Positions 1-64,000 of a stretch of DNA of 64,000 bases are shown here, one piece after another. The translations under genes were made by a program, and so were the position numbers. Positions within the stretch are counted from its first letter, which is position 1; each line of letters starts with the position of its first letter. The notes below the pieces were generated by a model, which had not been told where the DNA came from, ran no database searches, and saw only the letters and a list, made by a program, of their open reading frames with translations. Source of the stretch: Kribbella catacumbae DSM 19601 (GTDB taxonomy: Bacteria > Actinomycetota > Actinomycetes > Propionibacteriales > Kribbellaceae); the NCBI RefSeq assembly GCF_000372465.1, contig NZ_AQUZ01000002.1, forward strand, positions 186,160 through 250,159, read 5' to 3'.

Positions 1-113
1 CTGCTGCACCGCTGAGGGCCCCGCCTGCGGTGGGGTCCGGACGCTTGGCGATCTCGCCGCTGGCCGGCCACTGCGCGTCGACCCGCGGCTGGCGCCGTCA
101 GCTGGCACGAGCC

Positions 114-461
114 GTGAGTAGCAAACCGGGGCCCTGCCCGGATTGCAGCGCGGGAGCCCGACAACCGCACGCCAACGACTGCGACGTTGCGCGATGCCTG
201 ACCACGGGAGGCCAGCGCCTGTCCTGCCTCATGCTCGGCGCGTCACAGAGTCATGACTGCGGACACGACACCTGGTCCGGCGAGTGGCCGGGCAACGCCG
301 AATGCCGCGAGTTCGGCTGGTACGTCTACGGCGACCCGAGCGTGGACGGTTTCTGGGTGCGCTGCGGCGCCGACCACCCTCAGGCGACCGAAGACCTCAA
401 CCGTCTGGTCACCGAGGCCGACTGGAACCCGGCCCTGCAGCGCTGGCAGCAGCGGCCGTGA
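114..461 (+). CDS. Conserved Cys-rich actinobacterial hypothetical protein (GEWPG-AECREFGWY type)
   Basis: The C-terminal half has the look of a small protein common in actinobacterial plasmids and prophages: CPDC near the start, an NDCDVARC motif, HDCG, then GEWPGNAECREFGWY and an ATEDLNRL segment before the stop. The paired cysteines suggest metal binding, but no function is established. The frame is open to the left edge of the window, so the true start could lie upstream. I chose the GTG at 114 because the residues before it look unlike protein; a GTG at 30 is the alternative. No strong ribosome binding site marks either. It is read toward the other plus-strand genes at the left of the element. 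Confidence 0.6.
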   Translation: MSSKPGPCPDCSAGARQPHANDCDVARCLTTGGQRLSCLMLGASQSHDCGHDTWSGEWPGNAECREFGWYVYGDPSVDGFWVRCGADHPQATEDLNRLVTEADWNPALQRWQQRP

Positions 462-603
462 TCAGCAGCAAATAGACCTCACGGCCGGCTCGGCGTCGTC
501 CAGCGCCGCCACTGGACGAACTCCACCAGCCCATCATGCTTGCTCTGCGTTGCGCAGCAGGCTCATGGACCGCCTACCCCGACCACCACAGATTGCGACG
601 ACG

Positions 604-807
604 ATGGCCTGGATCAGATGCCCCCATTGTGACGAGAAACGGGACACCTCCGGGCGCTACACCTCGCCGACCAACGCGAAGCGCGATCACGACTGGTGGC
701 TTGAGGAGCACCTCTCAGGCAGGTGCGTCCTGAACGATCTGTCCACGCAAGACGCAGCCCGGAGCGCGGCCACCAGGCGACAACCTGAGGGCACAGCTGA
801 CCTCTGA
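604..807 (+). CDS. Possible small zinc-ribbon-like protein
   Basis: An ATG at 604 opens a 67-residue protein beginning MAWIRCPHCDEKRDTSG, with a second Cys in SGRCVLND about 30 residues later. A CxxC near the N-terminus followed by charged, Trp-containing sequence is plausible for a small zinc protein from a mobile element. No good Shine-Dalgarno sequence precedes it and the C-terminal 20 residues look weak, so this is a tentative call. The frame is open further upstream to 253 but that part reads as out-of-frame sequence of the preceding gene. Confidence 0.3.
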   Translation: MAWIRCPHCDEKRDTSGRYTSPTNAKRDHDWWLEEHLSGRCVLNDLSTQDAARSAATRRQPEGTADL

Positions 808-877
808 TCGAAGCGCCATCCCCGGCGCTGGCCTCTTGTACTTCCTCTACCTGACTCAATCGACTAAGGAGCCCGCC

Positions 878-1594
878 ATGGGCGCAAGTATGAGCACGGC
901 GTACGTCGCCGCGCTTCCCGACGCCAAGCTCGACTGGGATGCCGGTTCGGAGGCTCTGGACGAGATCACCGATCCGAGTGCCTTCGAGTGGGATTCGTTC
1001 GAGCTCGAGACTCAGGCCGAGTTCCTCGACGACGATGGCGACATCCCCGAAGAGCCGACCTGCGAGATGGCCGATCTCGCGACACTCAAGAAGTACGGAC
1101 GTCGCGTGCTCACCGAGCTCAAGGATGCGCTGGACACACCCGACGTCACCTTGTTGACGATTGGTGGCTACTGGATCTATCTCACCGGAGGACTCGACGT
1201 CGACGCTGGAGTCGACGACGAGTACGGAGCGATCTACGCCTCTCTGGGACTGCCCGACCCTGTGATGAAGGCCGTGGGCTTCGTCCCGAAGCCCGAGTAC
1301 CCTCCGTCGCGCCGATCCGGTGCGCAGGGAGACGCGACCGACACCGACATCGTTGATGCGATCGCGCTCGGCCTTGGAACGAAACCGAAGTGGCAGGGGC
1401 GGGTCGAGCTCACATGGATCGCCGACGCGATCGGACAGGTGCGCCCCCACCCGTACGACGCGGATCCCGTCGACTACTACGAGGACTTCACGGGCCGAAC
1501 GGGCTTCGACCCGCTGAACGACGCCTTCCTCAGTCGATACGTCGGCGAGCGGGCGACGGCCGACGATCACCCCGACGAGCAGAAGGCCCGCTGA
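878..1594 (+). CDS. Acidic protein of unknown function
   Basis: The product is 238 residues and strongly acidic, with many Asp and Glu in its first 60 positions. I recognise no family. The ATG at 878 is preceded by AAGGAG at 866-871 with ideal spacing, which decides against the earlier in-frame codon at 836. The stop TGA overlaps the ATG of the next gene (TGATG at 1592-1596), so the two are translationally coupled. The pair ends at a strong terminator and converges with the RNA-polymerase operon. No signal peptide or membrane segment is seen. An acidic mobile-element protein could be a DNA mimic, but nothing specific supports that. Confidence 0.7.
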   Translation: MGASMSTAYVAALPDAKLDWDAGSEALDEITDPSAFEWDSFELETQAEFLDDDGDIPEEPTCEMADLATLKKYGRRVLTELKDALDTPDVTLLTIGGYWIYLTGGLDVDAGVDDEYGAIYASLGLPDPVMKAVGFVPKPEYPPSRRSGAQGDATDTDIVDAIALGLGTKPKWQGRVELTWIADAIGQVRPHPYDADPVDYYEDFTGRTGFDPLNDAFLSRYVGERATADDHPDEQKAR

Positions 1595-1839
1595 TGTTCA
1601 GCACGACTCGTCGCGTCGTGGCAGTCAGCGCATTCGCGGGCTGCAGCGTTGCTGTCCTGGCCGGCTGGCTCACCGGGTTCTTCGCTCGGGTCGTGACCGG
1701 CGTCAGCAGGTCCTGGGACTCTTTGCTCGCCTGGCTGCGGGCACCTCTGGACATGAGCCATCTCGTCGCCGCGACCGCCGCAGTCCTTGTCCCGCTGGTT
1801 CTGATCCTCGTCATCATCATGGTCCTGTCCGACGATTGA
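1594..1839 (+). CDS. Small two-TM membrane protein
   Basis: This 81-residue protein has a hydrophobic stretch at about residues 7-32 and a second at about 57-76 (HLVAATAAVLVPLVLILVII), joined by a short amphipathic linker. It should span the membrane twice. Its start overlaps the stop of the acidic protein gene, so the two are likely made together and may interact. No family is recognised. A factor-independent terminator follows about 45 bp downstream. Confidence 0.6.
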   Translation: MFSTTRRVVAVSAFAGCSVAVLAGWLTGFFARVVTGVSRSWDSLLAWLRAPLDMSHLVAATAAVLVPLVLILVIIMVLSDD

Positions 1840-1884
1840 CTACCACCACATCTGTGCCTTGCACACGACGAACCCCGAGCACAC

Positions 1885-1926
1885 AGTGCACCCCGGACGC
1901 GATTGCGCCCGGGGTGCACTCTTTTT
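1885..1926 (+). terminator. Strong rho-independent terminator
   Basis: A 12-bp perfect arm pair (AGTGCACCCCGG at 1885-1896 and CCGGGGTGCACT at 1909-1920) closes a short loop and is followed directly by CTTTTT. It ends the plus-strand operon of 878-1839. The stem is nearly symmetric, so it may also limit read-through from the converging minus-strand operon that ends at 1993. Confidence 0.9.
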
Positions 1927-1992
1927 CGAGCATCGGCAGGCCTGCGTTGATCCTGCCGATGTCCGTCCAGCCTTGGATGCGGCGTTGGTTAG

Positions 1993-2616
1993 CTAGGCGA
2001 CGCAGTAAGGCGCCGAGTTGGGCAGCGCTCTGGCAGCCTCGATTGCCGAAATACCCGCGTGGGCGAGGTCGACAAGGTTATGGATGGCGCGCTCGCCCGC
2101 GGTCCAGTCGATGTAACCATCCGCTGCGACGATCAGGACGTGGTCGGGGCGGGTCATCAGGTTGCGGAACGTGTCGACGACGGCTGTGCTGCCGCTCTCG
2201 CAGGCGTCAAGGATTAGAAGCTGGGCGGTGATACCCCCGGCGGCGTGTAGCGCCGCGGCCAACGCGGGCAGGGTTGTACCGAAGCCCCAGTTGCGGGCAC
2301 CGACATACCAGGCGGCATCGCCGTACGGCCACGGCGAATCGTCTCCCCAGGATGTGGGGCTGTAGCCGTGGCCGGTCAGCAATACTGCGTCGGACGTACA
2401 GATTGCCTCGGCCAGTTGGCCGAGGCGTCCGGCGACGATCGGGGAAGCCACCGTGTCCGGTGCACGCTGGTGCAGTTGCGTAGCGAACTTCTGGTACGCG
2501 GGCAGTCCGGTAAAGGTGACGGGGTGCAGCAGACTGGGCACGACACCGACGCTAGCAGCGGATGCGTCGCTGGACGGCTGCGACGGTCTGAGTCGCTGTC
2601 CGCGTCCGGGATGCAT
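1993..2616 (-). CDS. Caspase-fold / CHAT-like putative cysteine peptidase
   Basis: The 207-residue product carries the two hallmark segments of caspase-like (clan CD, CHAT) proteins: VLLTGHG with the catalytic His at about residue 83, and LLILDACESG with the catalytic Cys at about 139, each after a hydrophobic strand. A later strand (HVLIVAADG) fits the same fold. The ATG at 2616 lies 2 nt after the HU gene stop; the frame runs further upstream but there it overlaps the HU gene. It is the last gene of the operon headed by the fused RNA polymerase. Substrates are unknown. Family-wide such proteins act as proteases in signalling, defence or cell death. It has no TPR or other partner domain, which is unusual for CHAT proteins. 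Confidence 0.7.
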   Translation of the reverse strand: MHPGRGQRLRPSQPSSDASAASVGVVPSLLHPVTFTGLPAYQKFATQLHQRAPDTVASPIVAGRLGQLAEAICTSDAVLLTGHGYSPTSWGDDSPWPYGDAAWYVGARNWGFGTTLPALAAALHAAGGITAQLLILDACESGSTAVVDTFRNLMTRPDHVLIVAADGYIDWTAGERAIHNLVDLAHAGISAIEAARALPNSAPYCVA

Positions 2617-2618
2617 GT

Positions 2619-2960
2619 TTAGGCCGGTTCGTCTTCCACGATCGCCTCGTCGGTGAGACTGGGGTGTCCCTCGAGTTGCCGGTTCACGATGGGCGAGGCA
2701 GAGAACTTCAGAACTGAGTAGTCGTCGACCGCGGACTGGCCGAAGTGGACCTTGTGGCCCTTGTGCGCCTGGTGGTAGAAGCGACCGAAGCCTGTCAGTA
2801 CGACGGTCTCGCCTTGGGCGACCGCGTCCATGAGCTCGCCGAAGATCTCTTCGTAGACGGAGGTGACCGTCTTGATCGGCCACCCGCTGCGCGCTGCGAC
2901 GCGCGAGATGAACTCGCGCCTCGCGACGCGCCGGTGTGGGTCGGTCATCACCTGCGTCAT
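2619..2960 (-). CDS. HU/IHF-like nucleoid DNA-binding protein
   Basis: The 113-residue product follows the HU pattern: a helical dimerisation part (REFISRVAARSGWPIKTVTSV), the VxLTGFGRF turn at about residues 53-61 that matches the HU VxLxGFGxF signature, a beta-arm region, and a short C-terminal helix. The arm lacks the usual NP pair that intercalates into DNA, so bending may differ from canonical HU. I chose the ATG at 2960, preceded by CAGGG; an in-frame start exists at 3044. A chromosome normally has its own HU, so this copy probably serves the element. It lies in the RNA polymerase operon, upstream of the caspase-like gene. Confidence 0.85.
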   Translation of the reverse strand: MTQVMTDPHRRVARREFISRVAARSGWPIKTVTSVYEEIFGELMDAVAQGETVVLTGFGRFYHQAHKGHKVHFGQSAVDDYSVLKFSASPIVNRQLEGHPSLTDEAIVEDEPA

Positions 2961-3081
2961 GTTCAGGCCCTGCTCTCTGTTTCTGCGTAACGCTGGTTTT
3001 GTTGGGCTCGGTTGACCGGAAGAGGTCTCTTGAATGGTCAGCATCGGCTGGGGCGTTCGGTCCGGCTCGGCCGATTGGCCG

Positions 3082-3429
3082 TCAGAACTCGAAGCCTTCG
3101 TCCAGCGGGTGACGGAGGTCGCGGTCTTGGATGTCCACGGTCTCGATGTGAGTGATGGTTCGCCGGGTCTCCTTGGACTGGTCGCGTTCCTCCTGGGCGG
3201 CGACTTGGTGTGCTGCGCGCAGTCTGGCCTGGTTCTGCTCGCGGCCGACCTCGGACGCTGCCGCTATCGCGGACTTGATGAACTGCGTGGCGGCGGTGGG
3301 CGTCTTGTCCTGTTGCTGGTAGTGCCGGGCTTGGTCCCACTTCGCCCGGTCGTCCGGTGTGACGAAGCCGAATCCGAGGGCGGTCTCGCTGGGGCGGGGG
3401 AGCCCGTTGCCCTTGTGCTGGTTGCTCAT
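3082..3429 (-). CDS. Unrecognised 115-aa protein of the RNA polymerase operon
   Basis: The ATG at 3429 has GGAG about 10 nt upstream. The protein is hydrophilic and predicted largely helical: a short N-terminal segment (ALGFGFVTPDDRAKW), then an Ala/Gln/Arg-rich helix of about 50 residues, ending in an acidic tail. It has no membrane segment and no cysteine. I see no match to omega, sigma or other known RNA polymerase partners, but its conserved-looking position between the 569-residue protein and HU makes a role with the polymerase possible. Function unknown. Confidence 0.65.
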   Translation of the reverse strand: MSNQHKGNGLPRPSETALGFGFVTPDDRAKWDQARHYQQQDKTPTAATQFIKSAIAAASEVGREQNQARLRAAHQVAAQEERDQSKETRRTITHIETVDIQDRDLRHPLDEGFEF

Positions 3430-3504
3430 AGCTTCAGTTCTCCATTTGAAAGCTGATAGTCACTGACTGCGGCAGTACAGGATCGGTGTGATCGGTCCGG
3501 GACG

Positions 3505-5214
3505 TCAGGCCTGGTATTCGTGCTCGGTCCCCGCTGATTGTGAGGTGCCGTTGGTGCGGGGCTTGCTGGTGCTCGATGCGGTAGAAGCGGTGCTCTGCTG
3601 CGACTGCCATCTGTCGTAGGCCTCGGCTGGATCGTTGCCGACGTGAGCGATGAACTGTTGCCAGTTCTGCCCGTACCGCTGCGCCCACTGTTGAGCGAAC
3701 TCCGGAAAGGCAGCGTCGACGGCCTCCAGCGCGTCGGCGTAGGCGTTGGAGTAGAGCAGCCGTTGATCCTTCTCGCTCACGCTGTCAGCGGCCATGGCCG
3801 CCTGCATGGTGCGTGATTGGAAGAGCCTGTCCGGCAGTTTGCCGGGCATCCCCTCCCCGTCGACCTTTTGCGCGCGGGCGACGCAGCCGAGCATGTAGCC
3901 GGCGAGGTCCTGGTTGAACGCTTCCATGTCGCCGTGCGCAGCCGCGTGCGACATGGTCATCGCCATGGTCTCGGAGATCCGGTCGCGATGTTCGGCGTGC
4001 CCCATCTGGGGGCGAAGGGTGAACGCGCCGAGCACGCCCTGGCGGCTGACGGCGTCCTCGTACCGGGTTGGATCGACGGGCCATCCGGTGCAGTCCAAGA
4101 AGTCACCGCGCCAGACCGTCTGCATCTGGTCGGTGCCAGCGATCCGCTCCTCGTGCGGGGGCGACATGTGCCATTGGCCGTGGGCGAACCCGTTGACCAT
4201 CACCTGCACGCGCGGGTCTTCCCGAATGCGTTGTCCGAGGACGACACGCGAGGCCTCTGTGACTTCCTCGCGACTGATGCCGTCCTCTTCGGCCTGCCGG
4301 TACAGCCTGGCGATCATCGTGGTGTAGCTCGCCATGATCGTCTCGGTGTCCGCACCGGGCTGACGCAGTGCCGCGAACGCGTTCTCGGTCAGTGCCATCT
4401 CGGTCATTCCCGCGGAGCGTGGCGTGAACATCTCGCGGTGGCCGCGCTCACGAAACTTGAGGTCGGCGTAGCGTCTCTGCCACTTCTTGGACAGGTAGCC
4501 ACTGGGATCAACGGAGTCAGCGTCGGGTCGCGACCCTCTGCGTTCGGCCTCGTGTCCTGATGCCAGTTGCTGTGCCCAGTTCATCTTCGACTCGGCCTTG
4601 GCGTCGATGCGCTGCTGGATCGCCGTCGAGACTGGTTCGAGGCGCTCTTTGACGATGTGGCGGAACGTCGGCGACATCAGGTACATCGCCGCCATCGTGG
4701 ACATCACGCGCACGACCGACGCCGCGCTGACGCCCTCGTTCAATGGCCGCATGGCGGCCATGACCATTGTCTCGGCATGCACGCGGTGCATTGCGCTGAG
4801 CTTCTCGACGCGCTCGTCGTCGTTGAACCCTCGCACGAGAATCTTGGACGCACGCAGCGATTCCATGTACTTGTTCCCGGCGTCGCGGACGTTCTCGCGC
4901 AGCAGCTTGAGCTGCTCGCGGTCCGTGAGATCTTCGGTCGCGTTGGTCTGCTCGCGGTCGGCTTCGCGCCGACGGGCCTGTTCCTCCTCGCGGCGGCGCT
5001 CCCGGGTACTGAAGAAGTCGCGGGTGCGGTCCCACCGGTCCTGCCAGCCGGAGCCGCCGGTTCCGTTCTGCCCGGAGGGCTCGTCTTCCCACCACTCGGC
5101 GTCGATCGGCTCCTCCTGGGCGCCGGTTCGACGGTGCTGACTTTGCGCCGGGTTGAAGACCAGTTCGCCGGTGATCGGGAGCGCCTTGCGGCCCCGGCTG
5201 TTTCGTTGCGCCAT
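3505..5214 (-). CDS. Unrecognised 569-aa protein coupled to the fused RNA polymerase
   Basis: The ATG at 5214 lies 5 nt after the polymerase stop, with the GGAGAG of the polymerase C-terminus as its ribosome binding site, so translation is coupled. Residues 1-65 look disordered. Residues about 68-110 are an Arg/Glu-rich coiled coil. The rest is a long helical domain with Trp-rich patches (HGQWHMSPPHEERI; TVWRGDFLDCTGWPVD), and the last 35 residues are Ser/Thr-rich and disordered. There is no signal peptide or TM helix, so it is cytosolic. I recognise no family. Its tight coupling suggests that it works with the polymerase, for example as an initiation or processivity partner; this is inference only. 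Confidence 0.75.
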   Translation of the reverse strand: MAQRNSRGRKALPITGELVFNPAQSQHRRTGAQEEPIDAEWWEDEPSGQNGTGGSGWQDRWDRTRDFFSTRERRREEEQARRREADREQTNATEDLTDREQLKLLRENVRDAGNKYMESLRASKILVRGFNDDERVEKLSAMHRVHAETMVMAAMRPLNEGVSAASVVRVMSTMAAMYLMSPTFRHIVKERLEPVSTAIQQRIDAKAESKMNWAQQLASGHEAERRGSRPDADSVDPSGYLSKKWQRRYADLKFRERGHREMFTPRSAGMTEMALTENAFAALRQPGADTETIMASYTTMIARLYRQAEEDGISREEVTEASRVVLGQRIREDPRVQVMVNGFAHGQWHMSPPHEERIAGTDQMQTVWRGDFLDCTGWPVDPTRYEDAVSRQGVLGAFTLRPQMGHAEHRDRISETMAMTMSHAAAHGDMEAFNQDLAGYMLGCVARAQKVDGEGMPGKLPDRLFQSRTMQAAMAADSVSEKDQRLLYSNAYADALEAVDAAFPEFAQQWAQRYGQNWQQFIAHVGNDPAEAYDRWQSQQSTASTASSTSKPRTNGTSQSAGTEHEYQA

Positions 5215-5219
5215 GGTGC

Positions 5220-8200
5220 TCAGCTCTCCATTTCGTAGCCGGCGCCGTCGGCGGGCGCGGCTGGTTCAGGGTCGATCAGCGGCATGTAGGCCGGGGCCTG
5301 GCCACGGGCAGGCCGCGCAGCGACGGCCACTGCGACGGCATGTGTCGAGCGGCGGCGGTCGCCTCGTGCCTGTGCGGCGCCGTGCTCGTCGGTGACGACG
5401 TCGCGTTTGACGAGGGCGTCCGCGATGGTTTGCACGGTGGGTTCACTGTGCGACCCCGGGTCCGGGAGCAGGCCGTTGGCGGGCCGGCGGGATCGTCGGG
5501 TGGCCGCTGAGCAGAACTGTTCGTTCATCTCGCCGTCGAAAAGGTTCTCGTGCTTGCCGGCGGCGACGACCAGGTCCTCAAGGGTGCCGCCGTACGCCAT
5601 CCGATCCATCAACGAGCCTTGCAGCGACGCATCGTCTTCCAGGTTGCGTACGAGCCCGGTCTTCGGGTCGGTGAGCGCCTGGGCCACCCGGTCCACGTAG
5701 GCAGGGTTGACGGTGACGGCGAAGCCGTCCTTGGCCCGGTAGAAGTCAACGAACTGCTCCACCCACTGCTCAGGTGTCGCCTGGAGCGGGACACCGTCCT
5801 CGAACAGCGCCCGCCACTTGCCTGGCCCGAGGTGTTCCAGAACGCGCCCGCGCCACAGATCGCGCCCCGGTCCCTGCAGCATCTCGTACTTGTGCCGGGC
5901 CTCGGCGGCGTCATGCTTGGCCTGCAGGACGGACTGCGTCACCGGGTAGGTGACCTCGAGGACGGCTTTCATGTCCTCATTGCGCAGCGCGCGGACGGCG
6001 CGCTGGCTGTACGAGCCACCGAGACCGGTGCCGTGGGCCTTGATCGCGGTGGCGAACATCGAGGCCTCCTGGTCGGCCCGATTGATGCCGGAGCGGCCGC
6101 TGTGGCCGCCGAGGTATCGGGCGTAGTCGGTCAGCTTCTGGAGGTTGCCTTTGGCGCCGGTGGTGACGCAGACGTCGCGCACGCTGTTCAGGTGTGACTG
6201 CAGGTCGGCGAACGACAGCGCCGTGCCGAACTCGCCCCGCTGGGCCCTGCGGTAGAAGCCGCTCAACCGGACGGTCACGTCGTCCTGACGCGCACGGGTC
6301 GTCTCCGGAGCTTCATCGGCTGCGCCCCAGCGAATGAGGTTCGCCGCGCCACTCAGGCTGTCCAGCTGTTGGCGCAGCTCGGGGTCCTTCGAGAGCGCCA
6401 CCTGGGTGTCGAGGGAGACCTGCATGGCGAACGGGTGCGTGCCCTGCTCGCTCACGACACCGGTATCCAGGAGGTTCGCCGGCACCGACAGCTTCGCCAT
6501 TGCCTCGGCCTTCGCCGCCCGGCTGTGCAGTTTCACCACGGCGACGGCGTCGCCGTCGAAATCGCCGTCGAAGCACTGGTCCATCACCGGGTTGATGGCC
6601 ACGCCGGTGAGTCGCTGGTCGACCGCGACGCGCAGATAGCGCACGCCCGCGTCGCGCAGCACCGGGTCACGCCAGACGAGCGCGTGGTCACCCTCAATCA
6701 GGCCGAGCTGATCGGCCATGACCGGGCTGACAGCGATTTGGTCGACGTCGAGGCGGGGATCTGCGGTCCATACGGCGGTCGCGGAGTCGGCGAGCCGGCT
6801 CGACATGAGGCCGGTCTTGAAGATGTTGTGTTTCCCGCTGAAGACTCGCTGCTCGAGGTCGGTGGTGATGGCCTCGAAGTTGCGCTGGGCACGGGCGGCG
6901 GCCTGGCTCATGGCGTCGCCGAGTTCTTCGCGCTCGCCCTGGCCGAGGGACCCGGCGTTGAGTTTGTCTTGCAGCGCCCGGTAGCGGCAGGCCTGCTCGT
7001 GGATGTCGAGGTAGCGGTTGGTGTAGTCGTGGGTGACCACGCTGCCGTCGTCGAACTCCTGGCCCGAGCGCAGGTGCGAGGACAGCACCGGTACTTTCCA
7101 GGAGGTCCCGGAGGCCGCCTCGGTCTGTTCGCCGGTCAGGTAGCGCAGCGGGAACGGGATCTCGAGGTCGCCTCCCTTGTCGCCGATGAGCGCACCGAAA
7201 GATCGGCGCATCGCCACGACATGCAGCCCGCCGTTCGAGGTTCGCACCAGCTCAGGCATCGCGAACAGGCGCCGCTCGGGCTGCTCATCCACCAAGTCGT
7301 GGCCCGTCCCGCGGTCATTGCTGTCCCGGCCGATCACGTGCAGTGTCCCGTCTGCTGCCATGGCGAGCCCCACGCTGAGCATGTACTCGCGCAGGTTCGC
7401 CTCGGCACCGGCGTTGTGGCCGTAGAACTCCTGCATGATCGCCGGGCAGCCCTGCGCACCGAGCGCCCAAGCCAGCTGAGAAGAGGCCTTGCGGCCCTTG
7501 CCGGCCAGCACCGATTCGTCGTCGTAGATCTTCGTCTTCTCGTCGACGGCCATGTGGGTGACGATGAACCGCATGCTGCCCAGGCTCCCGGCCCGCACAC
7601 CACCGCCTGGCACCGTCAAATCTTTGGCCCCGGTGGCCATGAGCTCGCGCGCCGAACCCGCATTACGCCGTGAGATCAGCGAGAACGGGCTCATCACCAC
7701 GTGGAGGTCCGGGTTGGCGCGGAACCAGGCAACCTCTTGCTCGACGCGCTCCCGGCCGGCGTCTTCTGGGCGCATGCCGCGGTCGACGACCAGCGACACC
7801 ACGCCCTTGTTGCCGTGAAGATCCGACAGTTTGTCGCCGACGACCAGGTCGCGCAGCTCATTACCCGCGCCGCGGATCTGGTTGGCCTGCGCGAACTCGC
7901 GGCTGATCACGATCGGGTCGTCTGCCGTCCAGCCGCCGAACGTCATCATGGCGGTCCCGGTGGCCGACGTGATCTTCGATGACTGCATCAGCGTGGATGC
8001 GGTCATCTGCTGGCGGTCGAACGGGTCGTACCGGAGTGTTTCGAGCTCGGGGCGGTTCATCAGCGGGGCGCGCCCGCCGGACGTCGTCGCCGGGTCGCCG
8101 GGAATGATCCGTCCCTCAGGACTTACCGTCGCGTCTTCGGTGAGGTAGCGCACGATGCCCTGGTTGGTCGCACCTCCGGTCATGACCGGGTCGAAGTAAC

Positions 8201-10778
8201 CGGCGGGTGCCGCGACGCCGTTCTGGTCAGTGCCAGTGAGCACCGCCATGTTCCGGCCGCCGGTGAGCTTCCACGCGTCGAAGTGGTTGTCATCGGCGGG
8301 GTCGGACTCGCCCTTGCCCGCCTGGTGCTCCGCGTAGACCGTTGAGCCGGTCTTGATCTCGTTCGAGTAGCGGACCCGTTTGGCTTCGGTGGCCAGGATC
8401 GCTGCCGTCCAGGGGTCGAGCTGGCCGGAATCCTCGTCGCGGGCGCGATCGATGAAGTCGGTTGCGTGCTTGGTGCCGTACAGCTGTGTGTAGACGCGGT
8501 TGAGCGACGAACCCTCGCCGACCTCGCTGCGGCCGGACAGCAGATCGTTGGCGAGCTGGTACTCGATCCGGTCGATCATCGTCTGCTCGTAGCCCCGCAG
8601 CAGCGTCCGCTCCTCGACGCTTTTGGCCTCGCCCGGCACCTGGGGTGCGATGCGGGCCTCGTATCCGGGCACGATGAGGCCGTTGTCGCCGCTGATGAAG
8701 CCGGTGATGATCTCGCCGTGCCCGCCGACGTCGAAGACCTGCCCGATCTGCCCGGTGACGGCTGTCGTTGAGCCGTCACGCCTCATCTTCTCGGCGGTCC
8801 AGCGGATGACTCCTTGCTGGTCGATGAGAATCTCGCCCGGCTCTGCCGCGTTGCGCGCGAGGCTCGAACGGACGGTGTCACCGACGCGCCGCACGAACAG
8901 CGAACTGTGCGCATCCGCAGGGACGGCTGTCGTCTCGTCGAACCGTACGAGCCGATCCTTGAACCGGTCGGTCTGGAATCCGGAGCCGCGCATCTCGCCT
9001 GGATCGGCCTCGATTCGGCGCAACGCCTGGGCGAGCTCGTCGAGGTTCGACCACTGGCCTTTCGGGCTGGTCATGTACTTGGCGACGCGCACCGGGTCGA
9101 AGCGTTGCTCGACGAATTCGCCGTCGACCAGGAGCGTCTCGGGTTCCCGGCTGCCGATGAGCTCGTCGGCGATCTCGTCGGCGTGTGCCCGGACCTTCTC
9201 CGCGGCGGTGCCGCCGTAGACGAGGTTGCCGAAGTCCGGTTCGATACCGGGCCCGGAGGACTGGAATTCGCCGATCATGCCGAGGCGCTCCTCGTACATC
9301 TGCTCCGTTGCGCCAGGGCGCAGGAGCTCGCCGCGATGCCCGGTGAGAACGTCCCAGTAGGAACGCTGAACGGTCGCGATCTCGGGGTCGCTGGAGTATT
9401 GCGGAGGCTCGAACTCGACCAGGTTCAGGCCGGCGGATCGCTGCTCCTCGAAAGCCGCGATGAGACTGTCCGCATCCAGCGAGGCCCGCAGGTTCTCCCG
9501 GGCGCTGTCCACGGCCTTCGAGAGGTACTGTTCGGCGGCTTCGGCATTGACGAAGAACTCGGGCAGGCTGCGGTCGTTTGCCTCACGGCGAAGCATCACT
9601 TTCGAGCCCTCGCGATGGCGCTGGCCAGCCGACCGGTAGTCCTTGACCACGAACATCGAGTCCTTGCCGACGTGGTAGCTGTCCTCGATCTCGACCGGTT
9701 CGGCGGCGCCCTGGCGGCCTCTGCGGGCGGTCTCGATGTGCGTCGAGCCGTTCTGGCCGGCGAGCAGGTCGGGACGGTCCTGGCGTACCACCGCCCGGCC
9801 CTGCGCGAAGCGGAGCAGCTCGACGGCCTCGGCCGGAGTGGGGGAGTACAGCGCGGTCTTGCCCCGCTCGATCTTGTGGTTCGTCGAGTAGCGCACGACC
9901 ATCCCGTTGTCGTAGATGCGGGCGCCGGCATAGTCCTCACGGGGCCGGGGCTCGGTGAGGCGGATCTCCATCCCGGTCCCGGAGACGCGGGCCTTGATCT
10001 GACCTGGATTCTGGTCCCGGCGTACCTCGTAGCCGAGTCCCTGGGCCTGTAGTTCCCGCAGCATCGCGACCGACCGCTCCACGGCGGCGGCAGACATGAA
10101 CCGGTTGCGGTCCACTCTGCCGGTGCGAGGATCGCGGCCGCCGTCGAGAACCCACTGGCGCACCTGCTGGTAGTCGCGGACGCTCATCGAATCGCGTAGC
10201 GCGGTCAGCCCGGAGGCGTCCTCGTCGGTCATCGCCAGACCTGCCTCGGACAGACGGCCGCCGGAATCAGCGATCCACAACATTGCCTGCCCGTGCTCGG
10301 GACTCGCGGCTCGGTTCGTCTCGCCGCCCATGTCCCGTTCGATCGTCTCGTCCGGAAGATAGACCAGGGCAGTACCCGCGCCCTTGATCGTTGCCCGCTG
10401 CGACCACTCCGGGTCATACGGGCTGATCGGCAGGGCCGGCGCCGCGTTTACCGGGCCGGCCAGGCCTACCTCGCGCAGGAAGCGTGCCTGCAGCTGCTGC
10501 AGGAGCGGGTCTGTGACCGTGGGCTCGGTGAAGATCGGACCGGAGCCCGGCACGGACTCCTGGATCGACGCGTCCAGCGCTGTCAGCAGGTCCTGCACGC
10601 CGAGCTGCGGGTCGGCAACAGACCTGCCCAGCGGGGCCAGCCGCTCGTCGGCGCGCAGCCTGATGGCCTTCGCCTGTGAGATCGGGATGACCTGGCTCGC
10701 TTTGTGTCGCGCCAGCCGGATCGCGTCGTAGACGACGTACTCGAAGAAGTACCGCCGCAGCCCATGTCCTGTCTTCAT
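5220..10778 (-). CDS. Single-chain RNA polymerase with fused beta-like and beta'-like catalytic barrels
   Basis: This 1852-residue protein shows, in order, conserved parts of RpoB then RpoC. Beta-like: a fork region (DRQQMTASTLMQSSKITSA, about 921-939); MTFGGWTADDPIVISREF (945-962) matching the RpoB MPWxGYNxEDAIxISE stretch; GDKLSDLHGNKG (981-992) with both active-site lysines (K983, K991); MSPFSLISRRNAG (1029-1041) matching NPLGVPSRMNVG; and the GKGR...EF block (1093-1118). Beta'-like: SGKHNIFKTGLMSSRLADSA (1314-1333); R1370; DFDGD (1406-1410), supplying the three Mg-binding Asp; the AKAEAMAKL helix; a bridge helix (TTGAKGNLQKL, 1539-1549); and a trigger-loop-like segment (IKAHGTGLGGSYSQRAVRAL, 1579-1598). 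The N-terminal 900 residues are not recognised, and no zinc ribbon or sigma-binding coiled coil is evident. GGAGG precedes the ATG at 10778. It heads an operon of five genes behind AT-rich repeats. Confidence 0.92.
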   Translation of the reverse strand: MKTGHGLRRYFFEYVVYDAIRLARHKASQVIPISQAKAIRLRADERLAPLGRSVADPQLGVQDLLTALDASIQESVPGSGPIFTEPTVTDPLLQQLQARFLREVGLAGPVNAAPALPISPYDPEWSQRATIKGAGTALVYLPDETIERDMGGETNRAASPEHGQAMLWIADSGGRLSEAGLAMTDEDASGLTALRDSMSVRDYQQVRQWVLDGGRDPRTGRVDRNRFMSAAAVERSVAMLRELQAQGLGYEVRRDQNPGQIKARVSGTGMEIRLTEPRPREDYAGARIYDNGMVVRYSTNHKIERGKTALYSPTPAEAVELLRFAQGRAVVRQDRPDLLAGQNGSTHIETARRGRQGAAEPVEIEDSYHVGKDSMFVVKDYRSAGQRHREGSKVMLRREANDRSLPEFFVNAEAAEQYLSKAVDSARENLRASLDADSLIAAFEEQRSAGLNLVEFEPPQYSSDPEIATVQRSYWDVLTGHRGELLRPGATEQMYEERLGMIGEFQSSGPGIEPDFGNLVYGGTAAEKVRAHADEIADELIGSREPETLLVDGEFVEQRFDPVRVAKYMTSPKGQWSNLDELAQALRRIEADPGEMRGSGFQTDRFKDRLVRFDETTAVPADAHSSLFVRRVGDTVRSSLARNAAEPGEILIDQQGVIRWTAEKMRRDGSTTAVTGQIGQVFDVGGHGEIITGFISGDNGLIVPGYEARIAPQVPGEAKSVEERTLLRGYEQTMIDRIEYQLANDLLSGRSEVGEGSSLNRVYTQLYGTKHATDFIDRARDEDSGQLDPWTAAILATEAKRVRYSNEIKTGSTVYAEHQAGKGESDPADDNHFDAWKLTGGRNMAVLTGTDQNGVAAPAGYFDPVMTGGATNQGIVRYLTEDATVSPEGRIIPGDPATTSGGRAPLMNRPELETLRYDPFDRQQMTASTLMQSSKITSATGTAMMTFGGWTADDPIVISREFAQANQIRGAGNELRDLVVGDKLSDLHGNKGVVSLVVDRGMRPEDAGRERVEQEVAWFRANPDLHVVMSPFSLISRRNAGSARELMATGAKDLTVPGGGVRAGSLGSMRFIVTHMAVDEKTKIYDDESVLAGKGRKASSQLAWALGAQGCPAIMQEFYGHNAGAEANLREYMLSVGLAMAADGTLHVIGRDSNDRGTGHDLVDEQPERRLFAMPELVRTSNGGLHVVAMRRSFGALIGDKGGDLEIPFPLRYLTGEQTEAASGTSWKVPVLSSHLRSGQEFDDGSVVTHDYTNRYLDIHEQACRYRALQDKLNAGSLGQGEREELGDAMSQAAARAQRNFEAITTDLEQRVFSGKHNIFKTGLMSSRLADSATAVWTADPRLDVDQIAVSPVMADQLGLIEGDHALVWRDPVLRDAGVRYLRVAVDQRLTGVAINPVMDQCFDGDFDGDAVAVVKLHSRAAKAEAMAKLSVPANLLDTGVVSEQGTHPFAMQVSLDTQVALSKDPELRQQLDSLSGAANLIRWGAADEAPETTRARQDDVTVRLSGFYRRAQRGEFGTALSFADLQSHLNSVRDVCVTTGAKGNLQKLTDYARYLGGHSGRSGINRADQEASMFATAIKAHGTGLGGSYSQRAVRALRNEDMKAVLEVTYPVTQSVLQAKHDAAEARHKYEMLQGPGRDLWRGRVLEHLGPGKWRALFEDGVPLQATPEQWVEQFVDFYRAKDGFAVTVNPAYVDRVAQALTDPKTGLVRNLEDDASLQGSLMDRMAYGGTLEDLVVAAGKHENLFDGEMNEQFCSAATRRSRRPANGLLPDPGSHSEPTVQTIADALVKRDVVTDEHGAAQARGDRRRSTHAVAVAVAARPARGQAPAYMPLIDPEPAAPADGAGYEMES

Positions 10779-10809
10779 CGTTCATCGCCTCCGCGGGAGT
10801 GATCGGCAC

Positions 10810-10860
10810 ATAACCATTCTATAGAGAGTAGATCATTATTCGTGATCATTATTCAATGGT
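10810..10860 (-). promoter_or_regulatory. AT-rich direct-repeat site A, upstream of the RNA polymerase operon
   Basis: In a GC-rich surrounding, 51 bp hold two exact copies of GATCATTATTC (10831-10841 and 10844-10854, 13 bp apart), followed by AATGG, and on the far side ATAACCATT (10810-10818) with a TATAG. On the minus strand this reads CATTGAAT, then CGAATAAT 13 bp later, then TATAGAATGG about 30 nt before the polymerase start region. Related sites precede the other operons of the element. It is likely a promoter plus operator. Confidence 0.7.
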
Positions 10861-10939
10861 CACTGAAAAGCTGAGTCGGCCGCGCCCACACCTCAAGGCA
10901 GGGCGGCGGCCGACGTGCACGGCGGAGGCTGAGTCCAGT

Positions 10940-13900
10940 TCAGCTGTCCAGCATCTCGACTGCCATCGCGCGGTCGAACGCGCCGCCGGCCAGGTGTTCC
11001 CAGGTCGGTAGGGAAGCCAGGAATCGGTAGAAGTCGGCTGAGATCTCCACCGTTGCCAGCGCCTGCAGGTCTTCCTCGCGCAACTCGCTGTCGAAGAAGA
11101 CCCTCGAGTCTCCGCTGCTGGCCGCACTGTTGAGCTTGCTTGCAGCCTCGGCGAATGTCGACGAGCGCAGTGGCGTGATGTAGGTCCGCGACCCGTCGGC
11201 GCTGCGCAGCTCTCCGTCGCCGCCGACGGAGAAGTGGTCCCGGTCTTGCTGGAGCTCGACGAGCGCTGACTTGTATGCCTCGGTGAGCTGCCGATCCAGG
11301 CTCTTGACTCGTGCAGTTCCGTCGGGTTTGACCAGCATGTCTTGGCTGATCGTCGCTTCGGCGTAGATGAGCCGGCGACGCGCGGCGGCGGCTGTCTCGC
11401 GCTGGGCGACCTCCGCGGCGAGCTCGACGTTGTCGACAACTTGGTCGTCGTCGTAGATCATCGCGACGTCGAGGTCATCGACGTCGACCTCGCGGACCGC
11501 ATGCGGGTCGCGTCCTTGCTCGACGTTGACCTTCATCTGCACGATCTCCATGACCTCGTCGGAGTAGATGTCCGGATCGAGGCGCGCGATGTCGACGTCG
11601 GCGTAGCCGTAGCTCTCCTGATAGACGTCCTTCGCGCTGCCGGAGTGGATCGCCTGATTCATCCGCTTGTCGAGCATCTTGCGGAAGTCCGGCTGGTTCA
11701 TCCGCACGTCGAAGTCCAACGCCGAGCTCAGCGTCGGGATCGTCTGGAGCGTGTAGGGGTGCCCGGGGTGGATGATCGCGTCCTCGAACAGCCGCCACGA
11801 CATCGGCAGGCTTGTCTCGTTGCGATTCCAGACCGGAGGGTCGCCCGCGCGGAAGACGATCGAGTTGCGTTCGGGGATGAACGCCATGTCGTTGTACTTG
11901 ATCAGCGGCTCCTCCTTGGTGTTCATCGTGTAGGAGACGCGGCCCTCGGTCTTGCCGCCCACGACCTTGTCCAGGTCCTGGCTGATCTGCTTGGAGTCGA
12001 TGTAGGACTTGTGCGTGGTGCCGCTCATTTTCTCGAGCGTCTCGATCATCGAATCGTCGGTGGACTTGAGGAACACGATGTTGCTCGTGTTCCCCTGGAC
12101 GATCTTGTCGACGCTTTCTCCGTAGACGTCACGCAGCTGCTGCAGGGTCTGCAGGATCAACGTGAACTGCTGTTCCTGGCCCAGGCCGATGGAGAGCATC
12201 GTCTCGAAGCCCGCGATGCCGTTGCCGTCGGACTGCAGGTTGCCCAGCTCGTCGAGCATGAACCGCGTCTTGTACAGCGGTTTCTGGTTGCTCTTGGTCA
12301 TGTAGGACTTGTCGAAGTTCAGATCGACCAGCTGTTTGATCAGGATCAAGATCAGCTTGGCGTACTTCATCAGGTGTGGCGGGGTCACCAGGAACACAGC
12401 TTTCGGGGCCTCGGAGTAGCGCACCATCGTCTGTGTGATCGCGCGTGCGTGCCCCCTGACCTTCTCGGGGGCACCGGATGCCGTGAGATCGAGCCGGTCT
12501 TGCGGATAAGTGGTGTCGGCCGGCTGGTACTCGGTGATCGCGCTGTCGTGCGTGGCGTCTGTGTGAACCGGCCGGAGCTCACGGATCACGCCGTTCTTTA
12601 CGATCTTCTTGCCTGTGACGGGCTCGGCGACGTAGTGCCGGCCGTTGAGCGAGACCTGATAGTTCTTCTTGAAGTGGAAGTAGAAGGTACGTACCAGCAT
12701 TTTCGACTGTGGGTTCACCAGTTCGAGCTTCAGCCAGGCCTCGTCGGTGGGGAACTTCCCCCTGAAGTAGTACCGGGCCCAGCCTTCACGCGAGACGATG
12801 TCGGCGTGGTCGAAGTCCTCGCCGAGAGGTTCGGCGAATCTCGGGTCGGCATAGGCCGACCACATGGCCTGCTGGCCGATGAGGTGGTCGCGCTTGAGGT
12901 AGTTCATGGAGAAGCGCACGCCCAGCCTGCGCGGGAACGACAGCCCGCCCAGGTCGGTGTTCTGCGAGGGTTTGCCCGAGGTGAGGGTCGAGATCGTGGG
13001 GTCGGTGAAGAAGCTCATGGCCGTGATCGCGATGCCGTACACCGACGCGAGCATCTTCTCGGCACCCGCCATCGCCCGCAGCGCGTTGTTGGCGTTGCCG
13101 ATGAGCGTGCGCATGGTGTTGGTCGGCAACGCCTCGGTCGCGTTGAAGTAGAGCGTGAGCATGTCCTGGTCCGCCTTGCCCTCCCATAGGAACGCCTGGC
13201 GCTCGGCGTCGTCGCGGGCCGCTTCGAGGCCGGCCTCGTCGTTCTCGAACCCGCCGGCCTTGACCTTCTTCTCCAGCTCGGCCTCAGGGTTCTTGAGCTT
13301 CTTGCTCGTGAGCTGGACGAAGAGCTGGTAGCAGTTGTAGAGGGTGACGTGCCCCCACATGTCGTCGAGGCGCCTTTCCAGCGTCTCGGGATCCATGCGC
13401 GTCGCCGCGGCATGCTCGCGCAGCTCGCGTTCCTCTTCGAGATAGAAGTCGATGAGGCCGTAGGCCGCGCGCTTGAAGGCGTTGTTGGCCGCGTTCGGCC
13501 AGACCGGATCCTCGCCGCCGTCGACGGGGAAGAAGACATCGGCGATGTTCTCGACGTACAGGGCGCACTTGGTCGAGTCGCCCTCGCGTGCCGCGTCGGC
13601 CGCCATACCCAGCGGATTGTAGATGTCGGTCTTCATCGCGTTGATGAGGTTGAACTGCACCGGTTCGAAGCCGCGGGTCACGAACGGGACGTAGTTCTTC
13701 ACGAGCAGTTCGCCCTTAGGATCGTTGATGACCATGTTGGACGGGCGCTTCTCGCGCGACCACATGTCGAGCATCGGCTCGATGTAGGTCTGCCCCTTAC
13801 CGGCCCGGGTGATCGCCAGCACCATCGTGTTCACCGGTGCGGTGTCCACGATGTACGCCCCGCCCGGGCGCTGGACCTCGTAGGCAGGAAACGACCAATC

Positions 13901-14953
13901 GTCGTTGATCAGGTCGGCGACCGTCTTGTAAGGCCCGAGCTTGGCGCGGTCCTTCCCGTCCCCGTTGTACGGGATCGCCGTGGTGGCGTACTTCTTCCGC
14001 AGACTTTTGTCGGCCGGCAGCCCGGAGGTGTCGAAGAGGTCGTCGCCGAACTGTTCATCGATGATCGGCAGCGAGTCGAAGACCGGTTCGCCGGTGTCGT
14101 CGTCGATGGCCTCACCGGCGTAGTAGACGAGCTGGCCGTCCTCGTCCACGACGTCCGCGGCGGCGCGACGCGACACCGCGATCATCTTGAGCCCCTTCTT
14201 CTGGAGCATCATGTGACTGATCATCGAGGAGACCTGGACACCCGAGTGCGCGCCGGTATCGGGAAACCAGTCGAACTTGCGCTGGATCTCTTCGGGCACC
14301 GCGATGTGCTGGTCGTTCTCGTACTGGTTGATGTCGGAGGTGTCGCGCATCAGATTGGCGGCGTCGACCCGCTTCGAGACCCAGGCGGCCAGCACGACGC
14401 CGAGCACAAGCCCCGTCCCCAGGGAGACGAACAGCTTCAATCCGGACACGTCAGCCAGCTGCGCACCGAGATTCGTCGTCTTGGCAGGTTCGGTTCCCTG
14501 CTTCTTCGCGTCGTACTGCTTGGCTGTGTACCACTGCGGCACAGGAACGTCGGCGAGGTCCGGATAGCACTTCCCGGTGGGCTGCCCGGCCTTGTCGAGC
14601 TGCTGGTAGCAGGGTTCGGCGGCGCCGCCCTCGGCGGTGCGGGTCGACTTGATGTAGAACTTCTCACCCGGGCGGTCGCCATTCGCGGTGTTCGAGATCG
14701 TGCTTCCCAGCCCTAGGACGACCAAGGCGATCACCGAGTAGAGGACCCAGGTGATGACGGCGATGATCGCGCCGGCAATGATCGCGCCGGCCATTCCGGG
14801 TGCTTTCGATCGCCTGGCCTGCAGCTGGCCCCGGTCGAGCTGTTGCCGGTCGTGCACGTCGCGATGTGACAGCGTCTGCCCGGAGCCCCGGGCCGAGATC
14901 TTGTCCCAGCCGCTCGCCCTCGCCCGCGACGCCTTCCGCTTCCCTCGCGCCAT
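10940..14953 (-). CDS. VirD4/TraG-like type IV coupling protein, unusually large
   Basis: The 1337-residue product is a membrane-anchored ATPase that should bring the relaxase-DNA complex to the transfer channel. Two N-terminal TM helices (about residues 55-85 and 173-192) flank a roughly 85-residue Cys-containing loop. A P-loop of the VirD4 type (AITRAGKGQTY, about 381-391) is followed by MVINDPKGELL. The Walker B motif RFMLDELGNLQ lies near 898-908, followed by the Gln-rich segment ILQTLQQLRDVYG typical of TraG/VirD4. Normal coupling proteins are about 600-700 residues; here roughly 500 residues separate Walker A from B, and the tail after the ATPase is long and acidic. GAGGAG precedes the ATG at 14953. 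It is downstream of the coiled-coil protein gene in the same operon. Confidence 0.85.
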   Translation of the reverse strand: MARGKRKASRARASGWDKISARGSGQTLSHRDVHDRQQLDRGQLQARRSKAPGMAGAIIAGAIIAVITWVLYSVIALVVLGLGSTISNTANGDRPGEKFYIKSTRTAEGGAAEPCYQQLDKAGQPTGKCYPDLADVPVPQWYTAKQYDAKKQGTEPAKTTNLGAQLADVSGLKLFVSLGTGLVLGVVLAAWVSKRVDAANLMRDTSDINQYENDQHIAVPEEIQRKFDWFPDTGAHSGVQVSSMISHMMLQKKGLKMIAVSRRAAADVVDEDGQLVYYAGEAIDDDTGEPVFDSLPIIDEQFGDDLFDTSGLPADKSLRKKYATTAIPYNGDGKDRAKLGPYKTVADLINDDWSFPAYEVQRPGGAYIVDTAPVNTMVLAITRAGKGQTYIEPMLDMWSREKRPSNMVINDPKGELLVKNYVPFVTRGFEPVQFNLINAMKTDIYNPLGMAADAAREGDSTKCALYVENIADVFFPVDGGEDPVWPNAANNAFKRAAYGLIDFYLEEERELREHAAATRMDPETLERRLDDMWGHVTLYNCYQLFVQLTSKKLKNPEAELEKKVKAGGFENDEAGLEAARDDAERQAFLWEGKADQDMLTLYFNATEALPTNTMRTLIGNANNALRAMAGAEKMLASVYGIAITAMSFFTDPTISTLTSGKPSQNTDLGGLSFPRRLGVRFSMNYLKRDHLIGQQAMWSAYADPRFAEPLGEDFDHADIVSREGWARYYFRGKFPTDEAWLKLELVNPQSKMLVRTFYFHFKKNYQVSLNGRHYVAEPVTGKKIVKNGVIRELRPVHTDATHDSAITEYQPADTTYPQDRLDLTASGAPEKVRGHARAITQTMVRYSEAPKAVFLVTPPHLMKYAKLILILIKQLVDLNFDKSYMTKSNQKPLYKTRFMLDELGNLQSDGNGIAGFETMLSIGLGQEQQFTLILQTLQQLRDVYGESVDKIVQGNTSNIVFLKSTDDSMIETLEKMSGTTHKSYIDSKQISQDLDKVVGGKTEGRVSYTMNTKEEPLIKYNDMAFIPERNSIVFRAGDPPVWNRNETSLPMSWRLFEDAIIHPGHPYTLQTIPTLSSALDFDVRMNQPDFRKMLDKRMNQAIHSGSAKDVYQESYGYADVDIARLDPDIYSDEVMEIVQMKVNVEQGRDPHAVREVDVDDLDVAMIYDDDQVVDNVELAAEVAQRETAAAARRRLIYAEATISQDMLVKPDGTARVKSLDRQLTEAYKSALVELQQDRDHFSVGGDGELRSADGSRTYITPLRSSTFAEAASKLNSAASSGDSRVFFDSELREEDLQALATVEISADFYRFLASLPTWEHLAGGAFDRAMAVEMLDS

Positions 14954-15070
14954 TGTTGCGCTCCTCGTCCTCACTGTGTTGCCGGAAAGTCGATAACGGC
15001 ACAGGCGCGGGGACGATCCCCTGTACGCCGCTGGCCTCTTTCTGCGATCGGGTGCGGCCCTGCGATGCGC

Positions 15071-17122
15071 TCAGATCAGGGTCGCGCCGATGACGAACCC
15101 GCCCGCCAGCATGAGTAGTGCGAGCACGGCCGCCATCGCGATCAGTGCTGTGTTGGATCGCGACTGCATCAGGTTCGATCGCTCCAGATCGTTGATGTAG
15201 GCCTGGCGGTCTGCCTGCAGCTCATTGACCCGTGCGTCGTAGTGCTTGCCGAACGACTCGCTCATGTGGTCCATCTGTAGCAGCAGATCGCTGACCCGGT
15301 TCGTCTGCGACGTCGTCTTCTCGCTCTCCAGCTTGAGGCGGTGCTGCCACTCCTCGTCCCGGGCACGCAGGTGCTCGATCGTGGAGTGACGCGCGCGCTC
15401 GAACTCCTCCTCGGCCCGGCGTGACTGCTCCTCCTGCTCAGCACGCATCCGGGCGATCGCCTCGGCGTGCTCGCGCTCGAGCGAACCGACCCGGTCGACC
15501 GTGGCCTGCTCGGTGGCCAGCGCCTGCGCGCGGCTGATGTCGTTCTTGCGGTTCTCGTCGATGACCGACTGGATCTCGTCCGTCAGGCGAACCAGCAGCT
15601 CGCGTTCGGCCGCCAGAGCCTCGGCTTGGCGTTCAGCCAGCACCTCGAAGACCCGGGTCATGCCGATCGCCATCTTGCGTTCGGCGTCCTTGCGGCGAAG
15701 ACCGAGGATCTCCTGGCGGGTGTAGTCGTAGTCGTTCTCGACCTTCGCCTCGATCGCCGTCACGGCATCGAGCTGCTCGCGCCGGATCCGTGGACTGTTC
15801 CGCTCTCGGTACTGCGCCTCGGCCTGGGCGGCCGCCTGCTGACCGACCCGGGCGATAGCGGCCTCGAATACGTCGGCGATCTCGGCCTGAGCCTGCCGGC
15901 CCTTCTCCTCCCTGGCAGCCAGCGCTTCGCGGTACTCGGCCCGCGCCCCGGCGGTCAGCCCCTGGTAGACGCTTCCCTCGCGATCGATGGAGACCTCGCG
16001 GATCACCTGCTCTGCGTGCAGGCTCATGAGCGTGACGAACTGCGTTTGCAGCGTCGTTTGACCGTCGGCGTGCAACTGCGACAGTTGCGCGTTAGCCTGC
16101 CGAACCAGTTGCGCGAGCTGATCGCCGAGCCATGAGGTGGCGGCTTGTGGTGCCTCGATCTGAACGGTCAGCGCGCCGACGCCGAACGACGTCGTGAACT
16201 CGTCCAGCGTGACCTGCAGGTCAAGGTCCTCGCTGAGGAACCGTCGAGCCAGGCTTCCGCGCACCTGAAGCTGGTTCGCTACCGGCGCGGCCGGCAGCTG
16301 TTCTGTGGGCTGATCCAACCCTTCGCCGCTGGGCTCCGGATTGCCCGGTCCGATGACCCCATCGGCCAGCTCGTCGGGGGAACCGTGCTCGTCGAAGGAC
16401 GGCGAGTCGAAGCCCTCGTCGTCGGTGAAGGCGGTCGAGAAGTCCAGATCGTCGTCCGGGTCGGTGCCGAATACCGGTTCTTGGTCGAACAGTGGGTCGC
16501 CGTCGTCGAAGGATCTCTCGTTCGGCTCCACCGCGACCTCAGCCAGCTCGGCGTCGGCGGCCGCTTCGGTGAGGCCGGCATCGATGTTCGCCTCGCCGCT
16601 GTGCCGCGCCCACAATTCGGAGCCGACCGCGTCCTTGAGATCGACCCGGCCCTGCGAGACTCCTTGCGCCTGAGCGAAGGTTGCTGGCGCCGCCAGGTCG
16701 ACCTGGAGGCCCTGGCCGCCGCGCTGGTAGACCACCGCCCAGGTGTAGTCCGCAGTGGTGAGCAGCCCGTATTCGTCCATCCGCTCGAGCGTCCCGATCG
16801 TCGGAATGATCCCGAAGATCTGCTGGTCGAGCATGTCGTCGGTCGCTAGCGTGCGGATCGAATCGTTCTCGATCAGCTCGATGATGGAGCCCCTGGCCTC
16901 GTCACGGCCGTGACGCCTGCTCAGACCGCCGATGCTTTCTGCGGCAAGCACCAGGACCACCCATGCCGTCCCGCTGGGCAAACCGAAACGCTCGTTGCCG
17001 CGGAGCAACTCGACAGCCGCCGGGACGGCGGTCTCCCGGACCACCGACGACAGCAGCTCGTCCGGCTTCTTCTGCCGTTCCTTCCTCCGCACGGCATGCT
17101 TGGGTCCTGTCAGGATGCTCAC
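15071..17122 (-). CDS. Tail-anchored coiled-coil protein
   Basis: The 683-residue product starts at a GTG at 17122, preceded by GAAGGGA; the earlier in-frame ATG at 17212 lies inside the AT-rich repeat site and is unlikely. Residues 1-200 form a globular domain of unknown type. About 200-320 is acidic and low-complexity (FDDGDPLFDQEPVFG-like). About 320-400 is a small folded part. About 400-650 is a long coiled coil rich in Ala, Gln, Arg and Glu. The last 28 residues are one hydrophobic helix (ALIAMAAVLALLMLAGGFVI), so it is anchored by its C-terminus. Its gene leads directly to the coupling protein, so the two probably form a membrane complex. No family is recognised. Confidence 0.75.
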   Translation of the reverse strand: MSILTGPKHAVRRKERQKKPDELLSSVVRETAVPAAVELLRGNERFGLPSGTAWVVLVLAAESIGGLSRRHGRDEARGSIIELIENDSIRTLATDDMLDQQIFGIIPTIGTLERMDEYGLLTTADYTWAVVYQRGGQGLQVDLAAPATFAQAQGVSQGRVDLKDAVGSELWARHSGEANIDAGLTEAAADAELAEVAVEPNERSFDDGDPLFDQEPVFGTDPDDDLDFSTAFTDDEGFDSPSFDEHGSPDELADGVIGPGNPEPSGEGLDQPTEQLPAAPVANQLQVRGSLARRFLSEDLDLQVTLDEFTTSFGVGALTVQIEAPQAATSWLGDQLAQLVRQANAQLSQLHADGQTTLQTQFVTLMSLHAEQVIREVSIDREGSVYQGLTAGARAEYREALAAREEKGRQAQAEIADVFEAAIARVGQQAAAQAEAQYRERNSPRIRREQLDAVTAIEAKVENDYDYTRQEILGLRRKDAERKMAIGMTRVFEVLAERQAEALAAERELLVRLTDEIQSVIDENRKNDISRAQALATEQATVDRVGSLEREHAEAIARMRAEQEEQSRRAEEEFERARHSTIEHLRARDEEWQHRLKLESEKTTSQTNRVSDLLLQMDHMSESFGKHYDARVNELQADRQAYINDLERSNLMQSRSNTALIAMAAVLALLMLAGGFVIGATLI

Positions 17123-17189
17123 ACCAATGGGTCCCTTCGATCTATAGCCCGATTTGCCTCGTCTACCAGGAGGTCGATGCAACACCATC

Positions 17190-17230
17190 CAAAGATACCA
17201 TTTAATGATCATTTAATAGATCATTCGGAA
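17190..17230 (-). promoter_or_regulatory. AT-rich direct-repeat site B, upstream of the coiled-coil/coupling-protein operon
   Basis: The plus strand reads ACCATTTAATGATCATTTAATAGATCATT in a GC-rich setting. On the minus strand AATG elements recur 11-12 bp apart (GAATGATC, AAATGATC, AAATGGTATC). ACCATTTAATGATCA closely matches ACCATTAAATGATGA in site D. It lies about 70-110 bp before the GTG start of the coiled-coil gene. Confidence 0.65.
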
Positions 17231-17252
17231 AGGATTGTGGATAGTGGAGGGA

Positions 17253-19019
17253 CTACCTCATCGCGGAGACCACGATGTGGCCGTCTGAGATCAGCATCGT
17301 TTTGTGATTGCTGGCCAGTTCGCCCTTGACGTCGACGCTGAGCCGGCGCTCGGTGGGGTGCTCGTTGACGAAGCGCGCTACTTCCGTGCTGACCTCGTCG
17401 GTGAGCTTCGCGACCGCTGTTCGAGCGCCGCCGGCGTCGGAGTCGGAGTCGCCCTTGTCGTCGACCAGGTACTGCAGGACTCGCTCGGACATGACGACTT
17501 GTGCGTTGTGCTTGACCCGGACCTCCTCAATCAGGCTCCACAGTTTGTTCTTCACGATCTTTCGTTGTGTCTCCAGCGAGAGCGGCTGGAACGGAACGAT
17601 CGCGTCGATGCGGCCCAGGAGCTCGGGCGGAAAGCGATCGGCGCCCGCGGTGGTCGAGATCGACCGCCGGATCAGCTTGTCGTACTCGCTGAGCTTCTTG
17701 CCCGAGCCGGTGTCGTCCGGCTCGTACTGCGCGATGGTCGAGAAGATCTCGTTGCCCACGTTCGTGGTGAGCACGATGTAGGTGTTGAGGAACGACACCT
17801 CGCGGTTGTTGTCGTCCGACAGCCGGGCGTCGTCGAGTACCTGGAGCAGGACGCGCGTGACCATCGGCGAAGCCTTCTCGATCTCGTCGAACAGGAGCAC
17901 GGCGTGTGACAGGTCCCAGACCCGCTTGGTGAGCTCGGAGCGGAAGAGCCCGAAAGAGTCGTCCGAGGCGAACTCGGTCATGTCGAACCGGATCAGGTGA
18001 CGCTGATCGTCGCCGAACAGCAGCCTGGCCAGCTGCTTGGTCAGTTCGGTCTTGCCGACACCGGTGCTCCCGGCAAACAACATGGATGCCATGGGCCGTG
18101 ATGGATCGTTCAGATCCGCAACGCACAGCTGCAGCCGCCGTGCAACGACCGACGTGGCATGGTCTTGGCTGTACACCTTCTCATCGAGTTGCTGCTTGAT
18201 CAGGGCGCCGTCGACCCTGAATGCGACGTTGACGTTCAGCGACTCCATCAGTACGTCCGAGAGCAGGCGCTTGTCGATGGCCCGCTTCGTGTGCCGATGC
18301 CAGCCCACCATTGAATCGAGCACCAGGATGGACTTGCGCGGCTGCGAACTCGCCGGCATGTATCGCTGCGTGTACTCGTAGATCAGCCGGAAGAGATGGT
18401 CGCCGTGGAACTGATCGGCCACTCCGTAGCGCTCGGCCATGCCTTCGAGAATCTTCACCGTTGTCGCCTCGTCCGGTGGAGCGAGATTGATGCGCTGCAG
18501 CCGCTCCACGAGTGGCTGGTTCGGCGCAATGTGGCGGTGGAACTCCTCGTACGTCGTGGCAGCGATCACCCGGATTCCTCGGGCCCCTGAAGCGGCGAGC
18601 ACAGGCTTGATCGCCTCGACCGCCGCATCCGACAACTGCACGATCTGATGGAACTCGTCGATGAACAGGACCAGTTCACGGTTCTCGTCGCGGGCAAAGC
18701 GTTCGGCCTCGTCGAAGAAGCCCTTGAGTGTCGAGGCCATCCGGTCGGAGTCGCCGGCCTCGGAGATCATTCGCGCCGGGTCGACTTCGAGGTAGAGCCG
18801 CTGTGTGTCGATCTGACTGACGCCCTGGACGAGCACGCTCTTTCCGGATCCAGCAGGAGCCAGCAGCAGAGCGTTGCACAGTTCGGCGCGCCTCATTGCC
18901 GCCAGCAACTGTGTCATCTCGTACCCGCGGCCCACGATCTCGCGCTCTGGCGGCTTCATAGGGCTGGACAGGCGGGCGAGCAGTGCGTAGCCCTCGCTCA
19001 GCCGGGAACCGTCGAACAT
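17253..19019 (-). CDS. Clp/Hsp100-type double AAA+ ATPase
   Basis: The 588-residue protein has two AAA+ modules. The first has Walker A APAGSGKS (54-61) and Walker B LVLFIDEFHQ (116-125), as in ClpA/ClpB D1. The second has GSTGVGKT (317-324), VLLFDEIEKA (374-383), an LTTNVG sensor-1 region and ELLGRIDAIVPF. The usual Clp N-domain is absent and the linker between modules is short. I see no clear ClpP-docking loop, so it is probably a remodelling ATPase and not a protease subunit. ClpV of type VI secretion is a precedent for such enzymes in secretion. It follows the 189-residue protein gene in an operon behind repeat site C. Its client might be the conjugation apparatus or the relaxosome; this is inference. 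Confidence 0.85.
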   Translation of the reverse strand: MFDGSRLSEGYALLARLSSPMKPPEREIVGRGYEMTQLLAAMRRAELCNALLLAPAGSGKSVLVQGVSQIDTQRLYLEVDPARMISEAGDSDRMASTLKGFFDEAERFARDENRELVLFIDEFHQIVQLSDAAVEAIKPVLAASGARGIRVIAATTYEEFHRHIAPNQPLVERLQRINLAPPDEATTVKILEGMAERYGVADQFHGDHLFRLIYEYTQRYMPASSQPRKSILVLDSMVGWHRHTKRAIDKRLLSDVLMESLNVNVAFRVDGALIKQQLDEKVYSQDHATSVVARRLQLCVADLNDPSRPMASMLFAGSTGVGKTELTKQLARLLFGDDQRHLIRFDMTEFASDDSFGLFRSELTKRVWDLSHAVLLFDEIEKASPMVTRVLLQVLDDARLSDDNNREVSFLNTYIVLTTNVGNEIFSTIAQYEPDDTGSGKKLSEYDKLIRRSISTTAGADRFPPELLGRIDAIVPFQPLSLETQRKIVKNKLWSLIEEVRVKHNAQVVMSERVLQYLVDDKGDSDSDAGGARTAVAKLTDEVSTEVARFVNEHPTERRLSVDVKGELASNHKTMLISDGHIVVSAMR

Positions 19020-19136
19020 GGCCTGCTTCCTCCGCTGCAGTCATGACACGGTCCTCGCACCACCTTGGTCGAGGCGTTGCGAGGACCGTATGAGCTCACC
19101 CCGGCTACCGGGGCCTGATGGTTGATCTGATCCCGA

Positions 19137-19706
19137 TCAGCCCACCGCGAGCTCCTCGCCTCTCGCCGGCGTCGCGGCGTCCTCGAACAGCGGTACGTCA
19201 CCGTGCTCCGCAGCGGCCTGCGCCTCGGTGACAGGCGTCCCAGCCTCCTGCTCAGCCGAGGTGCCTGCGGCCTTCTTGGCCGCCTTCATGGATGCGAACT
19301 GGCCGTCCATCGTCTTGTCGTCGATCTTGAAGTCCGACCGGGTGAGCGACTTCGAGTTGAGAACGAGTCCGCCGCCCTTGGTCGACGGCATCACGTTCGC
19401 CTTGACCGCGTAGACGCGGCCGATCTCCTGGCCGTCCTTGTTCATGATCGGCTCCGAGTTGGGGCCGGCCGCGTCGACGATCTCGACGAACTGCCCCTTC
19501 GAATACGGCGCGCCGTTGTTGATGCGGTCCCCCTCGGTGCGCTGAGAGACCAGGTGCAGGTTCGTCTGCTCCGGTCCGCGCGGGTCGCGGTGGTCCACCA
19601 TGACGTCGAGGAAGCGCGTCTTCCCGTCCTTCGTCGCGTTGTTGTTGTACGTCTTGGCCAGCAGGTTGACGCCGGTCATCGCGCCCTTGCCCTTGAGCAG
19701 TGCCAT
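19137..19706 (-). CDS. Unrecognised 189-aa protein
   Basis: The ATG at 19706 follows GGGAGAAG with good spacing; the longer frame to 19802 is unlikely because it enters repeat site C. The protein has a compact N-terminal two-thirds rich in beta-type sequence (GVNLLAKTYNNN, TRFLDVMVDHRDPRG, KGQFVEIVDAAG, GRVYAVKANVMPS) and an Ala/Glu-rich disordered tail. The pattern of alternating strands and basic residues could fit an OB-like nucleic-acid-binding fold, but no signature supports it. It is the first gene of the operon containing the Clp-type ATPase, so it may be its adaptor or substrate. Confidence 0.65.
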   Translation of the reverse strand: MALLKGKGAMTGVNLLAKTYNNNATKDGKTRFLDVMVDHRDPRGPEQTNLHLVSQRTEGDRINNGAPYSKGQFVEIVDAAGPNSEPIMNKDGQEIGRVYAVKANVMPSTKGGGLVLNSKSLTRSDFKIDDKTMDGQFASMKAAKKAAGTSAEQEAGTPVTEAQAAAEHGDVPLFEDAATPARGEELAVG

Positions 19707-19807
19707 GATCTCTTCTCCCTGTTTCTGCCCGGCTCGACCACGAGTCGGTCTGGATCGGCAACATCCGCTGCGGGTACGAGACCCTACTCGCGAATCGTCC
19801 ACAGATT

Positions 19808-19863
19808 ACTATCTAGATAATCATTAATGCAAGTAGAGAAGAGTATCTAATGGTCATCTAATG
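19808..19863 (-). promoter_or_regulatory. AT-rich direct-repeat site C
   Basis: On the minus strand ATTAGATGACC is followed 11 bp later by ATTAGATACTC, and further on CATTAATGATTATCTAGATAG. The site lies between the relaxase gene stop (19888) and the start of the 189-residue gene (19706). It shares the ATTRRAT half-site and the one-helical-turn spacing with sites A, B, D and E but is the most divergent of the five. Confidence 0.55.
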
Positions 19864-19887
19864 GGTGATGTCGCTGGCAGGACCTGC

Positions 19888-22155
19888 CTAGGTGTCGCGG
19901 TTCGCCTCGGATTCGTGGGGATCTGGGGAGTCGGGACCTGAACGGGCGCCGGTCTCAAGGACGACCCGATCGATCTGGTGTTGGAGACGAATGACGAGGG
20001 CGGCGTCGAGTGCCGAGGTCGTCCGGCGGTGGGTGAGGTCCTGCCGGGTGCGCAGCTGCGCGAACCGGCTCGGGAGGATGCTCTGGCCGGCAGAGTCCGT
20101 AGACCGTGCCAGTTGTGCGGCGAGCTCGGTCATGGCCGCGACGTCGTCGACCGGGAGGTCCGTGATCGCTCGTGCCTGCCCAGAGTCGTCCAGGTAGGCC
20201 ATAGCCGCGATCAGGAGCCGCCGCCGCTGTGCAGCCGCGGTGGTGAATCCTGTCCGGGCCGTGGCCCCGATCGTGACGTCGGAGAAGAAGTCGTAGCCGA
20301 GGTGGTGCAGGTCGAGCGACCTGACTTCGTCGAAGTCGTAGTCCGCGCCTCGGATGATCTCCACCCCGGCGGGCCCGTCGGCGGCGTTCAGGGTGACCAA
20401 GACCAGCCCTGATCCGTACAGCGAGGCCCGCAGCCCGTCCAGACGCTCGTCGTACGATCGCTGCATCGTCAAGATCCGGTGGTCGAGGACGGTCCGGCCC
20501 GCGGTGCCCTCGGTGAGCAGACGCCCTCCGGGCTGTCCGTAGATTTCGCGGCCCAGTCGCTCTGCTTCTTGAGCGTCCCTCATCCGCTGTAGCGAGGCAT
20601 CTCTGCGCAGGCTCATCAGTGACAGGAGCCGTTGACCGTAGTCCGAGACTTGCCTGTGCTGCTCGTACCACGCGCTGGTGTCGCCGACGAACGGCAGGAA
20701 GTGCCGATACTTGGCGGTGAGCTTGCGGTGATATTCCTGCTCGAAGCGGTAGAAGTCGTACAGCGGGCGCGATTCCTCGGCCGCGACACCGGCCGCCTGG
20801 GCCTTCTCCCATTGCCGGGCCAGATCCCGATAGGCCAAGACGCGCTCTCGGTGGTGTTCAAGCCGGGAGTTGTAGCTGCGCAGCCGGAAGGCGAACGAGA
20901 CGAGGTCGGTCTCCTCGGGACCGCTGTCAGGGGCGCGATCGTGAGCCAGTGCGGTCAGCTGCTCGTAGTCCAGGCCCATGATGTCGAGCATGGGCGTGCG
21001 GATGCGCAGCTGATCGGCAGGAAGCGAGCGCACCAGTTGGTAGACGCCGTTGATCGCCTGCTCGAGGATCTGCGCGCGTCCGCGGCTCACCAGTTGTTGC
21101 CACTCACGTGTTGTGAGCGATTCGCTCGCGCGGCGCTGGTTGGCGTAGTCGACGATCCTTTCCATGGCCTGCGGCAGTGGGGAGCCGGGGCGCTCGAGCT
21201 GCTCGGTGACGAGCTCGGTGGCCAACTGGTTCGCCTTACGCATGCGGCGGTCATTGCTGCCGGCCCGCCAGAGCCGGTGGTCTTCTGGGAGGCACGCGAT
21301 GAGGAATTGGGGGAGTGCGTCGTCGCGCATGCGTTCGTGTGCCCAGCGCTTGATGAAGGTAGTGACGTTGCGCCGCTCGTAGCCAACGGCGCTGGACAGG
21401 TGCGCCATCGTCTGTTTCTCGTCGAGCCAGGCGTCAACGCCGCGGCGGAGCCTGGATTTGTGCCGGTCCAGAAGCTTGCCCCGCTGAGTTCCGGACGGTG
21501 TGACCGTGCCGGTCCCGGCGTCGACCATGGCCAGATGGCAGTGCACGTGCTCGGTGTCGACCTGGATGACGCCGACGTAGCGCAGATCGTCGAAGCCGCT
21601 GTTGCCTGAGCTCATCCGTTCCAGCCCGTGCATGATCGCCAGACGCAGCTTCATCTGGTCGATGTGACCGCGGTAGTCCCCTCGTGCCTGGCAGTGGAAG
21701 TCCTGATCGACGATGCCGTGCTTTTTCAGGTAGGCCTCATCGAACGATAGGACCGTCTTGAGTACCGTGCGGCCGGCCTCGAACTGGTCCTGGATGTCTC
21801 TACTGGCCGCGCGTAACTGTTCGTCGGACAAGGACACCGAGCTGTAGCCGAAGGCGACGCCGCCGGCACCCTGCGCCTGGCGCATGTCGTTCTTGGCCGC
21901 TTCGCGCGATATGGCGTGGTCGACGGCTGATGCCCGGGCCATGTACCGGACGATGAAGTCGTCGGTGCGCAGCCGCTGTACCGGTGCCAGCGACTCGGTC
22001 GCCTGCTCCCGCGCCATGTAGCGCTCGACGTAGCTGCCCGGCGTCGCACCACGTGACCCCGAGCCGTCCGGATTCTTGATCGAGAACTCGTTGACGATCA
22101 CTACGTCCTGCTTCAGGCCCATGCCCATCCCCTTGGTGATCTTGGCGGCCGCCAT
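19888..22155 (-). CDS. HUH relaxase, MobL-like
   Basis: The relaxase nicks the transfer origin and pilots the strand. The signature is YVGVIQVDTEHVHCHLAMVD (193-212), where H203, H205 and H207 form the metal-binding HUH triad after a strand, in the arrangement seen in MobL/MobP-type relaxases. N-terminal Tyr residues (Y42, Y46, Y71) are candidates for the nicking residue. At 755 residues it is long; residues about 330-620 are mostly helical and may hold partner or DNA-binding functions. The ATG at 22155 has a GAGGAG placed rather far upstream; internal starts at residues 10 or 12 follow AAGGGG and are possible. It is the last gene of the conjugation operon. Confidence 0.75.
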   Translation of the reverse strand: MAAAKITKGMGMGLKQDVVIVNEFSIKNPDGSGSRGATPGSYVERYMAREQATESLAPVQRLRTDDFIVRYMARASAVDHAISREAAKNDMRQAQGAGGVAFGYSSVSLSDEQLRAASRDIQDQFEAGRTVLKTVLSFDEAYLKKHGIVDQDFHCQARGDYRGHIDQMKLRLAIMHGLERMSSGNSGFDDLRYVGVIQVDTEHVHCHLAMVDAGTGTVTPSGTQRGKLLDRHKSRLRRGVDAWLDEKQTMAHLSSAVGYERRNVTTFIKRWAHERMRDDALPQFLIACLPEDHRLWRAGSNDRRMRKANQLATELVTEQLERPGSPLPQAMERIVDYANQRRASESLTTREWQQLVSRGRAQILEQAINGVYQLVRSLPADQLRIRTPMLDIMGLDYEQLTALAHDRAPDSGPEETDLVSFAFRLRSYNSRLEHHRERVLAYRDLARQWEKAQAAGVAAEESRPLYDFYRFEQEYHRKLTAKYRHFLPFVGDTSAWYEQHRQVSDYGQRLLSLMSLRRDASLQRMRDAQEAERLGREIYGQPGGRLLTEGTAGRTVLDHRILTMQRSYDERLDGLRASLYGSGLVLVTLNAADGPAGVEIIRGADYDFDEVRSLDLHHLGYDFFSDVTIGATARTGFTTAAAQRRRLLIAAMAYLDDSGQARAITDLPVDDVAAMTELAAQLARSTDSAGQSILPSRFAQLRTRQDLTHRRTTSALDAALVIRLQHQIDRVVLETGARSGPDSPDPHESEANRDT

Positions 22156-22205
22156 CCCGGCGACAAGCTCCTCGCCATCCGCCGCGCCGTTGTGCCGGCC
22201 CGATG

Positions 22206-23264
22206 TCAGACCTGGTGGTCCGGAACGGACCCTGCTTCGCCGGGGTCAAGGTCAGCAGCACGCAGCCTCACTTGGCGCCTCAGCTCGTCGAGGCGAGTCA
22301 TGTCAGCGGGCGGCTCGGTGTGGACTGGCTCGACAGGCAGTTCCTCGGCTGTCTCGCCGTCCAGGTCGACAGATACAACCGGCTCGGGTCCCTCGTCGAT
22401 GGCCGCCTCGGCGCTGGTCTCCTCGAGAGAGGCGGCGACCCTGGAGCGGTAGACGTTCTCGGGGGTGCCTGCTTCTTCCTCGCGCTCCAGGCGAAGCTGC
22501 GCCTGCTCGGCGTCCAGGGAGGCAGCGACCGCCTGCATCTGTGCCGCCAGTGGCCTCTTGGCGTCGTTTTCTGCTCCGGGGCGCGCCAGTGCCGTGGGGG
22601 TGGATGCTTGCCCGAAGTCGGCGTCGTCGAACAGCGACGTGAATGCGTCGGAGCGAGCGCTCACGCCAGTCTGGCTGACCACGTCCTGGTCGTGCCGCGA
22701 GCCGGCCGTCGTGCTGTGATCGGCGAAGTACTCCGTGATGTCGTAGCCGGAGGACTCCAGATCGACGTCGAGGCTGCCGAGGCCGTGGACGCGGACGAAG
22801 ACCACGGGCACGTCCGGGGCGCTCTCGGGCGTTGTGACGAGCGTTGTGTCTCCAGCCGGAGCGAGCACGAGGGCATCGACGGTGGCGGGCAGCTCCCAGT
22901 CGATCCCGGTGACTTGCTCGGGGAGGGTGAATGCCGGGGAGAAGTAGCCCTTGAGGGCCAGTTGTACGAGTTGCTGGTCGTCGAACTCGTAGAACACGTC
23001 GACCGGCTGGCTGCCTCCGATCGGGAACGTCACCTCGTCGACGCCGTACGGCAACTGCTGATGAGGACGCACCGAGCGCAGTTCGCCGTGCAGGTGGAGG
23101 TATGGCCGGTAGTTTCTCTCCGGGCCGTAGTGCTTCAGCTCCATGGATTCGACGAACACGGCAACATCCGCGTCGATCTTCTCCGTCCGTGTGGTCTCGA
23201 CGCCGCGCTCGCGCAGTACGCGGTGCGCCCACACGTCATTCATGGCAAGTCCTGCGATCCTCAT
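22206..23264 (-). CDS. Unrecognised 352-aa protein before the relaxase
   Basis: AGGAG lies just upstream of the ATG at 23264, which rules out the longer frame to 23465. Residues 1-200 look folded, mixed alpha/beta, with a His-containing stretch (YLHLHGEL). From about 200 on the sequence is acidic, Ala/Glu-rich and probably disordered or coiled-coil. It has no TM helix. The position directly before the relaxase, 50 bp away, suggests a relaxase accessory protein, but no motif proves it. Confidence 0.65.
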   Translation of the reverse strand: MRIAGLAMNDVWAHRVLRERGVETTRTEKIDADVAVFVESMELKHYGPERNYRPYLHLHGELRSVRPHQQLPYGVDEVTFPIGGSQPVDVFYEFDDQQLVQLALKGYFSPAFTLPEQVTGIDWELPATVDALVLAPAGDTTLVTTPESAPDVPVVFVRVHGLGSLDVDLESSGYDITEYFADHSTTAGSRHDQDVVSQTGVSARSDAFTSLFDDADFGQASTPTALARPGAENDAKRPLAAQMQAVAASLDAEQAQLRLEREEEAGTPENVYRSRVAASLEETSAEAAIDEGPEPVVSVDLDGETAEELPVEPVHTEPPADMTRLDELRRQVRLRAADLDPGEAGSVPDHQV

Positions 23265-23283
23265 ATCAGAAGCTCCTGTCGGC

Positions 23284-23784
23284 TCATCTCCGGTTCCTGG
23301 CCGGCTTCTTGCGGGTGGCCCGTCCGTCGCGGTGAGCGGTCTCGGTGTCGGCGACCTTCTCGGGTCCGCTGCGCCGGGCGTGCTTGAGCCTGGCGATCCG
23401 GCCGCTTCCGGCCCGCCACAGCCAGCGCATGAAAGCGATCTCTGCGACCGCGAGCGCGACGACAACGAACAGGAACGGCACGAGCCAGACTGCGATCGTC
23501 GCGCTGGCAGGAGGACTGCCGAGCGACGTGCCGGACCGTTGATGCAGGTACGCCCCGATCATCGGAATGACACTCACAGCCGTGACCATGACGAGCATGT
23601 AGTCGGCCAGGGCGGTGGCGAGCCGGATGACAGCCGTCCACACCAGTAACGGTGTGCCCGCCTTGACCCGGACAGTCACCGCGGCGAATGCCGCTCTCGT
23701 TGGGCTCTTCGGGCGTTCGGTCTTGCCCTCTTCTCGCTGCTCCGGCTGGGCAACCGCCTGCGCGGGCCTGGAGATCGTCGTCAT
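23284..23784 (-). CDS. Membrane protein of the conjugation operon
   Basis: The 166-residue product has a basic cytosolic N-terminus, a hydrophobic region at about 45-80 that could be one long or two short helices, and a TM helix at about 98-125 followed by a strongly basic C-terminal tail. It may correspond to the small inner-membrane components of Gram-positive transfer systems (VirB3-like or PrgI-like), but similarity cannot be claimed from sequence alone. The ATG at 23784 is the start of the hydrophobic-protein frame; the longer frame upstream overlaps the next gene. Confidence 0.6.
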   Translation of the reverse strand: MTTISRPAQAVAQPEQREEGKTERPKSPTRAAFAAVTVRVKAGTPLLVWTAVIRLATALADYMLVMVTAVSVIPMIGAYLHQRSGTSLGSPPASATIAVWLVPFLFVVVALAVAEIAFMRWLWRAGSGRIARLKHARRSGPEKVADTETAHRDGRATRKKPARNRR

Positions 23785-23885
23785 CTGTCTGATGTCCTTC
23801 GTCTGAGGTGGTGGTTGCCGGCTCGAGAGCCAACGGCGGCCGGCGCCAAGGGCCGCGAATTTGTCTGCGGTCAAGCTGAATAGGG

Positions 23886-24581
23886 TCATCGCGAGAAGCG
23901 GGTCGAGCCCGATGGAGCAATCCCGGTCAGGTTCGAGACCGTCCCATCGGCGCTGACGGTGGCGTAGAGAAGGACCCGCCGAAGAGCGGTCGGCTGCCGC
24001 GTCGCCCGCCCCTCTCCGTTCTGCGCCGCGCTGCTGACACCGACCTCGATGTCTGCGATGACCGCGTAGCGGTACCGGGTGGCTGTCACTTCGACCACGT
24101 CGACATCGAGGTTGCGGCTGACCGCTGAGGTCATGGCGATCGCGTCGATGTAGTAGCGCCGCTTCCGGCCGGCGTCCTCGTTGAATCTGGACGGTGGCAG
24201 GAAGGTCTGCAGGAAGGCGTCCTTCTCGGACAGACCGAAGCGGTCCTTCAGCGATTCGCGGGCGAGCTCGTAGGTCTCGCCGGAATCCCAGGTGAAGGCC
24301 ATGGACAGCAGCTGGGCAAGGGTCGCGGTGTCTTTCCTGACCCGGGCCGCGCTGATGCCGGTCCCTGCCAAGACGGTCTTCTCCGAGACCTCGGCTTCCT
24401 GCCGGGCCTCTTGTGAACTCGACGCCTCCAGGGACCTGACCTGCGACTCCTGAGCAGCGAGATGCCGCGACTGGTCCACCGCCTCGGCAGTAGCCAGGAC
24501 GATCCCGGTGGCCACTACGGTCGCGAACGCCAGGATCCAACGGTTCCTCGCCCAGAACCCACTCTTGTCCGGCACCGTCAT
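23886..24581 (-). CDS. Membrane-anchored VirB8/TcpC-like protein
   Basis: The 231-residue protein has a short cytosolic N-terminus, one TM helix (about residues 14-32), a coiled-coil stretch (about 38-65) and an extracytoplasmic mixed domain of about 150 residues with alternating strands near the C-terminus (VVEVTATRYRYAVIADIEVG). This layout is that of VirB8 and TcpC proteins, which scaffold the channel. Its ATG overlaps the stop of the preceding 343-residue gene (ATGA), so production is coupled and the two may form a heteromeric complex. Confidence 0.6.
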   Translation of the reverse strand: MTVPDKSGFWARNRWILAFATVVATGIVLATAEAVDQSRHLAAQESQVRSLEASSSQEARQEAEVSEKTVLAGTGISAARVRKDTATLAQLLSMAFTWDSGETYELARESLKDRFGLSEKDAFLQTFLPPSRFNEDAGRKRRYYIDAIAMTSAVSRNLDVDVVEVTATRYRYAVIADIEVGVSSAAQNGEGRATRQPTALRRVLLYATVSADGTVSNLTGIAPSGSTRFSR

Positions 24582-25609
24582 GGCTTCCGCACCGGCCCTT
24601 CTCCCAGCTCCGGCGCTCTGCCGGCCCTTGCTGCGTCCGTCTCGGGCTGGTGCTCCCGGCCCGCGGCCGTGACGACCAGCCCGAGTCCGCTGAACGTCCG
24701 CGTCGAGCCGTCGTAGGTAGCGCTGGCCCAGGCGAGCACCGTGGTCTTGCTGTCCCTGCACACCCAGACCACCCGCGCCCTGGTCGGCGCGTCGAGTGTC
24801 GGCATCACCGACTCGACCCTCCAGCCGTACGACTTCGGATCCGCAGCCTTCAGCCCGTCGTAGCGGACATACCAGGCAAAGCGCGGGTCCATCTCGTCCC
24901 TGCCGAAGTAGGGCGTCGTCGTAAAGGAATAGGCGAGCCGTTCGTCGGCGACGAAGGACTTCGGATCCCAGAACGGGGCCAGCACCCGGCGATGCTCGAC
25001 GGTCTTCAGGACGGCTTCGTTCGGTGCACTGTTGCCAGCACCGGGAGCGTTGTTCACCGCATGGAAGAGCCCGGTGTACTCCTGCTGCTTGTCCGCCACT
25101 GCTTTTGCAGCCGCCGCGGCCCGTGCGTTGAGCACCGCGAGCGCCTTGCTGTCGACCCGTGCCGCCGTCGGGGTGGGGGCGCCGTCCGGAGCCACCGCGG
25201 AGGAAGTTTGAAGCGCGCTGATCCGGAGTGTGTTTGCCGCGCTCTGCTGGTCGTAGGTGCGGTTTCCGACTGCGCTGAGTACGGCCGTAGCGGCCAGTGC
25301 GAGCCCCAGCACGATCGCGAGGCGTTGTCTCGGGCTGTGCCTGGGGCTGCTGGGTGTGTGGGCGTCGGAAAGTCTGCCCGGGCGAGTGCGCCGTGCGGCC
25401 GCCCAGTTGTTGAAGCGGACCTCGAGATCGGGACCCGTGACCTTGCTGTGCTCGCGGCGTGGCCGTTGGGTGAGGTTCTTGTCGTCAGCGTCCGTTGCCT
25501 CCGGTGCTGGGCCGGTTGTCTCGTCGGTCATCTGTTCGTCTTCCGGGTCGTTCGAGGGGTGGCTGAGTGGTCTGGTCCTGGGGGCAGGGAGCGGGTCGGT
25601 GGGGGTCAT
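24578..25609 (-). CDS. Membrane-anchored VirB8-like conjugation protein
   Basis: The 343-residue product has a long, polar N-terminal cytosolic part, a single TM helix at about 96-114 (LAIVLGLALAATAVLSAVG), an Ala-rich helical stalk and an outer domain (about 200-310) that resembles the NTF2-like fold region of VirB8 proteins by size and strand pattern. The ATG overlaps the previous stop (ATGA at 25609-25606). An internal ATG at residue 27 has its own ribosome binding site and could give a shorter form. It sits between the wall hydrolase and a second protein of similar layout. Confidence 0.6.
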   Translation of the reverse strand: MTPTDPLPAPRTRPLSHPSNDPEDEQMTDETTGPAPEATDADDKNLTQRPRREHSKVTGPDLEVRFNNWAAARRTRPGRLSDAHTPSSPRHSPRQRLAIVLGLALAATAVLSAVGNRTYDQQSAANTLRISALQTSSAVAPDGAPTPTAARVDSKALAVLNARAAAAAKAVADKQQEYTGLFHAVNNAPGAGNSAPNEAVLKTVEHRRVLAPFWDPKSFVADERLAYSFTTTPYFGRDEMDPRFAWYVRYDGLKAADPKSYGWRVESVMPTLDAPTRARVVWVCRDSKTTVLAWASATYDGSTRTFSGLGLVVTAAGREHQPETDAARAGRAPELGEGPVRKP

Positions 25610-27660
25610 GACTTTTTGACCTGATCGGCGGGCAGCATCAGGTCCGAGACGTCAACGAACATCCAGCCCTCGGCTGCCATTGCCGCGGCGCTGTCGACGC
25701 GCACCCGGCCCATGTAGGCGCAGTAGCCCGCCTCGCCGAGGATGACCTTGTCTCCATCGACACCAAGCACCACGAGCGTGTGCCCCCATCCCGTGGAGCC
25801 AGGGCCGGATCCGACCGAGTACGGGACGGGCGTCGACTGCATCTTCTTGCCAGTCTGTTCCGCGATCGAGTAGGCCGTCCGGATACCGTCGCCCGGGGGA
25901 TAGGCCTGGAACGACGTGTACTTGTTCACGAAATAGATGCTGAAGCTCGTGCAGTTCATCGCGTGGTTGCTGCCGCACGATCCGGGTCCACCCTCTTCGC
26001 CGTACCGGCCGTCGAGGAACTTGTCGCCCTCCTGATTGAAGAGGTCGACAAGCGCCTGGGCCTCTTCCTGGGTCATGCCGCCGCTCTTCGGCGAGACGGC
26101 GCCGTCGTTGCCAGGGGCATTGCAGTGCCCGCCTCCGAGGAGCAGGTTGACGATGGTGCTGCCCTCGTTGAGGAAGTCGCCCACCGTCGTGCGGACCAGT
26201 CCTTTGTCGACCGTCCAGCCGCTCATCTTGGCGAACCACATCTCGGCCTTCTGGCCGCGGGCCGCGATCCCGGCAGGTCCGTCGGCCGACCGTTCCCAGT
26301 TCTCGTGGAAGTACGCTGCGGCCTGAGCCGGAGTGCCCTGTGGGGTTGTGAGCATGCCCTTGAAGACCCGGACGTCGCCGGGGTTGTCCCCGCCGTTCAG
26401 ATCGGCCATGAATCGCAGTTGCAGTCCGAGGTTCCACCAGTCCGAACCCTTCGCGCCGGCGTAGTTGCGCAAGAGCGTGTTGCGGCCGAAGGTCCACTGG
26501 CCAAGGCCGATGCCATTGTCGGTGTTCAGTGCAGCGCTCTTCTTCTGGTCGGTCATGACGTAGGTGCCCGTGGGGAAGTTCTGCACACTCGTCGGGTCGA
26601 TCCCGGACTCCTGGGTCCAGTTGCCGAGGATGCCGGCGATATTGACCTCAGGCATGCCCCAGGTCTTCAGGACCGAGTACACGGCTTGGGCGTTCTTGTC
26701 GGCGTTCGTACCAACCGGGTCGTTACTCCCGACCGGGACCACGCTGTCGCCGCGTGCGCTGCAGTCCGTGGCGATCGGATCGTCGTGCACGGTGAAGGTT
26801 GTGCTGACGACGCTGAGAAGGCCGCCAATGAGCGCGAGCACGCCGAGGCCGGACACTGCTGCAAGTCCTGCCGCAGCGACCGTTGTCGAGATCACCACAC
26901 TGCCGCCGGAGATCGCGGCGACGACCTTTGCCACCGCGGCCCCGGCCGCCATGAACGGCTTCGTGGCGGCATTCCACATCGCGGTGCCTGCACCGACGAT
27001 CCACTGCAGCATCATCTGCAGGAACGACAACGCCTGCGCGAGCATCGCGAAGAAGAACGACTTCAGCCAGTTCAGGAAGAGGATGAGTAGCGCGAGCAAA
27101 CCAGCCGGCGGCGTAGCGGACGCCGCGGTGGCCAAGGCCACCTTCTTGTTCCGGCCACCGCTGTCTGGATGTCCCGGTCCGTTTCCGGCAGTGGTCTCGG
27201 GTTCGTCGCCTGAGGCTTGGTCGCGCCGATAGCTCGTGCCGCCCGTACCGAGTTTCGGGTGAAAATCTTGGTTGTCGGGATCGACAGTGGGGCCTGCGTG
27301 GTTACGGCCGTCCGGCTCCGGGGTGAGAGCGTGCTTGTTCCCCTCCGAGGTCTGCCGCAGGGCGGCAAGCCCGGTCTCCTTCGCGGCGCCGACGCCTGCC
27401 CCTGCTGCGCCGCCCCGCATCGCGCCCTCGGCTGCACCGCGGGCGCCGGCGGCCAACAGCCGCTTCTTGCCGTCGGACAGCCTGTCTCCGACGGCCTGGT
27501 CGACCGCGGCCTCGGCTGCGGCTCCGGCCATGGCACCCTTGAAGTCCCCGCGGGCCGGAGTTTTCCCGCCCTTCGGGCCACCGGTGGCACCAGCCGTCGG
27601 CTGCTCACTCGTGCCCGCGTTCGTCGTCGCGTCGTGGGTCTGTTGGGTGTCGTCCTCCAT
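25606..27660 (-). CDS. Membrane-bound cell-wall hydrolase: phage-tail-lysozyme plus CHAP domain
   Basis: The 684-residue protein opens the peptidoglycan for the transfer channel, the job of VirB1 in Gram-negative systems. Residues 1-170 are a disordered, Gly/Ala-rich cytosolic part. Several hydrophobic segments lie between about 178 and 305 (ALLILFLNWLKSFFFAML; LAAVSGLGVLALIGGLL). A lysozyme-like domain follows (VLKTWGMPEVNIAGILGNWTQ..., then GIGLGQWTFGRN), with the likely catalytic Glu in TQESG. The C-terminal domain has NCTSFS and GWGHTLVVL, the Cys and His of a CHAP amidase/endopeptidase. The multi-TM part is reminiscent of VirB6, so one chain may combine VirB6-like and VirB1-like roles. 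Confidence 0.85.
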   Translation of the reverse strand: MEDDTQQTHDATTNAGTSEQPTAGATGGPKGGKTPARGDFKGAMAGAAAEAAVDQAVGDRLSDGKKRLLAAGARGAAEGAMRGGAAGAGVGAAKETGLAALRQTSEGNKHALTPEPDGRNHAGPTVDPDNQDFHPKLGTGGTSYRRDQASGDEPETTAGNGPGHPDSGGRNKKVALATAASATPPAGLLALLILFLNWLKSFFFAMLAQALSFLQMMLQWIVGAGTAMWNAATKPFMAAGAAVAKVVAAISGGSVVISTTVAAAGLAAVSGLGVLALIGGLLSVVSTTFTVHDDPIATDCSARGDSVVPVGSNDPVGTNADKNAQAVYSVLKTWGMPEVNIAGILGNWTQESGIDPTSVQNFPTGTYVMTDQKKSAALNTDNGIGLGQWTFGRNTLLRNYAGAKGSDWWNLGLQLRFMADLNGGDNPGDVRVFKGMLTTPQGTPAQAAAYFHENWERSADGPAGIAARGQKAEMWFAKMSGWTVDKGLVRTTVGDFLNEGSTIVNLLLGGGHCNAPGNDGAVSPKSGGMTQEEAQALVDLFNQEGDKFLDGRYGEEGGPGSCGSNHAMNCTSFSIYFVNKYTSFQAYPPGDGIRTAYSIAEQTGKKMQSTPVPYSVGSGPGSTGWGHTLVVLGVDGDKVILGEAGYCAYMGRVRVDSAAAMAAEGWMFVDVSDLMLPADQVKKS

Positions 27661-27735
27661 GTTTTCCTCTTTCTTGTGGCGGCAGAGAGCCCTGTCGGCC
27701 GCGCGGGCTTCTTGCCTCAGACCTGCCGAGGTGGC

Positions 27736-29049
27736 TCAGCTGTAGGTCACGAGGAAGTCCTCGTCTGCGTTGGTCGTGTTGTTGGTGCGCACGTCGCGAA
27801 GGTCGACGTCGAGCTTGAGCAGGCCGAGCAGGAGGTCCGATTGGTACTTGGACTTGCTGGCGTAGTAGTCCTGGTATGCCTGGGACAGGTTGTTCATGAC
27901 CGTGGTCAAGGGGCGCATGGTGACGTCGGACGTCCGGTAGTCGGTGGTCAGGCTCTTCCCGTTCGACAACGTCCACGCGATGTCGCTGATCTCGCTCGAC
28001 GTACCGGTGGTGCCCGCCGTCTCCGCTGCCTTGGTCTGGAGGTAGTCGACGTAGCTTTGGCCTTTCGGCACGAGCTGATCGAGGTAGCCGGCTTCGACGT
28101 TGCTCGAGCGCCAGTCGAACTTGAACCCGCCAGGCACGACCTTGGTGGTGTGCAGCGCGAGCGTTGACTCGCCGGCCTTGGATTCAGCCTTGGTTTCGCC
28201 GGTGACCTGGTCGCCGGCGATGCTCGCCGGGACGGCCGGTGGGCGCAGGAACAGGCCGTCGACCTTTGTCGTGGCAAGGTCTTTGCTGTAGGAGCTGATC
28301 TGCGTAAGGCTCGTGCGCATCTCGCCGAGCTTCTCGTCGAGAGCGTCGTGAGCCTTGGTCTCCTCCCGTTCGAGGACGACCTCGTAATAGGCTCGCGCGG
28401 CATCAAACGCCGCCGCGTCCAGCGAGTCAATCGTCGTGGTTCCCGACGCCCCAGGATTGAGAAAGATCCGCCACTGGTCGTACTTCGCGAACGACCTGTC
28501 GCCGATCAATTCGTCGGCATTCGCCCCGGCGGCTCGCTGCTTGCTGAATGAGAGCTCCGCGTTGGCCCGGATGGTGAGGTTGAGCACCTGCGGCTCGAAC
28601 GCCCGCTGCGACTCGAGAACCACTCCCACGTAGCCAGTCGCCCCGAAAACGTGGAACGACCCGGTAACGCCGGTGGTCTTCAGCTTCTCGGTCTTGAGCT
28701 TGTCGTCCGATCCGAGCAGGAACGCCTTGTAGTCGGACGCGTCGTAGGAGATCTTGGCCCGATCGTCGAAGTGCATCATGACCAGAGCCTTGTTCTTGCG
28801 CTTATTGGTGTAGACGCCGTCGACATCGCCACTGAGCTGTGTCTTCGAGGTCGTGAACTTTGGGGTCCACAGAGCCCTTTCGGCGAGAGTGTCGCGCCCG
28901 GCCGTGATCGCCGACACACCCGATGCCGCGAGCAAGAGCACGCCTGCGAGGGTGAGCACGCCGAAAAAGAGCCCGAAGCGCTCAATCGCGTGGTGCGAGT
29001 CGAGCCGGAAGACCTTGCCGAATGCGGTGAGCCTGTCGTTGATGCTCAT
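27736..29049 (-). CDS. Single-TM conjugation protein of unknown type
   Basis: The 437-residue protein has a short basic N-terminus, one TM helix at about 28-48 (GVLTLAGVLLLAASGVSAIT) and a large extracytoplasmic region with no cysteines. That region begins beta-rich (FHVFGATGYVGVVLESQR), continues through a helical coil (about 220-260), and ends in helices. It lies second in the conjugation operon between the VirB2-like protein and the wall hydrolase. The layout suits a structural scaffold, but no family is recognised. Confidence 0.65.
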   Translation of the reverse strand: MSINDRLTAFGKVFRLDSHHAIERFGLFFGVLTLAGVLLLAASGVSAITAGRDTLAERALWTPKFTTSKTQLSGDVDGVYTNKRKNKALVMMHFDDRAKISYDASDYKAFLLGSDDKLKTEKLKTTGVTGSFHVFGATGYVGVVLESQRAFEPQVLNLTIRANAELSFSKQRAAGANADELIGDRSFAKYDQWRIFLNPGASGTTTIDSLDAAAFDAARAYYEVVLEREETKAHDALDEKLGEMRTSLTQISSYSKDLATTKVDGLFLRPPAVPASIAGDQVTGETKAESKAGESTLALHTTKVVPGGFKFDWRSSNVEAGYLDQLVPKGQSYVDYLQTKAAETAGTTGTSSEISDIAWTLSNGKSLTTDYRTSDVTMRPLTTVMNNLSQAYQDYYASKSKYQSDLLLGLLKLDVDLRDVRTNNTTNADEDFLVTYS

Positions 29050-29109
29050 GTACGTCCCTGCGTTTGTCGGCCGTCGAGTGCCGATGGAGCCGGCGTGCGG
29101 CTGGTCTGG

Positions 29110-29490
29110 CTATCGGCCCTCGATCGGACCCGGTGCGACGACGATCGTTCCGCCGCCGAGCTCCTCGATCGTGGTCTGGCCACCGGAGCCCACCGCGTTG
29201 ACGAGCGTCCAGCCGCCGGTGCCGACTGCTCCGCCGATCAGGATGAGCATGACGATCTCGCCCCAACCGTGGCCCTTACCGTTCTGCTGCCCGCCGATGA
29301 GCTTCTTGATGAGCTGCACGACTCCCCAGATCAAGCCGGCCGTGCCGAGCGCCATGAGCAAGAGGCCGCCGGTCGTCTGGAGGTAGGTCTTGGCATTCTC
29401 CAGGAAGGACTTGACGTCCCAGGCCGCGTCAGGCAGCGGCACCTGCGCCTGGATGAGCGCCGAGGCGACTGACTCGCTGATCCGATTCAT
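29110..29490 (-). CDS. Small two-TM VirB2/pilin-like protein
   Basis: The 126-residue product has an amphipathic N-terminus, a TM helix at about 41-62 (GGLLLMALGTAGLIWGVVQL), a short polar loop (KKLIGGQQNGKGHGW) and a second TM helix at about 77-95, then a Gly-rich tail. This layout matches VirB2/TrbC pilins and their Gram-positive counterparts. AAGGGAACG precedes the ATG. It is the first gene of the conjugation operon, directly downstream of repeat site D. Confidence 0.65.
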   Translation of the reverse strand: MNRISESVASALIQAQVPLPDAAWDVKSFLENAKTYLQTTGGLLLMALGTAGLIWGVVQLIKKLIGGQQNGKGHGWGEIVMLILIGGAVGTGGWTLVNAVGSGGQTTIEELGGGTIVVAPGPIEGR

Positions 29491-29544
29491 CGATCGTTCC
29501 CTTCGCGTTTCGATCCGTTGCCCGAAGAGGCCCGGGCAACCTGG

Positions 29545-29605
29545 GTGATCATCATTGAATGAGCTTATCGAATAATCATCTGAATAACCATTAAATGATG
29601 AGCGG
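29545..29605. promoter_or_regulatory. AT-rich direct-repeat site D, head of the conjugation operon
   Basis: The plus strand has four NAAT half-sites in a row at 13, 12 and 11 bp spacing: CATTGAAT, TATCGAAT, CATCTGAAT, CATTAAAT. CATTGAAT followed 13 bp later by CGAATAAT also occurs on the minus strand of site A, and ATAACCATT (29584-29592) is shared with site A. The site is about 60 bp upstream of the first conjugation gene (minus strand) and 330 bp before the XRE gene (plus strand). Confidence 0.7.
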
Positions 29606-29926
29606 ATGATCGGGGAGCGGGTCGGGTCGGGTCGGGTCGCGATGCGAACAGACCGGGTCGAGCCATCGGGGTGCCTGCCTGATCCCGACCCGCTAGGGGC
29701 GCCTCCACCGGAGTGCTCTGTTCGAGCGTCAGTTCGTAAAGATTTCGGCAGATCGGGAGCGGCTATCGGCCGTCCCGACTGGCGCTAGATCGCAGGTTTC
29801 GATACAGATACGAGCCGAAACCGAATCAGAGACCGATGGGTTGCCGCTGTAGCTACAACGGTTTGGGTTCGGTAGCCTCCTGGTGCACATCACGCGTGCC
29901 CCCGATCGAAGCCGGAAGCCCTCTCT
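29606..29926. other. Gene-free stretch with hairpin, G-run cluster and palindrome; oriT or regulatory candidate
   Basis: No convincing gene lies here. It holds GGG repeated four times with TC spacers (29619-29636, plus strand), which fits a G-quadruplex pattern. A hairpin at 29753-29778 pairs TCGGGA and CGGC with GCCG and TCCCGA around a 5-nt loop, with one bulged G. The rest up to 29843 shows nothing else. Conjugative elements often keep oriT between divergent regulatory and transfer genes, so this is one place to look, but no nick-site consensus was recognised. Confidence 0.4.
29844..29861. promoter_or_regulatory. Palindrome upstream of the XRE gene, likely operator
   Basis: The 18 bp CCGCTGTAGCTACAACGG is palindromic except for one pair; its core TGTAGCTACA is perfect. 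It lies 66 bp before the start of the XRE regulator gene, where an autoregulatory operator would be expected for this family. Confidence 0.5.
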
Positions 29927-30328
29927 ATGCCCCCCATGCCTGCTCTGCCCTCCGACACCTTCGCCCGCCGTCTCCGAATGGAGCGCGAGAGGCAGGGGCT
30001 GAGCCAGGCGGAGCTTGCGCGGAGGGTGACCGAAGTCCTGGGGGTCAATGTTGACAAGTCGGCAGTAGCGCGCATCGAACAACAGACCCGAGCGATTCGC
30101 CTCGACGAAGCGGCCGCCATGGCCGAGGTCCTTGGCCTCCCGATCGCGGCACTCCTCTCCGACCGCAGTGCAGAAGAGAACGAGGCGCTGAAGCAGCAGT
30201 ATCTAGCGGACCGCGTTGCTGCGCAGCGCCAGTGGGAGCAGATTCGCCAAGAGATCGATCGGCTCACCGGCCTCATTCAGAGCCTCAGTGGGACGAATGA
30301 GGCCGACCGTGACTCCGGCCGCGGGTAG
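29927..30328 (+). CDS. XRE-family transcriptional regulator
   Basis: The 133-residue protein has an N-terminal Cro/C1-type HTH (about residues 10-65: FARRLRMERERQGLSQAEL, then VDKSAVARIEQQTRAIRLDEAAAMAEVL) and a C-terminal helical region (about 75-125) likely used for dimerisation. No clear Shine-Dalgarno precedes the ATG at 29927, and a second in-frame ATG follows at 29936, so the message may be leaderless. The position between the transfer operon and the int/xis genes is typical of the switch that keeps such elements quiescent. Confidence 0.85.
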   Translation: MPPMPALPSDTFARRLRMERERQGLSQAELARRVTEVLGVNVDKSAVARIEQQTRAIRLDEAAAMAEVLGLPIAALLSDRSAEENEALKQQYLADRVAAQRQWEQIRQEIDRLTGLIQSLSGTNEADRDSGRG

Positions 30329-30460
30329 CTCTCGGATGTAAGAGCTCTGACGGAGCCGGCGCCAGTGCCCGCATCCCGGGCCAGGTGTTCTGCGGCTGTC
30401 GTCAAAGGGGTGTGCGTTCGAAGCTAGGGATCATGGCTGCAAGCCCTGCTGTCTCTGGGG

Positions 30461-30676
30461 CTAGCTGACGAGCTGCCCCTTCACATACTCATCAAGGTCC
30501 ACCTCGCGGTAGCGCACGGCCTTGCCTACCTTCGCGTAGCGGGGGCCCTCGCCTCTGAGTCGCCAGCGCTTCATCGTCGAGCATCCGACCTTGAGGTAGT
30601 CCGCGGCCTCCTGTGGTGTCAGGACCGAAGTGGTGGCACGTGTCTCGGGCACGGATGACTCCTCGTGATTGCGCAT
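30461..30676 (-). CDS. BldC/excisionase-type small HTH protein
   Basis: The 71-residue protein is almost entirely a MerR-like winged helix of the HTH_17 type: LTPQEAADYLKVGCSTMKRW, then RYAKVGKAVRYREVDLDEYV. The family includes excisionases and BldC. BldC is known to bind AT-rich direct repeats head to tail. The gene is divergent from the integrase with repeat site E between them, which fits a recombination directionality factor that also regulates int. It is also the best local candidate for the protein that reads the AT-rich repeats across the element. Confidence 0.8.
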   Translation of the reverse strand: MRNHEESSVPETRATTSVLTPQEAADYLKVGCSTMKRWRLRGEGPRYAKVGKAVRYREVDLDEYVKGQLVS

Positions 30677-30680
30677 GGGG

Positions 30681-30735
30681 ATCAGATTGGATCTAATAAG
30701 CTATCAGATGATCATTTGGATAGCATTCAATCTCT
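30681..30735. promoter_or_regulatory. AT-rich direct-repeat site E between xis-like gene and int
   Basis: On the minus strand four half-sites (TTGAAT, CCAAAT, CTGAT, TAGAT) recur at 11, 11 and 12 bp. The core ATTGAATG..C.TATC...AAT.ATCATCTGA aligns well with site D. The site fills the gap between the divergent excisionase-like gene and integrase gene. Confidence 0.65.
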
Positions 30736-30753
30736 TTCTGCAGGAGGGGTGGC

Positions 30754-32085
30754 ATGGCGAAGAAGGCGGCAGCACGCCCGCGGGCGACGACGACTCGACT
30801 CGAGGTCGGGGAGCACACCATCGATCGAAGTGAGCCGTACGAGCGAGACGGCGGGTGGTGGCTCGACTGGACGGTTCGCCTGCTAGACGGACGTATCGCA
30901 AGAAGGCGATCGAAGGGGAGCACGAAGGGCGAGACGCGGCGACGTGCGAAGAAGGCCGTGAAGGTCTTACTAGCAGCGTCCGGTAGGGGTATCTGGAAGG
31001 CGACTGACAGTCTGGTCACCTACATCGAGGCGGTAAGCAAGCCGACGATCGAGACAGCGAGGATCGCAGACAACTCGCGCACGAGATATCTGGGTGTCTA
31101 CAGGCTGATCGTTGGTCGCTGTTTGCGCGAAGATCACAAGCACCGCCACAGCCTCAAAGGTCACACAATCGGCACCGGGACGCGCTTTCGCACCCTCGAG
31201 AAGTGCCTTACAGAGATTGCCGAACTCCACGGGTCGGAGACAGCACGCCAGGCTCGCAGCGTGCTGGGCAAGTATGTTCTCGATCAACTCATCCGCGACG
31301 AGTTGATCGATGCTTCGCCCATTGCGGGCAAGCGCCTCGATCTGGCCGGAAGCAAGGATGACGCCCCAACTCGTGGAGGTGTGGCTCTCTCCGCCGACGA
31401 GTGGAACGCCGTAATCGACTATTTGCTTGCTCTCGACCCTGCCGAGGGGATCGAGCCCCCCAAGCGCGGGATGTATACGCTTGAAGACCGTATCGCGGTA
31501 GTGGCCAACGCGATTGATCTGACATTGCTACAGACCATGACTGGCCTGCGGGTCAGTGAGGCAACGAACGTCGATCCCTCCATGGTCACGTGCGACGACG
31601 ACAAGATGATCTTCGACCTGCCGCCGGAGATCACTAAGACGAAGAAAGGGCGCTTCGTTCACGTGACCGATCCGGCGGTCGTGGAGCGGCTCAAGCCGCG
31701 GTGGGAGACCGCACGCGCCATGGGTGGTCCGCTGATTCCGAGTCCTGCCAAGCCTGGCGTTGTCTGGGACCAGCGGCAGCGCAACGAGGCGGTGAAGGAG
31801 CTGTATGTGAAGATGGCCAAGGAGCTAGGTATTCCAGCTCTTGAGACCGAGCGTTCGCACGTCTGGCGTGCAACCCTGAACACTTTGACGCTCGTAGACG
31901 GCGTGCCGGAGGCGATCCGGGCAGCGCATCTTGGACACACCGCGCAGGTCAACCGTCGCAACTACACCGACACCAGGGACGGAGCGCTGCTCGCCCAGTC
32001 GCTGGCCAAAATGCGGCAGGCCAAAAGTACGCACAAAAGTACGCACAACGAGAACTCCGCAACGATCCCTGACGAACCGACCTGA
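30754..32085 (+). CDS. int: Tyrosine recombinase (integrase) of the element
   Basis: The 443-residue enzyme has a basic arm-binding N-terminus, a core-binding SAM-like domain (about 85-190) and a C-terminal catalytic domain. Catalytic residues are visible: R266 in TGLRVSEA, a Lys in TKTKKGR (about 294-300), H369 and R372 in SHVWR, H395 in LGHT and the nucleophile Y404 in NRRNYTDT. AGGAGG precedes the ATG. The gene ends 90 bp before the tRNA-like att core, which it should recombine. The last codons contain one copy of the arm-like repeat GTACGCACAAAAGTACGCA. Confidence 0.95.
   Translation: MAKKAAARPRATTTRLEVGEHTIDRSEPYERDGGWWLDWTVRLLDGRIARRRSKGSTKGETRRRAKKAVKVLLAASGRGIWKATDSLVTYIEAVSKPTIETARIADNSRTRYLGVYRLIVGRCLREDHKHRHSLKGHTIGTGTRFRTLEKCLTEIAELHGSETARQARSVLGKYVLDQLIRDELIDASPIAGKRLDLAGSKDDAPTRGGVALSADEWNAVIDYLLALDPAEGIEPPKRGMYTLEDRIAVVANAIDLTLLQTMTGLRVSEATNVDPSMVTCDDDKMIFDLPPEITKTKKGRFVHVTDPAVVERLKPRWETARAMGGPLIPSPAKPGVVWDQRQRNEAVKELYVKMAKELGIPALETERSHVWRATLNTLTLVDGVPEAIRAAHLGHTAQVNRRNYTDTRDGALLAQSLAKMRQAKSTHKSTHNENSATIPDEPT
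32027..32045 (+). repeat. Integrase arm-like repeat, left copy
   Basis: GTACGCACAAAAGTACGCA, itself a tandem of GTACGCA, lies in the 3' end of int, about 130 bp left of the att core. An identical 19-mer lies on the other side of the core at 32283-32301. Arm-type sites of integrases have this kind of placement. Confidence 0.6.
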
Positions 32086-32174
32086 GCCCCAAACGATCGG
32101 ACGAATCCCAGCTATACAAGGCTTTTCGCCACCCAATAGCCTCCTGACCTGGGGATCTCTGCTCGGCCTTGAGA

Positions 32175-32215
32175 TAATGAGAAGGCCGTCGGTTCGATTC
32201 CGACAGGCGGCTCCA
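32175..32215 (+). other. att core: 3' part of a tRNA gene, probably tRNA-Thr
   Basis: The segment reads as a tRNA 3' half: loop TAA, anticodon-stem strand TGAGA, variable loop AGGCC, T arm GTCGG-TTCGATT-CCGAC, acceptor strand AGGCGGC, discriminator T and an encoded CCA. No matching 5' acceptor GCCGCCT occurs upstream, so it is a fragment regenerated by integration; the intact gene should lie at the other end of the element, outside the window. A T at anticodon position 3 and the acceptor sequence fit actinobacterial tRNA-Thr. Identity is inferred. Confidence 0.75.
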
Positions 32216-32218
32216 TGA

Positions 32219-32265
32219 AAGGCCCTCTGACCAGGCAAAACGCCTGAGTCAGAGGGCCTTCTTAT
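32219..32265 (+). terminator. tRNA-type terminator hairpin
   Basis: AAGGCCCTCTGAC pairs with GTCAGAGGGCCTT, with an inner CAGGC/GCCTG stem and an AAAA loop; CTTAT follows. It lies immediately after the CCA end, as expected for the terminator of the tRNA gene. Confidence 0.8.
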
Positions 32266-32282
32266 CGAACCGGATCTGCCAG

Positions 32283-32301
32283 GTACGCACAAAAGTACGC
32301 A
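32283..32301 (+). repeat. Integrase arm-like repeat, right copy
   Basis: This is an exact second copy of GTACGCACAAAAGTACGCA, 68 bp to the right of the att core. Its presence on what should be the chromosomal side suggests either a second element with a related integrase or a core flanked by both arms. Confidence 0.6.
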
Positions 32302-32756
32302 AAGATGGGCAGGGTTGTGCAGGTGTCCGCAGTGGTGTAGGCCGCGCGGGTGTGTGGGCGGGTTTGCTCTCACCTGCGTGTATGAGCGAGTCGCGGACTG
32401 TGACCGGGGTGCATGCCCTCGGGAAGAGCCTTGAAGCTGTCGGGCCGTGCAGGGGCTGCTCGTGGTCTCGTTCTGGCGTCAATGAGGGCTCTGCCTGGTA
32501 TCCCTGTTGTCCCAAGTGGGGCGTCGGCTCGGAATGACCCGGTAGCGGTCGCGCAAGAGGCGATAGAGCGCCGCCGATGAGACCCAAGATGGACCTGGTC
32601 GTGGCTTGGTCCTTTGGCACTCGCAGAAGGGTCTTGGTCTGGGCCTGACCGAGGCGATGTAAAGCCGAGCAGCGGCCCGAGATCTGCCCGTTGACTCCGT
32701 AGGGCAGCGAGTTGCTGAGGTGTTCCTCGCTCGAAGAGCGCTCGTGTCGTCTACGG
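32302..32756. other. Gene-free, apparently decayed stretch right of the att core
   Basis: I see no supported gene, RNA or strong structure here. Short open frames on both strands have implausible composition. It looks like a scar between the integrated element and the downstream AraC remnant. Confidence 0.5.
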
Positions 32757-33002
32757 GCGGAGTGGGGCGGTACTCGATCGGTACGTCGGTGTCGCGGAGC
32801 TGGGGCTGAGCCGAGGTCCGTGCGCCATTGTTCGACGTAGGCGTCTTGGGTCTGTCCGAGAGCGGGCTTGAAATGCCTGGGTAGGGTCGCCTGGGAGACG
32901 CCCGTCGCTGCGGCCAGGGCCTTTGTCTAGCCAGGGGCGCTCGGGCTGGGGGTGGATATATGTCAACGCGTCGCGCACGACTTGATCGCGCACTGCGCCC
33001 AG
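32757..33002 (-). pseudogene. Remnant of an AraC-family regulator
   Basis: On the minus strand the first part reads VRDQVVRDALTYIHPQPERPW, matching the start of the HTH domain of AraC regulators. After a frameshift the other frame continues ALAAATGVSQATLPRHFK, then GQTQDAYVEQWRTDL, which matches the second half. A stop codon lies just upstream of the first part. So only a broken C-terminal DNA-binding domain remains. It probably once sat next to the efflux genes. Confidence 0.65.
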
Positions 33003-33039
33003 CTATGAGGTGCCCTGCACTCCGGATGGCGGGCCGCGG

Positions 33040-33645
33040 CTAGCTCGGCTTCGGTGTGGGCCTGTGGTGCGCTGGGCGCAGGGTGGCGAGGAGGGTTGGA
33101 ATCAGTGAGTCGGCGGCGGTGTCTGAGGACAGTCGGCCGGCGTCTACTTCGTCTGCTGCGGCGTGCAGGATGGCGTAGAAGACGGCGGTGAGCCAGTCGC
33201 GGGTGAGGTCGTTGCGGAAGGATCCGGTGTCTTGTCCGCGAGCGATCAGTTGGTCGACGTGGCGGAATGCGGGGTCGTGGTGGGCGCGGAGTGCCTCGTG
33301 CCCGATGGCTGTGAGGGCCACGGTTCGGACTTTGCGGTGGCGGTCGAGGATCGGCCACGAGGTTCGTACGAGTCGCTCGAGGGCGTCCTCGACCGGGCCG
33401 GTGTCGAGGCCGAGATCTGACAGGGCGTCAGCCGTGTCGGCGACGGCGCGGTGCACAACAGCCTCGAGGAGCAGTTCGCGTGTTGCAAAGTGCTTGTACA
33501 GCGTGACTCGGCCAACGCCCGAGGCGGTGGAAACCTCGCTCATCGATGGAAGTGTTCCTTGAGCGAGGAGTCCCCTGGCAGCGGCGAGAATTGTCTCGGT
33601 GTTTCGCTCGGCGTCCGCGCGCCGCCGGGGTTGGTCGGGTGTCAT
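33040..33645 (-). CDS. TetR-family regulator of the efflux operon
   Basis: The 201-residue protein has a TetR HTH at about 14-60 (TILAAARGLLAQG, then SMSEVSTASGVGRVTLYKHF) and a helical ligand-binding C-terminal domain. It starts 33 bp after the MFS gene stop in the same direction, so regulator and pump share an operon. The likely operator is the palindromic region 35168-35190 in front of the MFS gene, which would give autoregulation and control of the divergent hydrolase operon. Confidence 0.85.
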   Translation of the reverse strand: MTPDQPRRRADAERNTETILAAARGLLAQGTLPSMSEVSTASGVGRVTLYKHFATRELLLEAVVHRAVADTADALSDLGLDTGPVEDALERLVRTSWPILDRHRKVRTVALTAIGHEALRAHHDPAFRHVDQLIARGQDTGSFRNDLTRDWLTAVFYAILHAAADEVDAGRLSSDTAADSLIPTLLATLRPAHHRPTPKPS

Positions 33646-33677
33646 GCTACAAAGCGTACGGACTGCTCGTAGCCGGT

Positions 33678-35123
33678 TCAGTGGCCGTGTCCGTGCCCAA
33701 CGACAGCCGCTGGCTTTCCGCCCGGCACCAGTACGAGCGCCACGAGCGCCGCCGCACCCGCAGCGACGGCGCAGGCGAGATACGCGTCGGTGAATCCGTC
33801 AACGCTAGCCGCCGCACCGTCGGGCGTGGACAGGCTCGCTGCGGCAATCGTCGACACAACGGCAACTCCGATGCTTCCGCCGAGCTCGTGGAAGGTGTTG
33901 ACCACACCCGAGGCGACACCTGCTTCCGGCGTAGGCACATTGGCCAAAGTGGTGGTGGTCGCCGTGACAAAGACCGGGCCGATGCCGATAGCAGCCAGCA
34001 GGAAGCCCGGCAGGACCGAAGTGGCGACGCTGTCGCCGGGGGAGACCTGAGTCAACAATGCGGCGCCGGCTGCGACCAACGAGAAGCTGGCGACAGCGAT
34101 AACCCGGCCGCCAACCCGGCTGATCAGGTGCGCGGCTGCCTGAGCGCCGACGGTGATGGCGAGTGCAACGGGGAGGAACAGCAGCCCTGTCTTGAGAGGA
34201 CTGAACCTGAGCAGATGTTGGAAGTAGAGCGAGGTGAGGAAGAACAAGCCAAGTAGCAGCCCTGTCGCCACCAACATGAGGAAGGTGCCCGACACGACAG
34301 GGCGGCGGGTCAGTGTCTGAATCCGCATCAGCGGAACAGCAACCCGTGTCTCGACCAGTACGAACATGCCGTACCCGATCGCGGCGCCGGCGAGAGCGGC
34401 CAATGTCCCGGCTGAGGTCCAACCAGCCTCGCCTGCGTGGACGAGGCCGTAGATCAGCAGTGCAGTCGCGCCGGTGACCAGCATGGCGCCGGGCACGTCG
34501 ATGCTCTGACGCTCTCTGTCCACATCTGCTGCCACGAGCCGGGGAATGAGCGCCAGGACCAGCACGCCGATTGGCACGTTGATGATGAACACCCATTGCC
34601 AGCCCGGGCCTGCTGTCAGCAGGCCGCCGAGCAGTACGCCGATCGCGGCGCCGGTGCCGCCGATTGCCGCCCAGACCCCCAGTGCCCGAGTTCGGTCCTT
34701 CCCGTGGAACCTGGTGGTGAGGATGGACAACGCCGCTGGGGACATCAGTGCCGCACCGATCCCTTGCGCCGCCCTGCCTGCGATCAGCAGGCCTGCGTTG
34801 GTTGCCAAGCCGGCTGCCAGTGATGCCAGCGTGAAAACGCCGAGCCCGGTGAGCAGCATGCGACGGGCGCCGAAAACGTCGGCGAGGCGTCCGCCGAGGA
34901 TCATCAGGCCACCGAAGACCAGGGTGTAGGTGGTGACCACCCAGGTCAGGGATTCGCGGCCCAGGCCGAGATCGTCGCCGATGCTCGGCAGAGCGACCTG
35001 CACGACGGTGATGTCGACGATCAACATGAATTGAGCGAACGCCAGCAATGTCAGCGTGATCCACCGACGTGGATCAGCTCGTCCCGCGACCGGAGGTGTC
35101 TGCTGGGGTGATTGGTGTGTCAT
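33678..35123 (-). CDS. MFS drug:H+ antiporter, DHA2 (EmrB/QacA) type
   Basis: The 481-residue protein has the 14-TM layout of DHA2 pumps, with the N-terminal DxTVVQVALPSI motif typical of this subfamily and the loop-2 GGRLADVFGARR motif A. GGGAG precedes the ATG at 35123, which is preferred to the upstream in-frame start at 35171. It is coexpressed with the downstream TetR gene. Substrate unknown; the divergent hydrolase and flavin monooxygenase suggest an aromatic or antibiotic-like compound that is both modified and exported. Confidence 0.9.
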   Translation of the reverse strand: MTHQSPQQTPPVAGRADPRRWITLTLLAFAQFMLIVDITVVQVALPSIGDDLGLGRESLTWVVTTYTLVFGGLMILGGRLADVFGARRMLLTGLGVFTLASLAAGLATNAGLLIAGRAAQGIGAALMSPAALSILTTRFHGKDRTRALGVWAAIGGTGAAIGVLLGGLLTAGPGWQWVFIINVPIGVLVLALIPRLVAADVDRERQSIDVPGAMLVTGATALLIYGLVHAGEAGWTSAGTLAALAGAAIGYGMFVLVETRVAVPLMRIQTLTRRPVVSGTFLMLVATGLLLGLFFLTSLYFQHLLRFSPLKTGLLFLPVALAITVGAQAAAHLISRVGGRVIAVASFSLVAAGAALLTQVSPGDSVATSVLPGFLLAAIGIGPVFVTATTTTLANVPTPEAGVASGVVNTFHELGGSIGVAVVSTIAAASLSTPDGAAASVDGFTDAYLACAVAAGAAALVALVLVPGGKPAAVVGHGHGH

Positions 35124-35167
35124 CTGGTCTCCCTGTGTGGCCGTAGCGACATCCTCGACTAAACTGA

Positions 35168-35190
35168 ACACTAGTGTATAGTTTATATAC
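35168..35190. promoter_or_regulatory. Palindromic operator in divergent promoter
   Basis: A perfect palindrome ACACTAGTGT (35168-35177) overlaps a second inverted repeat GTATA-N5-TATAC (35176-35190) in an AT-rich patch between the divergent MFS and hydrolase genes. This is the expected place for the TetR of this cluster. Confidence 0.6.
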
Positions 35191-35224
35191 TGTACGGGGG
35201 TATGGCTAGTGGGAGGAGTGCGCT

Positions 35225-36073
35225 GTGGTGGGTGAAAGCTTTGCGCCGCGGATCGCAGTTGCTCGGACGGCTGAGGTTCGGTTCAGCTATGCCCGCGCGG
35301 GGAGCGGGCCGCCGGTAGTGCTGGTGCCTGGAGCCGGTGGATGGCGCCTGACTTTCGGTGCGATGGTGGCTGAACTTGCCTCCAGGTACACGGTTTATGC
35401 AGTGGATCCGCCGGGCCAAGGCGGCACTCGGGTTCTCGGATCAGACTTTGCTCACGATGCGGATGCGGTTGCTCTTTCCATCGCCGACTTCCTTGATGCG
35501 GTCGGTCTGTCGCAGGTGGCAATGGTGGGCCATTCGTGGGGCGGCGGCTTCGCGTTGCGGCTTGCTGAGTTGCAGCCCGAGCGGATCAGTCGGCTCGTAC
35601 TGCTGGCGCCGGCGGGGCTGGATGTGCCTGATGTCTGGGAGTTCCGCCTGCTCAGGTTGCCGATCGTCGGTGGGTTGGCAGCCCGCTTCACCTCGGCTGC
35701 TTCGCTGCGGCACATGCTGCGGAAGTCCTTTGCTCGGCCTGACCGGATGCCGGCCGATGAGGTCCTTCGTTCCGTGGCTGCCGCTATTCGGCACGAGCCG
35801 TCACTGCGACGAGACATGCTGCGTGTCGAGCGCAGCGTGCGATGGCGCGGCACGGAACGCGATCTCGGGCTGGTCGGATGCCCGGTTCTGATCCTCTGGG
35901 GAGATCGCGACCGGTACTACCCTGCAACGCTTCTCGATCGGTTTGCTCACCGGATCCCTGGCGTCCTAACGCACATACTCCCTGGCGCGGGTCACTCGCT
36001 GCACGACGACTGCCCCGAGCAGACCTACCGCCACCTGAACGCTTTTCTCGACCCACCCATGGAGGATCTGTGA
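35225..36073 (+). CDS. Alpha/beta hydrolase
   Basis: The 282-residue enzyme has the nucleophile elbow GHSWGGG (Ser near 105), the acid in LWGDRDRYY and the His in GAGHSLHDD near the C-terminus, all in the usual order. The oxyanion loop VPGAGGW is present. A GTG start at 35225 follows GGAGGAG. Its stop overlaps the GTG of the membrane protein gene. Substrate unknown; the operon with a flavin monooxygenase suggests breakdown or inactivation of a small organic compound. Confidence 0.9.
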   Translation: MVGESFAPRIAVARTAEVRFSYARAGSGPPVVLVPGAGGWRLTFGAMVAELASRYTVYAVDPPGQGGTRVLGSDFAHDADAVALSIADFLDAVGLSQVAMVGHSWGGGFALRLAELQPERISRLVLLAPAGLDVPDVWEFRLLRLPIVGGLAARFTSAASLRHMLRKSFARPDRMPADEVLRSVAAAIRHEPSLRRDMLRVERSVRWRGTERDLGLVGCPVLILWGDRDRYYPATLLDRFAHRIPGVLTHILPGAGHSLHDDCPEQTYRHLNAFLDPPMEDL

Positions 36074-36546
36074 ACTCGCGCCGCGAAGCACCCGCGGTCA
36101 ACGGCCTGGTGGTGTCCGGACTGGCGCAGATCGCAGCCGGTGCGCTGACCGGATTCCCGTACGCAGCAACCGTCTACAAGCCGGAGCTCCTGGCGAAGGC
36201 CGGGGTGCAAGCGCCCGGCCGCATCCGTCAGCTTCACCTCGACCTCATCATCATGGGAGGAATCGTCACGGCCGCCGGTCTTGCTCTGCCGCGGCTACCG
36301 CGCGCGATCTCGGTTCCCCTGGCCATCGGTTGCTGGACGAACGCGCTGGCCTTCGCGCCAGTCGCCATCCGGCCCTCCGTCGAGCACGCGAAGCCCTACC
36401 GCGCGGCGTTGGCGACCTCGTTCGTCACCACGACCGCCAGCTGGGTAGCGGTAGCCGGCATCGCCCTGCACCGCTGGTCGAACCGCAATAGGCAGCCGTC
36501 GCAGTCATGGTCGGCGCGGAGCACCAAAGGAGAGCAGGGAAGTTGA
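36070..36546 (+). CDS. Small multi-TM membrane protein
   Basis: The 158-residue protein has about four hydrophobic segments (for example GLVVSGLAQIAAGALTGFPY and IIMGGIVTAAGLAL). The GTG at 36070 overlaps the hydrolase stop and has GGAGG at 36061-36065; the longer frame upstream lies inside the hydrolase gene and is a shadow. Its stop overlaps the TTG of the monooxygenase gene. Function not known. Confidence 0.75.
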   Translation: MNSRREAPAVNGLVVSGLAQIAAGALTGFPYAATVYKPELLAKAGVQAPGRIRQLHLDLIIMGGIVTAAGLALPRLPRAISVPLAIGCWTNALAFAPVAIRPSVEHAKPYRAALATSFVTTTASWVAVAGIALHRWSNRNRQPSQSWSARSTKGEQGS

Positions 36547-37676
36547 GTAAGAGGCGAGCTGTCATCGTCGGGGCGGGGATTGGCGGTCTGGCCGCTGGAA
36601 TCGCTCTGCATCGGCGTGGGTGGAAGGTCAGCGTTCTCGAGCAGGCAGCCGAGTTGCGCGAAGTAGGAGCCGGGATCTCGCTGTGGCCGAACGCAGTGCG
36701 AGCACTGGACTTGCTCGGGTTGGGAGACCGGGTCCGCGGCCTGGGCGGAATCGAAGCTGCCGCGGGCTTCAGGGATTCCAGTGGCCGTTGGCTGTTCCGT
36801 TCTGACATCGCAGCCATCCGCGAGCGCTATGGCGACACGCTCATGATCCGCCGCCCGGATCTTCTCGAAATCCTGAGAAGCGCACTCCCCGTCGAGGCAG
36901 TCGTACTGGACGCCAGCGTACGCCAGGTAGTGCCTGGCGGACGGCAGGTGACCGTCACGCACACCCGAGGTGAGCACATCGGTGACCTGGTTGTCGGCGC
37001 GGACGGAATCCGCAGCACGGTTCGGGCGCATGTCTTTCCGGCCGCGAAGCCACCGGTTTACGCTGGTTACACCACCTGGCGTCTGATGACGCCCCCCTTG
37101 CGGATCCAGATCGAAGCCAGCGAGAGTTGGGGCCATGGCGAGCGGGTCGGGATCTTTCCACTCAGTGACGGCTCTATCTACTCCTACCTGACGGCCTCCG
37201 TCCCGCCCGATCTGCGCTACACCGATGACCACGCCGAGTTGCGGCGGCGATTCGGGCGATGGCATCAGCCGATCCCCGCGATGCTCGAAAGTGTCAGAAA
37301 CGCGGAGATCCTGCGCCACGACATCTATCGGCTCCCGCCTCTTGATCGCTATGCCATCGGCCGTACCGTGCTGGTCGGCGACGCCGCCCACGCCATGACG
37401 CCGGACGTCGGCCAAGGCGGCGGGACCGCTCTCGAAGACGCTGTCGAACTCGCCGAGGTTCTCGATGAAATCGCAGACGTCGCTGCCGCGTTGGTTGCCT
37501 ACGACCGCCGCAGACGCGGTCGCACGCAGGCGATAGCGCGCCAGTCAGCCTTGTTCGGTTCTGTCGCGCAATGGTCATTGCCGCCGTTGGCGATGTTGAG
37601 GAACGCCCTGCTCGGCCGGCTGCCGCCTGTGGTCCTGCTCCGCTCGTTGAAGCCGATGCTGAGTTGGCACACCTGA
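36543..37676 (+). CDS. FAD-dependent aromatic-type monooxygenase
   Basis: The 377-residue flavoprotein has the FAD-binding VIVGAGIGGLAAGIALHRRG at the N-terminus, the GADGIRS motif in the middle and the GDAAHAMTPDVGQGGG motif that contacts the FAD ribose, the fingerprint of the PHBH/salicylate-hydroxylase group. I chose the TTG at 36543 because it overlaps the previous stop (TTGA), follows GGAAG and gives the normal N-terminus before the dinucleotide fold. It completes the hydrolase operon. Confidence 0.9.
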   Translation: MSKRRAVIVGAGIGGLAAGIALHRRGWKVSVLEQAAELREVGAGISLWPNAVRALDLLGLGDRVRGLGGIEAAAGFRDSSGRWLFRSDIAAIRERYGDTLMIRRPDLLEILRSALPVEAVVLDASVRQVVPGGRQVTVTHTRGEHIGDLVVGADGIRSTVRAHVFPAAKPPVYAGYTTWRLMTPPLRIQIEASESWGHGERVGIFPLSDGSIYSYLTASVPPDLRYTDDHAELRRRFGRWHQPIPAMLESVRNAEILRHDIYRLPPLDRYAIGRTVLVGDAAHAMTPDVGQGGGTALEDAVELAEVLDEIADVAAALVAYDRRRRGRTQAIARQSALFGSVAQWSLPPLAMLRNALLGRLPPVVLLRSLKPMLSWHT

Positions 37677-37683
37677 CGTCGTC

Positions 37684-38160
37684 TCAGACTGCAACCTTGA
37701 TCGCGCAGCCGCCATCAGTCTTGATCTGAGCTGTTGCCTGCAGCTTTGCTCCCGACGTCAGATCGAGTTTCGCGCCGCAGACCTGGCCGAGCGGCCCCAG
37801 GCCGTCCTCGCCCGTCGTTGGGCAGTCACCGGTACAAGGGCGGTGCCAGACGATCACGCGGTATACACCCGGCGGCAGCGCCCGGGTGACTGAGATTGGC
37901 TGGCCAGGGTAGGCCTGCTCCAGTAGTGGTTTGGCGGTCGTGTCCTCGATCCTCAAGTACCACAGGGTGTTAGGGGGCGCCTTGCCTTCCTGTGTGACTG
38001 TGACGGTTCCTGCGGCGACTGTCGCCAATGCGGCAGTGGGCGGCGCTGCCGAGGGGACCGGTTCGCTGGCGGCAGTGGTGGGCGACGAGAGGGGCGACCC
38101 GCCGCAGCCGCCCGTGAGGAGGACGGCTGCGGCGGAAAGCACCAGTGCGAGACGGTTCAC
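37684..38160 (-). CDS. Predicted secreted lipoprotein
   Basis: The 158-residue product starts at a GTG that overlaps the stop of the metalloprotease gene (GTGA). A signal peptide ends in the lipobox LTGGC (Cys near residue 19), followed by a Ser/Thr/Pro-rich linker and a domain with four cysteines that may pair. The domain begins VTVTQEGKAPPNTLWYLRI and has a beta-sandwich look. Function not known; coupling with the secreted protease suggests a partner or inhibitor. Confidence 0.75.
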   Translation of the reverse strand: MNRLALVLSAAAVLLTGGCGGSPLSSPTTAASEPVPSAAPPTAALATVAAGTVTVTQEGKAPPNTLWYLRIEDTTAKPLLEQAYPGQPISVTRALPPGVYRVIVWHRPCTGDCPTTGEDGLGPLGQVCGAKLDLTSGAKLQATAQIKTDGGCAIKVAV

Positions 38161-38837
38161 TTCGCCCAGGTGATCATGGTGACAGTGCTGCCGGTCTTGA
38201 TGGTCGTCACGCCTTTCGTCCCGGACGCGGCGGCGGCCTTGTCGGAGTGGGAGTAGATCGAGGCGAGCTGGTTGAAGTCGTGGCTGTTGGGGTGCTGGTT
38301 GGTGCCCCAGTTGTTGGTGTAGTCCATGCAGGTGCCGAGGTTGGGATTGTTGAAGTTCTCGTCCTGGTGTGCCAGACCGTAGGTGTGGCCGACTTCCTGG
38401 CACATCACGCCTTGCCGCTCGGCCGCGGGGGCGCCGGACTCGTAGGTGTCATTGAGCTTCACGCTGCCTCGGCTGATGTGACCGCCGGACAGATTGATGG
38501 ACGCCAGACCGGCCCAGCCGTTGTTTCCGTAGGTGTAGTTGCAGACGCGGATCTGGCCGGTGGCCATCGGGCAGGAACTCCGGGTGCTGGTCGACGTGCT
38601 GCCCGCGACGACTCCGCTTTGGATGTAGGGGCTGGCGTTCCAGTCATCCTTGGCGACAGTGAGGTTGCCTGACCAGTTCGAGGTGACGCTGGAGATCAGC
38701 GGCGCCGTGACCTGGCCGCTCCGTGACCAGTGGTAGGTACCCCAGGAGTGGCTGGCCTGGGCGGGGAGTGCAGCCGCGGCGGCCGTGACGGCGAGCAGTG
38801 CCGCGGCAGGGATCGTGAGGATGCGAAGGAGTTTCAT
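38157..38837 (-). CDS. Secreted metzincin-like protein with QExxH instead of HExxH
   Basis: The 226-residue protein has a signal peptide ending near LPAQA (about residue 27). The zinc-site region reads MCQEVGHTYGLAHQDE (145-160): E148, H151 and H157 fit the HExxHxxGxxH motif but the first His is Gln (Q147). CMDYT (170-174) is the Met-turn. The exchange may weaken or change metal binding; I recall similar CQExGH sequences in actinobacterial proteins, so it may be a conserved variant and not damage. It is translationally coupled to a lipoprotein gene. Confidence 0.75.
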   Translation of the reverse strand: MKLLRILTIPAAALLAVTAAAAALPAQASHSWGTYHWSRSGQVTAPLISSVTSNWSGNLTVAKDDWNASPYIQSGVVAGSTSTSTRSSCPMATGQIRVCNYTYGNNGWAGLASINLSGGHISRGSVKLNDTYESGAPAAERQGVMCQEVGHTYGLAHQDENFNNPNLGTCMDYTNNWGTNQHPNSHDFNQLASIYSHSDKAAAASGTKGVTTIKTGSTVTMITWAK

Positions 38838-38897
38838 TGGGCGGTTCTCCTTTGGACGGTTCTCGCGATGGGCGGTGCGAGAGTGTCCAGGAAGTTA

Positions 38898-38916
38898 CTA
38901 CTAGCCAGCATAGTAG
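38898..38916. promoter_or_regulatory. Inverted repeat upstream of the protease operon
   Basis: CTACTA and TAGTAG face each other over 7 bp. TACTA/TAGTA-type dyads are typical of BlaI/MecI-family operators. It lies about 60 bp before the protease start. The rest of the gap up to 39180 holds no supported gene. Confidence 0.45.
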
Positions 38917-39180
38917 ACCAGGGCGCAGTGCAAAGGTTCTCCCTAGAGATCAGCGGGACTGGCGAAGGAATGCCCTAATCCGCGGCGCGGTGCTGCCATC
39001 GGCGCGTCAGTGCCAGGCGCTGCTGGTGAAGTTGGCGTCTACTACGCCGCATCGTTGAGAAGGCCACTCGATGCCCGCGGCCGCCAACGATCCACAGGGC
39101 TGGGGAAAGGCCGTGACGATCGCTCTCGCCTTGCTCGCTACGTCGTTGCCATGTGCGCCGTCGGCGCCACAGTGTTGCTG

Positions 39181-39582
39181 TCAGTTGGTTGAGGACAGGA
39201 GTGATTGGCACGCGTCGCTGCAGCGCTGGCACGCCTCGCTGCAGATCCGGCAATGCTCGTGCATCTCGGCGTGATGCCGGCACTCGTCGCCGCACGCCGT
39301 ACACGCCTGGATGCAGGCCTGGAGCAGGGCTCGGGTGACGTCAGCATCGTATGCGGTGTGGCGTGACAGCACGCGAGACGCGGTCGCGCAGATATCAGCG
39401 CAGTCGAGGTCGGTACGGATGCACTTGCGTAGCGGATCCACGTCCAGCTCCGAGAGACACGCATCCGCGCAGGCGGTACAGGCCTGGGTGCATTCGAGAA
39501 GGGCCTCGACCGCATCAGCCAGGAGAGTCCGGTCGAGGTTGATCGCTGCTGGGTAGGACTTGATCATTTCCCGTACGGACAT
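39181..39582 (-). CDS. Cys-rich four-helix-bundle copper-storage-like protein (DUF326/Csp type)
   Basis: The 133-residue protein has 16 cysteines arranged in CxxxC and CxxC patterns along helices (CTQACTACADAC; ACIQACTACGDEC; HCRICSEACQRCSDAC), the hallmark of Csp proteins, which line a four-helix bundle with thiolates to hold Cu(I). AAGGAG precedes the ATG at 39582. There is no signal peptide, so it should be cytosolic (Csp3-like). It is the last gene of an operon with two membrane proteins, opposite a TetR gene. Confidence 0.85.
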   Translation of the reverse strand: MSVREMIKSYPAAINLDRTLLADAVEALLECTQACTACADACLSELDVDPLRKCIRTDLDCADICATASRVLSRHTAYDADVTRALLQACIQACTACGDECRHHAEMHEHCRICSEACQRCSDACQSLLSSTN

Positions 39583-39643
39583 GGCTCCTTCACCTCTCCA
39601 GTTGGTGGCAACATTCGGTACCCCGACGGAAAATTGGTATTCG

Positions 39644-40180
39644 TCAGCCGACACTGCCGCGCCGGGTACCGGCGCCGGCGCGCTTACTGCGCGCCTGCTG
39701 GTCTTGCCGCCGCCATCCGTAGCGGGTCAAACCCTGAGGCTTGAAGACCGACAAAATCAGGATGACCAGCAGCATCGACAAACCCCCGATGGAGTGCGGG
39801 AGCGTGCCGGGGAGTTGACGGGGATCGGCCGCGAATTGCGCTGTCTCACCGAGGTAGCGCACGGTCTGGGTCTCGATGAGCAACACCACTGTGGCGATCA
39901 AGGTCAGCAGGAACTTCACCAGCACCCAGTAGTGCCGCACCAGACCCCACGGCGTACCGAGCGCGTTAACGATCCCGATGACCACCGACGCAAGCGCGAG
40001 CGGCACGATGACATATCTAGCCACCAAAGCCATCGCCGAGTAGGCGCCGCGAACGGCATCGAGGTCCAGGCTCGTCACAGTGGTGACATCCAGCGCGAGG
40101 TACGCGACCACTGAGCCTAGCCAACCAACCGACGTGGCCACGTGAGCTGTAAGTACGACCTTCCGTAGCCTCGGGGGCAT
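39644..40180 (-). CDS. Four-TM integral membrane protein (DUF2269-like)
   Basis: The 178-residue protein begins MPPRLRKVVLTAHVATSVGW and has four hydrophobic helices, with conserved-looking His and Trp near the first. I recall this pattern in DUF2269-type membrane proteins. Its start could also be the GTG at 40186, which overlaps the stop of the preceding gene. The position upstream of the Csp-like gene suggests a link to copper or redox stress, but function is unknown. Confidence 0.7.
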   Translation of the reverse strand: MPPRLRKVVLTAHVATSVGWLGSVVAYLALDVTTVTSLDLDAVRGAYSAMALVARYVIVPLALASVVIGIVNALGTPWGLVRHYWVLVKFLLTLIATVVLLIETQTVRYLGETAQFAADPRQLPGTLPHSIGGLSMLLVILILSVFKPQGLTRYGWRRQDQQARSKRAGAGTRRGSVG

Positions 40181-40182
40181 GG

Positions 40183-40449
40183 TCACCGGTCGGCCGGGCC
40201 GGCGTGACCATCCGTAGCTGATTGGACCGCTGTGACGCTGAACGGCGCGGCGCCGGTGTGCCGGCCAGGGCCGTGGCCGTCTCCTGCGCCGCTGAGCTTC
40301 AACGCGATGGCCGCAAGGATCAGGACAGCCACCACGATCGCCGAAATCTTCACCCAGCGCGGGGCCTTCGGTGGTCCGGCGGCAGGTCGACGGTGAGGCC
40401 CCGGAGAAGCGGCGCTGCCAGGGTCGGGGTGCCGGGTCGGTTCGGTCAT
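40183..40449 (-). CDS. Small single-TM protein
   Basis: GGAGA precedes the ATG at 40449. The 88-residue product has a Pro-rich cytosolic N-terminus, a TM helix at about 35-52 (ISAIVVAVLILAAIALKL) and a His/Gly-rich outer part. It is the first gene of the operon ending in the Csp-like protein; the His-rich tail may bind metal. No family recognised. Confidence 0.65.
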   Translation of the reverse strand: MTEPTRHPDPGSAASPGPHRRPAAGPPKAPRWVKISAIVVAVLILAAIALKLSGAGDGHGPGRHTGAAPFSVTAVQSATDGHAGPADR

Positions 40450-40482
40450 CAGATCTCTCCAATTTTGCGAGACACTATGTCT

Positions 40483-40496
40483 GTATAGAATCATAC
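40483..40496. promoter_or_regulatory. Probable TetR operator and divergent promoter
   Basis: GTAT and ATAC face each other over 6 bp within CTGTATAGAATCATACTG, in the 80-bp gap between the divergent Csp operon and TetR gene. The patch is AT-rich and may double as the -10 region. Confidence 0.5.
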
Positions 40497-40529
40497 TGTC
40501 GCTCACATGTCGTCCTGTATGCTTCAAGG

Positions 40530-41108
40530 GTGCCGAAGCTGTGGAGCGAGACGATCGATACCCATCGCCGTACCGTCCGGGACGCGATCCTGGAGGCCGG
40601 CTGGGCTCTGGTGAGCGAGCGCGGGCTGATGTCTGTGACGATGACGCAGATCGCGGAGAAGGCAGGTATCGGCCGCGCAACGTTGTACAAGTATTTCCCG
40701 GACGTCGAAACGGTTCTGGCCGCTCAGCACGAACGACATGTCGCCGCACATCTCGAACAACTCACAGCCCTTCGCGAGCAACCTGGTGGCCCAGCTCAGC
40801 GGCTCAAAGCGGTTCTCGAGCGCTACGCGCTCATCTGCTATCACCGCGAGAAACATGGCACCGAAGAATTCGCAGCTCTGCTGCACCGGGGGGAACACGT
40901 TGCCCACGCCGAGCAGCAACTGACCGCCCTGTTCGAGGAACTGCTGGTCGAAGCTGCCGCCAGTGGTGAGCTGCGAGACGACGTCCCCGCGGAGGAGCTC
41001 GCCAGCTACTGCCTGCACGCGCTGGCAGCTGCCGGCGGTCTCCCAACTGAACAGGCGGTCGCTCGACTTGTCTCGATCACGCTGACCGGGCTGGGCCTGT
41101 CTGTCTGA
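40530..41108 (+). CDS. TetR-family regulator, divergent from the Csp operon
   Basis: The 192-residue protein starts with a GTG at 40530 and has the TetR HTH at about 15-62 (AILEAGWALVSERG; MTQIAEKAGIGRATLYKYFPD), followed by a helical effector domain with TetR_C-like features. The frame upstream to 40371 overlaps the promoter and the opposite gene, so it is not used. It probably represses the divergent three-gene operon and itself. Confidence 0.85.
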   Translation: MPKLWSETIDTHRRTVRDAILEAGWALVSERGLMSVTMTQIAEKAGIGRATLYKYFPDVETVLAAQHERHVAAHLEQLTALREQPGGPAQRLKAVLERYALICYHREKHGTEEFAALLHRGEHVAHAEQQLTALFEELLVEAAASGELRDDVPAEELASYCLHALAAAGGLPTEQAVARLVSITLTGLGLSV

Positions 41109-41151
41109 CACTGCTGCCTGCCGATGAGTATCCGCGGTCGAGCTGGGCTTT

Positions 41152-42336
41152 CTACTGCAGTCGCCTTTTCCAGCGCGGCACGGCCAGGGAAAGGGCCGCG
41201 ATGATGGTCGCGGCGGCGGCGATGCTGGTTCCGATCCACAGCGGTCCGCGGTCCACGGCGGCCCCGGCGACCGCACTGCCGGCCGCGAAGCCGAGCCAGT
41301 TGGCTGTCGTCAAGGCGGCGAAGGCCTGGGACTGTGCTTGGCGCGGCGTGTGGTGGGCGATGAGGAGCGCCTCGATGGCATCTGCTGGTCCGGTTGCTGC
41401 GCCGGCCAGGAACAGCAGCGCGATGGAGATCGCTTCGCCGGGACCGGTGCCGATGGCCACGATGAGAACGCCGTACAGCGCCAGCGCGATCGCGAGTTGT
41501 GCTGGCAGCGATCGGGGCAGGGCCAGGCCGCCGTAGGTGAAGCTGGCCAGTACTCCGCCGCAGGCTATGGCCGCAATGAACGGCCCAGGGTTGAGGTTGA
41601 GGTGAGCAGCCTGTGCTATGACGCTGACCTGTAGGGCACCGATGGCGACTGCGCTAAGGACCACGACGGCCAGTACGTGCAGCTGCCGACTGTCGAGGGT
41701 GGTACGGCGAGAACGCTCGCAGCGAGGGGTGTCCCGGTTGGTCGCGTCGAGGGAGCGGACGGCCGGGGCTGCGCGAAGCCACCAGACGCCCGCAAGCGCG
41801 ACGACGGCCGTGATTGCTACAGCCAGGATCGGCTGGGTGACGGCGACGACGCCTCCGACGATCAGTGGACCGACGACGAAGACCATCTCGGCGAACAGCC
41901 CCGAGATGGAGAAGAGCGCCCGCCGGCTGTCCGGATCGTCGTACACCGCGAAGACCTTCTTCGCGATTGCCGACGCAGGCGGCGTGCAAGATCCGGCAGC
42001 TGCGGCGGTCGCGATGAGGACAAATGCGGGAGCGTCGACGAGCGTGGCAATGATGTAGCCGGCGAATGCGCTGAACTGTGCGGCGCTCGCGACACCGAGT
42101 GTCCACGAAGGGCCACGGTGATCGACGACGCGGCCCCAGACGGGGGCGGTGAGGGCCACCGCGACGGAGTAGGCGCCAACGACGGCGCCGGCGATGGTGT
42201 AGCTGCCGGTGCTGTGCGTGGTGCTGGTGAGTAGGGACAGGTTCACCATCCCGGCCAGCAAATAGCAGACCAGAACGGCGCCGACCACGCGAGCGACACC
42301 GGGAACGGCCAAGGCGGTGCGGTAGCTGGCCAGCAC
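41152..42336 (-). CDS. MFS transporter, 12-TM
   Basis: The 394-residue protein has about 12 TM helices and a motif-A-like loop WGRVVDHRGP between TM2 and TM3, with a long basic central loop (about 195-215). The GTG start lies 1 nt after the stop of the upstream MFS gene. Two pumps in one operon next to a TetR gene suggest export of related compounds. Substrate unknown. Confidence 0.85.
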   Translation of the reverse strand: MLASYRTALAVPGVARVVGAVLVCYLLAGMVNLSLLTSTTHSTGSYTIAGAVVGAYSVAVALTAPVWGRVVDHRGPSWTLGVASAAQFSAFAGYIIATLVDAPAFVLIATAAAAGSCTPPASAIAKKVFAVYDDPDSRRALFSISGLFAEMVFVVGPLIVGGVVAVTQPILAVAITAVVALAGVWWLRAAPAVRSLDATNRDTPRCERSRRTTLDSRQLHVLAVVVLSAVAIGALQVSVIAQAAHLNLNPGPFIAAIACGGVLASFTYGGLALPRSLPAQLAIALALYGVLIVAIGTGPGEAISIALLFLAGAATGPADAIEALLIAHHTPRQAQSQAFAALTTANWLGFAAGSAVAGAAVDRGPLWIGTSIAAAATIIAALSLAVPRWKRRLQ

Positions 42337-42337
42337 G

Positions 42338-43783
42338 TCATTGCCCGCTGGTCGGATGCACGACGGGCTTGATCAGCGTGCCTGCCAGTACCGCGGCCAC
42401 GCCGGTCAACGCGGCGGCGACGAGCAGCGCCAGGCTCCAGCCGTCGGTGATTGACTGCTTGGATGCCGGGACGTTGGCTCCGGTGGCTGCTGCGCTGCTG
42501 ATGGTCGTCAGGACCGCCAGACCGAGTGCTCCTCCGATCTGCTGCGCGGCGTTGAACAACGCAGAGGCGATGCCCGAGTCGGCGGGGCCGGCGCTGGACA
42601 TCGCAGCTGTGGTCAGCGGGACGAATGTCAACCCCAGCCCGAGGCCGGCGACGACCAGACCAGGCAGCAGGGTAGCGACATAGCTGGACGCGGGATCGAT
42701 CCTGACGAGCAGTGTCAGTCCGAGCGCCACCAATGCTGCTCCGGCCGCAGACAAGCGCCCTGGACTGACCCGGTCGGCCAGCGCTCCGGAGATCCGCGCG
42801 GCGACAGCGATCGCGACAGTCATCGGGACGAACGCCAACCCGACGTAGACCGGGTCCTTGCCCTGAATCGTGGACAGGAACAGGCTGACGAAGAAGAACA
42901 GTGCGTAGATAGCGACACCCAGGATCAGACCCACGACATCAGCAACGACGACGGTCCGGCTGCCGAGGATGCCGGCCGGAACGAGCGGCGCTCGGCGAGT
43001 GGCCTGCAGGATCACGAAAGCCGCCAGGAGTATGACCGCAGCGAACAGGACGAGCAGTGTCCCGGCCGTCCACCCGTGGTCGGCAGCTCTGGTCAGGCCG
43101 TAGACCAGGAGAACCAGACCGCCGGTGGCCGTCATCGCGCCGGCTACATCGATCCTCGAGGTGCGTGCTCCGCCGGACCGGGGCAGTACCAGGACGCCGA
43201 GCGTCACGACGACGGCCACGATCGGAACGTTGATCCACAGCACCCAGCGCCACGACATCGCCTCGGTTACGACCCCACCCAGCACAGAGCCCAGCGCTGT
43301 GCCGCCGGCCGTCACGCCGGCCCAGATGCCGAACGCCAGCACCCGGCCGCGACCCGGCGCGAACACATCCATCACCAGGGCCATCGCCGCCGGTGCCATC
43401 ATCGCCGCGCCGGCACCTTGCACAGCCCGCGCACCGACCAGGACCAGTTCGTCTCCTGCGGCCCCACCGGCCAGCGATGCGAGACCGAACGCCAGCGCGC
43501 CGAGCAGGAACATCCGGCGGTGCCCGAACCGGTCCGCGACCCTGCCTCCGACAAGCAACAGCCCACCGAAAGCCAGCGTGTAGGCGGTGATCACCCACTG
43601 CAGTTGCGCATCGGTGAACCTCAGCCCGTCACGAATTGGGCCTAGCGCCACGTTGACGATCGTCGCGTCCACCACGATCAGCAGCTGACTACCTGCCAGC
43701 ACGCCCAGCGCCACCGCCGCGCGTGCACCGATCCGGCCCGGCGCTGCCGCGCTCGCCACCGCATCCACTCCTCGCTTGTTCAC
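42338..43783 (-). CDS. MFS drug:H+ antiporter, DHA2 type
   Basis: The 481-residue protein has 14 predicted TM helices, the VDATIVNVALGPI signature in TM1 and GGRVADRFGHRR in loop 2-3, as in EmrB/QacA pumps. The ATG at 43783 touches the first of two 20-bp direct repeats, so binding of the divergent TetR there would block expression. It leads the operon with the second MFS gene. Confidence 0.9.
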   Translation of the reverse strand: MNKRGVDAVASAAAPGRIGARAAVALGVLAGSQLLIVVDATIVNVALGPIRDGLRFTDAQLQWVITAYTLAFGGLLLVGGRVADRFGHRRMFLLGALAFGLASLAGGAAGDELVLVGARAVQGAGAAMMAPAAMALVMDVFAPGRGRVLAFGIWAGVTAGGTALGSVLGGVVTEAMSWRWVLWINVPIVAVVVTLGVLVLPRSGGARTSRIDVAGAMTATGGLVLLVYGLTRAADHGWTAGTLLVLFAAVILLAAFVILQATRRAPLVPAGILGSRTVVVADVVGLILGVAIYALFFFVSLFLSTIQGKDPVYVGLAFVPMTVAIAVAARISGALADRVSPGRLSAAGAALVALGLTLLVRIDPASSYVATLLPGLVVAGLGLGLTFVPLTTAAMSSAGPADSGIASALFNAAQQIGGALGLAVLTTISSAAATGANVPASKQSITDGWSLALLVAAALTGVAAVLAGTLIKPVVHPTSGQ

Positions 43784-43835
43784 TCAACGAGCGTAGAGCG
43801 AAGAACCTCTTTCGGTCAACGCGTGTAGAGTGAAG
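43784..43835. repeat. Two 20-bp direct repeats, likely TetR operators
   Basis: TCAACGAGCGTAGAGCGAAG (43784-43803) and TCAACGCGTGTAGAGTGAAG (43816-43835) match at 17 of 20 positions, 32 bp apart. They fill the 54-bp gap between the divergent MFS and TetR starts, each abutting one start codon. Confidence 0.7.
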
Positions 43836-43837
43836 CT

Positions 43838-44425
43838 GTGGTGGAGGATGAACGGATCTCGCGCGCCGAGCGGCGCCGTCGCACGGAGGAAGCGATCGTG
43901 GCGGCTGCGCGCCGTCAATTCGGCGAGCTGGGCTATGAACGGACAAGTATCCGTGGGCTCGCTTCCGAAGCCGGGATCGATCCGGCGCTGGTGATGCAGC
44001 TGTTCGGCAACAAGGAACAGCTCTTCTCGACGGCCGCTACCTCAGGCATCGATCTCCAAGCACTGACCAGTGCCACCGCCGACAACCTGGCCGAGGCGGC
44101 CGCGGCACATCTGTTCGCCGATTTCGAGGATCCCGAACGGCGTACCGCGGCCGAAGCGCTTCTGCGTAGCTGCCTCACCCACCCCGCAGCGGCTGCCGCG
44201 CTGCGCGAACAAGTCATGGCGCCGGCGCAGTCAGCCGTGGCCGCGACGATCGGCGGCGACGACAGCGAACTCCGCGCCGCCGTGCTGAATGCCTGCACCC
44301 TGGGGGTGACGATCGCCCGGTACCTCCTGCGCGATCCCGTCCTCGCCGATGCCGACCGCCAGGATCTGGAACGGGTACTACGGCCCGCCCTGGAGGCCGT
44401 CATCGCAGCGAACTCCAGAAGCTGA
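43838..44425 (+). CDS. TetR-family regulator
   Basis: The 195-residue protein begins with a GTG at 43838 and has a TetR HTH at about 14-58 (AIVAAARRQFGELGY; SIRGLASEAGIDPALVMQLF), then a TetR_C-type helical domain. It is divergent from the two-pump operon and separated from it by direct repeats, so it most likely represses the pumps until a substrate binds. Confidence 0.88.
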   Translation: MVEDERISRAERRRRTEEAIVAAARRQFGELGYERTSIRGLASEAGIDPALVMQLFGNKEQLFSTAATSGIDLQALTSATADNLAEAAAAHLFADFEDPERRTAAEALLRSCLTHPAAAAALREQVMAPAQSAVAATIGGDDSELRAAVLNACTLGVTIARYLLRDPVLADADRQDLERVLRPALEAVIAANSRS

Positions 44426-44524
44426 CCGTTTCGCCAGAGCCTGGCGACCAGGCGAGGAACTCGGCGATGCGCGCAGGTCCGTATCTCTGTCGCCGACTGG
44501 CAACCACTGGGCCTGACCTCCGGC

Positions 44525-44749
44525 CTAATCGATGAGGCGGGCGGTGTAGCCGGTGCTGGTGATTGCGTCGTGGATGGCGGATGGATTGATGCCCGTTGAG
44601 GCGATCTCGACGGTGGTGCGGCCGGTTCTTACGTCGGTGCTGGATGAGGTGACGCCGGCGACGTCCTCGACGGCGTCGTCGACGAGGAGTCCGCAGCTGG
44701 AGCAGTGCATTCCGGTGACTTCGAAGATCAGTTCAGCCATCACGGTCAC
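44525..44749 (-). CDS. copZ: HMA-domain copper chaperone, CopZ-like
   Basis: The 74-residue protein is a single heavy-metal-associated domain with the GMHCSSC copper-binding motif in the first loop (about residues 13-19) and the ferredoxin-like strand-helix pattern. The GTG at 44749 overlaps the stop of the SafE-like gene; an ATG at 44740 is the alternative. It would deliver Cu(I) to a P-type ATPase such as the CopB encoded 14 kb away. Confidence 0.85.
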   Translation of the reverse strand: MTVMAELIFEVTGMHCSSCGLLVDDAVEDVAGVTSSSTDVRTGRTTVEIASTGINPSAIHDAITSTGYTARLID

Positions 44750-45774
44750 GCCCCCTGAAAGGCGATGCGGCCGCCGTACATGCCCATTCCGCAGCTGTAG
44801 CTGAGGGTGCCCGGCTTCGGGGTCCCGAGGTCGATGGTGGCTTCGCCCGTCGGCTCCAGGACGAGTTGCTTGTCCAGGTCGGGGACGACGAACGATCGCA
44901 CGCAGCCGCCGGTCTTGTTGGTGGCGACAACCAGGGTGGTGGGGATCCCGGCCTTGGCTGTGACGATTTCGGGCAGGTATCCGTTACTGCGGGCCTGGAT
45001 GATGACGAGCTGGCGGCCGTCGGGCGCAGTACGGACAGCGTCTGCCGGTACTGTGCTCGCCGCCGCAGTGGTAGCGCCATCTGGCCACCAGCCGCCGAGC
45101 CGGATGCCGGAGGTCAGCGTCCAGAGCGCAACCGCGAGGATGACGACACCGGTAGCGATGCTGAGCCTGCCCTGCCACAGGCGTGCGGCGGAGCGCAGGA
45201 CGACGCCGATGACGGCGAAGAGTGGCCCGGTGCCCAGGATGAATCCCGCCATCACGGCCGCGCCTGCAACTGGTGAACCGGAGGTGATCGCCACGAGCTC
45301 CATGCTCAAGGTGACGCCGCAGGGGATGAGGATGGTGAGGAATCCCAGGATGGCAGGGGCGGTGGCGCTGCTGGATTTTGCGGATCTGCGGACGCGCTTG
45401 CCCCACGCTGCCGGGGGATGCGGGACGAGGCGACGTACGGCGGAAACTCCTAGCAGGTCCAGCGCGAAAAGCACCATCAGGACGGCTGCCGCTATCAGCA
45501 GCAATGCCTGTACTTGAGGACTTGGCTGGATCGCAGCGCCCACGATGCCGAGTGCTGCGCCCAGCAGACTATGGGAGATGAGCTTCGCGCCGAGGAAGGC
45601 GCCTACGGGAGCGAACGGGCCGACGTGCCGGTGGTTCTCGTCGGACAAAGCGTCGTGGCGGCGAGTGACAGCACTGGCAAGCAGACCGCCTTGGACTGCG
45701 GCGCAGGAGGCGCCACCCGCGAGGAGACCGGTGGTGAGGCCCGTGAGGAACAAGGTCATGGAACTAGCCATCAA
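44746..45774 (-). CDS. SafE/DsbD-like membrane protein with C-terminal cupredoxin-type metal domain
   Basis: The 342-residue protein has about six TM helices in the first 220 residues (GLLAGGASCAAVQGGLL; ILIPCGVTLSMELV), with a membrane Cys in the positions used by the TauE/SafE and DsbD families. The outer C-terminal domain ends in SYSCGMGMYGGRI, a Cys/Met cluster like the copper ligand loop of cupredoxins. It is followed by a CopZ gene, so it likely handles copper across the membrane. Confidence 0.8.
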   Translation of the reverse strand: MMASSMTLFLTGLTTGLLAGGASCAAVQGGLLASAVTRRHDALSDENHRHVGPFAPVGAFLGAKLISHSLLGAALGIVGAAIQPSPQVQALLLIAAAVLMVLFALDLLGVSAVRRLVPHPPAAWGKRVRRSAKSSSATAPAILGFLTILIPCGVTLSMELVAITSGSPVAGAAVMAGFILGTGPLFAVIGVVLRSAARLWQGRLSIATGVVILAVALWTLTSGIRLGGWWPDGATTAAASTVPADAVRTAPDGRQLVIIQARSNGYLPEIVTAKAGIPTTLVVATNKTGGCVRSFVVPDLDKQLVLEPTGEATIDLGTPKPGTLSYSCGMGMYGGRIAFQGA

Positions 45775-45868
45775 GCAGGATCCTTCTGTGTGCCGCGGGT
45801 ACTGGTCGCCGCGGTGATATGGAACGAGGCAGGTGAGACAGCACCCACGAGGGATGCTGACTAACCTG

Positions 45869-46255
45869 CTAGGTCCGATTCACACAGAGCTGATGAATGT
45901 CGGGTGGTCTAGCCGCCGGCTGGTCAACACGAACAGGACACGTAGGGGCCACCAGCGTGGCGGTAGTCGCGTTGACGGAGAGATCTCCGAGCGGCGCAGA
46001 CGCTGACCCGCCGTCCGGCGTGGCCGGGTGACACTGCTGGCTCGTGTCCATGCAGTGGCCGGTGGTCTCGCTTCCGTGATGATCGGCGAGGCCCATCGCC
46101 GGCTCGCCGTGCTGTTCCATCCCTGCCATCGTTGCCATTGGCGCCGAGGAGTCTTGGTGCGAGGGCGACCAGCCGATACCCGCAAAGCAGGCCAAGGTCA
46201 GTAGGCAGGCCACGACCGCCCAGCGAGCCTGAGCCGATACCCCCGCCGCCGACAT
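45869..46255 (-). CDS. Met/His-rich membrane-anchored protein
   Basis: The 128-residue protein has an N-terminal TM or signal segment (AVVACLLTLACFAGIGW), then a Met/His-rich part (MATMAGMEQHGEPAMGLADHH), and a C-terminal part with a Cys. Such stretches bind copper in the periplasm or cell wall. The pattern resembles DUF6153-type proteins that occur in copper clusters of actinomycetes. It lies just upstream of the SafE-like and CopZ genes in the same direction. Confidence 0.7.
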   Translation of the reverse strand: MSAAGVSAQARWAVVACLLTLACFAGIGWSPSHQDSSAPMATMAGMEQHGEPAMGLADHHGSETTGHCMDTSQQCHPATPDGGSASAPLGDLSVNATTATLVAPTCPVRVDQPAARPPDIHQLCVNRT

Positions 46256-46367
46256 ACCTCAAATCGTAGATCAGCCGGATGCTCGGACCTCAACTGGTCC
46301 CGGTGAGAGGCGTCCGGAGGCGACCACCGCACGGGAGACATGCCACGGGAGGCGGTTGGCGAGCCGA

Positions 46368-46796
46368 TCAGCTCACAGCGTTTGCGTCGGTGGCCGGGAC
46401 GAGTTCGGCGATAAGGGCGCGGACCCTGGAGTCGATCTCGTCACGGATCGGCCGGACGGCGTCGATGCCCTGGCCCGCTGGGTCGTCGAGTTTCCAGTCG
46501 AGGTACCGCTTGCCGGGGAAGTAGGGGCATTCGTCGCCGCAGCCCATGGTGATGACGACGTCGGAGGCTTTGACGGCGTCGTCGGTCAGTGGCTTGGGGA
46601 ACTCTTGGGAGATGTCGAGGCCGAGCTCTGCCATGGCTGCGACGACCGCTGGGTTGAGTTGGTCGGCGGGCTGGGAGCCGGCTGACCGTACGACGACGCG
46701 TCCGGCGGCGTGGTGGTCGAGCAGGGCAGCGGCCATTTGGGAGCGGCCGGCGTTATGGATGCAGACGAACAAGACCTCAGGCGTTGTCTCGGACAT
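46368..46796 (-). CDS. arsC: Arsenate reductase, LMW-phosphatase-like
   Basis: The 142-residue enzyme reduces arsenate to arsenite. It has the phosphatase P-loop VCIHNAGRSQ with nucleophile C12, plus C86 and C90 (MGCGDECPY) that relay the electrons, and the DDPAG segment. The arrangement suits a thioredoxin- or mycothiol-dependent enzyme. It is the last gene of an arsR-arsC-ACR3-arsC operon. Confidence 0.93.
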   Translation of the reverse strand: MSETTPEVLFVCIHNAGRSQMAAALLDHHAAGRVVVRSAGSQPADQLNPAVVAAMAELGLDISQEFPKPLTDDAVKASDVVITMGCGDECPYFPGKRYLDWKLDDPAGQGIDAVRPIRDEIDSRVRALIAELVPATDANAVS

Positions 46797-46824
46797 GGCG
46801 ATTTCTCCTTGCGGGGAAGGTGGA

Positions 46825-47904
46825 TCAGTTGACGGTGTCGGGGTAGAAGCGGCGCTTGGCCCACAGGGACACGTAGACCAGGGCGACCAGGACGGGAACC
46901 TCGATCAGTGGACCGACGACGCCGGCGAGGGCTTGGCCGGAGGTGACGCCGAAGGTGCCGATGGCAACGGCGATGGCGAGCTCGAAGTTGTTGCCCGCTG
47001 CGGTGAACGCGAGGGTTGCGGTCTTCGCGTAGCCGAGGCGCAGTTGGTGGCCGAGGGCAAACGAGCCTCCGAACATGATCACGAAGTAGGCCAGCAGTGG
47101 CAATGCGATCCGTACGACGTCGAGTGGTGCGCTGGTGATCGCGTCGCCTTGCAGTGCGAACAGCATGACGATGGTGAACAGCAGTCCGTACAGGGCGACC
47201 GGCCCGACCTTGGGCAGGAACCGTGACTCGTACCAGTCGCGGCCGCGCGTCTTCTCGCCGATCGTGCGCGTCAGGTAGCCGGCCAGCAGCGGAATGCCGA
47301 GGAACACCAGCACGCTCAGCGCGATGGCGCCGATCGAGAACTCCGCACTGGTGGTCTCCAGCCCCAGCCAGCCGGGCAGGGTTTGCAGGTAGAACCAGCC
47401 GAGTCCGGCGAAGGCGATGATCTGGAAGACGGAGTTGATGGCGACCAGTACGGCGGCCGCTTCGCGGTCTCCGCAGGACAGGTCGTTCCAGATCAGCACC
47501 ATGGCAATGCATCTCGCCAGCCCCACGATGATCAGGCCGGTGCGGTATTCCGGCAGATCGGGCAGCAGCAGCCAGGCGAGCGCGAACATCAGTGCCGGGC
47601 CGAGCACCCAGTTCAGCACCAGGGAGGCGATCAGGAGTTTGCGGTCGCCGGTCACGCGACTGGTTTCGGTGTAACGGACCTTGGCCAGCACCGGGTACAT
47701 CATCAGCAGCAGCCCGATCGCTATCGGCAGACTCACCGAACCGACCTTCACCGCGTCGAGCGCGTCGTCCAGACCGGGGATGATCCGGCCGAGGAGCAAC
47801 CCGAGCGCCATGGCGGCAATGATCCAGACCGCCAGGTAGCGGTCGAGGAAGGACAGCTTCGCGACGACGGCGCTGTCGGTGGGCGTGGTGGCAGTGTCGG
47901 TCAC
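46825..47904 (-). CDS. acr3: Arsenite exporter ACR3
   Basis: The 359-residue protein has ten TM helices of the BASS/ACR3 fold and the signature LARCIAMVLIWNDLSCGD, whose Cys binds arsenite. Other ACR3-type parts are LGPALMFALAWLLLPD and FTAAGNNFELAIAVAIG. The GTG at 47904 overlaps the stop of the preceding arsC gene (GTGA), so the longer frame upstream is rejected. It exports the product of the two reductases. Confidence 0.93.
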   Translation of the reverse strand: MTDTATTPTDSAVVAKLSFLDRYLAVWIIAAMALGLLLGRIIPGLDDALDAVKVGSVSLPIAIGLLLMMYPVLAKVRYTETSRVTGDRKLLIASLVLNWVLGPALMFALAWLLLPDLPEYRTGLIIVGLARCIAMVLIWNDLSCGDREAAAVLVAINSVFQIIAFAGLGWFYLQTLPGWLGLETTSAEFSIGAIALSVLVFLGIPLLAGYLTRTIGEKTRGRDWYESRFLPKVGPVALYGLLFTIVMLFALQGDAITSAPLDVVRIALPLLAYFVIMFGGSFALGHQLRLGYAKTATLAFTAAGNNFELAIAVAIGTFGVTSGQALAGVVGPLIEVPVLVALVYVSLWAKRRFYPDTVN

Positions 47905-48563
47905 GCGGTGACTCCCGGCTTCTGGTCGACGAGTTCGGCGAGCAGGGTCTGGACGCGGGTGTCGATGTCGTCGCGGATCCGCCGTATCGCAGCGGGGCTC
48001 TGTCCGGCGGGGTCGTCGATTGCCCAGTCGTAGTACCGCTTTCCTGGCAGGACCGGGCATGCGTCGCCGCAGCCCATCGTGACCACGACGTCGGCGGCGC
48101 GGACGACGTCGTCGGTCAGCGGCTTGGGGTAGGCCTGGTGAAGGTCGAGACCGAGCTCAGCCAGCGCGGCGGCGACCGGCGTCTCGATGTCTGCGGCGGG
48201 GTGAGACCCTGCCGACCGGACAGTCACAGCACCGGCAGCGTGGTGCGCCAGTAGAGCGGCAGCCATCTGGGAGCGCCCCGCGTTCGCGACACACAGGAAC
48301 AGCACCTGCGGGACGGGGCTGGCGATCGCGCCCTTGGCGTGGGCCAGCGCCGCGAGCCGGTCGCTGGCAAAGTGTTCGGCCAGCGCCGAAAGGTGTCGGT
48401 GGACTCTGGCGGTGCGGTAGAGCGCGACGTAGGACTCGTGGACGACCCGGTCGACAGTCTCGGGACTGAAGATGCCGGTGTACTTGTCGGCGAGCCGCTC
48501 AGCGGCCCGACCGAGCACCATGTCGGTGTCGAGCAGTGCGAGTTCCTCAGCAGATGTGGGCAT
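47901..48563 (-). CDS. arsC: Arsenate reductase with N-terminal three-helix domain
   Basis: Residues 1-75 form a helical domain (TDMVLGRAAERLADKYTG; VDRVVHESYVALYR) of the kind fused to mycothiol-dependent ArsC proteins in Corynebacterium and relatives. Residues 84-220 are the reductase, with P-loop LCVANAGRSQ (C91), MGCGDACP and DDPAG. With the second arsC downstream, the cluster carries two reductases that may use different reductants. Confidence 0.9.
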   Translation of the reverse strand: MPTSAEELALLDTDMVLGRAAERLADKYTGIFSPETVDRVVHESYVALYRTARVHRHLSALAEHFASDRLAALAHAKGAIASPVPQVLFLCVANAGRSQMAAALLAHHAAGAVTVRSAGSHPAADIETPVAAALAELGLDLHQAYPKPLTDDVVRAADVVVTMGCGDACPVLPGKRYYDWAIDDPAGQSPAAIRRIRDDIDTRVQTLLAELVDQKPGVTA

Positions 48564-48622
48564 GACGGTTTCTCCCAGGTGAGGGCGGCGGTGAAACGAG
48601 GCAGCAGGCGGCGCTGTTGGGC

Positions 48623-48988
48623 TTAGCGGGCCAGCGCGGTGGTCTCAGGTACGGACAGCAGGGTGGAGATCCACTGCTGACGCTCCGGCAGCGGCCAGTA
48701 GTAGACCCACGTGCCGCGGCGCTCGCAGTCGACGAGCCCGGCCTCACGCAGTACCCGCAGGTGGTGAGAGATCGTCGGGCCCGACACGTTGAAGTGCGGG
48801 GTGATGTCGCAGACGCAGACCTCGGCGCCGGCCGAGGCGATGATCGACATCAGGCGCAGCCGGATCGGGTCCGACAGCGCCTTGAAGACCGCCGCACCCT
48901 CGGTCGCCGTGGCCTCGTCGAGAGCCGCGACTGAGATCGGCGTACAGCAGCCACCGCTGCGGCTGGTGGAGACGTCTTGTTTCGACAT
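48623..48988 (-). CDS. arsR: ArsR repressor
   Basis: The 121-residue winged-helix protein has the arsenic-sensing CVCD at the start of the recognition region (EVCVCDITPHFNVSGPTISH) and an extra GGCCTP pair in the N-terminus that could complete a three-thiolate As(III) site. It leads the operon to arsC, acr3 and arsC. An inverted repeat lies directly upstream, so it should autoregulate and may also control the divergent plus-strand operon. Confidence 0.92.
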   Translation of the reverse strand: MSKQDVSTSRSGGCCTPISVAALDEATATEGAAVFKALSDPIRLRLMSIIASAGAEVCVCDITPHFNVSGPTISHHLRVLREAGLVDCERRGTWVYYWPLPERQQWISTLLSVPETTALAR

Positions 48989-48994
48989 GTGTCT

Positions 48995-49019
48995 ATCTTG
49001 ACTTCTGTCTAAGCAAGAT
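48995..49019. promoter_or_regulatory. ArsR operator
   Basis: ATCTTG and CAAGAT face each other over 13 bp in the gap between the arsR start and the plus-strand ars genes. The position fits control of both directions by ArsR. Confidence 0.65.
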
Positions 49020-49100
49020 GCAAGGTGGGGATCGCTGTTTAGATGAAGATCAACTTAGTGCCCGGCCGGATGACCGGCCGTAGGCACGAGAGGGGCAGTC

Positions 49101-49247
49101 ATGGTGAAGCTCATTCGGCGGCTCAGCCGTCGCGGGAGCGTGGAGTTCTGCGAGTCGTGCAGCGAGGTCTGTACCGCTGCGTGCCGCTCGCGAGCTCACC
49201 GCGACCGGATCCGCGCCAGCCACACCTACATCCAGTTCCCCCACTGA
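49101..49247 (+). CDS. 48-aa Cys-containing protein of the ars cluster
   Basis: GAGAGGGG precedes an ATG at 49101. The product starts MVKLIRRLSRRGSVEFCESC and continues SEVCTAACR, giving four Cys in a CxxCxxxCxxxC pattern, then a basic helix. Coding is supported by the ribosome binding site, the start placement and the Cys pattern. It may be a small metal-binding protein. It opens the plus-strand operon with the CCG-rich protein, divergent from arsR. Confidence 0.6.
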   Translation: MVKLIRRLSRRGSVEFCESCSEVCTAACRSRAHRDRIRASHTYIQFPH

Positions 49248-49271
49248 CCGCCCGACGCGAAGGACACGATC

Positions 49272-49499
49272 ATGGCTACCGAGACCACCCCCACGCCCGT
49301 CGGCGGCTTCGCCGGTGACCCGGCGCAAGCGTTCACACCCCCTTCGGCGGGCAGCTGCTGTGGAAGTTCCCCGACCGGGCAGGCCGCTGCCGAGTCCACC
49401 GGCGGCTGCTGCGGTACCGACACCGCGGTCGCTGCCGGCTCGTGCTGCGGATCCGAGCCGGCCACGGACAAGACGGCCTCTGGCGGGTGCTGCGGATGA
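49272..49499 (+). CDS. CCG-repeat Cys-rich small protein
   Basis: The 75-residue protein has four CCG motifs (SCCGS, GCCGT, SCCGS, GCCG at the C-terminus), eight Cys in all, in a Ser/Thr/Ala-rich, otherwise disordered chain. Vicinal Cys pairs bind As(III) tightly, so it may be an arsenic-sequestering peptide. The stop overlaps the ATG of the M28 gene (ATGA). The same GGCCG motif occurs in the tail of the flavoprotein encoded two genes on. Confidence 0.8.
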   Translation: MATETTPTPVGGFAGDPAQAFTPPSAGSCCGSSPTGQAAAESTGGCCGTDTAVAAGSCCGSEPATDKTASGGCCG

Positions 49500-50708
49500 G
49501 CACCGCGTCGCCCAGGCCGCTTGCGGCTGAGGCCGCCGCTGCCCGTGGCGGCGCTTCGGCCGAGGCCATGCTGGCCACGGTCCACGAACTCGCCTCCGAC
49601 CACTACTCGGGCCGCCGGATCGGTACGCCGGGCGGCCAAGCCGCCGCGCTGTGGCTCGCCGAACAACTGCGCAGCCTGGGCGCCGCAGTCACCCTCGACA
49701 GCTTCGAGGCAAGTGGCGTGAAGGAACTGCAGGCAACGCCCACACTGACCGTCGGGCACCGGCAACTCGTCCATCGGCGCGACTTCGCTGAGCATCTCAG
49801 CTCTGCCGAAGTGACGGAACCGAGGTCAGGTCCGCTCTCGTCGGCCGACGCCGATTCGTGGCGCGGTGGCTGGATCGCTGTGACGGCGGCTGACGTGGAA
49901 ACGGTGGCCAGAGCCGAGGCCGAGCAGGCCGCCGGCTTGCTGGTACGGCGCGGTGTCGACGAGGCGGGTTGGATGCCGAAGATGATCGCCGGTCCGCCGA
50001 TGGGCCAGGTTGCGATCTTGTCGGTGCGCACCGAATTGCATGCCGAATTGGCCGGCAGCGCTGGTGCGATGGTGACGGCGTCAGCGCCGATGCGTACTGT
50101 CACCACGACCGGGACCAACGTGTGCGGCGTATTCGGTGAACCGCTGCCGGGCGGTGTTGCTGACGGCGCATTTCGATGGGGTGGGTGACGACCCGCTGCT
50201 GCGGCATCCTGCGGCGGGGGACAACGCCTCGGGCGTGGCTGTCGTTCTTGAAGCCGCTCGGTTGCTCTCGCCTCGCCTGTCGGGTGGCGTCGGGCTGGCG
50301 GTCGCGCTGCTCGACGGTGAAGAGGTCGGTGCCCGCGGTTCGGCGCATCACGCACCGCAGGTGGCTTCCGGCACGTACGTGATCAACGTCGACGGCGCAG
50401 CGCAGCTCGGTGCTGCTGCCGCGGTCGAGGCGGGTGGACCGGCTGAGCCTTTACTGGCTGCCGTTGACCAGGCAGGCCGTCTGACCGGTGTACCGCTGCA
50501 AGCCGGTGCGATGGCCTCGGACAACCGCCGCTACGCAGCCGTCGGCTTGCCCGCGATCGGTATCGGCATGGGAATGCCCGGTTATCAAACGACCGCCGAG
50601 ACCCCCGACCGGGTCGAAGGGCGCACCCTCCTCGCCGCGACAGATCTCGTCACGGCGACCGTGAATCAACTCGTCAAAAACTCTGCACAGCTTGGAGAAA
50701 CACCATGA
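49496..50708 (+). pseudogene. M28-family metallopeptidase, frameshifted
   Basis: The first frame (49496-50188) has the N-terminal part (MLATVHELASDHYSGRRIG, then GGQAAALWLAEQLRSLGA), typical of M28 aminopeptidases with a PA-like insert. It stops at 50188. The second frame, from about 50140 to 50708, carries the catalytic part: LLTAHFDG, GDNASGVAVVLEAARLL and LDGEEVGARGS, the Zn ligands and catalytic Glu. The two join near 50145-50160 after a 1-nt deletion or 2-nt insertion around CCGGGCGGTG. It is either a real disruption or a sequencing error. Overlaps at both ends keep it in the operon. Confidence 0.75.
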
Positions 50709-52114
50709 GCGTCACAGCTTCCGACCTTCCGGTCGTGGTCATCGGTGCGGGCCCGATCGGCCTGGCCGCTGCCGCGCACCTGGCCGAACGCGGCCTCGAC
50801 TTCGTCGTCCTCGAGTCCGGCCCGAGCGTCGCCGCCGCGATCGACGAATGGCGGCACGTGAAGCTGTTCAGTCCGTGGCGCTACGACATCGACAGTGCCG
50901 CCCGCCGGCTCCTCGAGCAAGCCGGTGGTTGGACCGAACCGAACCCCGGCACCCTGCCTACCGGCGGCGACCTGATCGACTCCTACCTCGCGCCGCTGGT
51001 CAAGACTCCGCAGCTGAGCGACAAGATCCGCTACAACTCGCCGGTCGAGGCGGTGACCCGGGTCGGGTTCGACCGGATCCGCACCGCAGGTCGCGAAGAC
51101 GCGCCATTCCTCGTCCGCCTGGCGGACGGCTCCGAGCTGCTCGCCGCGGCCGTGGTCGACGCGGCCGGCACTTGGCGGCGCCCCAACGTGCTCGGCGGTT
51201 CGGGCATCCCGGCCCGCGGGGAGGCCGCTGCTGCGGCTCACATCTCCCGCGCGCTGCCCGACGTGCTGGGGCGTGACCGCGAGCGGTTCGCAGGCCGTCG
51301 TACGGCGGTCGTCGGGGCCGGTCACTCGGCCGCGACCACGCTGTTGGATCTCGGTGAGCTGGCCGAGCAGGTCCCGGGTACGGAGATCGTGTGGGTGGTG
51401 CGTGGTGCGGACCAGGCTCGCACGTACGGCGGTGGTGACGCCGACGAACTGCCTGCCCGCGGGGCCCTCGGCTCCCGTGTGCACGACCTCGTTCAGGCCG
51501 GCCGGGTCGAGCTCGTCAGCAGCTTCCGGATCGAGGCCATCGAACAGGCCGGTGATGGCCGCGTCGAGCTGGTCGCCGGTGAGCGGCGCGTCCTCGCGGA
51601 CACAGTCGTGAACTCGACCGGGTTCCGCCCCGACCACGATGTCGTCGGCGAGCTGCGCCTGGACCTCGACCCGGTCCTCGGATCCACCCGCGCACTCGCA
51701 CCACTGATCGACCCCAACCAGCATTCTTGCGGAACAGTCCCTCCGCACGGTGTCGACGAGCTCGCGCACCCCGAGCCGGGCTACTACGCCGTGGGCGCGA
51801 AGTCCTACGGCCGTGCGCCGACGTTCCTGCTGGCCACGGGCTACGAGCAGGCCCGCTCCGTGGTCGCCGGCCTGGCCGGCGACTGGGACGCGGCCCGCGA
51901 CGTACAGCTCGACCTGCCAGAGACTGGCGTCTGCTCCTCCAACCTTGCCGACAGCTCGTCCAGCGACGATGCCGCCGGAGGATGCTGCGGCCCGGCACCT
52001 CAGGTAGTCGCGCTCTCCGCCCCGGCGGGCCGTGGTCTCGCTACCGGTATCGCCGGTGGCCTGCTCACCGTCATCGACACCAAGCCCGCCACCGACTCGG
52101 GCTGCTGCAGTTGA
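50705..52114 (+). CDS. Flavoprotein oxidoreductase with CCG tail, ars-linked
   Basis: The 469-residue protein has an N-terminal FAD fold (VVVIGAGPIGLAAAAHLAERG), a central NAD(P) fold (TAVVGAGHSAATTLLDL) and the TGFRPD motif near 310, like flavin monooxygenases and thioredoxin-reductase-like ArsO/ArsT proteins. Unusually, residues 425-429 are GGCCG and the chain ends SGCCS, so the C-terminus carries vicinal Cys pairs like the CCG protein. Its ATG overlaps the M28 stop (ATGA) and its stop overlaps the TTG of the MFS gene (TTGA). Confidence 0.85.
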   Translation: MSVTASDLPVVVIGAGPIGLAAAAHLAERGLDFVVLESGPSVAAAIDEWRHVKLFSPWRYDIDSAARRLLEQAGGWTEPNPGTLPTGGDLIDSYLAPLVKTPQLSDKIRYNSPVEAVTRVGFDRIRTAGREDAPFLVRLADGSELLAAAVVDAAGTWRRPNVLGGSGIPARGEAAAAAHISRALPDVLGRDRERFAGRRTAVVGAGHSAATTLLDLGELAEQVPGTEIVWVVRGADQARTYGGGDADELPARGALGSRVHDLVQAGRVELVSSFRIEAIEQAGDGRVELVAGERRVLADTVVNSTGFRPDHDVVGELRLDLDPVLGSTRALAPLIDPNQHSCGTVPPHGVDELAHPEPGYYAVGAKSYGRAPTFLLATGYEQARSVVAGLAGDWDAARDVQLDLPETGVCSSNLADSSSSDDAAGGCCGPAPQVVALSAPAGRGLATGIAGGLLTVIDTKPATDSGCCS

Positions 52115-53346
52115 TCGAACCCGCTACGGCCGTCACCTCCAGCCCGGCCAGGGCAGGGGGTGGAGGCCGTTCCGGTGTGCCACGCCGCCTGGTCGCAGCG
52201 CTGGCCGTGACGCAGACAGTCGGGTACGGCGTCCTGTACTACGCGTTCAGCGCGCTGCTCGGCCCGATGAGCCGCGACCTGGGCATCTCCACCGCGACCG
52301 CGGCCGGCGCGCTCACCACCGCCGTACTCGTCACCGGGTTGATGTCGGTACCGGTCGGGCGGTGGCTCGATGCTCGCGGCGGTCACGCGCTGATGACGAC
52401 GGGTGCTTCGGTCGGCGCCGCCGCTGTCGTGGCCTGGTCGCAGGTGCAGACCGTGGCGCAGCTGTACGTCGTGTTCGCGGTCATCGGTGCCGCATCGGCG
52501 ACGGTGCTGTACGAACCGGCCTTCGCCGTCGTCATCGCGGTCACCGCGCCGGCATCCCGCACCCGTGCACTCCTAGGAATCACCCTGGTCGCCGGATTTG
52601 CCAGCTCGATCTTCATCCCGCTCGCCGGTCAGTTGCTCGAGGCCACCACTTGGCGCCGCACCTTGCTGATCCTCGCCGCCGGGTACGCGGCTCTCGCGAT
52701 CCCGTTGCACGCGGTCGCACTCCGCCGTACCGGCCCACGCCACCGCACTCCGGTTCCGAAGCGAACAAGAGCCTCAGCGCTGCGTGACACCGGATTCTGG
52801 TTACTCGCGGCCGGGTTCGTGTTGCACTCCGCAGCGCTCGCCACCATTGCCGTGCACCTCGTGCTCTACCTGATCAGCCTCGGCCACCCGCCTGCGGTCG
52901 CCGCAACGCTGGCCGGGCTACTCGGTCTGTTGTCGGTGACGGGCCGGATCGTGACGAGCTTGTCACTGTGTTGGTTGCCGATGGCCACCATTGCCGGGAT
53001 CGTGCTCGTCGTCCAAGGCGCCGCGATTTCGCTGCTGCCGTTCACCGGCAAGCACCTGGCCGGCGCAATCGCTTGTCTGGTCCTGTTCGGGCTCGGCTTC
53101 GGCGTCGCCTCGATCGCCACCCCAGCGATCCTGCTCGACCGCTACGGCTCCCACGGCTACGCCACCACCGCAGGAACCCTGGCCACCCCCGTCATCATCG
53201 CCAAAGCCTGCGCACCGCTCGTCGGCGCCGTCCTGGCGGGCGTCGCCGGATACCGCCCCGTCATCCTCACCGTCGCCGCCGCTTGTATCGCAGCAGGCCT
53301 GTTCATCGCGGCATCTCGACGCGTACCGTCGCCGAACCGTGCCTAG
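52111..53346 (+). CDS. MFS transporter of the ars cluster
   Basis: The 411-residue protein has 12 predicted TM helices with a motif-A-like loop GRWLDARGGH between TM2 and TM3. The TTG at 52111 overlaps the previous stop, which supports this start. As the last gene of the CCG-protein/M28/flavoprotein operon it may export an organoarsenical or a thiol-arsenic conjugate. The 3' end overlaps the convergent flavoprotein gene by 4 bp. Confidence 0.8.
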   Translation: MIEPATAVTSSPARAGGGGRSGVPRRLVAALAVTQTVGYGVLYYAFSALLGPMSRDLGISTATAAGALTTAVLVTGLMSVPVGRWLDARGGHALMTTGASVGAAAVVAWSQVQTVAQLYVVFAVIGAASATVLYEPAFAVVIAVTAPASRTRALLGITLVAGFASSIFIPLAGQLLEATTWRRTLLILAAGYAALAIPLHAVALRRTGPRHRTPVPKRTRASALRDTGFWLLAAGFVLHSAALATIAVHLVLYLISLGHPPAVAATLAGLLGLLSVTGRIVTSLSLCWLPMATIAGIVLVVQGAAISLLPFTGKHLAGAIACLVLFGLGFGVASIATPAILLDRYGSHGYATTAGTLATPVIIAKACAPLVGAVLAGVAGYRPVILTVAAACIAAGLFIAASRRVPSPNRA

Positions 53347-54404
53347 CCGCGCCGCAACTGTCGCGCCAAAGCACGCATGACGAATCGGGCATCGCGATGT
53401 ACCCCGCGCAACGTGTTCGACGAGAACGACCGCTGGAACTCCACCCCCAGGTAAGCCAGCCGGGGATGCGTCGTCGACATCCCGCGCCGGTGCAACGGCA
53501 ATCCGTCCGCGGTCAGCGCGCCCAGATCGCGCAGGTACGGAAGGTGCGGGCGGTAGCCGGTCGCGAACAGAACCGCGTCGACCGGTTTATGCTCACCGCC
53601 GGGCCACACGACCCCGTCGGCGTCGTACGCGGTGAACATGTCACTCCGCGGCAGCTCACCGGACTCGATCGCAGCCTGGTAGATCCCGGTATCCAGCACC
53701 GGCGTACCGCTGAACAACCGCGCCAGCACTGCCGGTGGGAGCAGGTCGAGCCTCAGCCAGTCCAGCCAGAAGTGGATGTCGCGTCCGCCACGAACCTGCG
53801 GCAGGAATTGCACCGGAGCCCTGGTCGCCAGCGTCACATCCGCCACGGCCGCAAGCTCGTAGGCGACCTGAACCGCGGAGTTGCCGCCACCGACCACCAC
53901 GACCCGCCTGCCTTCGTATGGCTGCGCCGATCGGTAATCCGCCACGTGCAGCGCTTCACCGCCGAACGACTCCTGACCTGGGATCACCGGCACCAGTGGG
54001 TTGCCGAACGAGCCCGACGCGGCAATCACAGCCGCCGCCTGCACGGTCTCACCACCGGCCAGGTGTACGTCGAGTCCGTCGCGGGACTGCGTGACGCCGG
54101 CAACCGTCGTACCGGTCCGAATCTCTGCATCCAGGCTCGCGCCGCACTTGTCCAGATGCTCCGCGACCTCATCGCGCACCGGATACCGATCCGGATCGCC
54201 ACCAATCGGCATCCCCGGGAAGCCGCTGAAGCGAGCAGGTGAGAACAACGTCAACGAGTCGTAGTACAACGGCCACGACCCGACCGTGCGCTCACCCGCC
54301 TCCAGCACCAACGGCCGCAACCCGGCGTCCAACGCCGCCCGAGCCCCAGCTAGGCCCGACTGCCCGGCGCCCACGATCACCACTGATTCAGAGGTAAGAG
54401 ACAT
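53343..54404 (-). CDS. arsO: Flavin-dependent monooxygenase, ArsO/CzcO-like
   Basis: The 353-residue protein has VVIVGAGQSGLAGARAALDAG for FAD, VVVVGGGNSAVQVAYEL for NADPH and LFATGYRPHLPYL near the C-terminus, the arrangement of the ArsO/CzcO group. It would oxidise an arsenical or similar compound. It is divergent from an ArsR gene across a palindrome, so it is likely repressed by that ArsR. The symbol is assigned by resemblance and context. Confidence 0.8.
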   Translation of the reverse strand: MSLTSESVVIVGAGQSGLAGARAALDAGLRPLVLEAGERTVGSWPLYYDSLTLFSPARFSGFPGMPIGGDPDRYPVRDEVAEHLDKCGASLDAEIRTGTTVAGVTQSRDGLDVHLAGGETVQAAAVIAASGSFGNPLVPVIPGQESFGGEALHVADYRSAQPYEGRRVVVVGGGNSAVQVAYELAAVADVTLATRAPVQFLPQVRGGRDIHFWLDWLRLDLLPPAVLARLFSGTPVLDTGIYQAAIESGELPRSDMFTAYDADGVVWPGGEHKPVDAVLFATGYRPHLPYLRDLGALTADGLPLHRRGMSTTHPRLAYLGVEFQRSFSSNTLRGVHRDARFVMRALARQLRRG

Positions 54405-54412
54405 GCAGCAAA

Positions 54413-54440
54413 CGTACCATTATATTCTAATATGGTGGTA
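54413..54440. promoter_or_regulatory. Palindromic ArsR-type operator
   Basis: ACCATTATATTCTAATATGGT (54416-54436) is a near-perfect dyad in an AT-rich patch between the ArsO-like and ArsR genes, and it touches both promoters. Confidence 0.7.
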
Positions 54441-54483
54441 CGTAGGTATGACGCTAGGCTGGACGCAACGGGAGGAGTGAGCG

Positions 54484-54819
54484 ATGGCTGCACGCAGCAA
54501 AAGTGAAGCGCAGTCCTGTGCTGCGACCGAGCCAGTCGAGCTGGCTGCCGCGACTCACGACTTCCTCAAGGCGCTGGCCAGCCCCACCCGGCAACGCATC
54601 ATGCTGCTGTTCGCCCGCGGCGCCGAACTTTCGGTCAATGAAGTCGCCGAGCATGCCGGCGTCAGTCAGTCGGCAGCCTCTCAGCAACTCGACCTCCTCC
54701 GCCGCGGAGGAATCGTCACCTCCCGGCGCGACGGCAAGGCTGTCCTGTATCGCGCAGACAAGCAAGGAAGTGCTGCAGCGCTAGCGGACCTCCAGGCCTA
54801 TCTCCAGAGCTGCTGCTGA
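54484..54819 (+). CDS. ArsR/SmtB-family repressor
   Basis: The 111-residue winged-helix protein (FLKALASPTRQRIMLLFARG; VSQSAASQQLDLLRRGGI) has an N-terminal Cys (AQSCAAT) and a C-terminal SCC, which could form an As(III) site different from that of the other ArsR. GGGAGGAG precedes the ATG. It lies divergent from the ArsO-like gene. Confidence 0.88.
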   Translation: MAARSKSEAQSCAATEPVELAAATHDFLKALASPTRQRIMLLFARGAELSVNEVAEHAGVSQSAASQQLDLLRRGGIVTSRRDGKAVLYRADKQGSAAALADLQAYLQSCC

Positions 54820-55010
54820 CAGTAGTGCCCTGACATCCCGCTTGACGGGGTCAGCGAAGCAAGCCGTCCCGTCTCAGCTCAAGCCTTGAACCGCCCGGCA
54901 TGCCGTGGCGCTCGGGGCCGGTTCCTCGGCCCGGGCCAGTTCTAGCGCTACCAGCGCGAGGAGATAGGGACCCAGCTTGGCCACGATCTCAGTGTTGCTC
55001 TAGGCAAGCT

Positions 55011-55040
55011 TCGGCCTGACGCGCGAGCGTGTCAGGCCGA
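55011..55040. terminator. Hairpin between the two ArsR-family genes
   Basis: TCGGCCTGAC (55011-55020) and GTCAGGCCGA (55031-55040) form a perfect 10-bp stem over a 10-nt loop, overlapping the stop of the 120-residue ArsR gene. No T-run follows, so termination strength is uncertain. Confidence 0.5.
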
Positions 55041-55394
55041 TTGTGCCGCTGAATCGCTGCCTGCTTCGGGTAGGTCGCGGTCGAGGTGGTCGGCGTGGAA
55101 CAGTGCCTGGTCGAGCAGACCCTTCACGTGATCGTCGGCGGCCGAGTAGTACACGAAAGTGCCTTCCCGGCGGCCTTTCACCAGGCCGGCCAGGCGAAGC
55201 TTGGCCAGGTGTTGACTCACCGCGGCCGGGGCGGCGCCGGCGAGCTCGGCCAGGCACGCTACCGACGACTCGCCCTGCAGTAGCGCCCATAGCACCTTGA
55301 TCCGGGTCGGGTCGGCCATTAGCCGGAACGACTCAGCGGCCAGGTGGACCTGCTCTTCGTTCGGCATCTCGAAGTTCTCGATCGACGAGTGCAT
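55032..55394 (-). CDS. ArsR-family metal sensor with CzrA/SmtB-type alpha-5 site
   Basis: The 120-residue winged-helix protein has no Cys at the sensing helix used by ArsR apart from one in VACL. Near the C-terminus it has DDHVKGLLDQALFHADH, which fits D-x-H-x10-H-x2-H exactly, the alpha-5 site of CzrA, SmtB and NmtR for Zn, Co or Ni. It is divergent from the P1B-4 ATPase gene and should repress it. Confidence 0.85.
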   Translation of the reverse strand: MHSSIENFEMPNEEQVHLAAESFRLMADPTRIKVLWALLQGESSVACLAELAGAAPAAVSQHLAKLRLAGLVKGRREGTFVYYSAADDHVKGLLDQALFHADHLDRDLPEAGSDSAAQSA

Positions 55395-55423
55395 CCGCCC
55401 ATACTACGACCCATCCGCTTACT

Positions 55424-55435
55424 TGCGTATATGCA
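55424..55435. promoter_or_regulatory. Dyad in the divergent promoter of the P1B-4 ATPase
   Basis: TGCGTATATGCA is a near-perfect palindrome in the 59-bp gap between the repressor and the ATPase gene. ArsR/SmtB operators often contain TATAT dyads of this kind. Confidence 0.45.
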
Positions 55436-55453
55436 TGTGTGCGCAGGTAGCAT

Positions 55454-57466
55454 GTGCAGGTGACCCTAGACATCAGAGCCGCAGCGGTCGGCGGCGAGAC
55501 CTCGGTTTCAGCTCGGACAGCGATCGGGGGCGGTTGGTGGCGCAGCGCCTGGACGCTGCCCGAGGTGCGCTGGGCGAGCGCCGCGACGGTCTTGTTCCTG
55601 GCCGGGCTGGTCGTCGACCTGGCCGGCGGACCGACGTGGGTCTACTGGTCGCTGTTCTTGGCCTGCTACGTTGCGGGCGGTTGGGAACCGGGCTGGGCCG
55701 GGCTACAGGAGCTGCGGAACAGGCGACTCGACGTCGACCTGCTGATGGTCGCGGCAGCGATCGGCGCCGCGTCGATCGGGCAAATCCTGGACGGCGGTCT
55801 GCTGATCGTGATCTTCGCGACCTCCGGCGCGTTGGAGGCGGTCGCGACCAAACGCACCGAGGATTCCGTACGTGGACTGCTCAACATCGCACCCGACACC
55901 GCCACCCGCGTCGCAACCGCAGATGCCGTCGGGGCAGTGGAAGAGACCGTCCGGGTCGCCGACCTGGCCGTCGGCGACGTCGTGCTGGTGAGGCCAGGCG
56001 AGCGGATCGGTGCCGACGGGACCGTGCTCGAGGGTGCCAGCGAGGTCGACCAGGCCACCATCACCGGCGAGCCATTGCCGGTCGACAAAGCCAGCGGCGA
56101 CGAGGTGTTCGCCGGTACGCTCAACGGCACCGGCGCGCTGCGGATCCGGGTCGACCGCCCGGCCGCGGAGTCGGTGGTCGCCCGGATCGCCGGACTGGTC
56201 GAGGAAGCCGCCCGGACCAAGGCCAAGACACAGTTGTTCATCGAGAAGATCGAGCAGCGGTACTCGATCGGCATGATCACCGCGACCGTCGCCCTGTTCG
56301 TGAGCCCGCTGCTGTTCGGGCAACCGGTCACACCGACACTGCTGCGGGCAATGACGTTCATGATCGTCGCCTCACCCTGCGCCGTCGTCCTCGCAACCAT
56401 GCCGCCGCTCTTGGCCGCGATCGCCACCGCCGGCCGCCACGGCGTGCTGGTGAAGTCGGCGGTGGTCATGGAGCAACTCGGCGCGACCACGCAGGTCGCG
56501 ATCGACAAGACCGGGACCTTGACCCGCGGCACACCTCACCTCGCCGAGATCCGGCTCCTCGAGAACGTCCCGTTCACCCGCGACGAAGTGCTTGCGATCG
56601 CCGCCTCGGCCGAGCACCCCAGCGAGCATCCGCTCGCAGCCGCAGTCGTGTCAGCCGCCCGCGCAGCCGGACTCACCCTGACACCCGTCGAGGCGTTCAT
56701 TGCGGCCGCAGGCCTCGGCGTCACCGCCACGATCGACGGCCGGCAGGTACAGATCGGCGCCCCAGTGTCACTCCTGATCGGACGGGTCGGACAGGTTCAG
56801 GCGGCCCGCTCGACGGTCGCCGAGGTGCAAGGGGCAGGAGCGACCGCGGTCGTTGTCCTGATCGACGGCAAACCGATCGCAGTCCTCGGCATCGTCGACC
56901 AGCTCCGCCCCGAAGCGGCCGCAGCCGTCGAGCAACTGACCCAGCTGACAGGCAAGTCGCCGGTGCTGCTCACCGGCGACAACGCCACGACCGCCGCTCA
57001 GATCGCCGCAGCGGCAGGCATCACGAGCATCCATGCCGAACTGATGCCCGACGGCAAGGTCACCGCAGTCCGCGAACTCCAAGCTGCCGGCGAACGCGTC
57101 ATGGTCGTTGGCGACGGCATCAACGACGCGCCAGCCTTGGCCGCAGCGCACGTCGGCATCGCCCTGGGCGGTGCCGGATCCGACCTGACCCTGCAGACCG
57201 CCGACGCGGTCATCGTCCGCGACGACCTGAACGCCATCCCCGCTGTGATCGCGCTATCGCGCCGGGCACGCCGGGTCGTGACCGCGAATCTGGTCATCGC
57301 GGCAGGCTTCATCACCGTTCTGGTGATCTGGGACCTCGTCGGGCACCTGCCGCTGCCACTGGGCGTCGCCGGACACGAAGGCTCCACCGTCGTCGTCGGC
57401 CTCAATGGACTGCGGCTGCTCCGCGACGCCGCCTGGAACCAAGCGCGTGCCGCCAGTGAGCAATGA
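55454..57466 (+). CDS. P1B-4-type metal-transporting ATPase (Co/Zn/Fe class)
   Basis: The 670-residue pump has the TGE loop (204-206), SPC in the transport helix (307-309) instead of CPC, DKTGT with phosphorylated D351, GDGIND-type hinge (VVGDGINDAPAL), and HEGSTVVVGLNGLRLL in the last TM helix. SPC plus HEG(S/G)T defines class P1B-4 (CoaT, CtpD, CzcP). No N-terminal HMA domain is present, as usual for this class. The GTG start at 55454 has weak support; a GTG at 55460 is close. The CzrA-like repressor is divergent. Confidence 0.92.
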   Translation: MQVTLDIRAAAVGGETSVSARTAIGGGWWRSAWTLPEVRWASAATVLFLAGLVVDLAGGPTWVYWSLFLACYVAGGWEPGWAGLQELRNRRLDVDLLMVAAAIGAASIGQILDGGLLIVIFATSGALEAVATKRTEDSVRGLLNIAPDTATRVATADAVGAVEETVRVADLAVGDVVLVRPGERIGADGTVLEGASEVDQATITGEPLPVDKASGDEVFAGTLNGTGALRIRVDRPAAESVVARIAGLVEEAARTKAKTQLFIEKIEQRYSIGMITATVALFVSPLLFGQPVTPTLLRAMTFMIVASPCAVVLATMPPLLAAIATAGRHGVLVKSAVVMEQLGATTQVAIDKTGTLTRGTPHLAEIRLLENVPFTRDEVLAIAASAEHPSEHPLAAAVVSAARAAGLTLTPVEAFIAAAGLGVTATIDGRQVQIGAPVSLLIGRVGQVQAARSTVAEVQGAGATAVVVLIDGKPIAVLGIVDQLRPEAAAAVEQLTQLTGKSPVLLTGDNATTAAQIAAAAGITSIHAELMPDGKVTAVRELQAAGERVMVVGDGINDAPALAAAHVGIALGGAGSDLTLQTADAVIVRDDLNAIPAVIALSRRARRVVTANLVIAAGFITVLVIWDLVGHLPLPLGVAGHEGSTVVVGLNGLRLLRDAAWNQARAASEQ

Positions 57467-57594
57467 CGTTCAGCTCTCGTCCCACGGCCTCACACACTTC
57501 GCTTGGCCGATGTTCGTCTGACGAGGCACCCGCCAGTCAGTAAGAACCTCGGGAAAGCTGCGGCCGCCCGAAGGGGTGAGCTGATCTGAGATGG

Positions 57595-58380
57595 TCAGGC
57601 GAGGAATTCGGTGATGCGCTCCGTCCATGTCGCCACGTCGGCGGCGGTGGCGGAGACGTGGAGTTCGGCGTTGGGCAGCTGGTCGCGAAGCTTATGGGCG
57701 GTGGAGACGGGGTGGAGCGGGTCGGTGTCCCACGCGAGGATCAGCGTCGGCTGGGTGATTGTTGCGACCCTGTCTTGTGCGGGGAGGTCGGATCGGCTGA
57801 TGCCTGTGAAGACGCTGGCGAGTAGTTCGTCGTCGATTGCCGGTGTGAGTTCGAACTTGGGGTAGTCGTCGAAGATGGGTAGTGGGTCCGCGGCGGCCCA
57901 TTGCTCTCGCCAAGCTGCGGGGCCTTGTGACTCGATCGTGGCGGCGATGTCGGAGTAGACGTGCTGGGCGAGTGGTGCGTCGTCCCAGGCGGCGGGCGGG
58001 ATCATGAGCACGAGGCGCCGGAACAGGTCCGGTTGGGCGATCGTGGCGCGCAGGGCGGTGTCTGCTCCCAGGGACGATCCAGTGAAGTCGATCGGCTCGT
58101 CGATGCCGATCGCATCGACCAGTGCCAGCAGGTCTTGGCCGAAGTTGTCGAAGGTGTAGTCGGCGGCGATCGGTCGGCCGGTGGATTCGCCGTGGCCGCG
58201 GGCGTCGTAGGTGAGCAGGCGCCTGCCGTCACCCAGGGCGTCGAGGTCGAGCAGATCGAGGCGCCGCACAGCATCGCGGCTCAAGGGCACGCCGTGCGCA
58301 TAGGCCAGGGGCGACCCGGTCCCGGAGTACTGGTAGGCGATCGTTGCGCCGTCGCGGTCGAAGTAGCTGTCGGTGGGCAT
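57595..58380 (-). CDS. Alpha/beta hydrolase at the end of the copper operon
   Basis: The 261-residue protein has YDARGHGES, the nucleophile elbow TGSSLGADTAL (Ser near 100) and the acid region LAWDTDPLHP. The usual catalytic His near the C-terminus is not obvious (LHVSATAAD). The ATG at 58380 starts the hydrolase; the frame upstream overlaps the HMA gene. It follows the HMA gene by 80 bp and may be cotranscribed. Role in copper handling is unclear. Confidence 0.8.
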   Translation of the reverse strand: MPTDSYFDRDGATIAYQYSGTGSPLAYAHGVPLSRDAVRRLDLLDLDALGDGRRLLTYDARGHGESTGRPIAADYTFDNFGQDLLALVDAIGIDEPIDFTGSSLGADTALRATIAQPDLFRRLVLMIPPAAWDDAPLAQHVYSDIAATIESQGPAAWREQWAAADPLPIFDDYPKFELTPAIDDELLASVFTGISRSDLPAQDRVATITQPTLILAWDTDPLHPVSTAHKLRDQLPNAELHVSATAADVATWTERITEFLA

Positions 58381-58460
58381 CTCTCGTCTCCTCGCAAAGG
58401 CAGGTGATCTGGTGCGCCCCGGCCCGGCTGCGCGAGCCGGGCCGGAGCAGGTAGTGCAGT

Positions 58461-58733
58461 TCAGGCGTGGGCCAGTTGGTAGCCGGCGCCCTCGATGGCG
58501 GCGCGGACCTCGTCGTCGGCCGGCGGGGTGCTGCTGTGAACGGTGACCGTGCCGGCGGCGACGTCGACATCGACGGAGGTGACGCCGTCGAGCTTGCCGA
58601 TGCTGGTGCTGACCCGGCCGGCGCACCCGCTGCACGTCATACCGGCGACGTGGTAGGTCGCGGCGGTCGTCGCCTCAGCGGTTGATGGTGCGGACTCGAT
58701 GTTGACGGTGCCGCAGTTGCAGTCGGTGCACAT
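58461..58733 (-). CDS. HMA-domain copper chaperone with Cys-rich N-terminus
   Basis: The 90-residue protein has an N-terminal MCTDCNCG cluster and a C-terminal HMA domain with GMTCSGCAGR (about residues 31-40). AAAGGAA precedes the ATG at 58733. It directly follows the CopB gene, 32 bp away, and should pass Cu(I) to it. The extra N-terminal cysteines may add a second metal site. Confidence 0.88.
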   Translation of the reverse strand: MCTDCNCGTVNIESAPSTAEATTAATYHVAGMTCSGCAGRVSTSIGKLDGVTSVDVDVAAGTVTVHSSTPPADDEVRAAIEGAGYQLAHA

Positions 58734-58765
58734 GATGTTCCTTTCCTGAATCAAGTGGTCGGGGG

Positions 58766-60916
58766 TCAGCTGTCCGGGGTCAGGCGGACGCGGCGCAGGA
58801 GCTGGGCGTTGGCGGCGACGACGATGGTCGAGGCCGACATCAGTACGGCGCCGATGGCAGGGCTGAGCGTGATACCGGCCCAGGCCAGCACGCCGGCCGC
58901 GAGCGGGATCGCGACGACGTTGTAGCCGGCGGCCCAGGCGAGGTTCTGGATCATCTTGCGGTACGACGCCTTGGACAGCCGGATGATGCCGGTGACACCA
59001 CGCGGATCGGAGGAGGCCAGCACGACGCCGGCCGATTCGATGGCGACGTCGGTGCCGGCGCCGATCGCGATACCGACGTCGGCGCGGGCCAGCGCGGGTG
59101 CGTCGTTGACGCCGTCGCCGACCATCGCCACGGTCAGGCCGCGGGCCTGCAGTTCGAGGACTGCTTTGTCCTTGTCGGCGGGCAGGACTTCGGCGAAGAC
59201 CTCGTCGACGCCGTCGCGGAAACCGAGGTCGGCCGCGACGGCCCGGGCGACCGGTTCGGCATCGCCGGTAATCATGACGATCTTGCTGATACCGATCGCG
59301 CGGAGCTGCTCTACGGCCTCGCGGGCCTCCGGTCGTACTTCGTCCTCCAGCGCGATCGCGCCGGTCGCCACCGACGTGGATCCCCCGACGTGCAGGAGGT
59401 AAAGCACTGCGGCTCCCCGGCCGGACCACTCTTCGGCCCGGTCCCGCAGAACGCTCGGTACGGTGGCGTCGAGCTCGCGCAGGAGTGCGGGCCCGCCAAC
59501 TGCATACGTCGTGCCGTCGATCGTGGCCTGGACGCCTCGGCCGGTGAGCGACTTGAATTCACTTGCCTTGGCACGGTCCCCGCGCTGGTCGGCGGCCGTG
59601 ACGATCGCGCGGGCCAGTGGGTGCTCGCTGTCCGCCTCGACAGCACCGGCAATCCGCAGTACTGCCTGCTCGTCGATGCTGTCTCCGGCGACGCCGGTGA
59701 CGACGTGTTCTCCCTTGGTCAAGGTGCCTGTCTTGTCGAACAGCACCGCGTTCACGGTGCGCATCCGCTCCAGTGCCAGCCGGTCCTTGACCAGGATGCC
59801 CGCCTTCGCGGCGACCGCGGTAGACAGTGCGATCACCAGCGGGATGGCCAGCCCGAGGGCATGGGGGCAAGCGATCACCAGAACGGTGACCGTACGCACG
59901 ACGGCCTCGTTGAGAGTGCCGAAGACCGACCAGGCGATGAAGGTGATCAGGGCTGCGGCGGTGGCGATGTAGAACAGCATCGCGGCGAACCGGTCGGCCA
60001 GGACTTGGGCGCGTCCGCTGGACTGCTGTGCCTCGGAGACCAGTCGCTGGATACCCGCGAGCGCTGTGTCCTCGCCGACGGCGTCGACCCGGACCCGGAT
60101 CGCGGAATCGGTCGCAACTGTCCCCGCGACCACCCGGTCGCCGGACGACTTGGCGACAGGTCGGGACTCGCCGGTGATCATCGATTCGTCAAGCTCCGCT
60201 GCGCCCTCGACGATTTCGCCATCGGCCGGCACCCGGGCACCGGACCTCACCAGAACGACATCGCCGATGCGGAGATCGGAGACCGGGACGGTCTCGACGC
60301 CGTCGTCGGTGACCCGGTCGGCGTCATCGGGCAACAGCGCGGCCAGCGCCGCCAGCGCCCCTTGGGCCTGGCCGATGGCCTTCATCTCCTGCCAGTGACC
60401 CAGCAGCATGATCGTGACGAGCGCGGCCAGCTCCCACCAGAAGTCCAGGTCGAACAAGCCGAGACTGGTGGCCAGCGACGCGACGTACGCAACGGTGATC
60501 GCCATCGAGATCAGCAGCATCATGCCCGGCGCACGGTCGCGCGCCTCGCGGACGCCGCCGACCAGGAACGGCCACCCGCCGTACAAGAACACGAACGTGC
60601 CCAGCACCGGCCCGACCCAGCTCATGGCGGGGAAGTCCAGCGAGTACCCGAACCAGTCCATCACCATGTGGCTGGTCGCCACGATCGGCAACGTCAGCAG
60701 CAGGCTGAGCCAGAACTTCCGGCGGAAGGCCTCCGGGTCGTGACCCGCGTGCTTGTCATGTCCTCCGTGACCACCATGATCGCCGTGTGTCGGCGATGCG
60801 GTGTGTCCGGATGGGTGTGGGCCGCCAGGGGCAGCCGCGGAGACATGGTCATGATGGTCGGCGTGATGCTGGCCGCCGTGTGGGTCGGTCGGCTGGGACT
60901 TGCTGGCCCGGGCCAT
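58766..60916 (-). CDS. copB: Copper-transporting P-type ATPase, CopB type (P1B-3)
   Basis: The 716-residue pump begins with a His-rich cytosolic tail (14 His in the first 60 residues, for example GQHHADHHDH). It has TGES (248-251), the transport motif CPH (350-352), DKTGT with phosphorylated D394 and GDGVNDAPAL. CPH instead of CPC marks class P1B-3, known for copper or silver. AGAGGATCC precedes the ATG at 60916; the longer frame upstream is unlikely. It lies behind the two CsoR boxes, after a membrane protein gene. Confidence 0.93.
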   Translation of the reverse strand: MARASKSQPTDPHGGQHHADHHDHVSAAAPGGPHPSGHTASPTHGDHGGHGGHDKHAGHDPEAFRRKFWLSLLLTLPIVATSHMVMDWFGYSLDFPAMSWVGPVLGTFVFLYGGWPFLVGGVREARDRAPGMMLLISMAITVAYVASLATSLGLFDLDFWWELAALVTIMLLGHWQEMKAIGQAQGALAALAALLPDDADRVTDDGVETVPVSDLRIGDVVLVRSGARVPADGEIVEGAAELDESMITGESRPVAKSSGDRVVAGTVATDSAIRVRVDAVGEDTALAGIQRLVSEAQQSSGRAQVLADRFAAMLFYIATAAALITFIAWSVFGTLNEAVVRTVTVLVIACPHALGLAIPLVIALSTAVAAKAGILVKDRLALERMRTVNAVLFDKTGTLTKGEHVVTGVAGDSIDEQAVLRIAGAVEADSEHPLARAIVTAADQRGDRAKASEFKSLTGRGVQATIDGTTYAVGGPALLRELDATVPSVLRDRAEEWSGRGAAVLYLLHVGGSTSVATGAIALEDEVRPEAREAVEQLRAIGISKIVMITGDAEPVARAVAADLGFRDGVDEVFAEVLPADKDKAVLELQARGLTVAMVGDGVNDAPALARADVGIAIGAGTDVAIESAGVVLASSDPRGVTGIIRLSKASYRKMIQNLAWAAGYNVVAIPLAAGVLAWAGITLSPAIGAVLMSASTIVVAANAQLLRRVRLTPDS

Positions 60917-61011
60917 GATGGATCCTCTCGAATGAACTCGCTCGTTGTCAGTTGCTGGCGCGGCCGGGCAGGTGCCGTGTGGCCCAGCCTGGCAGCTCGT
61001 GGAGGGTTTGG

Positions 61012-62073
61012 TCAGCCGGCCACCCCGGTGGATGCGTGCAGGCGAACGTCGGCTCGGGCGAGGACGGCGAGCAGGAATCCCGCGAGCATGGTGAGGACAA
61101 TGACACCGGCCCACATCTCCACGCCCCATCTCAGATCACCCCCCAATGCCAGGCCGATCAGCTGGCCGCCCCACACCGCGCCGGGTACGCCGACCGCCAG
61201 TGTCGTCGCCGCGGAACGGGCTCGCAGCAGCAGTTCGAGGATCAGACTCGCGACCACCGCGGCGATTGCCGGCACGGCCCAGCGCATCTCGGACAAAGCC
61301 GCGGATGGGACAGCGACAAAAGCCACCACTAGCGCGACCGTTCCACCCGGCAGCCGCCCCCGGCTGCGGGCCAGCAGCAGCGGTACCACGATCAGCGCCG
61401 TTCCGAGCAGATAACCGGCCAGTCCGACGGTGGCCGGCAGTTCCGCTTGCAGGTGGCCCGGCGCTCCTTCGGGAATGGAAGTCAGAGGCATCGTGGCGGT
61501 GGGCTGGGTGAACACCGACAAGTAGCTCAGGAAGAACCCCGCCAGCGCCGTCACCGTGGCCAGCGATACGACCGCAGGCCAAGCGTCAGTCAATCGGCGC
61601 GGCAAGGCCCCGGAGCGCTGGAGCGTGGCACGCAGCGGGCTCGACAGCAACAAGGTGCCACCAACCAGCAGCACCAGGTGGGTGGGGCTGACCAAAGCAT
61701 CAACGCCGGCCTCGATGCCGAACACCAGATGCCACAGCATGTCGGCGACACCGCCGATAGCAAACACCGCAACCCCCGCCACACCGTGCCGGTACCCGGC
61801 CGGGATCGCGTCGCGCCAGCCCCGGCCCGCCTGCTTGCGCCGCCACGTCATCCAGGCCAGCCACACCGTCAAAGCGGTGAAACCGCTGTACAAGACCCCG
61901 TGCCATGGGGTGAAGAAACCGTCCAGGCCTCCGACGTTCAAATGCGCCCAGCCGTCGGCATACACGCCGCTGATCAGCCAGACGCCCAGCAGCGCGGCGA
62001 TGCCGTCCTCGGCGCCGCTGGATCGCTGCTCCGTGCTCACGGGGGCCCCGGCGCGATTGGTCTGTGCGTCCAT
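61012..62073 (-). CDS. Multi-TM membrane protein, first gene of the copper operon
   Basis: The 353-residue protein has about eight to nine TM helices, with several His in membrane regions (DGWAHLNVGG; TPWHGVLYSG; ADMLWHLVFG; SPTHLVLLV) that could bind copper. GGAGG precedes the ATG at 62073. It starts 24 bp after a CsoR box. I do not recognise the family; its place at the head of a CopB operon suggests copper transport or sensing across the membrane. Confidence 0.8.
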   Translation of the reverse strand: MDAQTNRAGAPVSTEQRSSGAEDGIAALLGVWLISGVYADGWAHLNVGGLDGFFTPWHGVLYSGFTALTVWLAWMTWRRKQAGRGWRDAIPAGYRHGVAGVAVFAIGGVADMLWHLVFGIEAGVDALVSPTHLVLLVGGTLLLSSPLRATLQRSGALPRRLTDAWPAVVSLATVTALAGFFLSYLSVFTQPTATMPLTSIPEGAPGHLQAELPATVGLAGYLLGTALIVVPLLLARSRGRLPGGTVALVVAFVAVPSAALSEMRWAVPAIAAVVASLILELLLRARSAATTLAVGVPGAVWGGQLIGLALGGDLRWGVEMWAGVIVLTMLAGFLLAVLARADVRLHASTGVAG

Positions 62074-62096
62074 CCCACTCACCTCCACTTAGTCAA

Positions 62097-62113
62097 ATAC
62101 CCCCTGGGGGTAT
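62097..62113. promoter_or_regulatory. CsoR box 1
   Basis: ATACCCCCTGGGGGTAT is the classic G/C-tract dyad bound by the copper repressor CsoR, with perfect 8-bp arms. It lies 24 bp upstream of the first gene of the copper operon. Confidence 0.9.
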
Positions 62114-62123
62114 CTCCATAAAT

Positions 62124-62140
62124 ATACGGCCTAGGGGTAT
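62124..62140. promoter_or_regulatory. CsoR box 2
   Basis: ATACGGCCTAGGGGTAT matches box 1 at 14 of 17 positions, centred 27 bp further upstream. Two boxes suggest cooperative repression. The remaining gap to 62406 shows no gene. No csoR gene is seen in the window. Confidence 0.75.
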
Positions 62141-62406
62141 GTGTCAAGGGGGAGGGCTGCTAGTCAGAGGACGTGCCCAGTGGAGGGCACGGCAGAGCGC
62201 TGCCCCCGGATTCTCGGTTGGAGCGGTTCATCGCAAGGCGGAGTGGCAGGAGGTCCACCGAGGTGATCCACCTCGCGATCAGCGGGTTGGCTAAGCTCCC
62301 GAGAAGCCGGCAGCGTGCCGGCCCAAGCGCATCGGGTCAGTCCTGAAGCCACCGGCGAAGCGGTGGCCGCTGTCCCTGGTTGACCGCTTCGCCGAACTTC
62401 GGAAAG

Positions 62407-63354
62407 TCAGGTCAGTCCGCAGTAGTCCATGCCGGCGGCGATCAGCGCGGGGACGGCGGCGATGACCGCCGGCGCGACCAGGACGCCCGCGACCAGGCCG
62501 GCGAGGGTGCTGTGCATCCCGCGGCGCAGCGGGAACTGTCTCCCGGTGAGCCGTCGAAGGCGCAGCTCAGTGGCTTCGCCGCCCAGCGCGAGCGCAGCGG
62601 CCGGTGGGGCGGCATCGGCCAGCAGGAGGATGGCGTTGGCCACGCTCGATGGACGGTGACGCCGGCAGGCCCGGTCGTCGGCTGCGAGTTCCACCAGGCG
62701 ACGGACCTGGACATGACCCCAGGTGAAAACCGGGACGCCGGGAAACGCGCGCGCCAGTCCTTGCGAGATCGCGACCAGCAGGTGGTGGCGACCGGCCAAA
62801 TGGGCTTGCTCGTGGGCCAGCACCGCGGCCAGTTCGGTGCGGCTGAGCAAGCCCAGTGCGGCGCTGGTCACCACGACGCGATGGCCGCGGCCGGGAAGGC
62901 AGAACGCCGACGGCGCGGGGTGCTCGAGGACGAGGATGTCGAACTCGGGGTCATGGCAGGCGACGAGTCCGAGGATCTGACGCTGGCGACGGCGCTGCCG
63001 CGCGGCACGGCGCAGGATTGTCGTGACGCCCCACCCGGCTCTGGCCGCCACAGCGACCATCACAACTAGGGCGAGTGTCGTGGTGGCTGCACCGCCGGGT
63101 GTCGCGTAAGCAGCCTGCAGGTTCGTCACGCAGACATGGAATATGTCGGCCAGATCGGTGCTGACCAGGTGCAGCCGCACCGATAGTGCCGCGGCGCCGA
63201 ACAGCACCGATGACAACACCGACGCCGCCAGCGCATGCCAGGTCGCGATCGCCAGCCGCGGCGCGCGGGCCGGCCATTCCGCTGCGCGCAACAGCCATGC
63301 TCCACCGGTCGCCATCACGACCGCGTACCCGAACAGCGTCACGGCGATGATCAT
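62407..63354 (-). CDS. M56-family membrane metalloprotease (BlaR1/MecR1-like)
   Basis: The 315-residue protein has TM helices near 1-22, 38-62, 88-105 and the C-terminus, and the zinc motif LAHEQAHLAGRH (HEQAH at 181-185) in the cytosolic loop. It lacks the penicillin-sensor domain of BlaR1. The ATG overlaps the blaI stop (ATGA), the usual gene pair in which the protease inactivates the repressor after a signal. Confidence 0.88.
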   Translation of the reverse strand: MIIAVTLFGYAVVMATGGAWLLRAAEWPARAPRLAIATWHALAASVLSSVLFGAAALSVRLHLVSTDLADIFHVCVTNLQAAYATPGGAATTTLALVVMVAVAARAGWGVTTILRRAARQRRRQRQILGLVACHDPEFDILVLEHPAPSAFCLPGRGHRVVVTSAALGLLSRTELAAVLAHEQAHLAGRHHLLVAISQGLARAFPGVPVFTWGHVQVRRLVELAADDRACRRHRPSSVANAILLLADAAPPAAALALGGEATELRLRRLTGRQFPLRRGMHSTLAGLVAGVLVAPAVIAAVPALIAAGMDYCGLT

Positions 63355-63731
63355 CGCGGCCGCCCCTTGGAGCGGCCGGGCTTTTTGTCGCCCAGCAGCG
63401 TGCGCAGTCGTGATGCCTCGTTGGCCGGCATCTGCTCGACGAACTGCAACATCGCGGCCACCGGATCCCCGCTGTCGGCCAGCGCCTCTCCCATCAGCTC
63501 GGCGGCGTACTCGGCGCGGCTGCGTGTCGGCCAGTACCGGTGTGCGCGGCCTTCGCGCTCGCGGGCGAGGAACCCTTTGCTGTGCAGGTTGTCCATCACG
63601 GTCAGGACCGTGGTGTAGGCCAGCGGGCGGGTGGCCTGCAGGTGGTCCAGGACGGTCCGCACCGTGGCCGGGGTGTCCAGGGCCCACAGGTGGTTCATCA
63701 CGACTGCTTCCAGATCACCGAATCCGCGCAT
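63351..63731 (-). CDS. BlaI/MecI/CopY-family repressor
   Basis: The 126-residue winged-helix protein starts MRGFGDLEAVVMNHLWALD and has TTVLTVMDNLHSKGFL, the BlaI recognition region, then a C-terminal dimerisation part. It is the first gene of the pair with the M56 protease. In actinomycetes such pairs also occur in copper or cell-wall stress loci. Confidence 0.88.
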   Translation of the reverse strand: MRGFGDLEAVVMNHLWALDTPATVRTVLDHLQATRPLAYTTVLTVMDNLHSKGFLAREREGRAHRYWPTRSRAEYAAELMGEALADSGDPVAAMLQFVEQMPANEASRLRTLLGDKKPGRSKGRPR

Positions 63732-63785
63732 GGCTCATTCTCCCCTGATTCGGGTTGAAGCGCCTGCAGTACCGTGAATGAGCGG

Positions 63786-64000
63786 TCATGCCGGCGTCCA
63801 GGTCGCTCCGGAGTCGCCGCTGGCGTGCAGCCGGGCGAGGTCGGCGCTCAAGGTGGCGGCCAGCAGCCGGCCCTGCCCGTCGAACGCGGCGGCCACGGTA
63901 CCAGCGGGCGCGCTGATCTTCTTCCATGACCGGCCGGCGTCGGTACTGGTCCTCAACCCGTCGGCGCCCACAGCAGCCATCCGGGCATGGTCACGCGGAT
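63786..64000 (-). CDS. BNR-repeat (sialidase-like beta-propeller) protein, C-terminal part
   Basis: The frame is open to the right edge of the window. Visible residues end in two Asp-box repeats, STDAGRSWKKI and SGDSGATWTPA, of the S-x-D-x-G-x-x-W type. Similar propeller proteins (the F510_1955 group) lie next to copper genes in actinomycetes; whether this one is secreted cannot be seen. Its start is outside the window. Confidence 0.75.
   Translation of the reverse strand, partial: PRDHARMAAVGADGLRTSTDAGRSWKKISAPAGTVAAAFDGQGRLLAATLSADLARLHASGDSGATWTPA

Follow-up and report, generated by a model that had tools for sequence, protein, structure and literature searches.

Arsenic operons are already well catalogued. 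Among the proteins that bear comparison with the present locus, ArsV is known for flavin-linked oxidation of organoarsenicals and antimonite and ArsK for MFS efflux; mercuric reductase and high-Mr thioredoxin reductase are flavoenzymes with a flexible C-terminal tail that ends in a vicinal cysteine pair, M28 enzymes are mostly N-terminal exopeptidases, and ArsD has cysteine pairs. In the accessible part of one account, ArsD is an arsenite metallochaperone, a small arsenite-binding ars-operon protein (PMC6205960). The bsn cluster of S. lividans is assigned, in the accessible part of its own report, to the organoarsenical bisenarsan, BsnM having EPSP-synthase and BsnN phosphoglycerate-mutase (iPGAM) function (PMC12159101). 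As far as search listings go, the open-licence literature does not describe arsenic operons with a peptide-peptidase pair, and searches there for M28 with arsenic or for CCG peptides with arsenic gave nothing on the subject; the accessible portion of a paper on other ars genes of Rhodococcus (PMC6514093) does not contain the word "peptidase".

The window, a stretch of 64,000 nucleotides from Kribbella catacumbae DSM 19601, contains an operon on the plus strand, with arsenic genes on both sides of it:

46368..46796, minus strand: ArsC-type arsenate reductase of a divergent arsenic unit (ORF; homologs recur in related loci)
46825..47904, minus strand: Acr3-type arsenite carrier (ORF; homologs recur in related loci)
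47901..48563, minus strand: arsenate reductase-like protein of LMW phosphatase fold with an N-terminal helical domain (Pfam PF01451 and PF21234)
48623..48988, minus strand: ArsR repressor, transcribed divergently from the operon, with a CC pair near its N-terminus (residues 14-15; NF033788)
49101..49247, plus strand: small basic protein, 48 aa, first gene of the operon (homologs similarly placed)
49272..49499, plus strand: CCG peptide, 75 aa (family alignment)
49496..50708, plus strand: M28 peptidase, frame broken (49496-50188 and 50136-50708; PF04389)
50705..52114, plus strand: FAD/NAD(P)H flavoprotein, 469 aa, putatively of ArsV type, with a CC-rich tail ending SGCCS (PF13738)
52111..53346, plus strand: ArsK-like MFS exporter, 411 aa (NF033733, below cut-off; PF07690)
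53343..54404, minus strand: ArsO-like flavin monooxygenase, convergent neighbour (NF040505, 215 bits, below the cut-off of 425)
54484..54819, plus strand: second ArsR-family regulator, ending in LQSCC (NF033788, 77 bits, above the cut-off of 55)

The names ArsC-type (46368..46796) and Acr3-type (46825..47904) are tentative, given by eye from the sequence. The ArsR protein encoded at 48623..48988 scores 88 bits with NF033788 (NCBIfam cut-off 55), which places it among the ArsR/SmtB helix-turn-helix regulators, and it does have, at residues 12-15, the GGCC that a first-pass annotation of this DNA had pointed out. The 4-base overlaps that the annotation saw from the CCG protein onward are also there: ATGA at 49496, ATGA at 50705 and TTGA at 52111. 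Its small Cys4 protein holds in part: the 48-residue product does have four cysteines, but Cys4 is not a feature of the family, in which 18 of 25 matches with E values up to 0.06 retain just two cysteines within the aligned region (a count by eye, weak matches included), and the idea of a small Cys4 metal protein was dropped. Pfam and NCBIfam have no family for this protein, and scanning ten window proteins against the same two collections brought up no recognised RiPP enzyme.

The operon is real, but it is made of two modules, ArsR-flavoprotein-pump and a peptide-peptidase pair, rather than being a single pathway. Our explanation, held tentatively and with somewhat less than even confidence, is that a module of the known ArsV/ArsK type has been joined to a separate peptide-peptidase module, whose peptide would carry trivalent arsenic and whose peptidase would process the peptide.

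ArsR, the CC-tailed flavoprotein and the MFS pump are probably, judging by sequence and gene order, of the ArsV/ArsK kind, which is already known and widespread. The window shares the order arsR-flavoprotein-MFS gene, with a 4-base overlap, with Ensifer adhaerens E-60 and Rhizobium rhizogenes, in which NCBI names the pump ArsK; a flavoprotein gene under ArsR and beside arsK is presumably the mark of ArsV. Gene order, rather than a characterised ArsV sequence, is what points to ArsV as the identity and activity of the flavoprotein. The window pump departs from ArsK in that its NF033733 score (184.5 bits, the best of 6 families) is below the equivalog cut-off of 400, and it is only ArsK-like. 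ArsO, also considered for the flavoprotein, was rejected (NF040505, 56.2 bits against a cut-off of 425). All 38 Kribbella genomes encode the flavoprotein, as do 152 of 200 Micromonosporaceae genomes (few candidates scored per genome); in the latter family it is present in 36 of the 38 genomes with the peptidase versus 116 of the 162 without (Fisher p 0.0011, kinship not removed). A plasmid collection yields 122 records with a flavoprotein homolog, 121 of them at less than 60% identity, and a single record with the peptidase, a Nonomuraea replicon of 11.9 Mb.

The flavoprotein has CC at residues 427 and 467 and a tail that is predicted to be disordered (pLDDT below 50). It differs from mercuric reductase and high-Mr thioredoxin reductase in that its fold is nearest to Bdr/YpdA (Z 26.7, 305 residues aligned) and that at least two CC pairs are present in 27 of 39 aligned relatives. 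CC falls within the last five residues in 35 of these 39, in agreement with the annotated motif common to peptide and flavoprotein; in neither of the two Bacillota flavoproteins that were read does the tail contain a CC pair. Scored against a profile of the peptide, 22 of 50 tails do better than all 50 of their own Cys-preserving shuffles and 28 do not (52 tails, minus two of 20 residues or fewer; five relatives outside the tail pattern were read separately), the matches being weak, at most 18.3 bits.

The CCG peptide, 75 residues long, has the four motifs of the annotation (CC at residues 29, 46, 58 and 73), and its conservation goes beyond chance; it ends in GGCCG and has a GGFxGD motif close to its N-terminus. 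An alignment of 22 members, chosen by pattern (GGFxG and at least three CC), has 14 invariant columns, GGF and three CCG motifs among them, and shows the family as a leader-like GGF segment followed by repeated CC cores; the linkers between CC pairs vary in length and the repeats look disordered, not folded. Of the 55 peptides that were found upstream of a peptidase, 50 have four CC pairs and five have three, and in 53 the chain stops at a CC or one residue after it (CCG in 43 of those). Against K. albertanoniae, the dN/dS of the peptide is 0.20. Pfam and NCBIfam return no family at E 0.01, searches that short low-complexity proteins can escape, and there is no Pfam match to ArsD, metallothionein or the Cys-rich CCG (HdrB-type) domain. 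A phylum-wide search finds the peptide in 10 of 396 genomes at E 0.01, with strong matches only in the window's genome (the next at E 7.6e-5), but its misses are weak evidence because at most 14 candidates were scored per genome. Like ArsD, the CCG peptide is a small ars-operon protein, and it may bind arsenite as ArsD does; the two differ in that the CCG peptide has disordered-looking repeats that match nothing in Pfam and is partnered by a peptidase, not by the ArsA ATPase.

That partner is M28 in sequence, as the annotation had it, but it is not a single open frame. The frame from 49496 stops at 50186-50188, the catalytic half lies in another frame (50136-50708), and PF04389 matches the C-terminal half alone (E 2.6e-21). 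The data fit either gene decay or a sequencing error. K. albertanoniae (L009) has an uninterrupted homolog, and so does the window's own genome, on contig C94; the window copy may be inactive through its broken frame. Two further ars genes on C94 give alignments with the query that are split between reading frames. Measured against K. albertanoniae, dN/dS is 0.26 for the N-part of the peptidase and 0.07 for its C-part, values that speak for past selection only; for flavoprotein and pump it is 0.11. Inspection of the sequence by eye showed no signal peptide, and the enzyme is taken to be cytosolic. A class-wide search finds the peptidase in 3 of 394 genomes, the window's included (4 candidates scored per genome).

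The peptidase resembles the YwaD/BSAP M28 aminopeptidases in its Pfam family and over the whole chain: the modelled K. albertanoniae enzyme superimposes on 6hc6 (YwaD/BSAP type) with Z 34.9 and an rmsd of 3.5 over 363 residues. It differs from them in following a CCG peptide gene and, in one clade, at the fifth metal-ligand position, which is occupied by Gln in the clade of the window copy and by His in the other clade. In 58 loci the metal/catalytic motif patterns are present as H-D in 51, D in 53, EE in 53 and D in 56, a count that includes remnants; in the window copy the five metal-ligand positions are not all as in known enzymes, and Gln at the fifth might mean weak or different activity in that clade.

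The same 58 loci bear on a reading that comes nearest to the annotation's idea, a ribosomal phytochelatin-like system in which maturation of the CCG protein by M28 would yield short CC(G) peptides, whose As(III) complexes would leave by the MFS pump. We consider it unlikely. Repeated CC cores behind a leader-like GGFxGD segment, a peptidase that regularly adjoins the peptide gene and an exporter within the window operon are what it would predict; yet an MFS gene is present in just 39 of the 58 loci, many genomes and plasmids carry flavoprotein and MFS genes but no peptide, and M28 enzymes are generally known to trim the N-terminus rather than to cut between cores. For that last reason, trimming of the peptide fits better than precise release, and export of a peptide complex by the pump is conjectural.

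When loci are collected by way of the peptidase, 78 of 81 encode the CCG peptide directly upstream of M28: 55 of 58, and 23 of 23 in a second survey. (That survey matched 34 genomes, eight of them examined earlier, with few candidates scored per genome and three fragment-only genomes, G1175, G1186 and G1272, left out.) The three loci without a peptide are two peptidase remnants (L131, L217) and one peptidase lacking both the catalytic D and the EE (L214). It is not uncommon for a pair to be broken: in the window, L215, L216 and L218 the peptide is retained but the peptidase is fragmented, and the peptide of L211, counted among the 55, is out of frame past its third CC. Among 38 Kribbella genomes, the six with the peptidase are the same six that give strong peptide matches. 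In the 39 loci that have all three genes, peptide, peptidase and flavoprotein (out of sets of 53, 42 and 55), divergence of the peptide follows that of the peptidase when the flavoprotein is controlled for (partial r 0.51, reached in 0 of 2000 permutations), and hardly that of the flavoprotein when the peptidase is controlled for (partial r 0.14, 132 of 2000). Two peptide types also match the fifth-ligand residue, 26 Q with the xP-type and 23 H with the other, without exception among the 49 of 55 loci scored; the types were sorted by eye with both columns in view, and of the six omitted loci four have no readable residue and two, L127 and L130, have peptides that belong to neither type.

By these counts, peptide and M28 peptidase are a separate two-gene module, rarer than the flavoprotein module. 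The single linear pathway of the annotation finds no support: far more often than not, flavoprotein and pump occur where the pair is absent, the pair also occurs apart from ars genes or in a cluster of bsnM/bsnN type, and the sequence of the peptide follows the peptidase and hardly the flavoprotein. Because the flavoprotein-pump module is without the pair in most genomes, the pair is dispensable. An obligate five-gene pathway was rejected on the Kribbella genomes, in which the flavoprotein is present in 38 of 38 and the peptidase in 6 of 38.

The fold of the flavoprotein, nearest to that of a bacillithiol disulfide reductase, and an ArsC-type gene in 44 of the 58 loci would suit a peptide that is a dithiol/disulfide shuttle, one that the flavoprotein keeps reduced and that could, for instance, supply ArsC with electrons, arsenic binding being incidental. 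We think this improbable: co-variation ties the peptide to the peptidase and hardly to the flavoprotein, which does without the peptide in most genomes.

Recurrence of the gene set in other genomes had been named beforehand as the test by which the annotation's proposal could fail, and the set does recur: in addition to the peptide, the flavoprotein is found within the fetched stretch of 43 of the 58 loci and an ArsR-family gene in 51. At least one ars-type neighbour is present in 52 of the 58, or in 49 when only flavoprotein, ArsC and Acr3 are counted. The six others are L217 (a remnant), L190 (cut by a contig end), L130 (with bsn-type genes), L134, L136 and L200. It is the last three, where the fetched stretch has the pair but nothing of ars type beside it, that would suggest a pair unrelated to arsenic and merely often carried in metal islands; their genomes encode the flavoprotein elsewhere, however, and that, the 52 loci with ars-type neighbours and the company kept by a divergent group of pairs make this reading very improbable.

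The divergent group consists of L127 and L130, related clusters with divergent peptides, in which the CCG-M28 pair lies beside an EPSP-synthase homolog and an iPGAM homolog, counterparts of bsnM and bsnN (matched by function). Unlike the bsn cluster, both add, besides the pair, three ATP-grasp proteins, a FemAB/GNAT-like protein, a CMD-fold protein and a Cys-rich peptide (the FemAB-like proteins were likened by eye, the Pfam scan being on that of L127). Four proteins in each cluster end in CC. A census of C-terminal CC counts 99 of 1599 ORFs against 87 of 31,980 internal windows; the first count is inflated because the flavoprotein served to fetch most loci, and the ORFs were picked by a home-made GC rule that failed to capture the CCG peptides or L130's FemAB-like ORF.

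A metallothionein-like sponge, a peptide whose sole role is to buffer arsenic or a different soft metal and which its peptidase recycles, with no transfer, would leave these terminal CC tags, on the flavoprotein and on the L127 and L130 proteins, unexplained, and the peptide has no Pfam family. Eight cysteines in four pairs with variable linkers are what such a sponge might look like, and the flavoprotein is not found in 15 of the 58 loci, some of which are cut short; we regard it as distinctly unlikely.

We return to a peptide that carries trivalent arsenic and is processed by its peptidase, a proposal that starts from two modules, pairing, co-variation, a shared CC tag and linkage both to ars genes and to two clusters of bsnM/bsnN type, as read from the sequences, and from which we infer arsenic binding, transfer and cleavage. 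ArsR would sense arsenic; the ArsV-type flavoprotein, with NAD(P)H, would oxidise (or otherwise redox-process) trivalent arsenicals, and the ArsK-type MFS pump would export its product. The ribosomally made peptide would bind trivalent arsenic through its four vicinal CC pairs and pass it by thiol exchange to CC-tagged proteins, the tail of the flavoprotein being one such site. The cytosolic M28, guided by the conserved GGFxGD segment, would trim or destroy the loaded or oxidised peptide and so free arsenic for Acr3 or the MFS pump.

A broader version is doubtful. LysW-type and PEARL scaffold peptides carry other building blocks, and by analogy the CCG peptide could be a GGF-tagged carrier scaffold for trivalent arsenic that serves any CC-tailed enzyme by thiol exchange from its CC docking sites and is unloaded by M28, in detoxification by ars operons and in organoarsenical natural-product synthesis by L127 and L130 alike.

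The four-CC-pair peptide of soil actinobacteria, usually encoded in ars clusters, looks like a dedicated arsenic-handling peptide. If true, a small peptide with its own peptidase would add a new strategy for retaining and freeing a toxic metalloid. Terminal CC tags would allow testable predictions of which proteins handle arsenic, and the presence of the pair in clusters of bsnM/bsnN type may offer a handle on the management of free arsenic in organoarsenical synthesis.

The arsenic operon at 49101-53346, in a Kribbella genome of 9.6 Mb, runs divergently from an ArsR-ArsC-Acr3-ArsC unit and has the following layout.

49101-49247, small, basic protein of 48 aa
49272-49499, CCG peptide, 75 aa
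49496-50708, M28 peptidase sequence
50705-52114, flavoprotein, 469 aa
52111-53346, MFS protein (the pump)

The 4-base overlaps that the first-pass annotation had read from the CCG peptide onward (ATGA, ATGA and TTGA) are there in the sequence. Relatives of the small basic protein, with two to four cysteines, are often encoded by the first gene of such operons, upstream of flavoprotein or peptide genes. The surroundings, partly read by eye, contain a heavy-metal-associated domain protein that carries the motif MHCSSC, a membrane protein whose C-terminal stretch is cupredoxin-like (both by eye; 44525-45774, minus strand), a second ArsR-family regulator ending in QSCC (54484-54819), whose relatives in six other loci end in FCC, YCC or HCC, and a divergent ArsR-family gene with a P-type ATPase-like ORF (by eye; 55032-57466).

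The peptidase proposed for this operon is indeed M28 in sequence, but it is not a single open frame: the frame opened at 49496 stops at 50188 and the catalytic part lies in another frame, extending to 50708, with the Pfam M28 match confined to this second part; the first-pass annotation had missed the break. Homologs are uninterrupted in K. albertanoniae and on another contig (C94) of the same genome. Two further ars genes on C94 align as pieces in different frames, so that a sequencing error may account for the break in the window.

Since fetching by flavoprotein biases the loci, genomes were searched with the peptidase profile only, in samples that overlap and include some genomes previously met via the flavoprotein. 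Matches were found in 6/38 Kribbella genomes, 3/394 genomes of the class, 8/120 Streptosporangiaceae and 38/200 Micromonosporaceae. The gene set does co-occur in other genomes, as had been anticipated: of the 58 loci that these searches yielded, 55 have the peptide directly upstream, and 43 have the flavoprotein somewhere in the stretch covered. Four CC pairs are present in 50 of the 55 upstream peptides and three in the other 5; the C-terminus is CCG in 43, and CC followed by another residue or by nothing in a further 10. Two of the exceptions (L131 and L217) are peptidase remnants only, and the third (L214) is without the catalytic D and EE residues. Around L214 (7253-9770) there are ars genes and no CCG peptide, and its genome gave no flavoprotein match. 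Decay is not one-sided: the window and three other loci (L215, L216 and L218) retain the peptide with the peptidase in pieces. When the search was extended to 345 genomes from the order, 34 had peptidase matches, and the peptide accompanies the peptidase in 23/23 further loci (leaving out three genomes with fragments only), or 78/81 overall. Among the 38 Kribbella genomes, strong peptide matches occur exactly in the six that carry the peptidase (a chance of 3.6e-7 under random placement, kinship ignored); an extra weak match in one genome, G428 (E 0.001), was taken as noise.

Twenty-two peptides selected from the collected loci by a GGFxG-and-CC pattern align with 14 invariant columns, which take in three CCG motifs as well as a GGF close to the N-terminus. 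In this pattern-picked set, 21/22 have four CC pairs and all 22 have a CCG terminus and overlap the next start as TGCGG[A/G]TGA. In 39 loci with peptide, peptidase and flavoprotein, peptide distances follow peptidase distances with the flavoprotein signal removed (partial r 0.51; 0/2000 permutations). In contrast, the corresponding value for peptide and flavoprotein with the peptidase signal removed is 0.14 (132/2000 permutations); permuting loci leaves some kinship, but the contrast is drawn within one set of loci. Two peptide types, sorted by eye on the segment ahead of the first CC pair, match the peptidase metal-ligand residue, Gln or His, with no exceptions among the 49 loci, out of 55, that could be scored, and both occur inside the Micromonosporaceae sample. 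The split may be a single old event, and for that reason favours co-inheritance over 49 independent cases.

The flavoprotein is distributed otherwise. The first-pass annotation had offered, as one reading, a single pathway of peptide, peptidase, flavoprotein and pump; this is not supported, since the flavoprotein is present in 38/38 Kribbella genomes and the peptidase in 6/38. The flavoprotein is also in 152/200 Micromonosporaceae genomes and in 122 records of a plasmid collection, Pseudomonadota and Bacillota among them. A scan of genome contigs gave at least 470 confirmed relatives; in the best 80 of these loci, the window's ArsR has a match in 76, its MFS protein in 59 and the C-terminal part of its peptidase in 24. 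Because arsV has been described as lying beside arsK, we call the window's flavoprotein and pump ArsV/ArsK-like; the pump scores below the ArsK cut-off. Ensifer adhaerens E-60 and Rhizobium rhizogenes have the order ArsR, flavoprotein, pump (named ArsK by NCBI), with a 4-base overlap, and in Streptomyces sp. FR-008 the flavoprotein-MFS pair adjoins the arsenic genes. Published work (PMC9144182, PMC11719878) has ArsV oxidise organic arsenicals and gives the transporter ArsK a role in efflux. This part of the operon is of an already known kind. The flavoprotein model (mean pLDDT 72.9) is nearest to Bdr/YpdA (Z 26.7, rmsd 3.1, 305 aligned), and its low-confidence tail comprises residues 407-469.

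CC lies within the last five residues in 35/39 aligned flavoprotein relatives, and 27/39 have at least two CC pairs, as do the tails of 9/9 alphaproteobacterial relatives read; 0/2 Bacillota relatives read have a CC pair in the tail. Flavoproteins of L042, L044, L063 and other loci begin with a CC motif as well (MSDSCCG..., MSDGCCG...), so the tag is possible at both ends; CC is within the first 20 residues in 8/39 aligned rows.

Within stretches of 4 to 22 kb, ArsR-family neighbours accompany 51 of the 58 peptidase loci, ArsC-type 44 and Acr3-type 18; at least one ars-type neighbour is present in 52/58, a figure that falls to 49/58 when the term is restricted to flavoprotein, ArsC and Acr3. 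In three loci (L134 and L136, both in Kribbella, and L200) the pair stands with no ars-type neighbour in that stretch, while their genomes hold the flavoprotein at another site. A second context is provided by two related clusters of bsnM/bsnN type.

L127, G814:C47 2724-14883
L130, G859:C68 4546-15634

Each holds a divergent pair (peptidase 37-39% identical) beside homologs of EPSP-synthase and iPGAM; in the synthesis of bisenarsan these two functions fall to BsnM and BsnN (PMC12159101). The pair is thereby tied to arsenic a second time. Both also have ABC transporter genes (by eye) and a short acidic Cys-rich peptide with similar N-termini (MADDMIGSGCC..., MDDDMAGMGCC...). Four proteins in each cluster have a CC terminus, namely a CMD-fold protein, a FemAB/GNAT-like protein and two of the three ATP-grasp proteins, which shows terminal CC tags on several dissimilar proteins. 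L127 adjoins ArsR and MFS matches, with the flavoprotein just outside the stretch; the genome of L130 has no flavoprotein match. These may be undescribed organoarsenical clusters.

No description of the peptide-peptidase pair was found in the literature searched, which excludes most subscription journals. Vicinal cysteines bind As(III) well, the sites of ArsD and ArsR being examples. Phytochelatin-like maturation, a passive sponge, a redox shuttle or no arsenic link at all are rival accounts of the pair. What the sequences show is pairing, co-variation, shared tag and context. On the best reading, the CCG peptide would carry trivalent arsenic on its thiols, the M28 peptidase would be dedicated to processing or disposing of this peptide, and the tail of the flavoprotein would be a receiver bearing the same CC tag.
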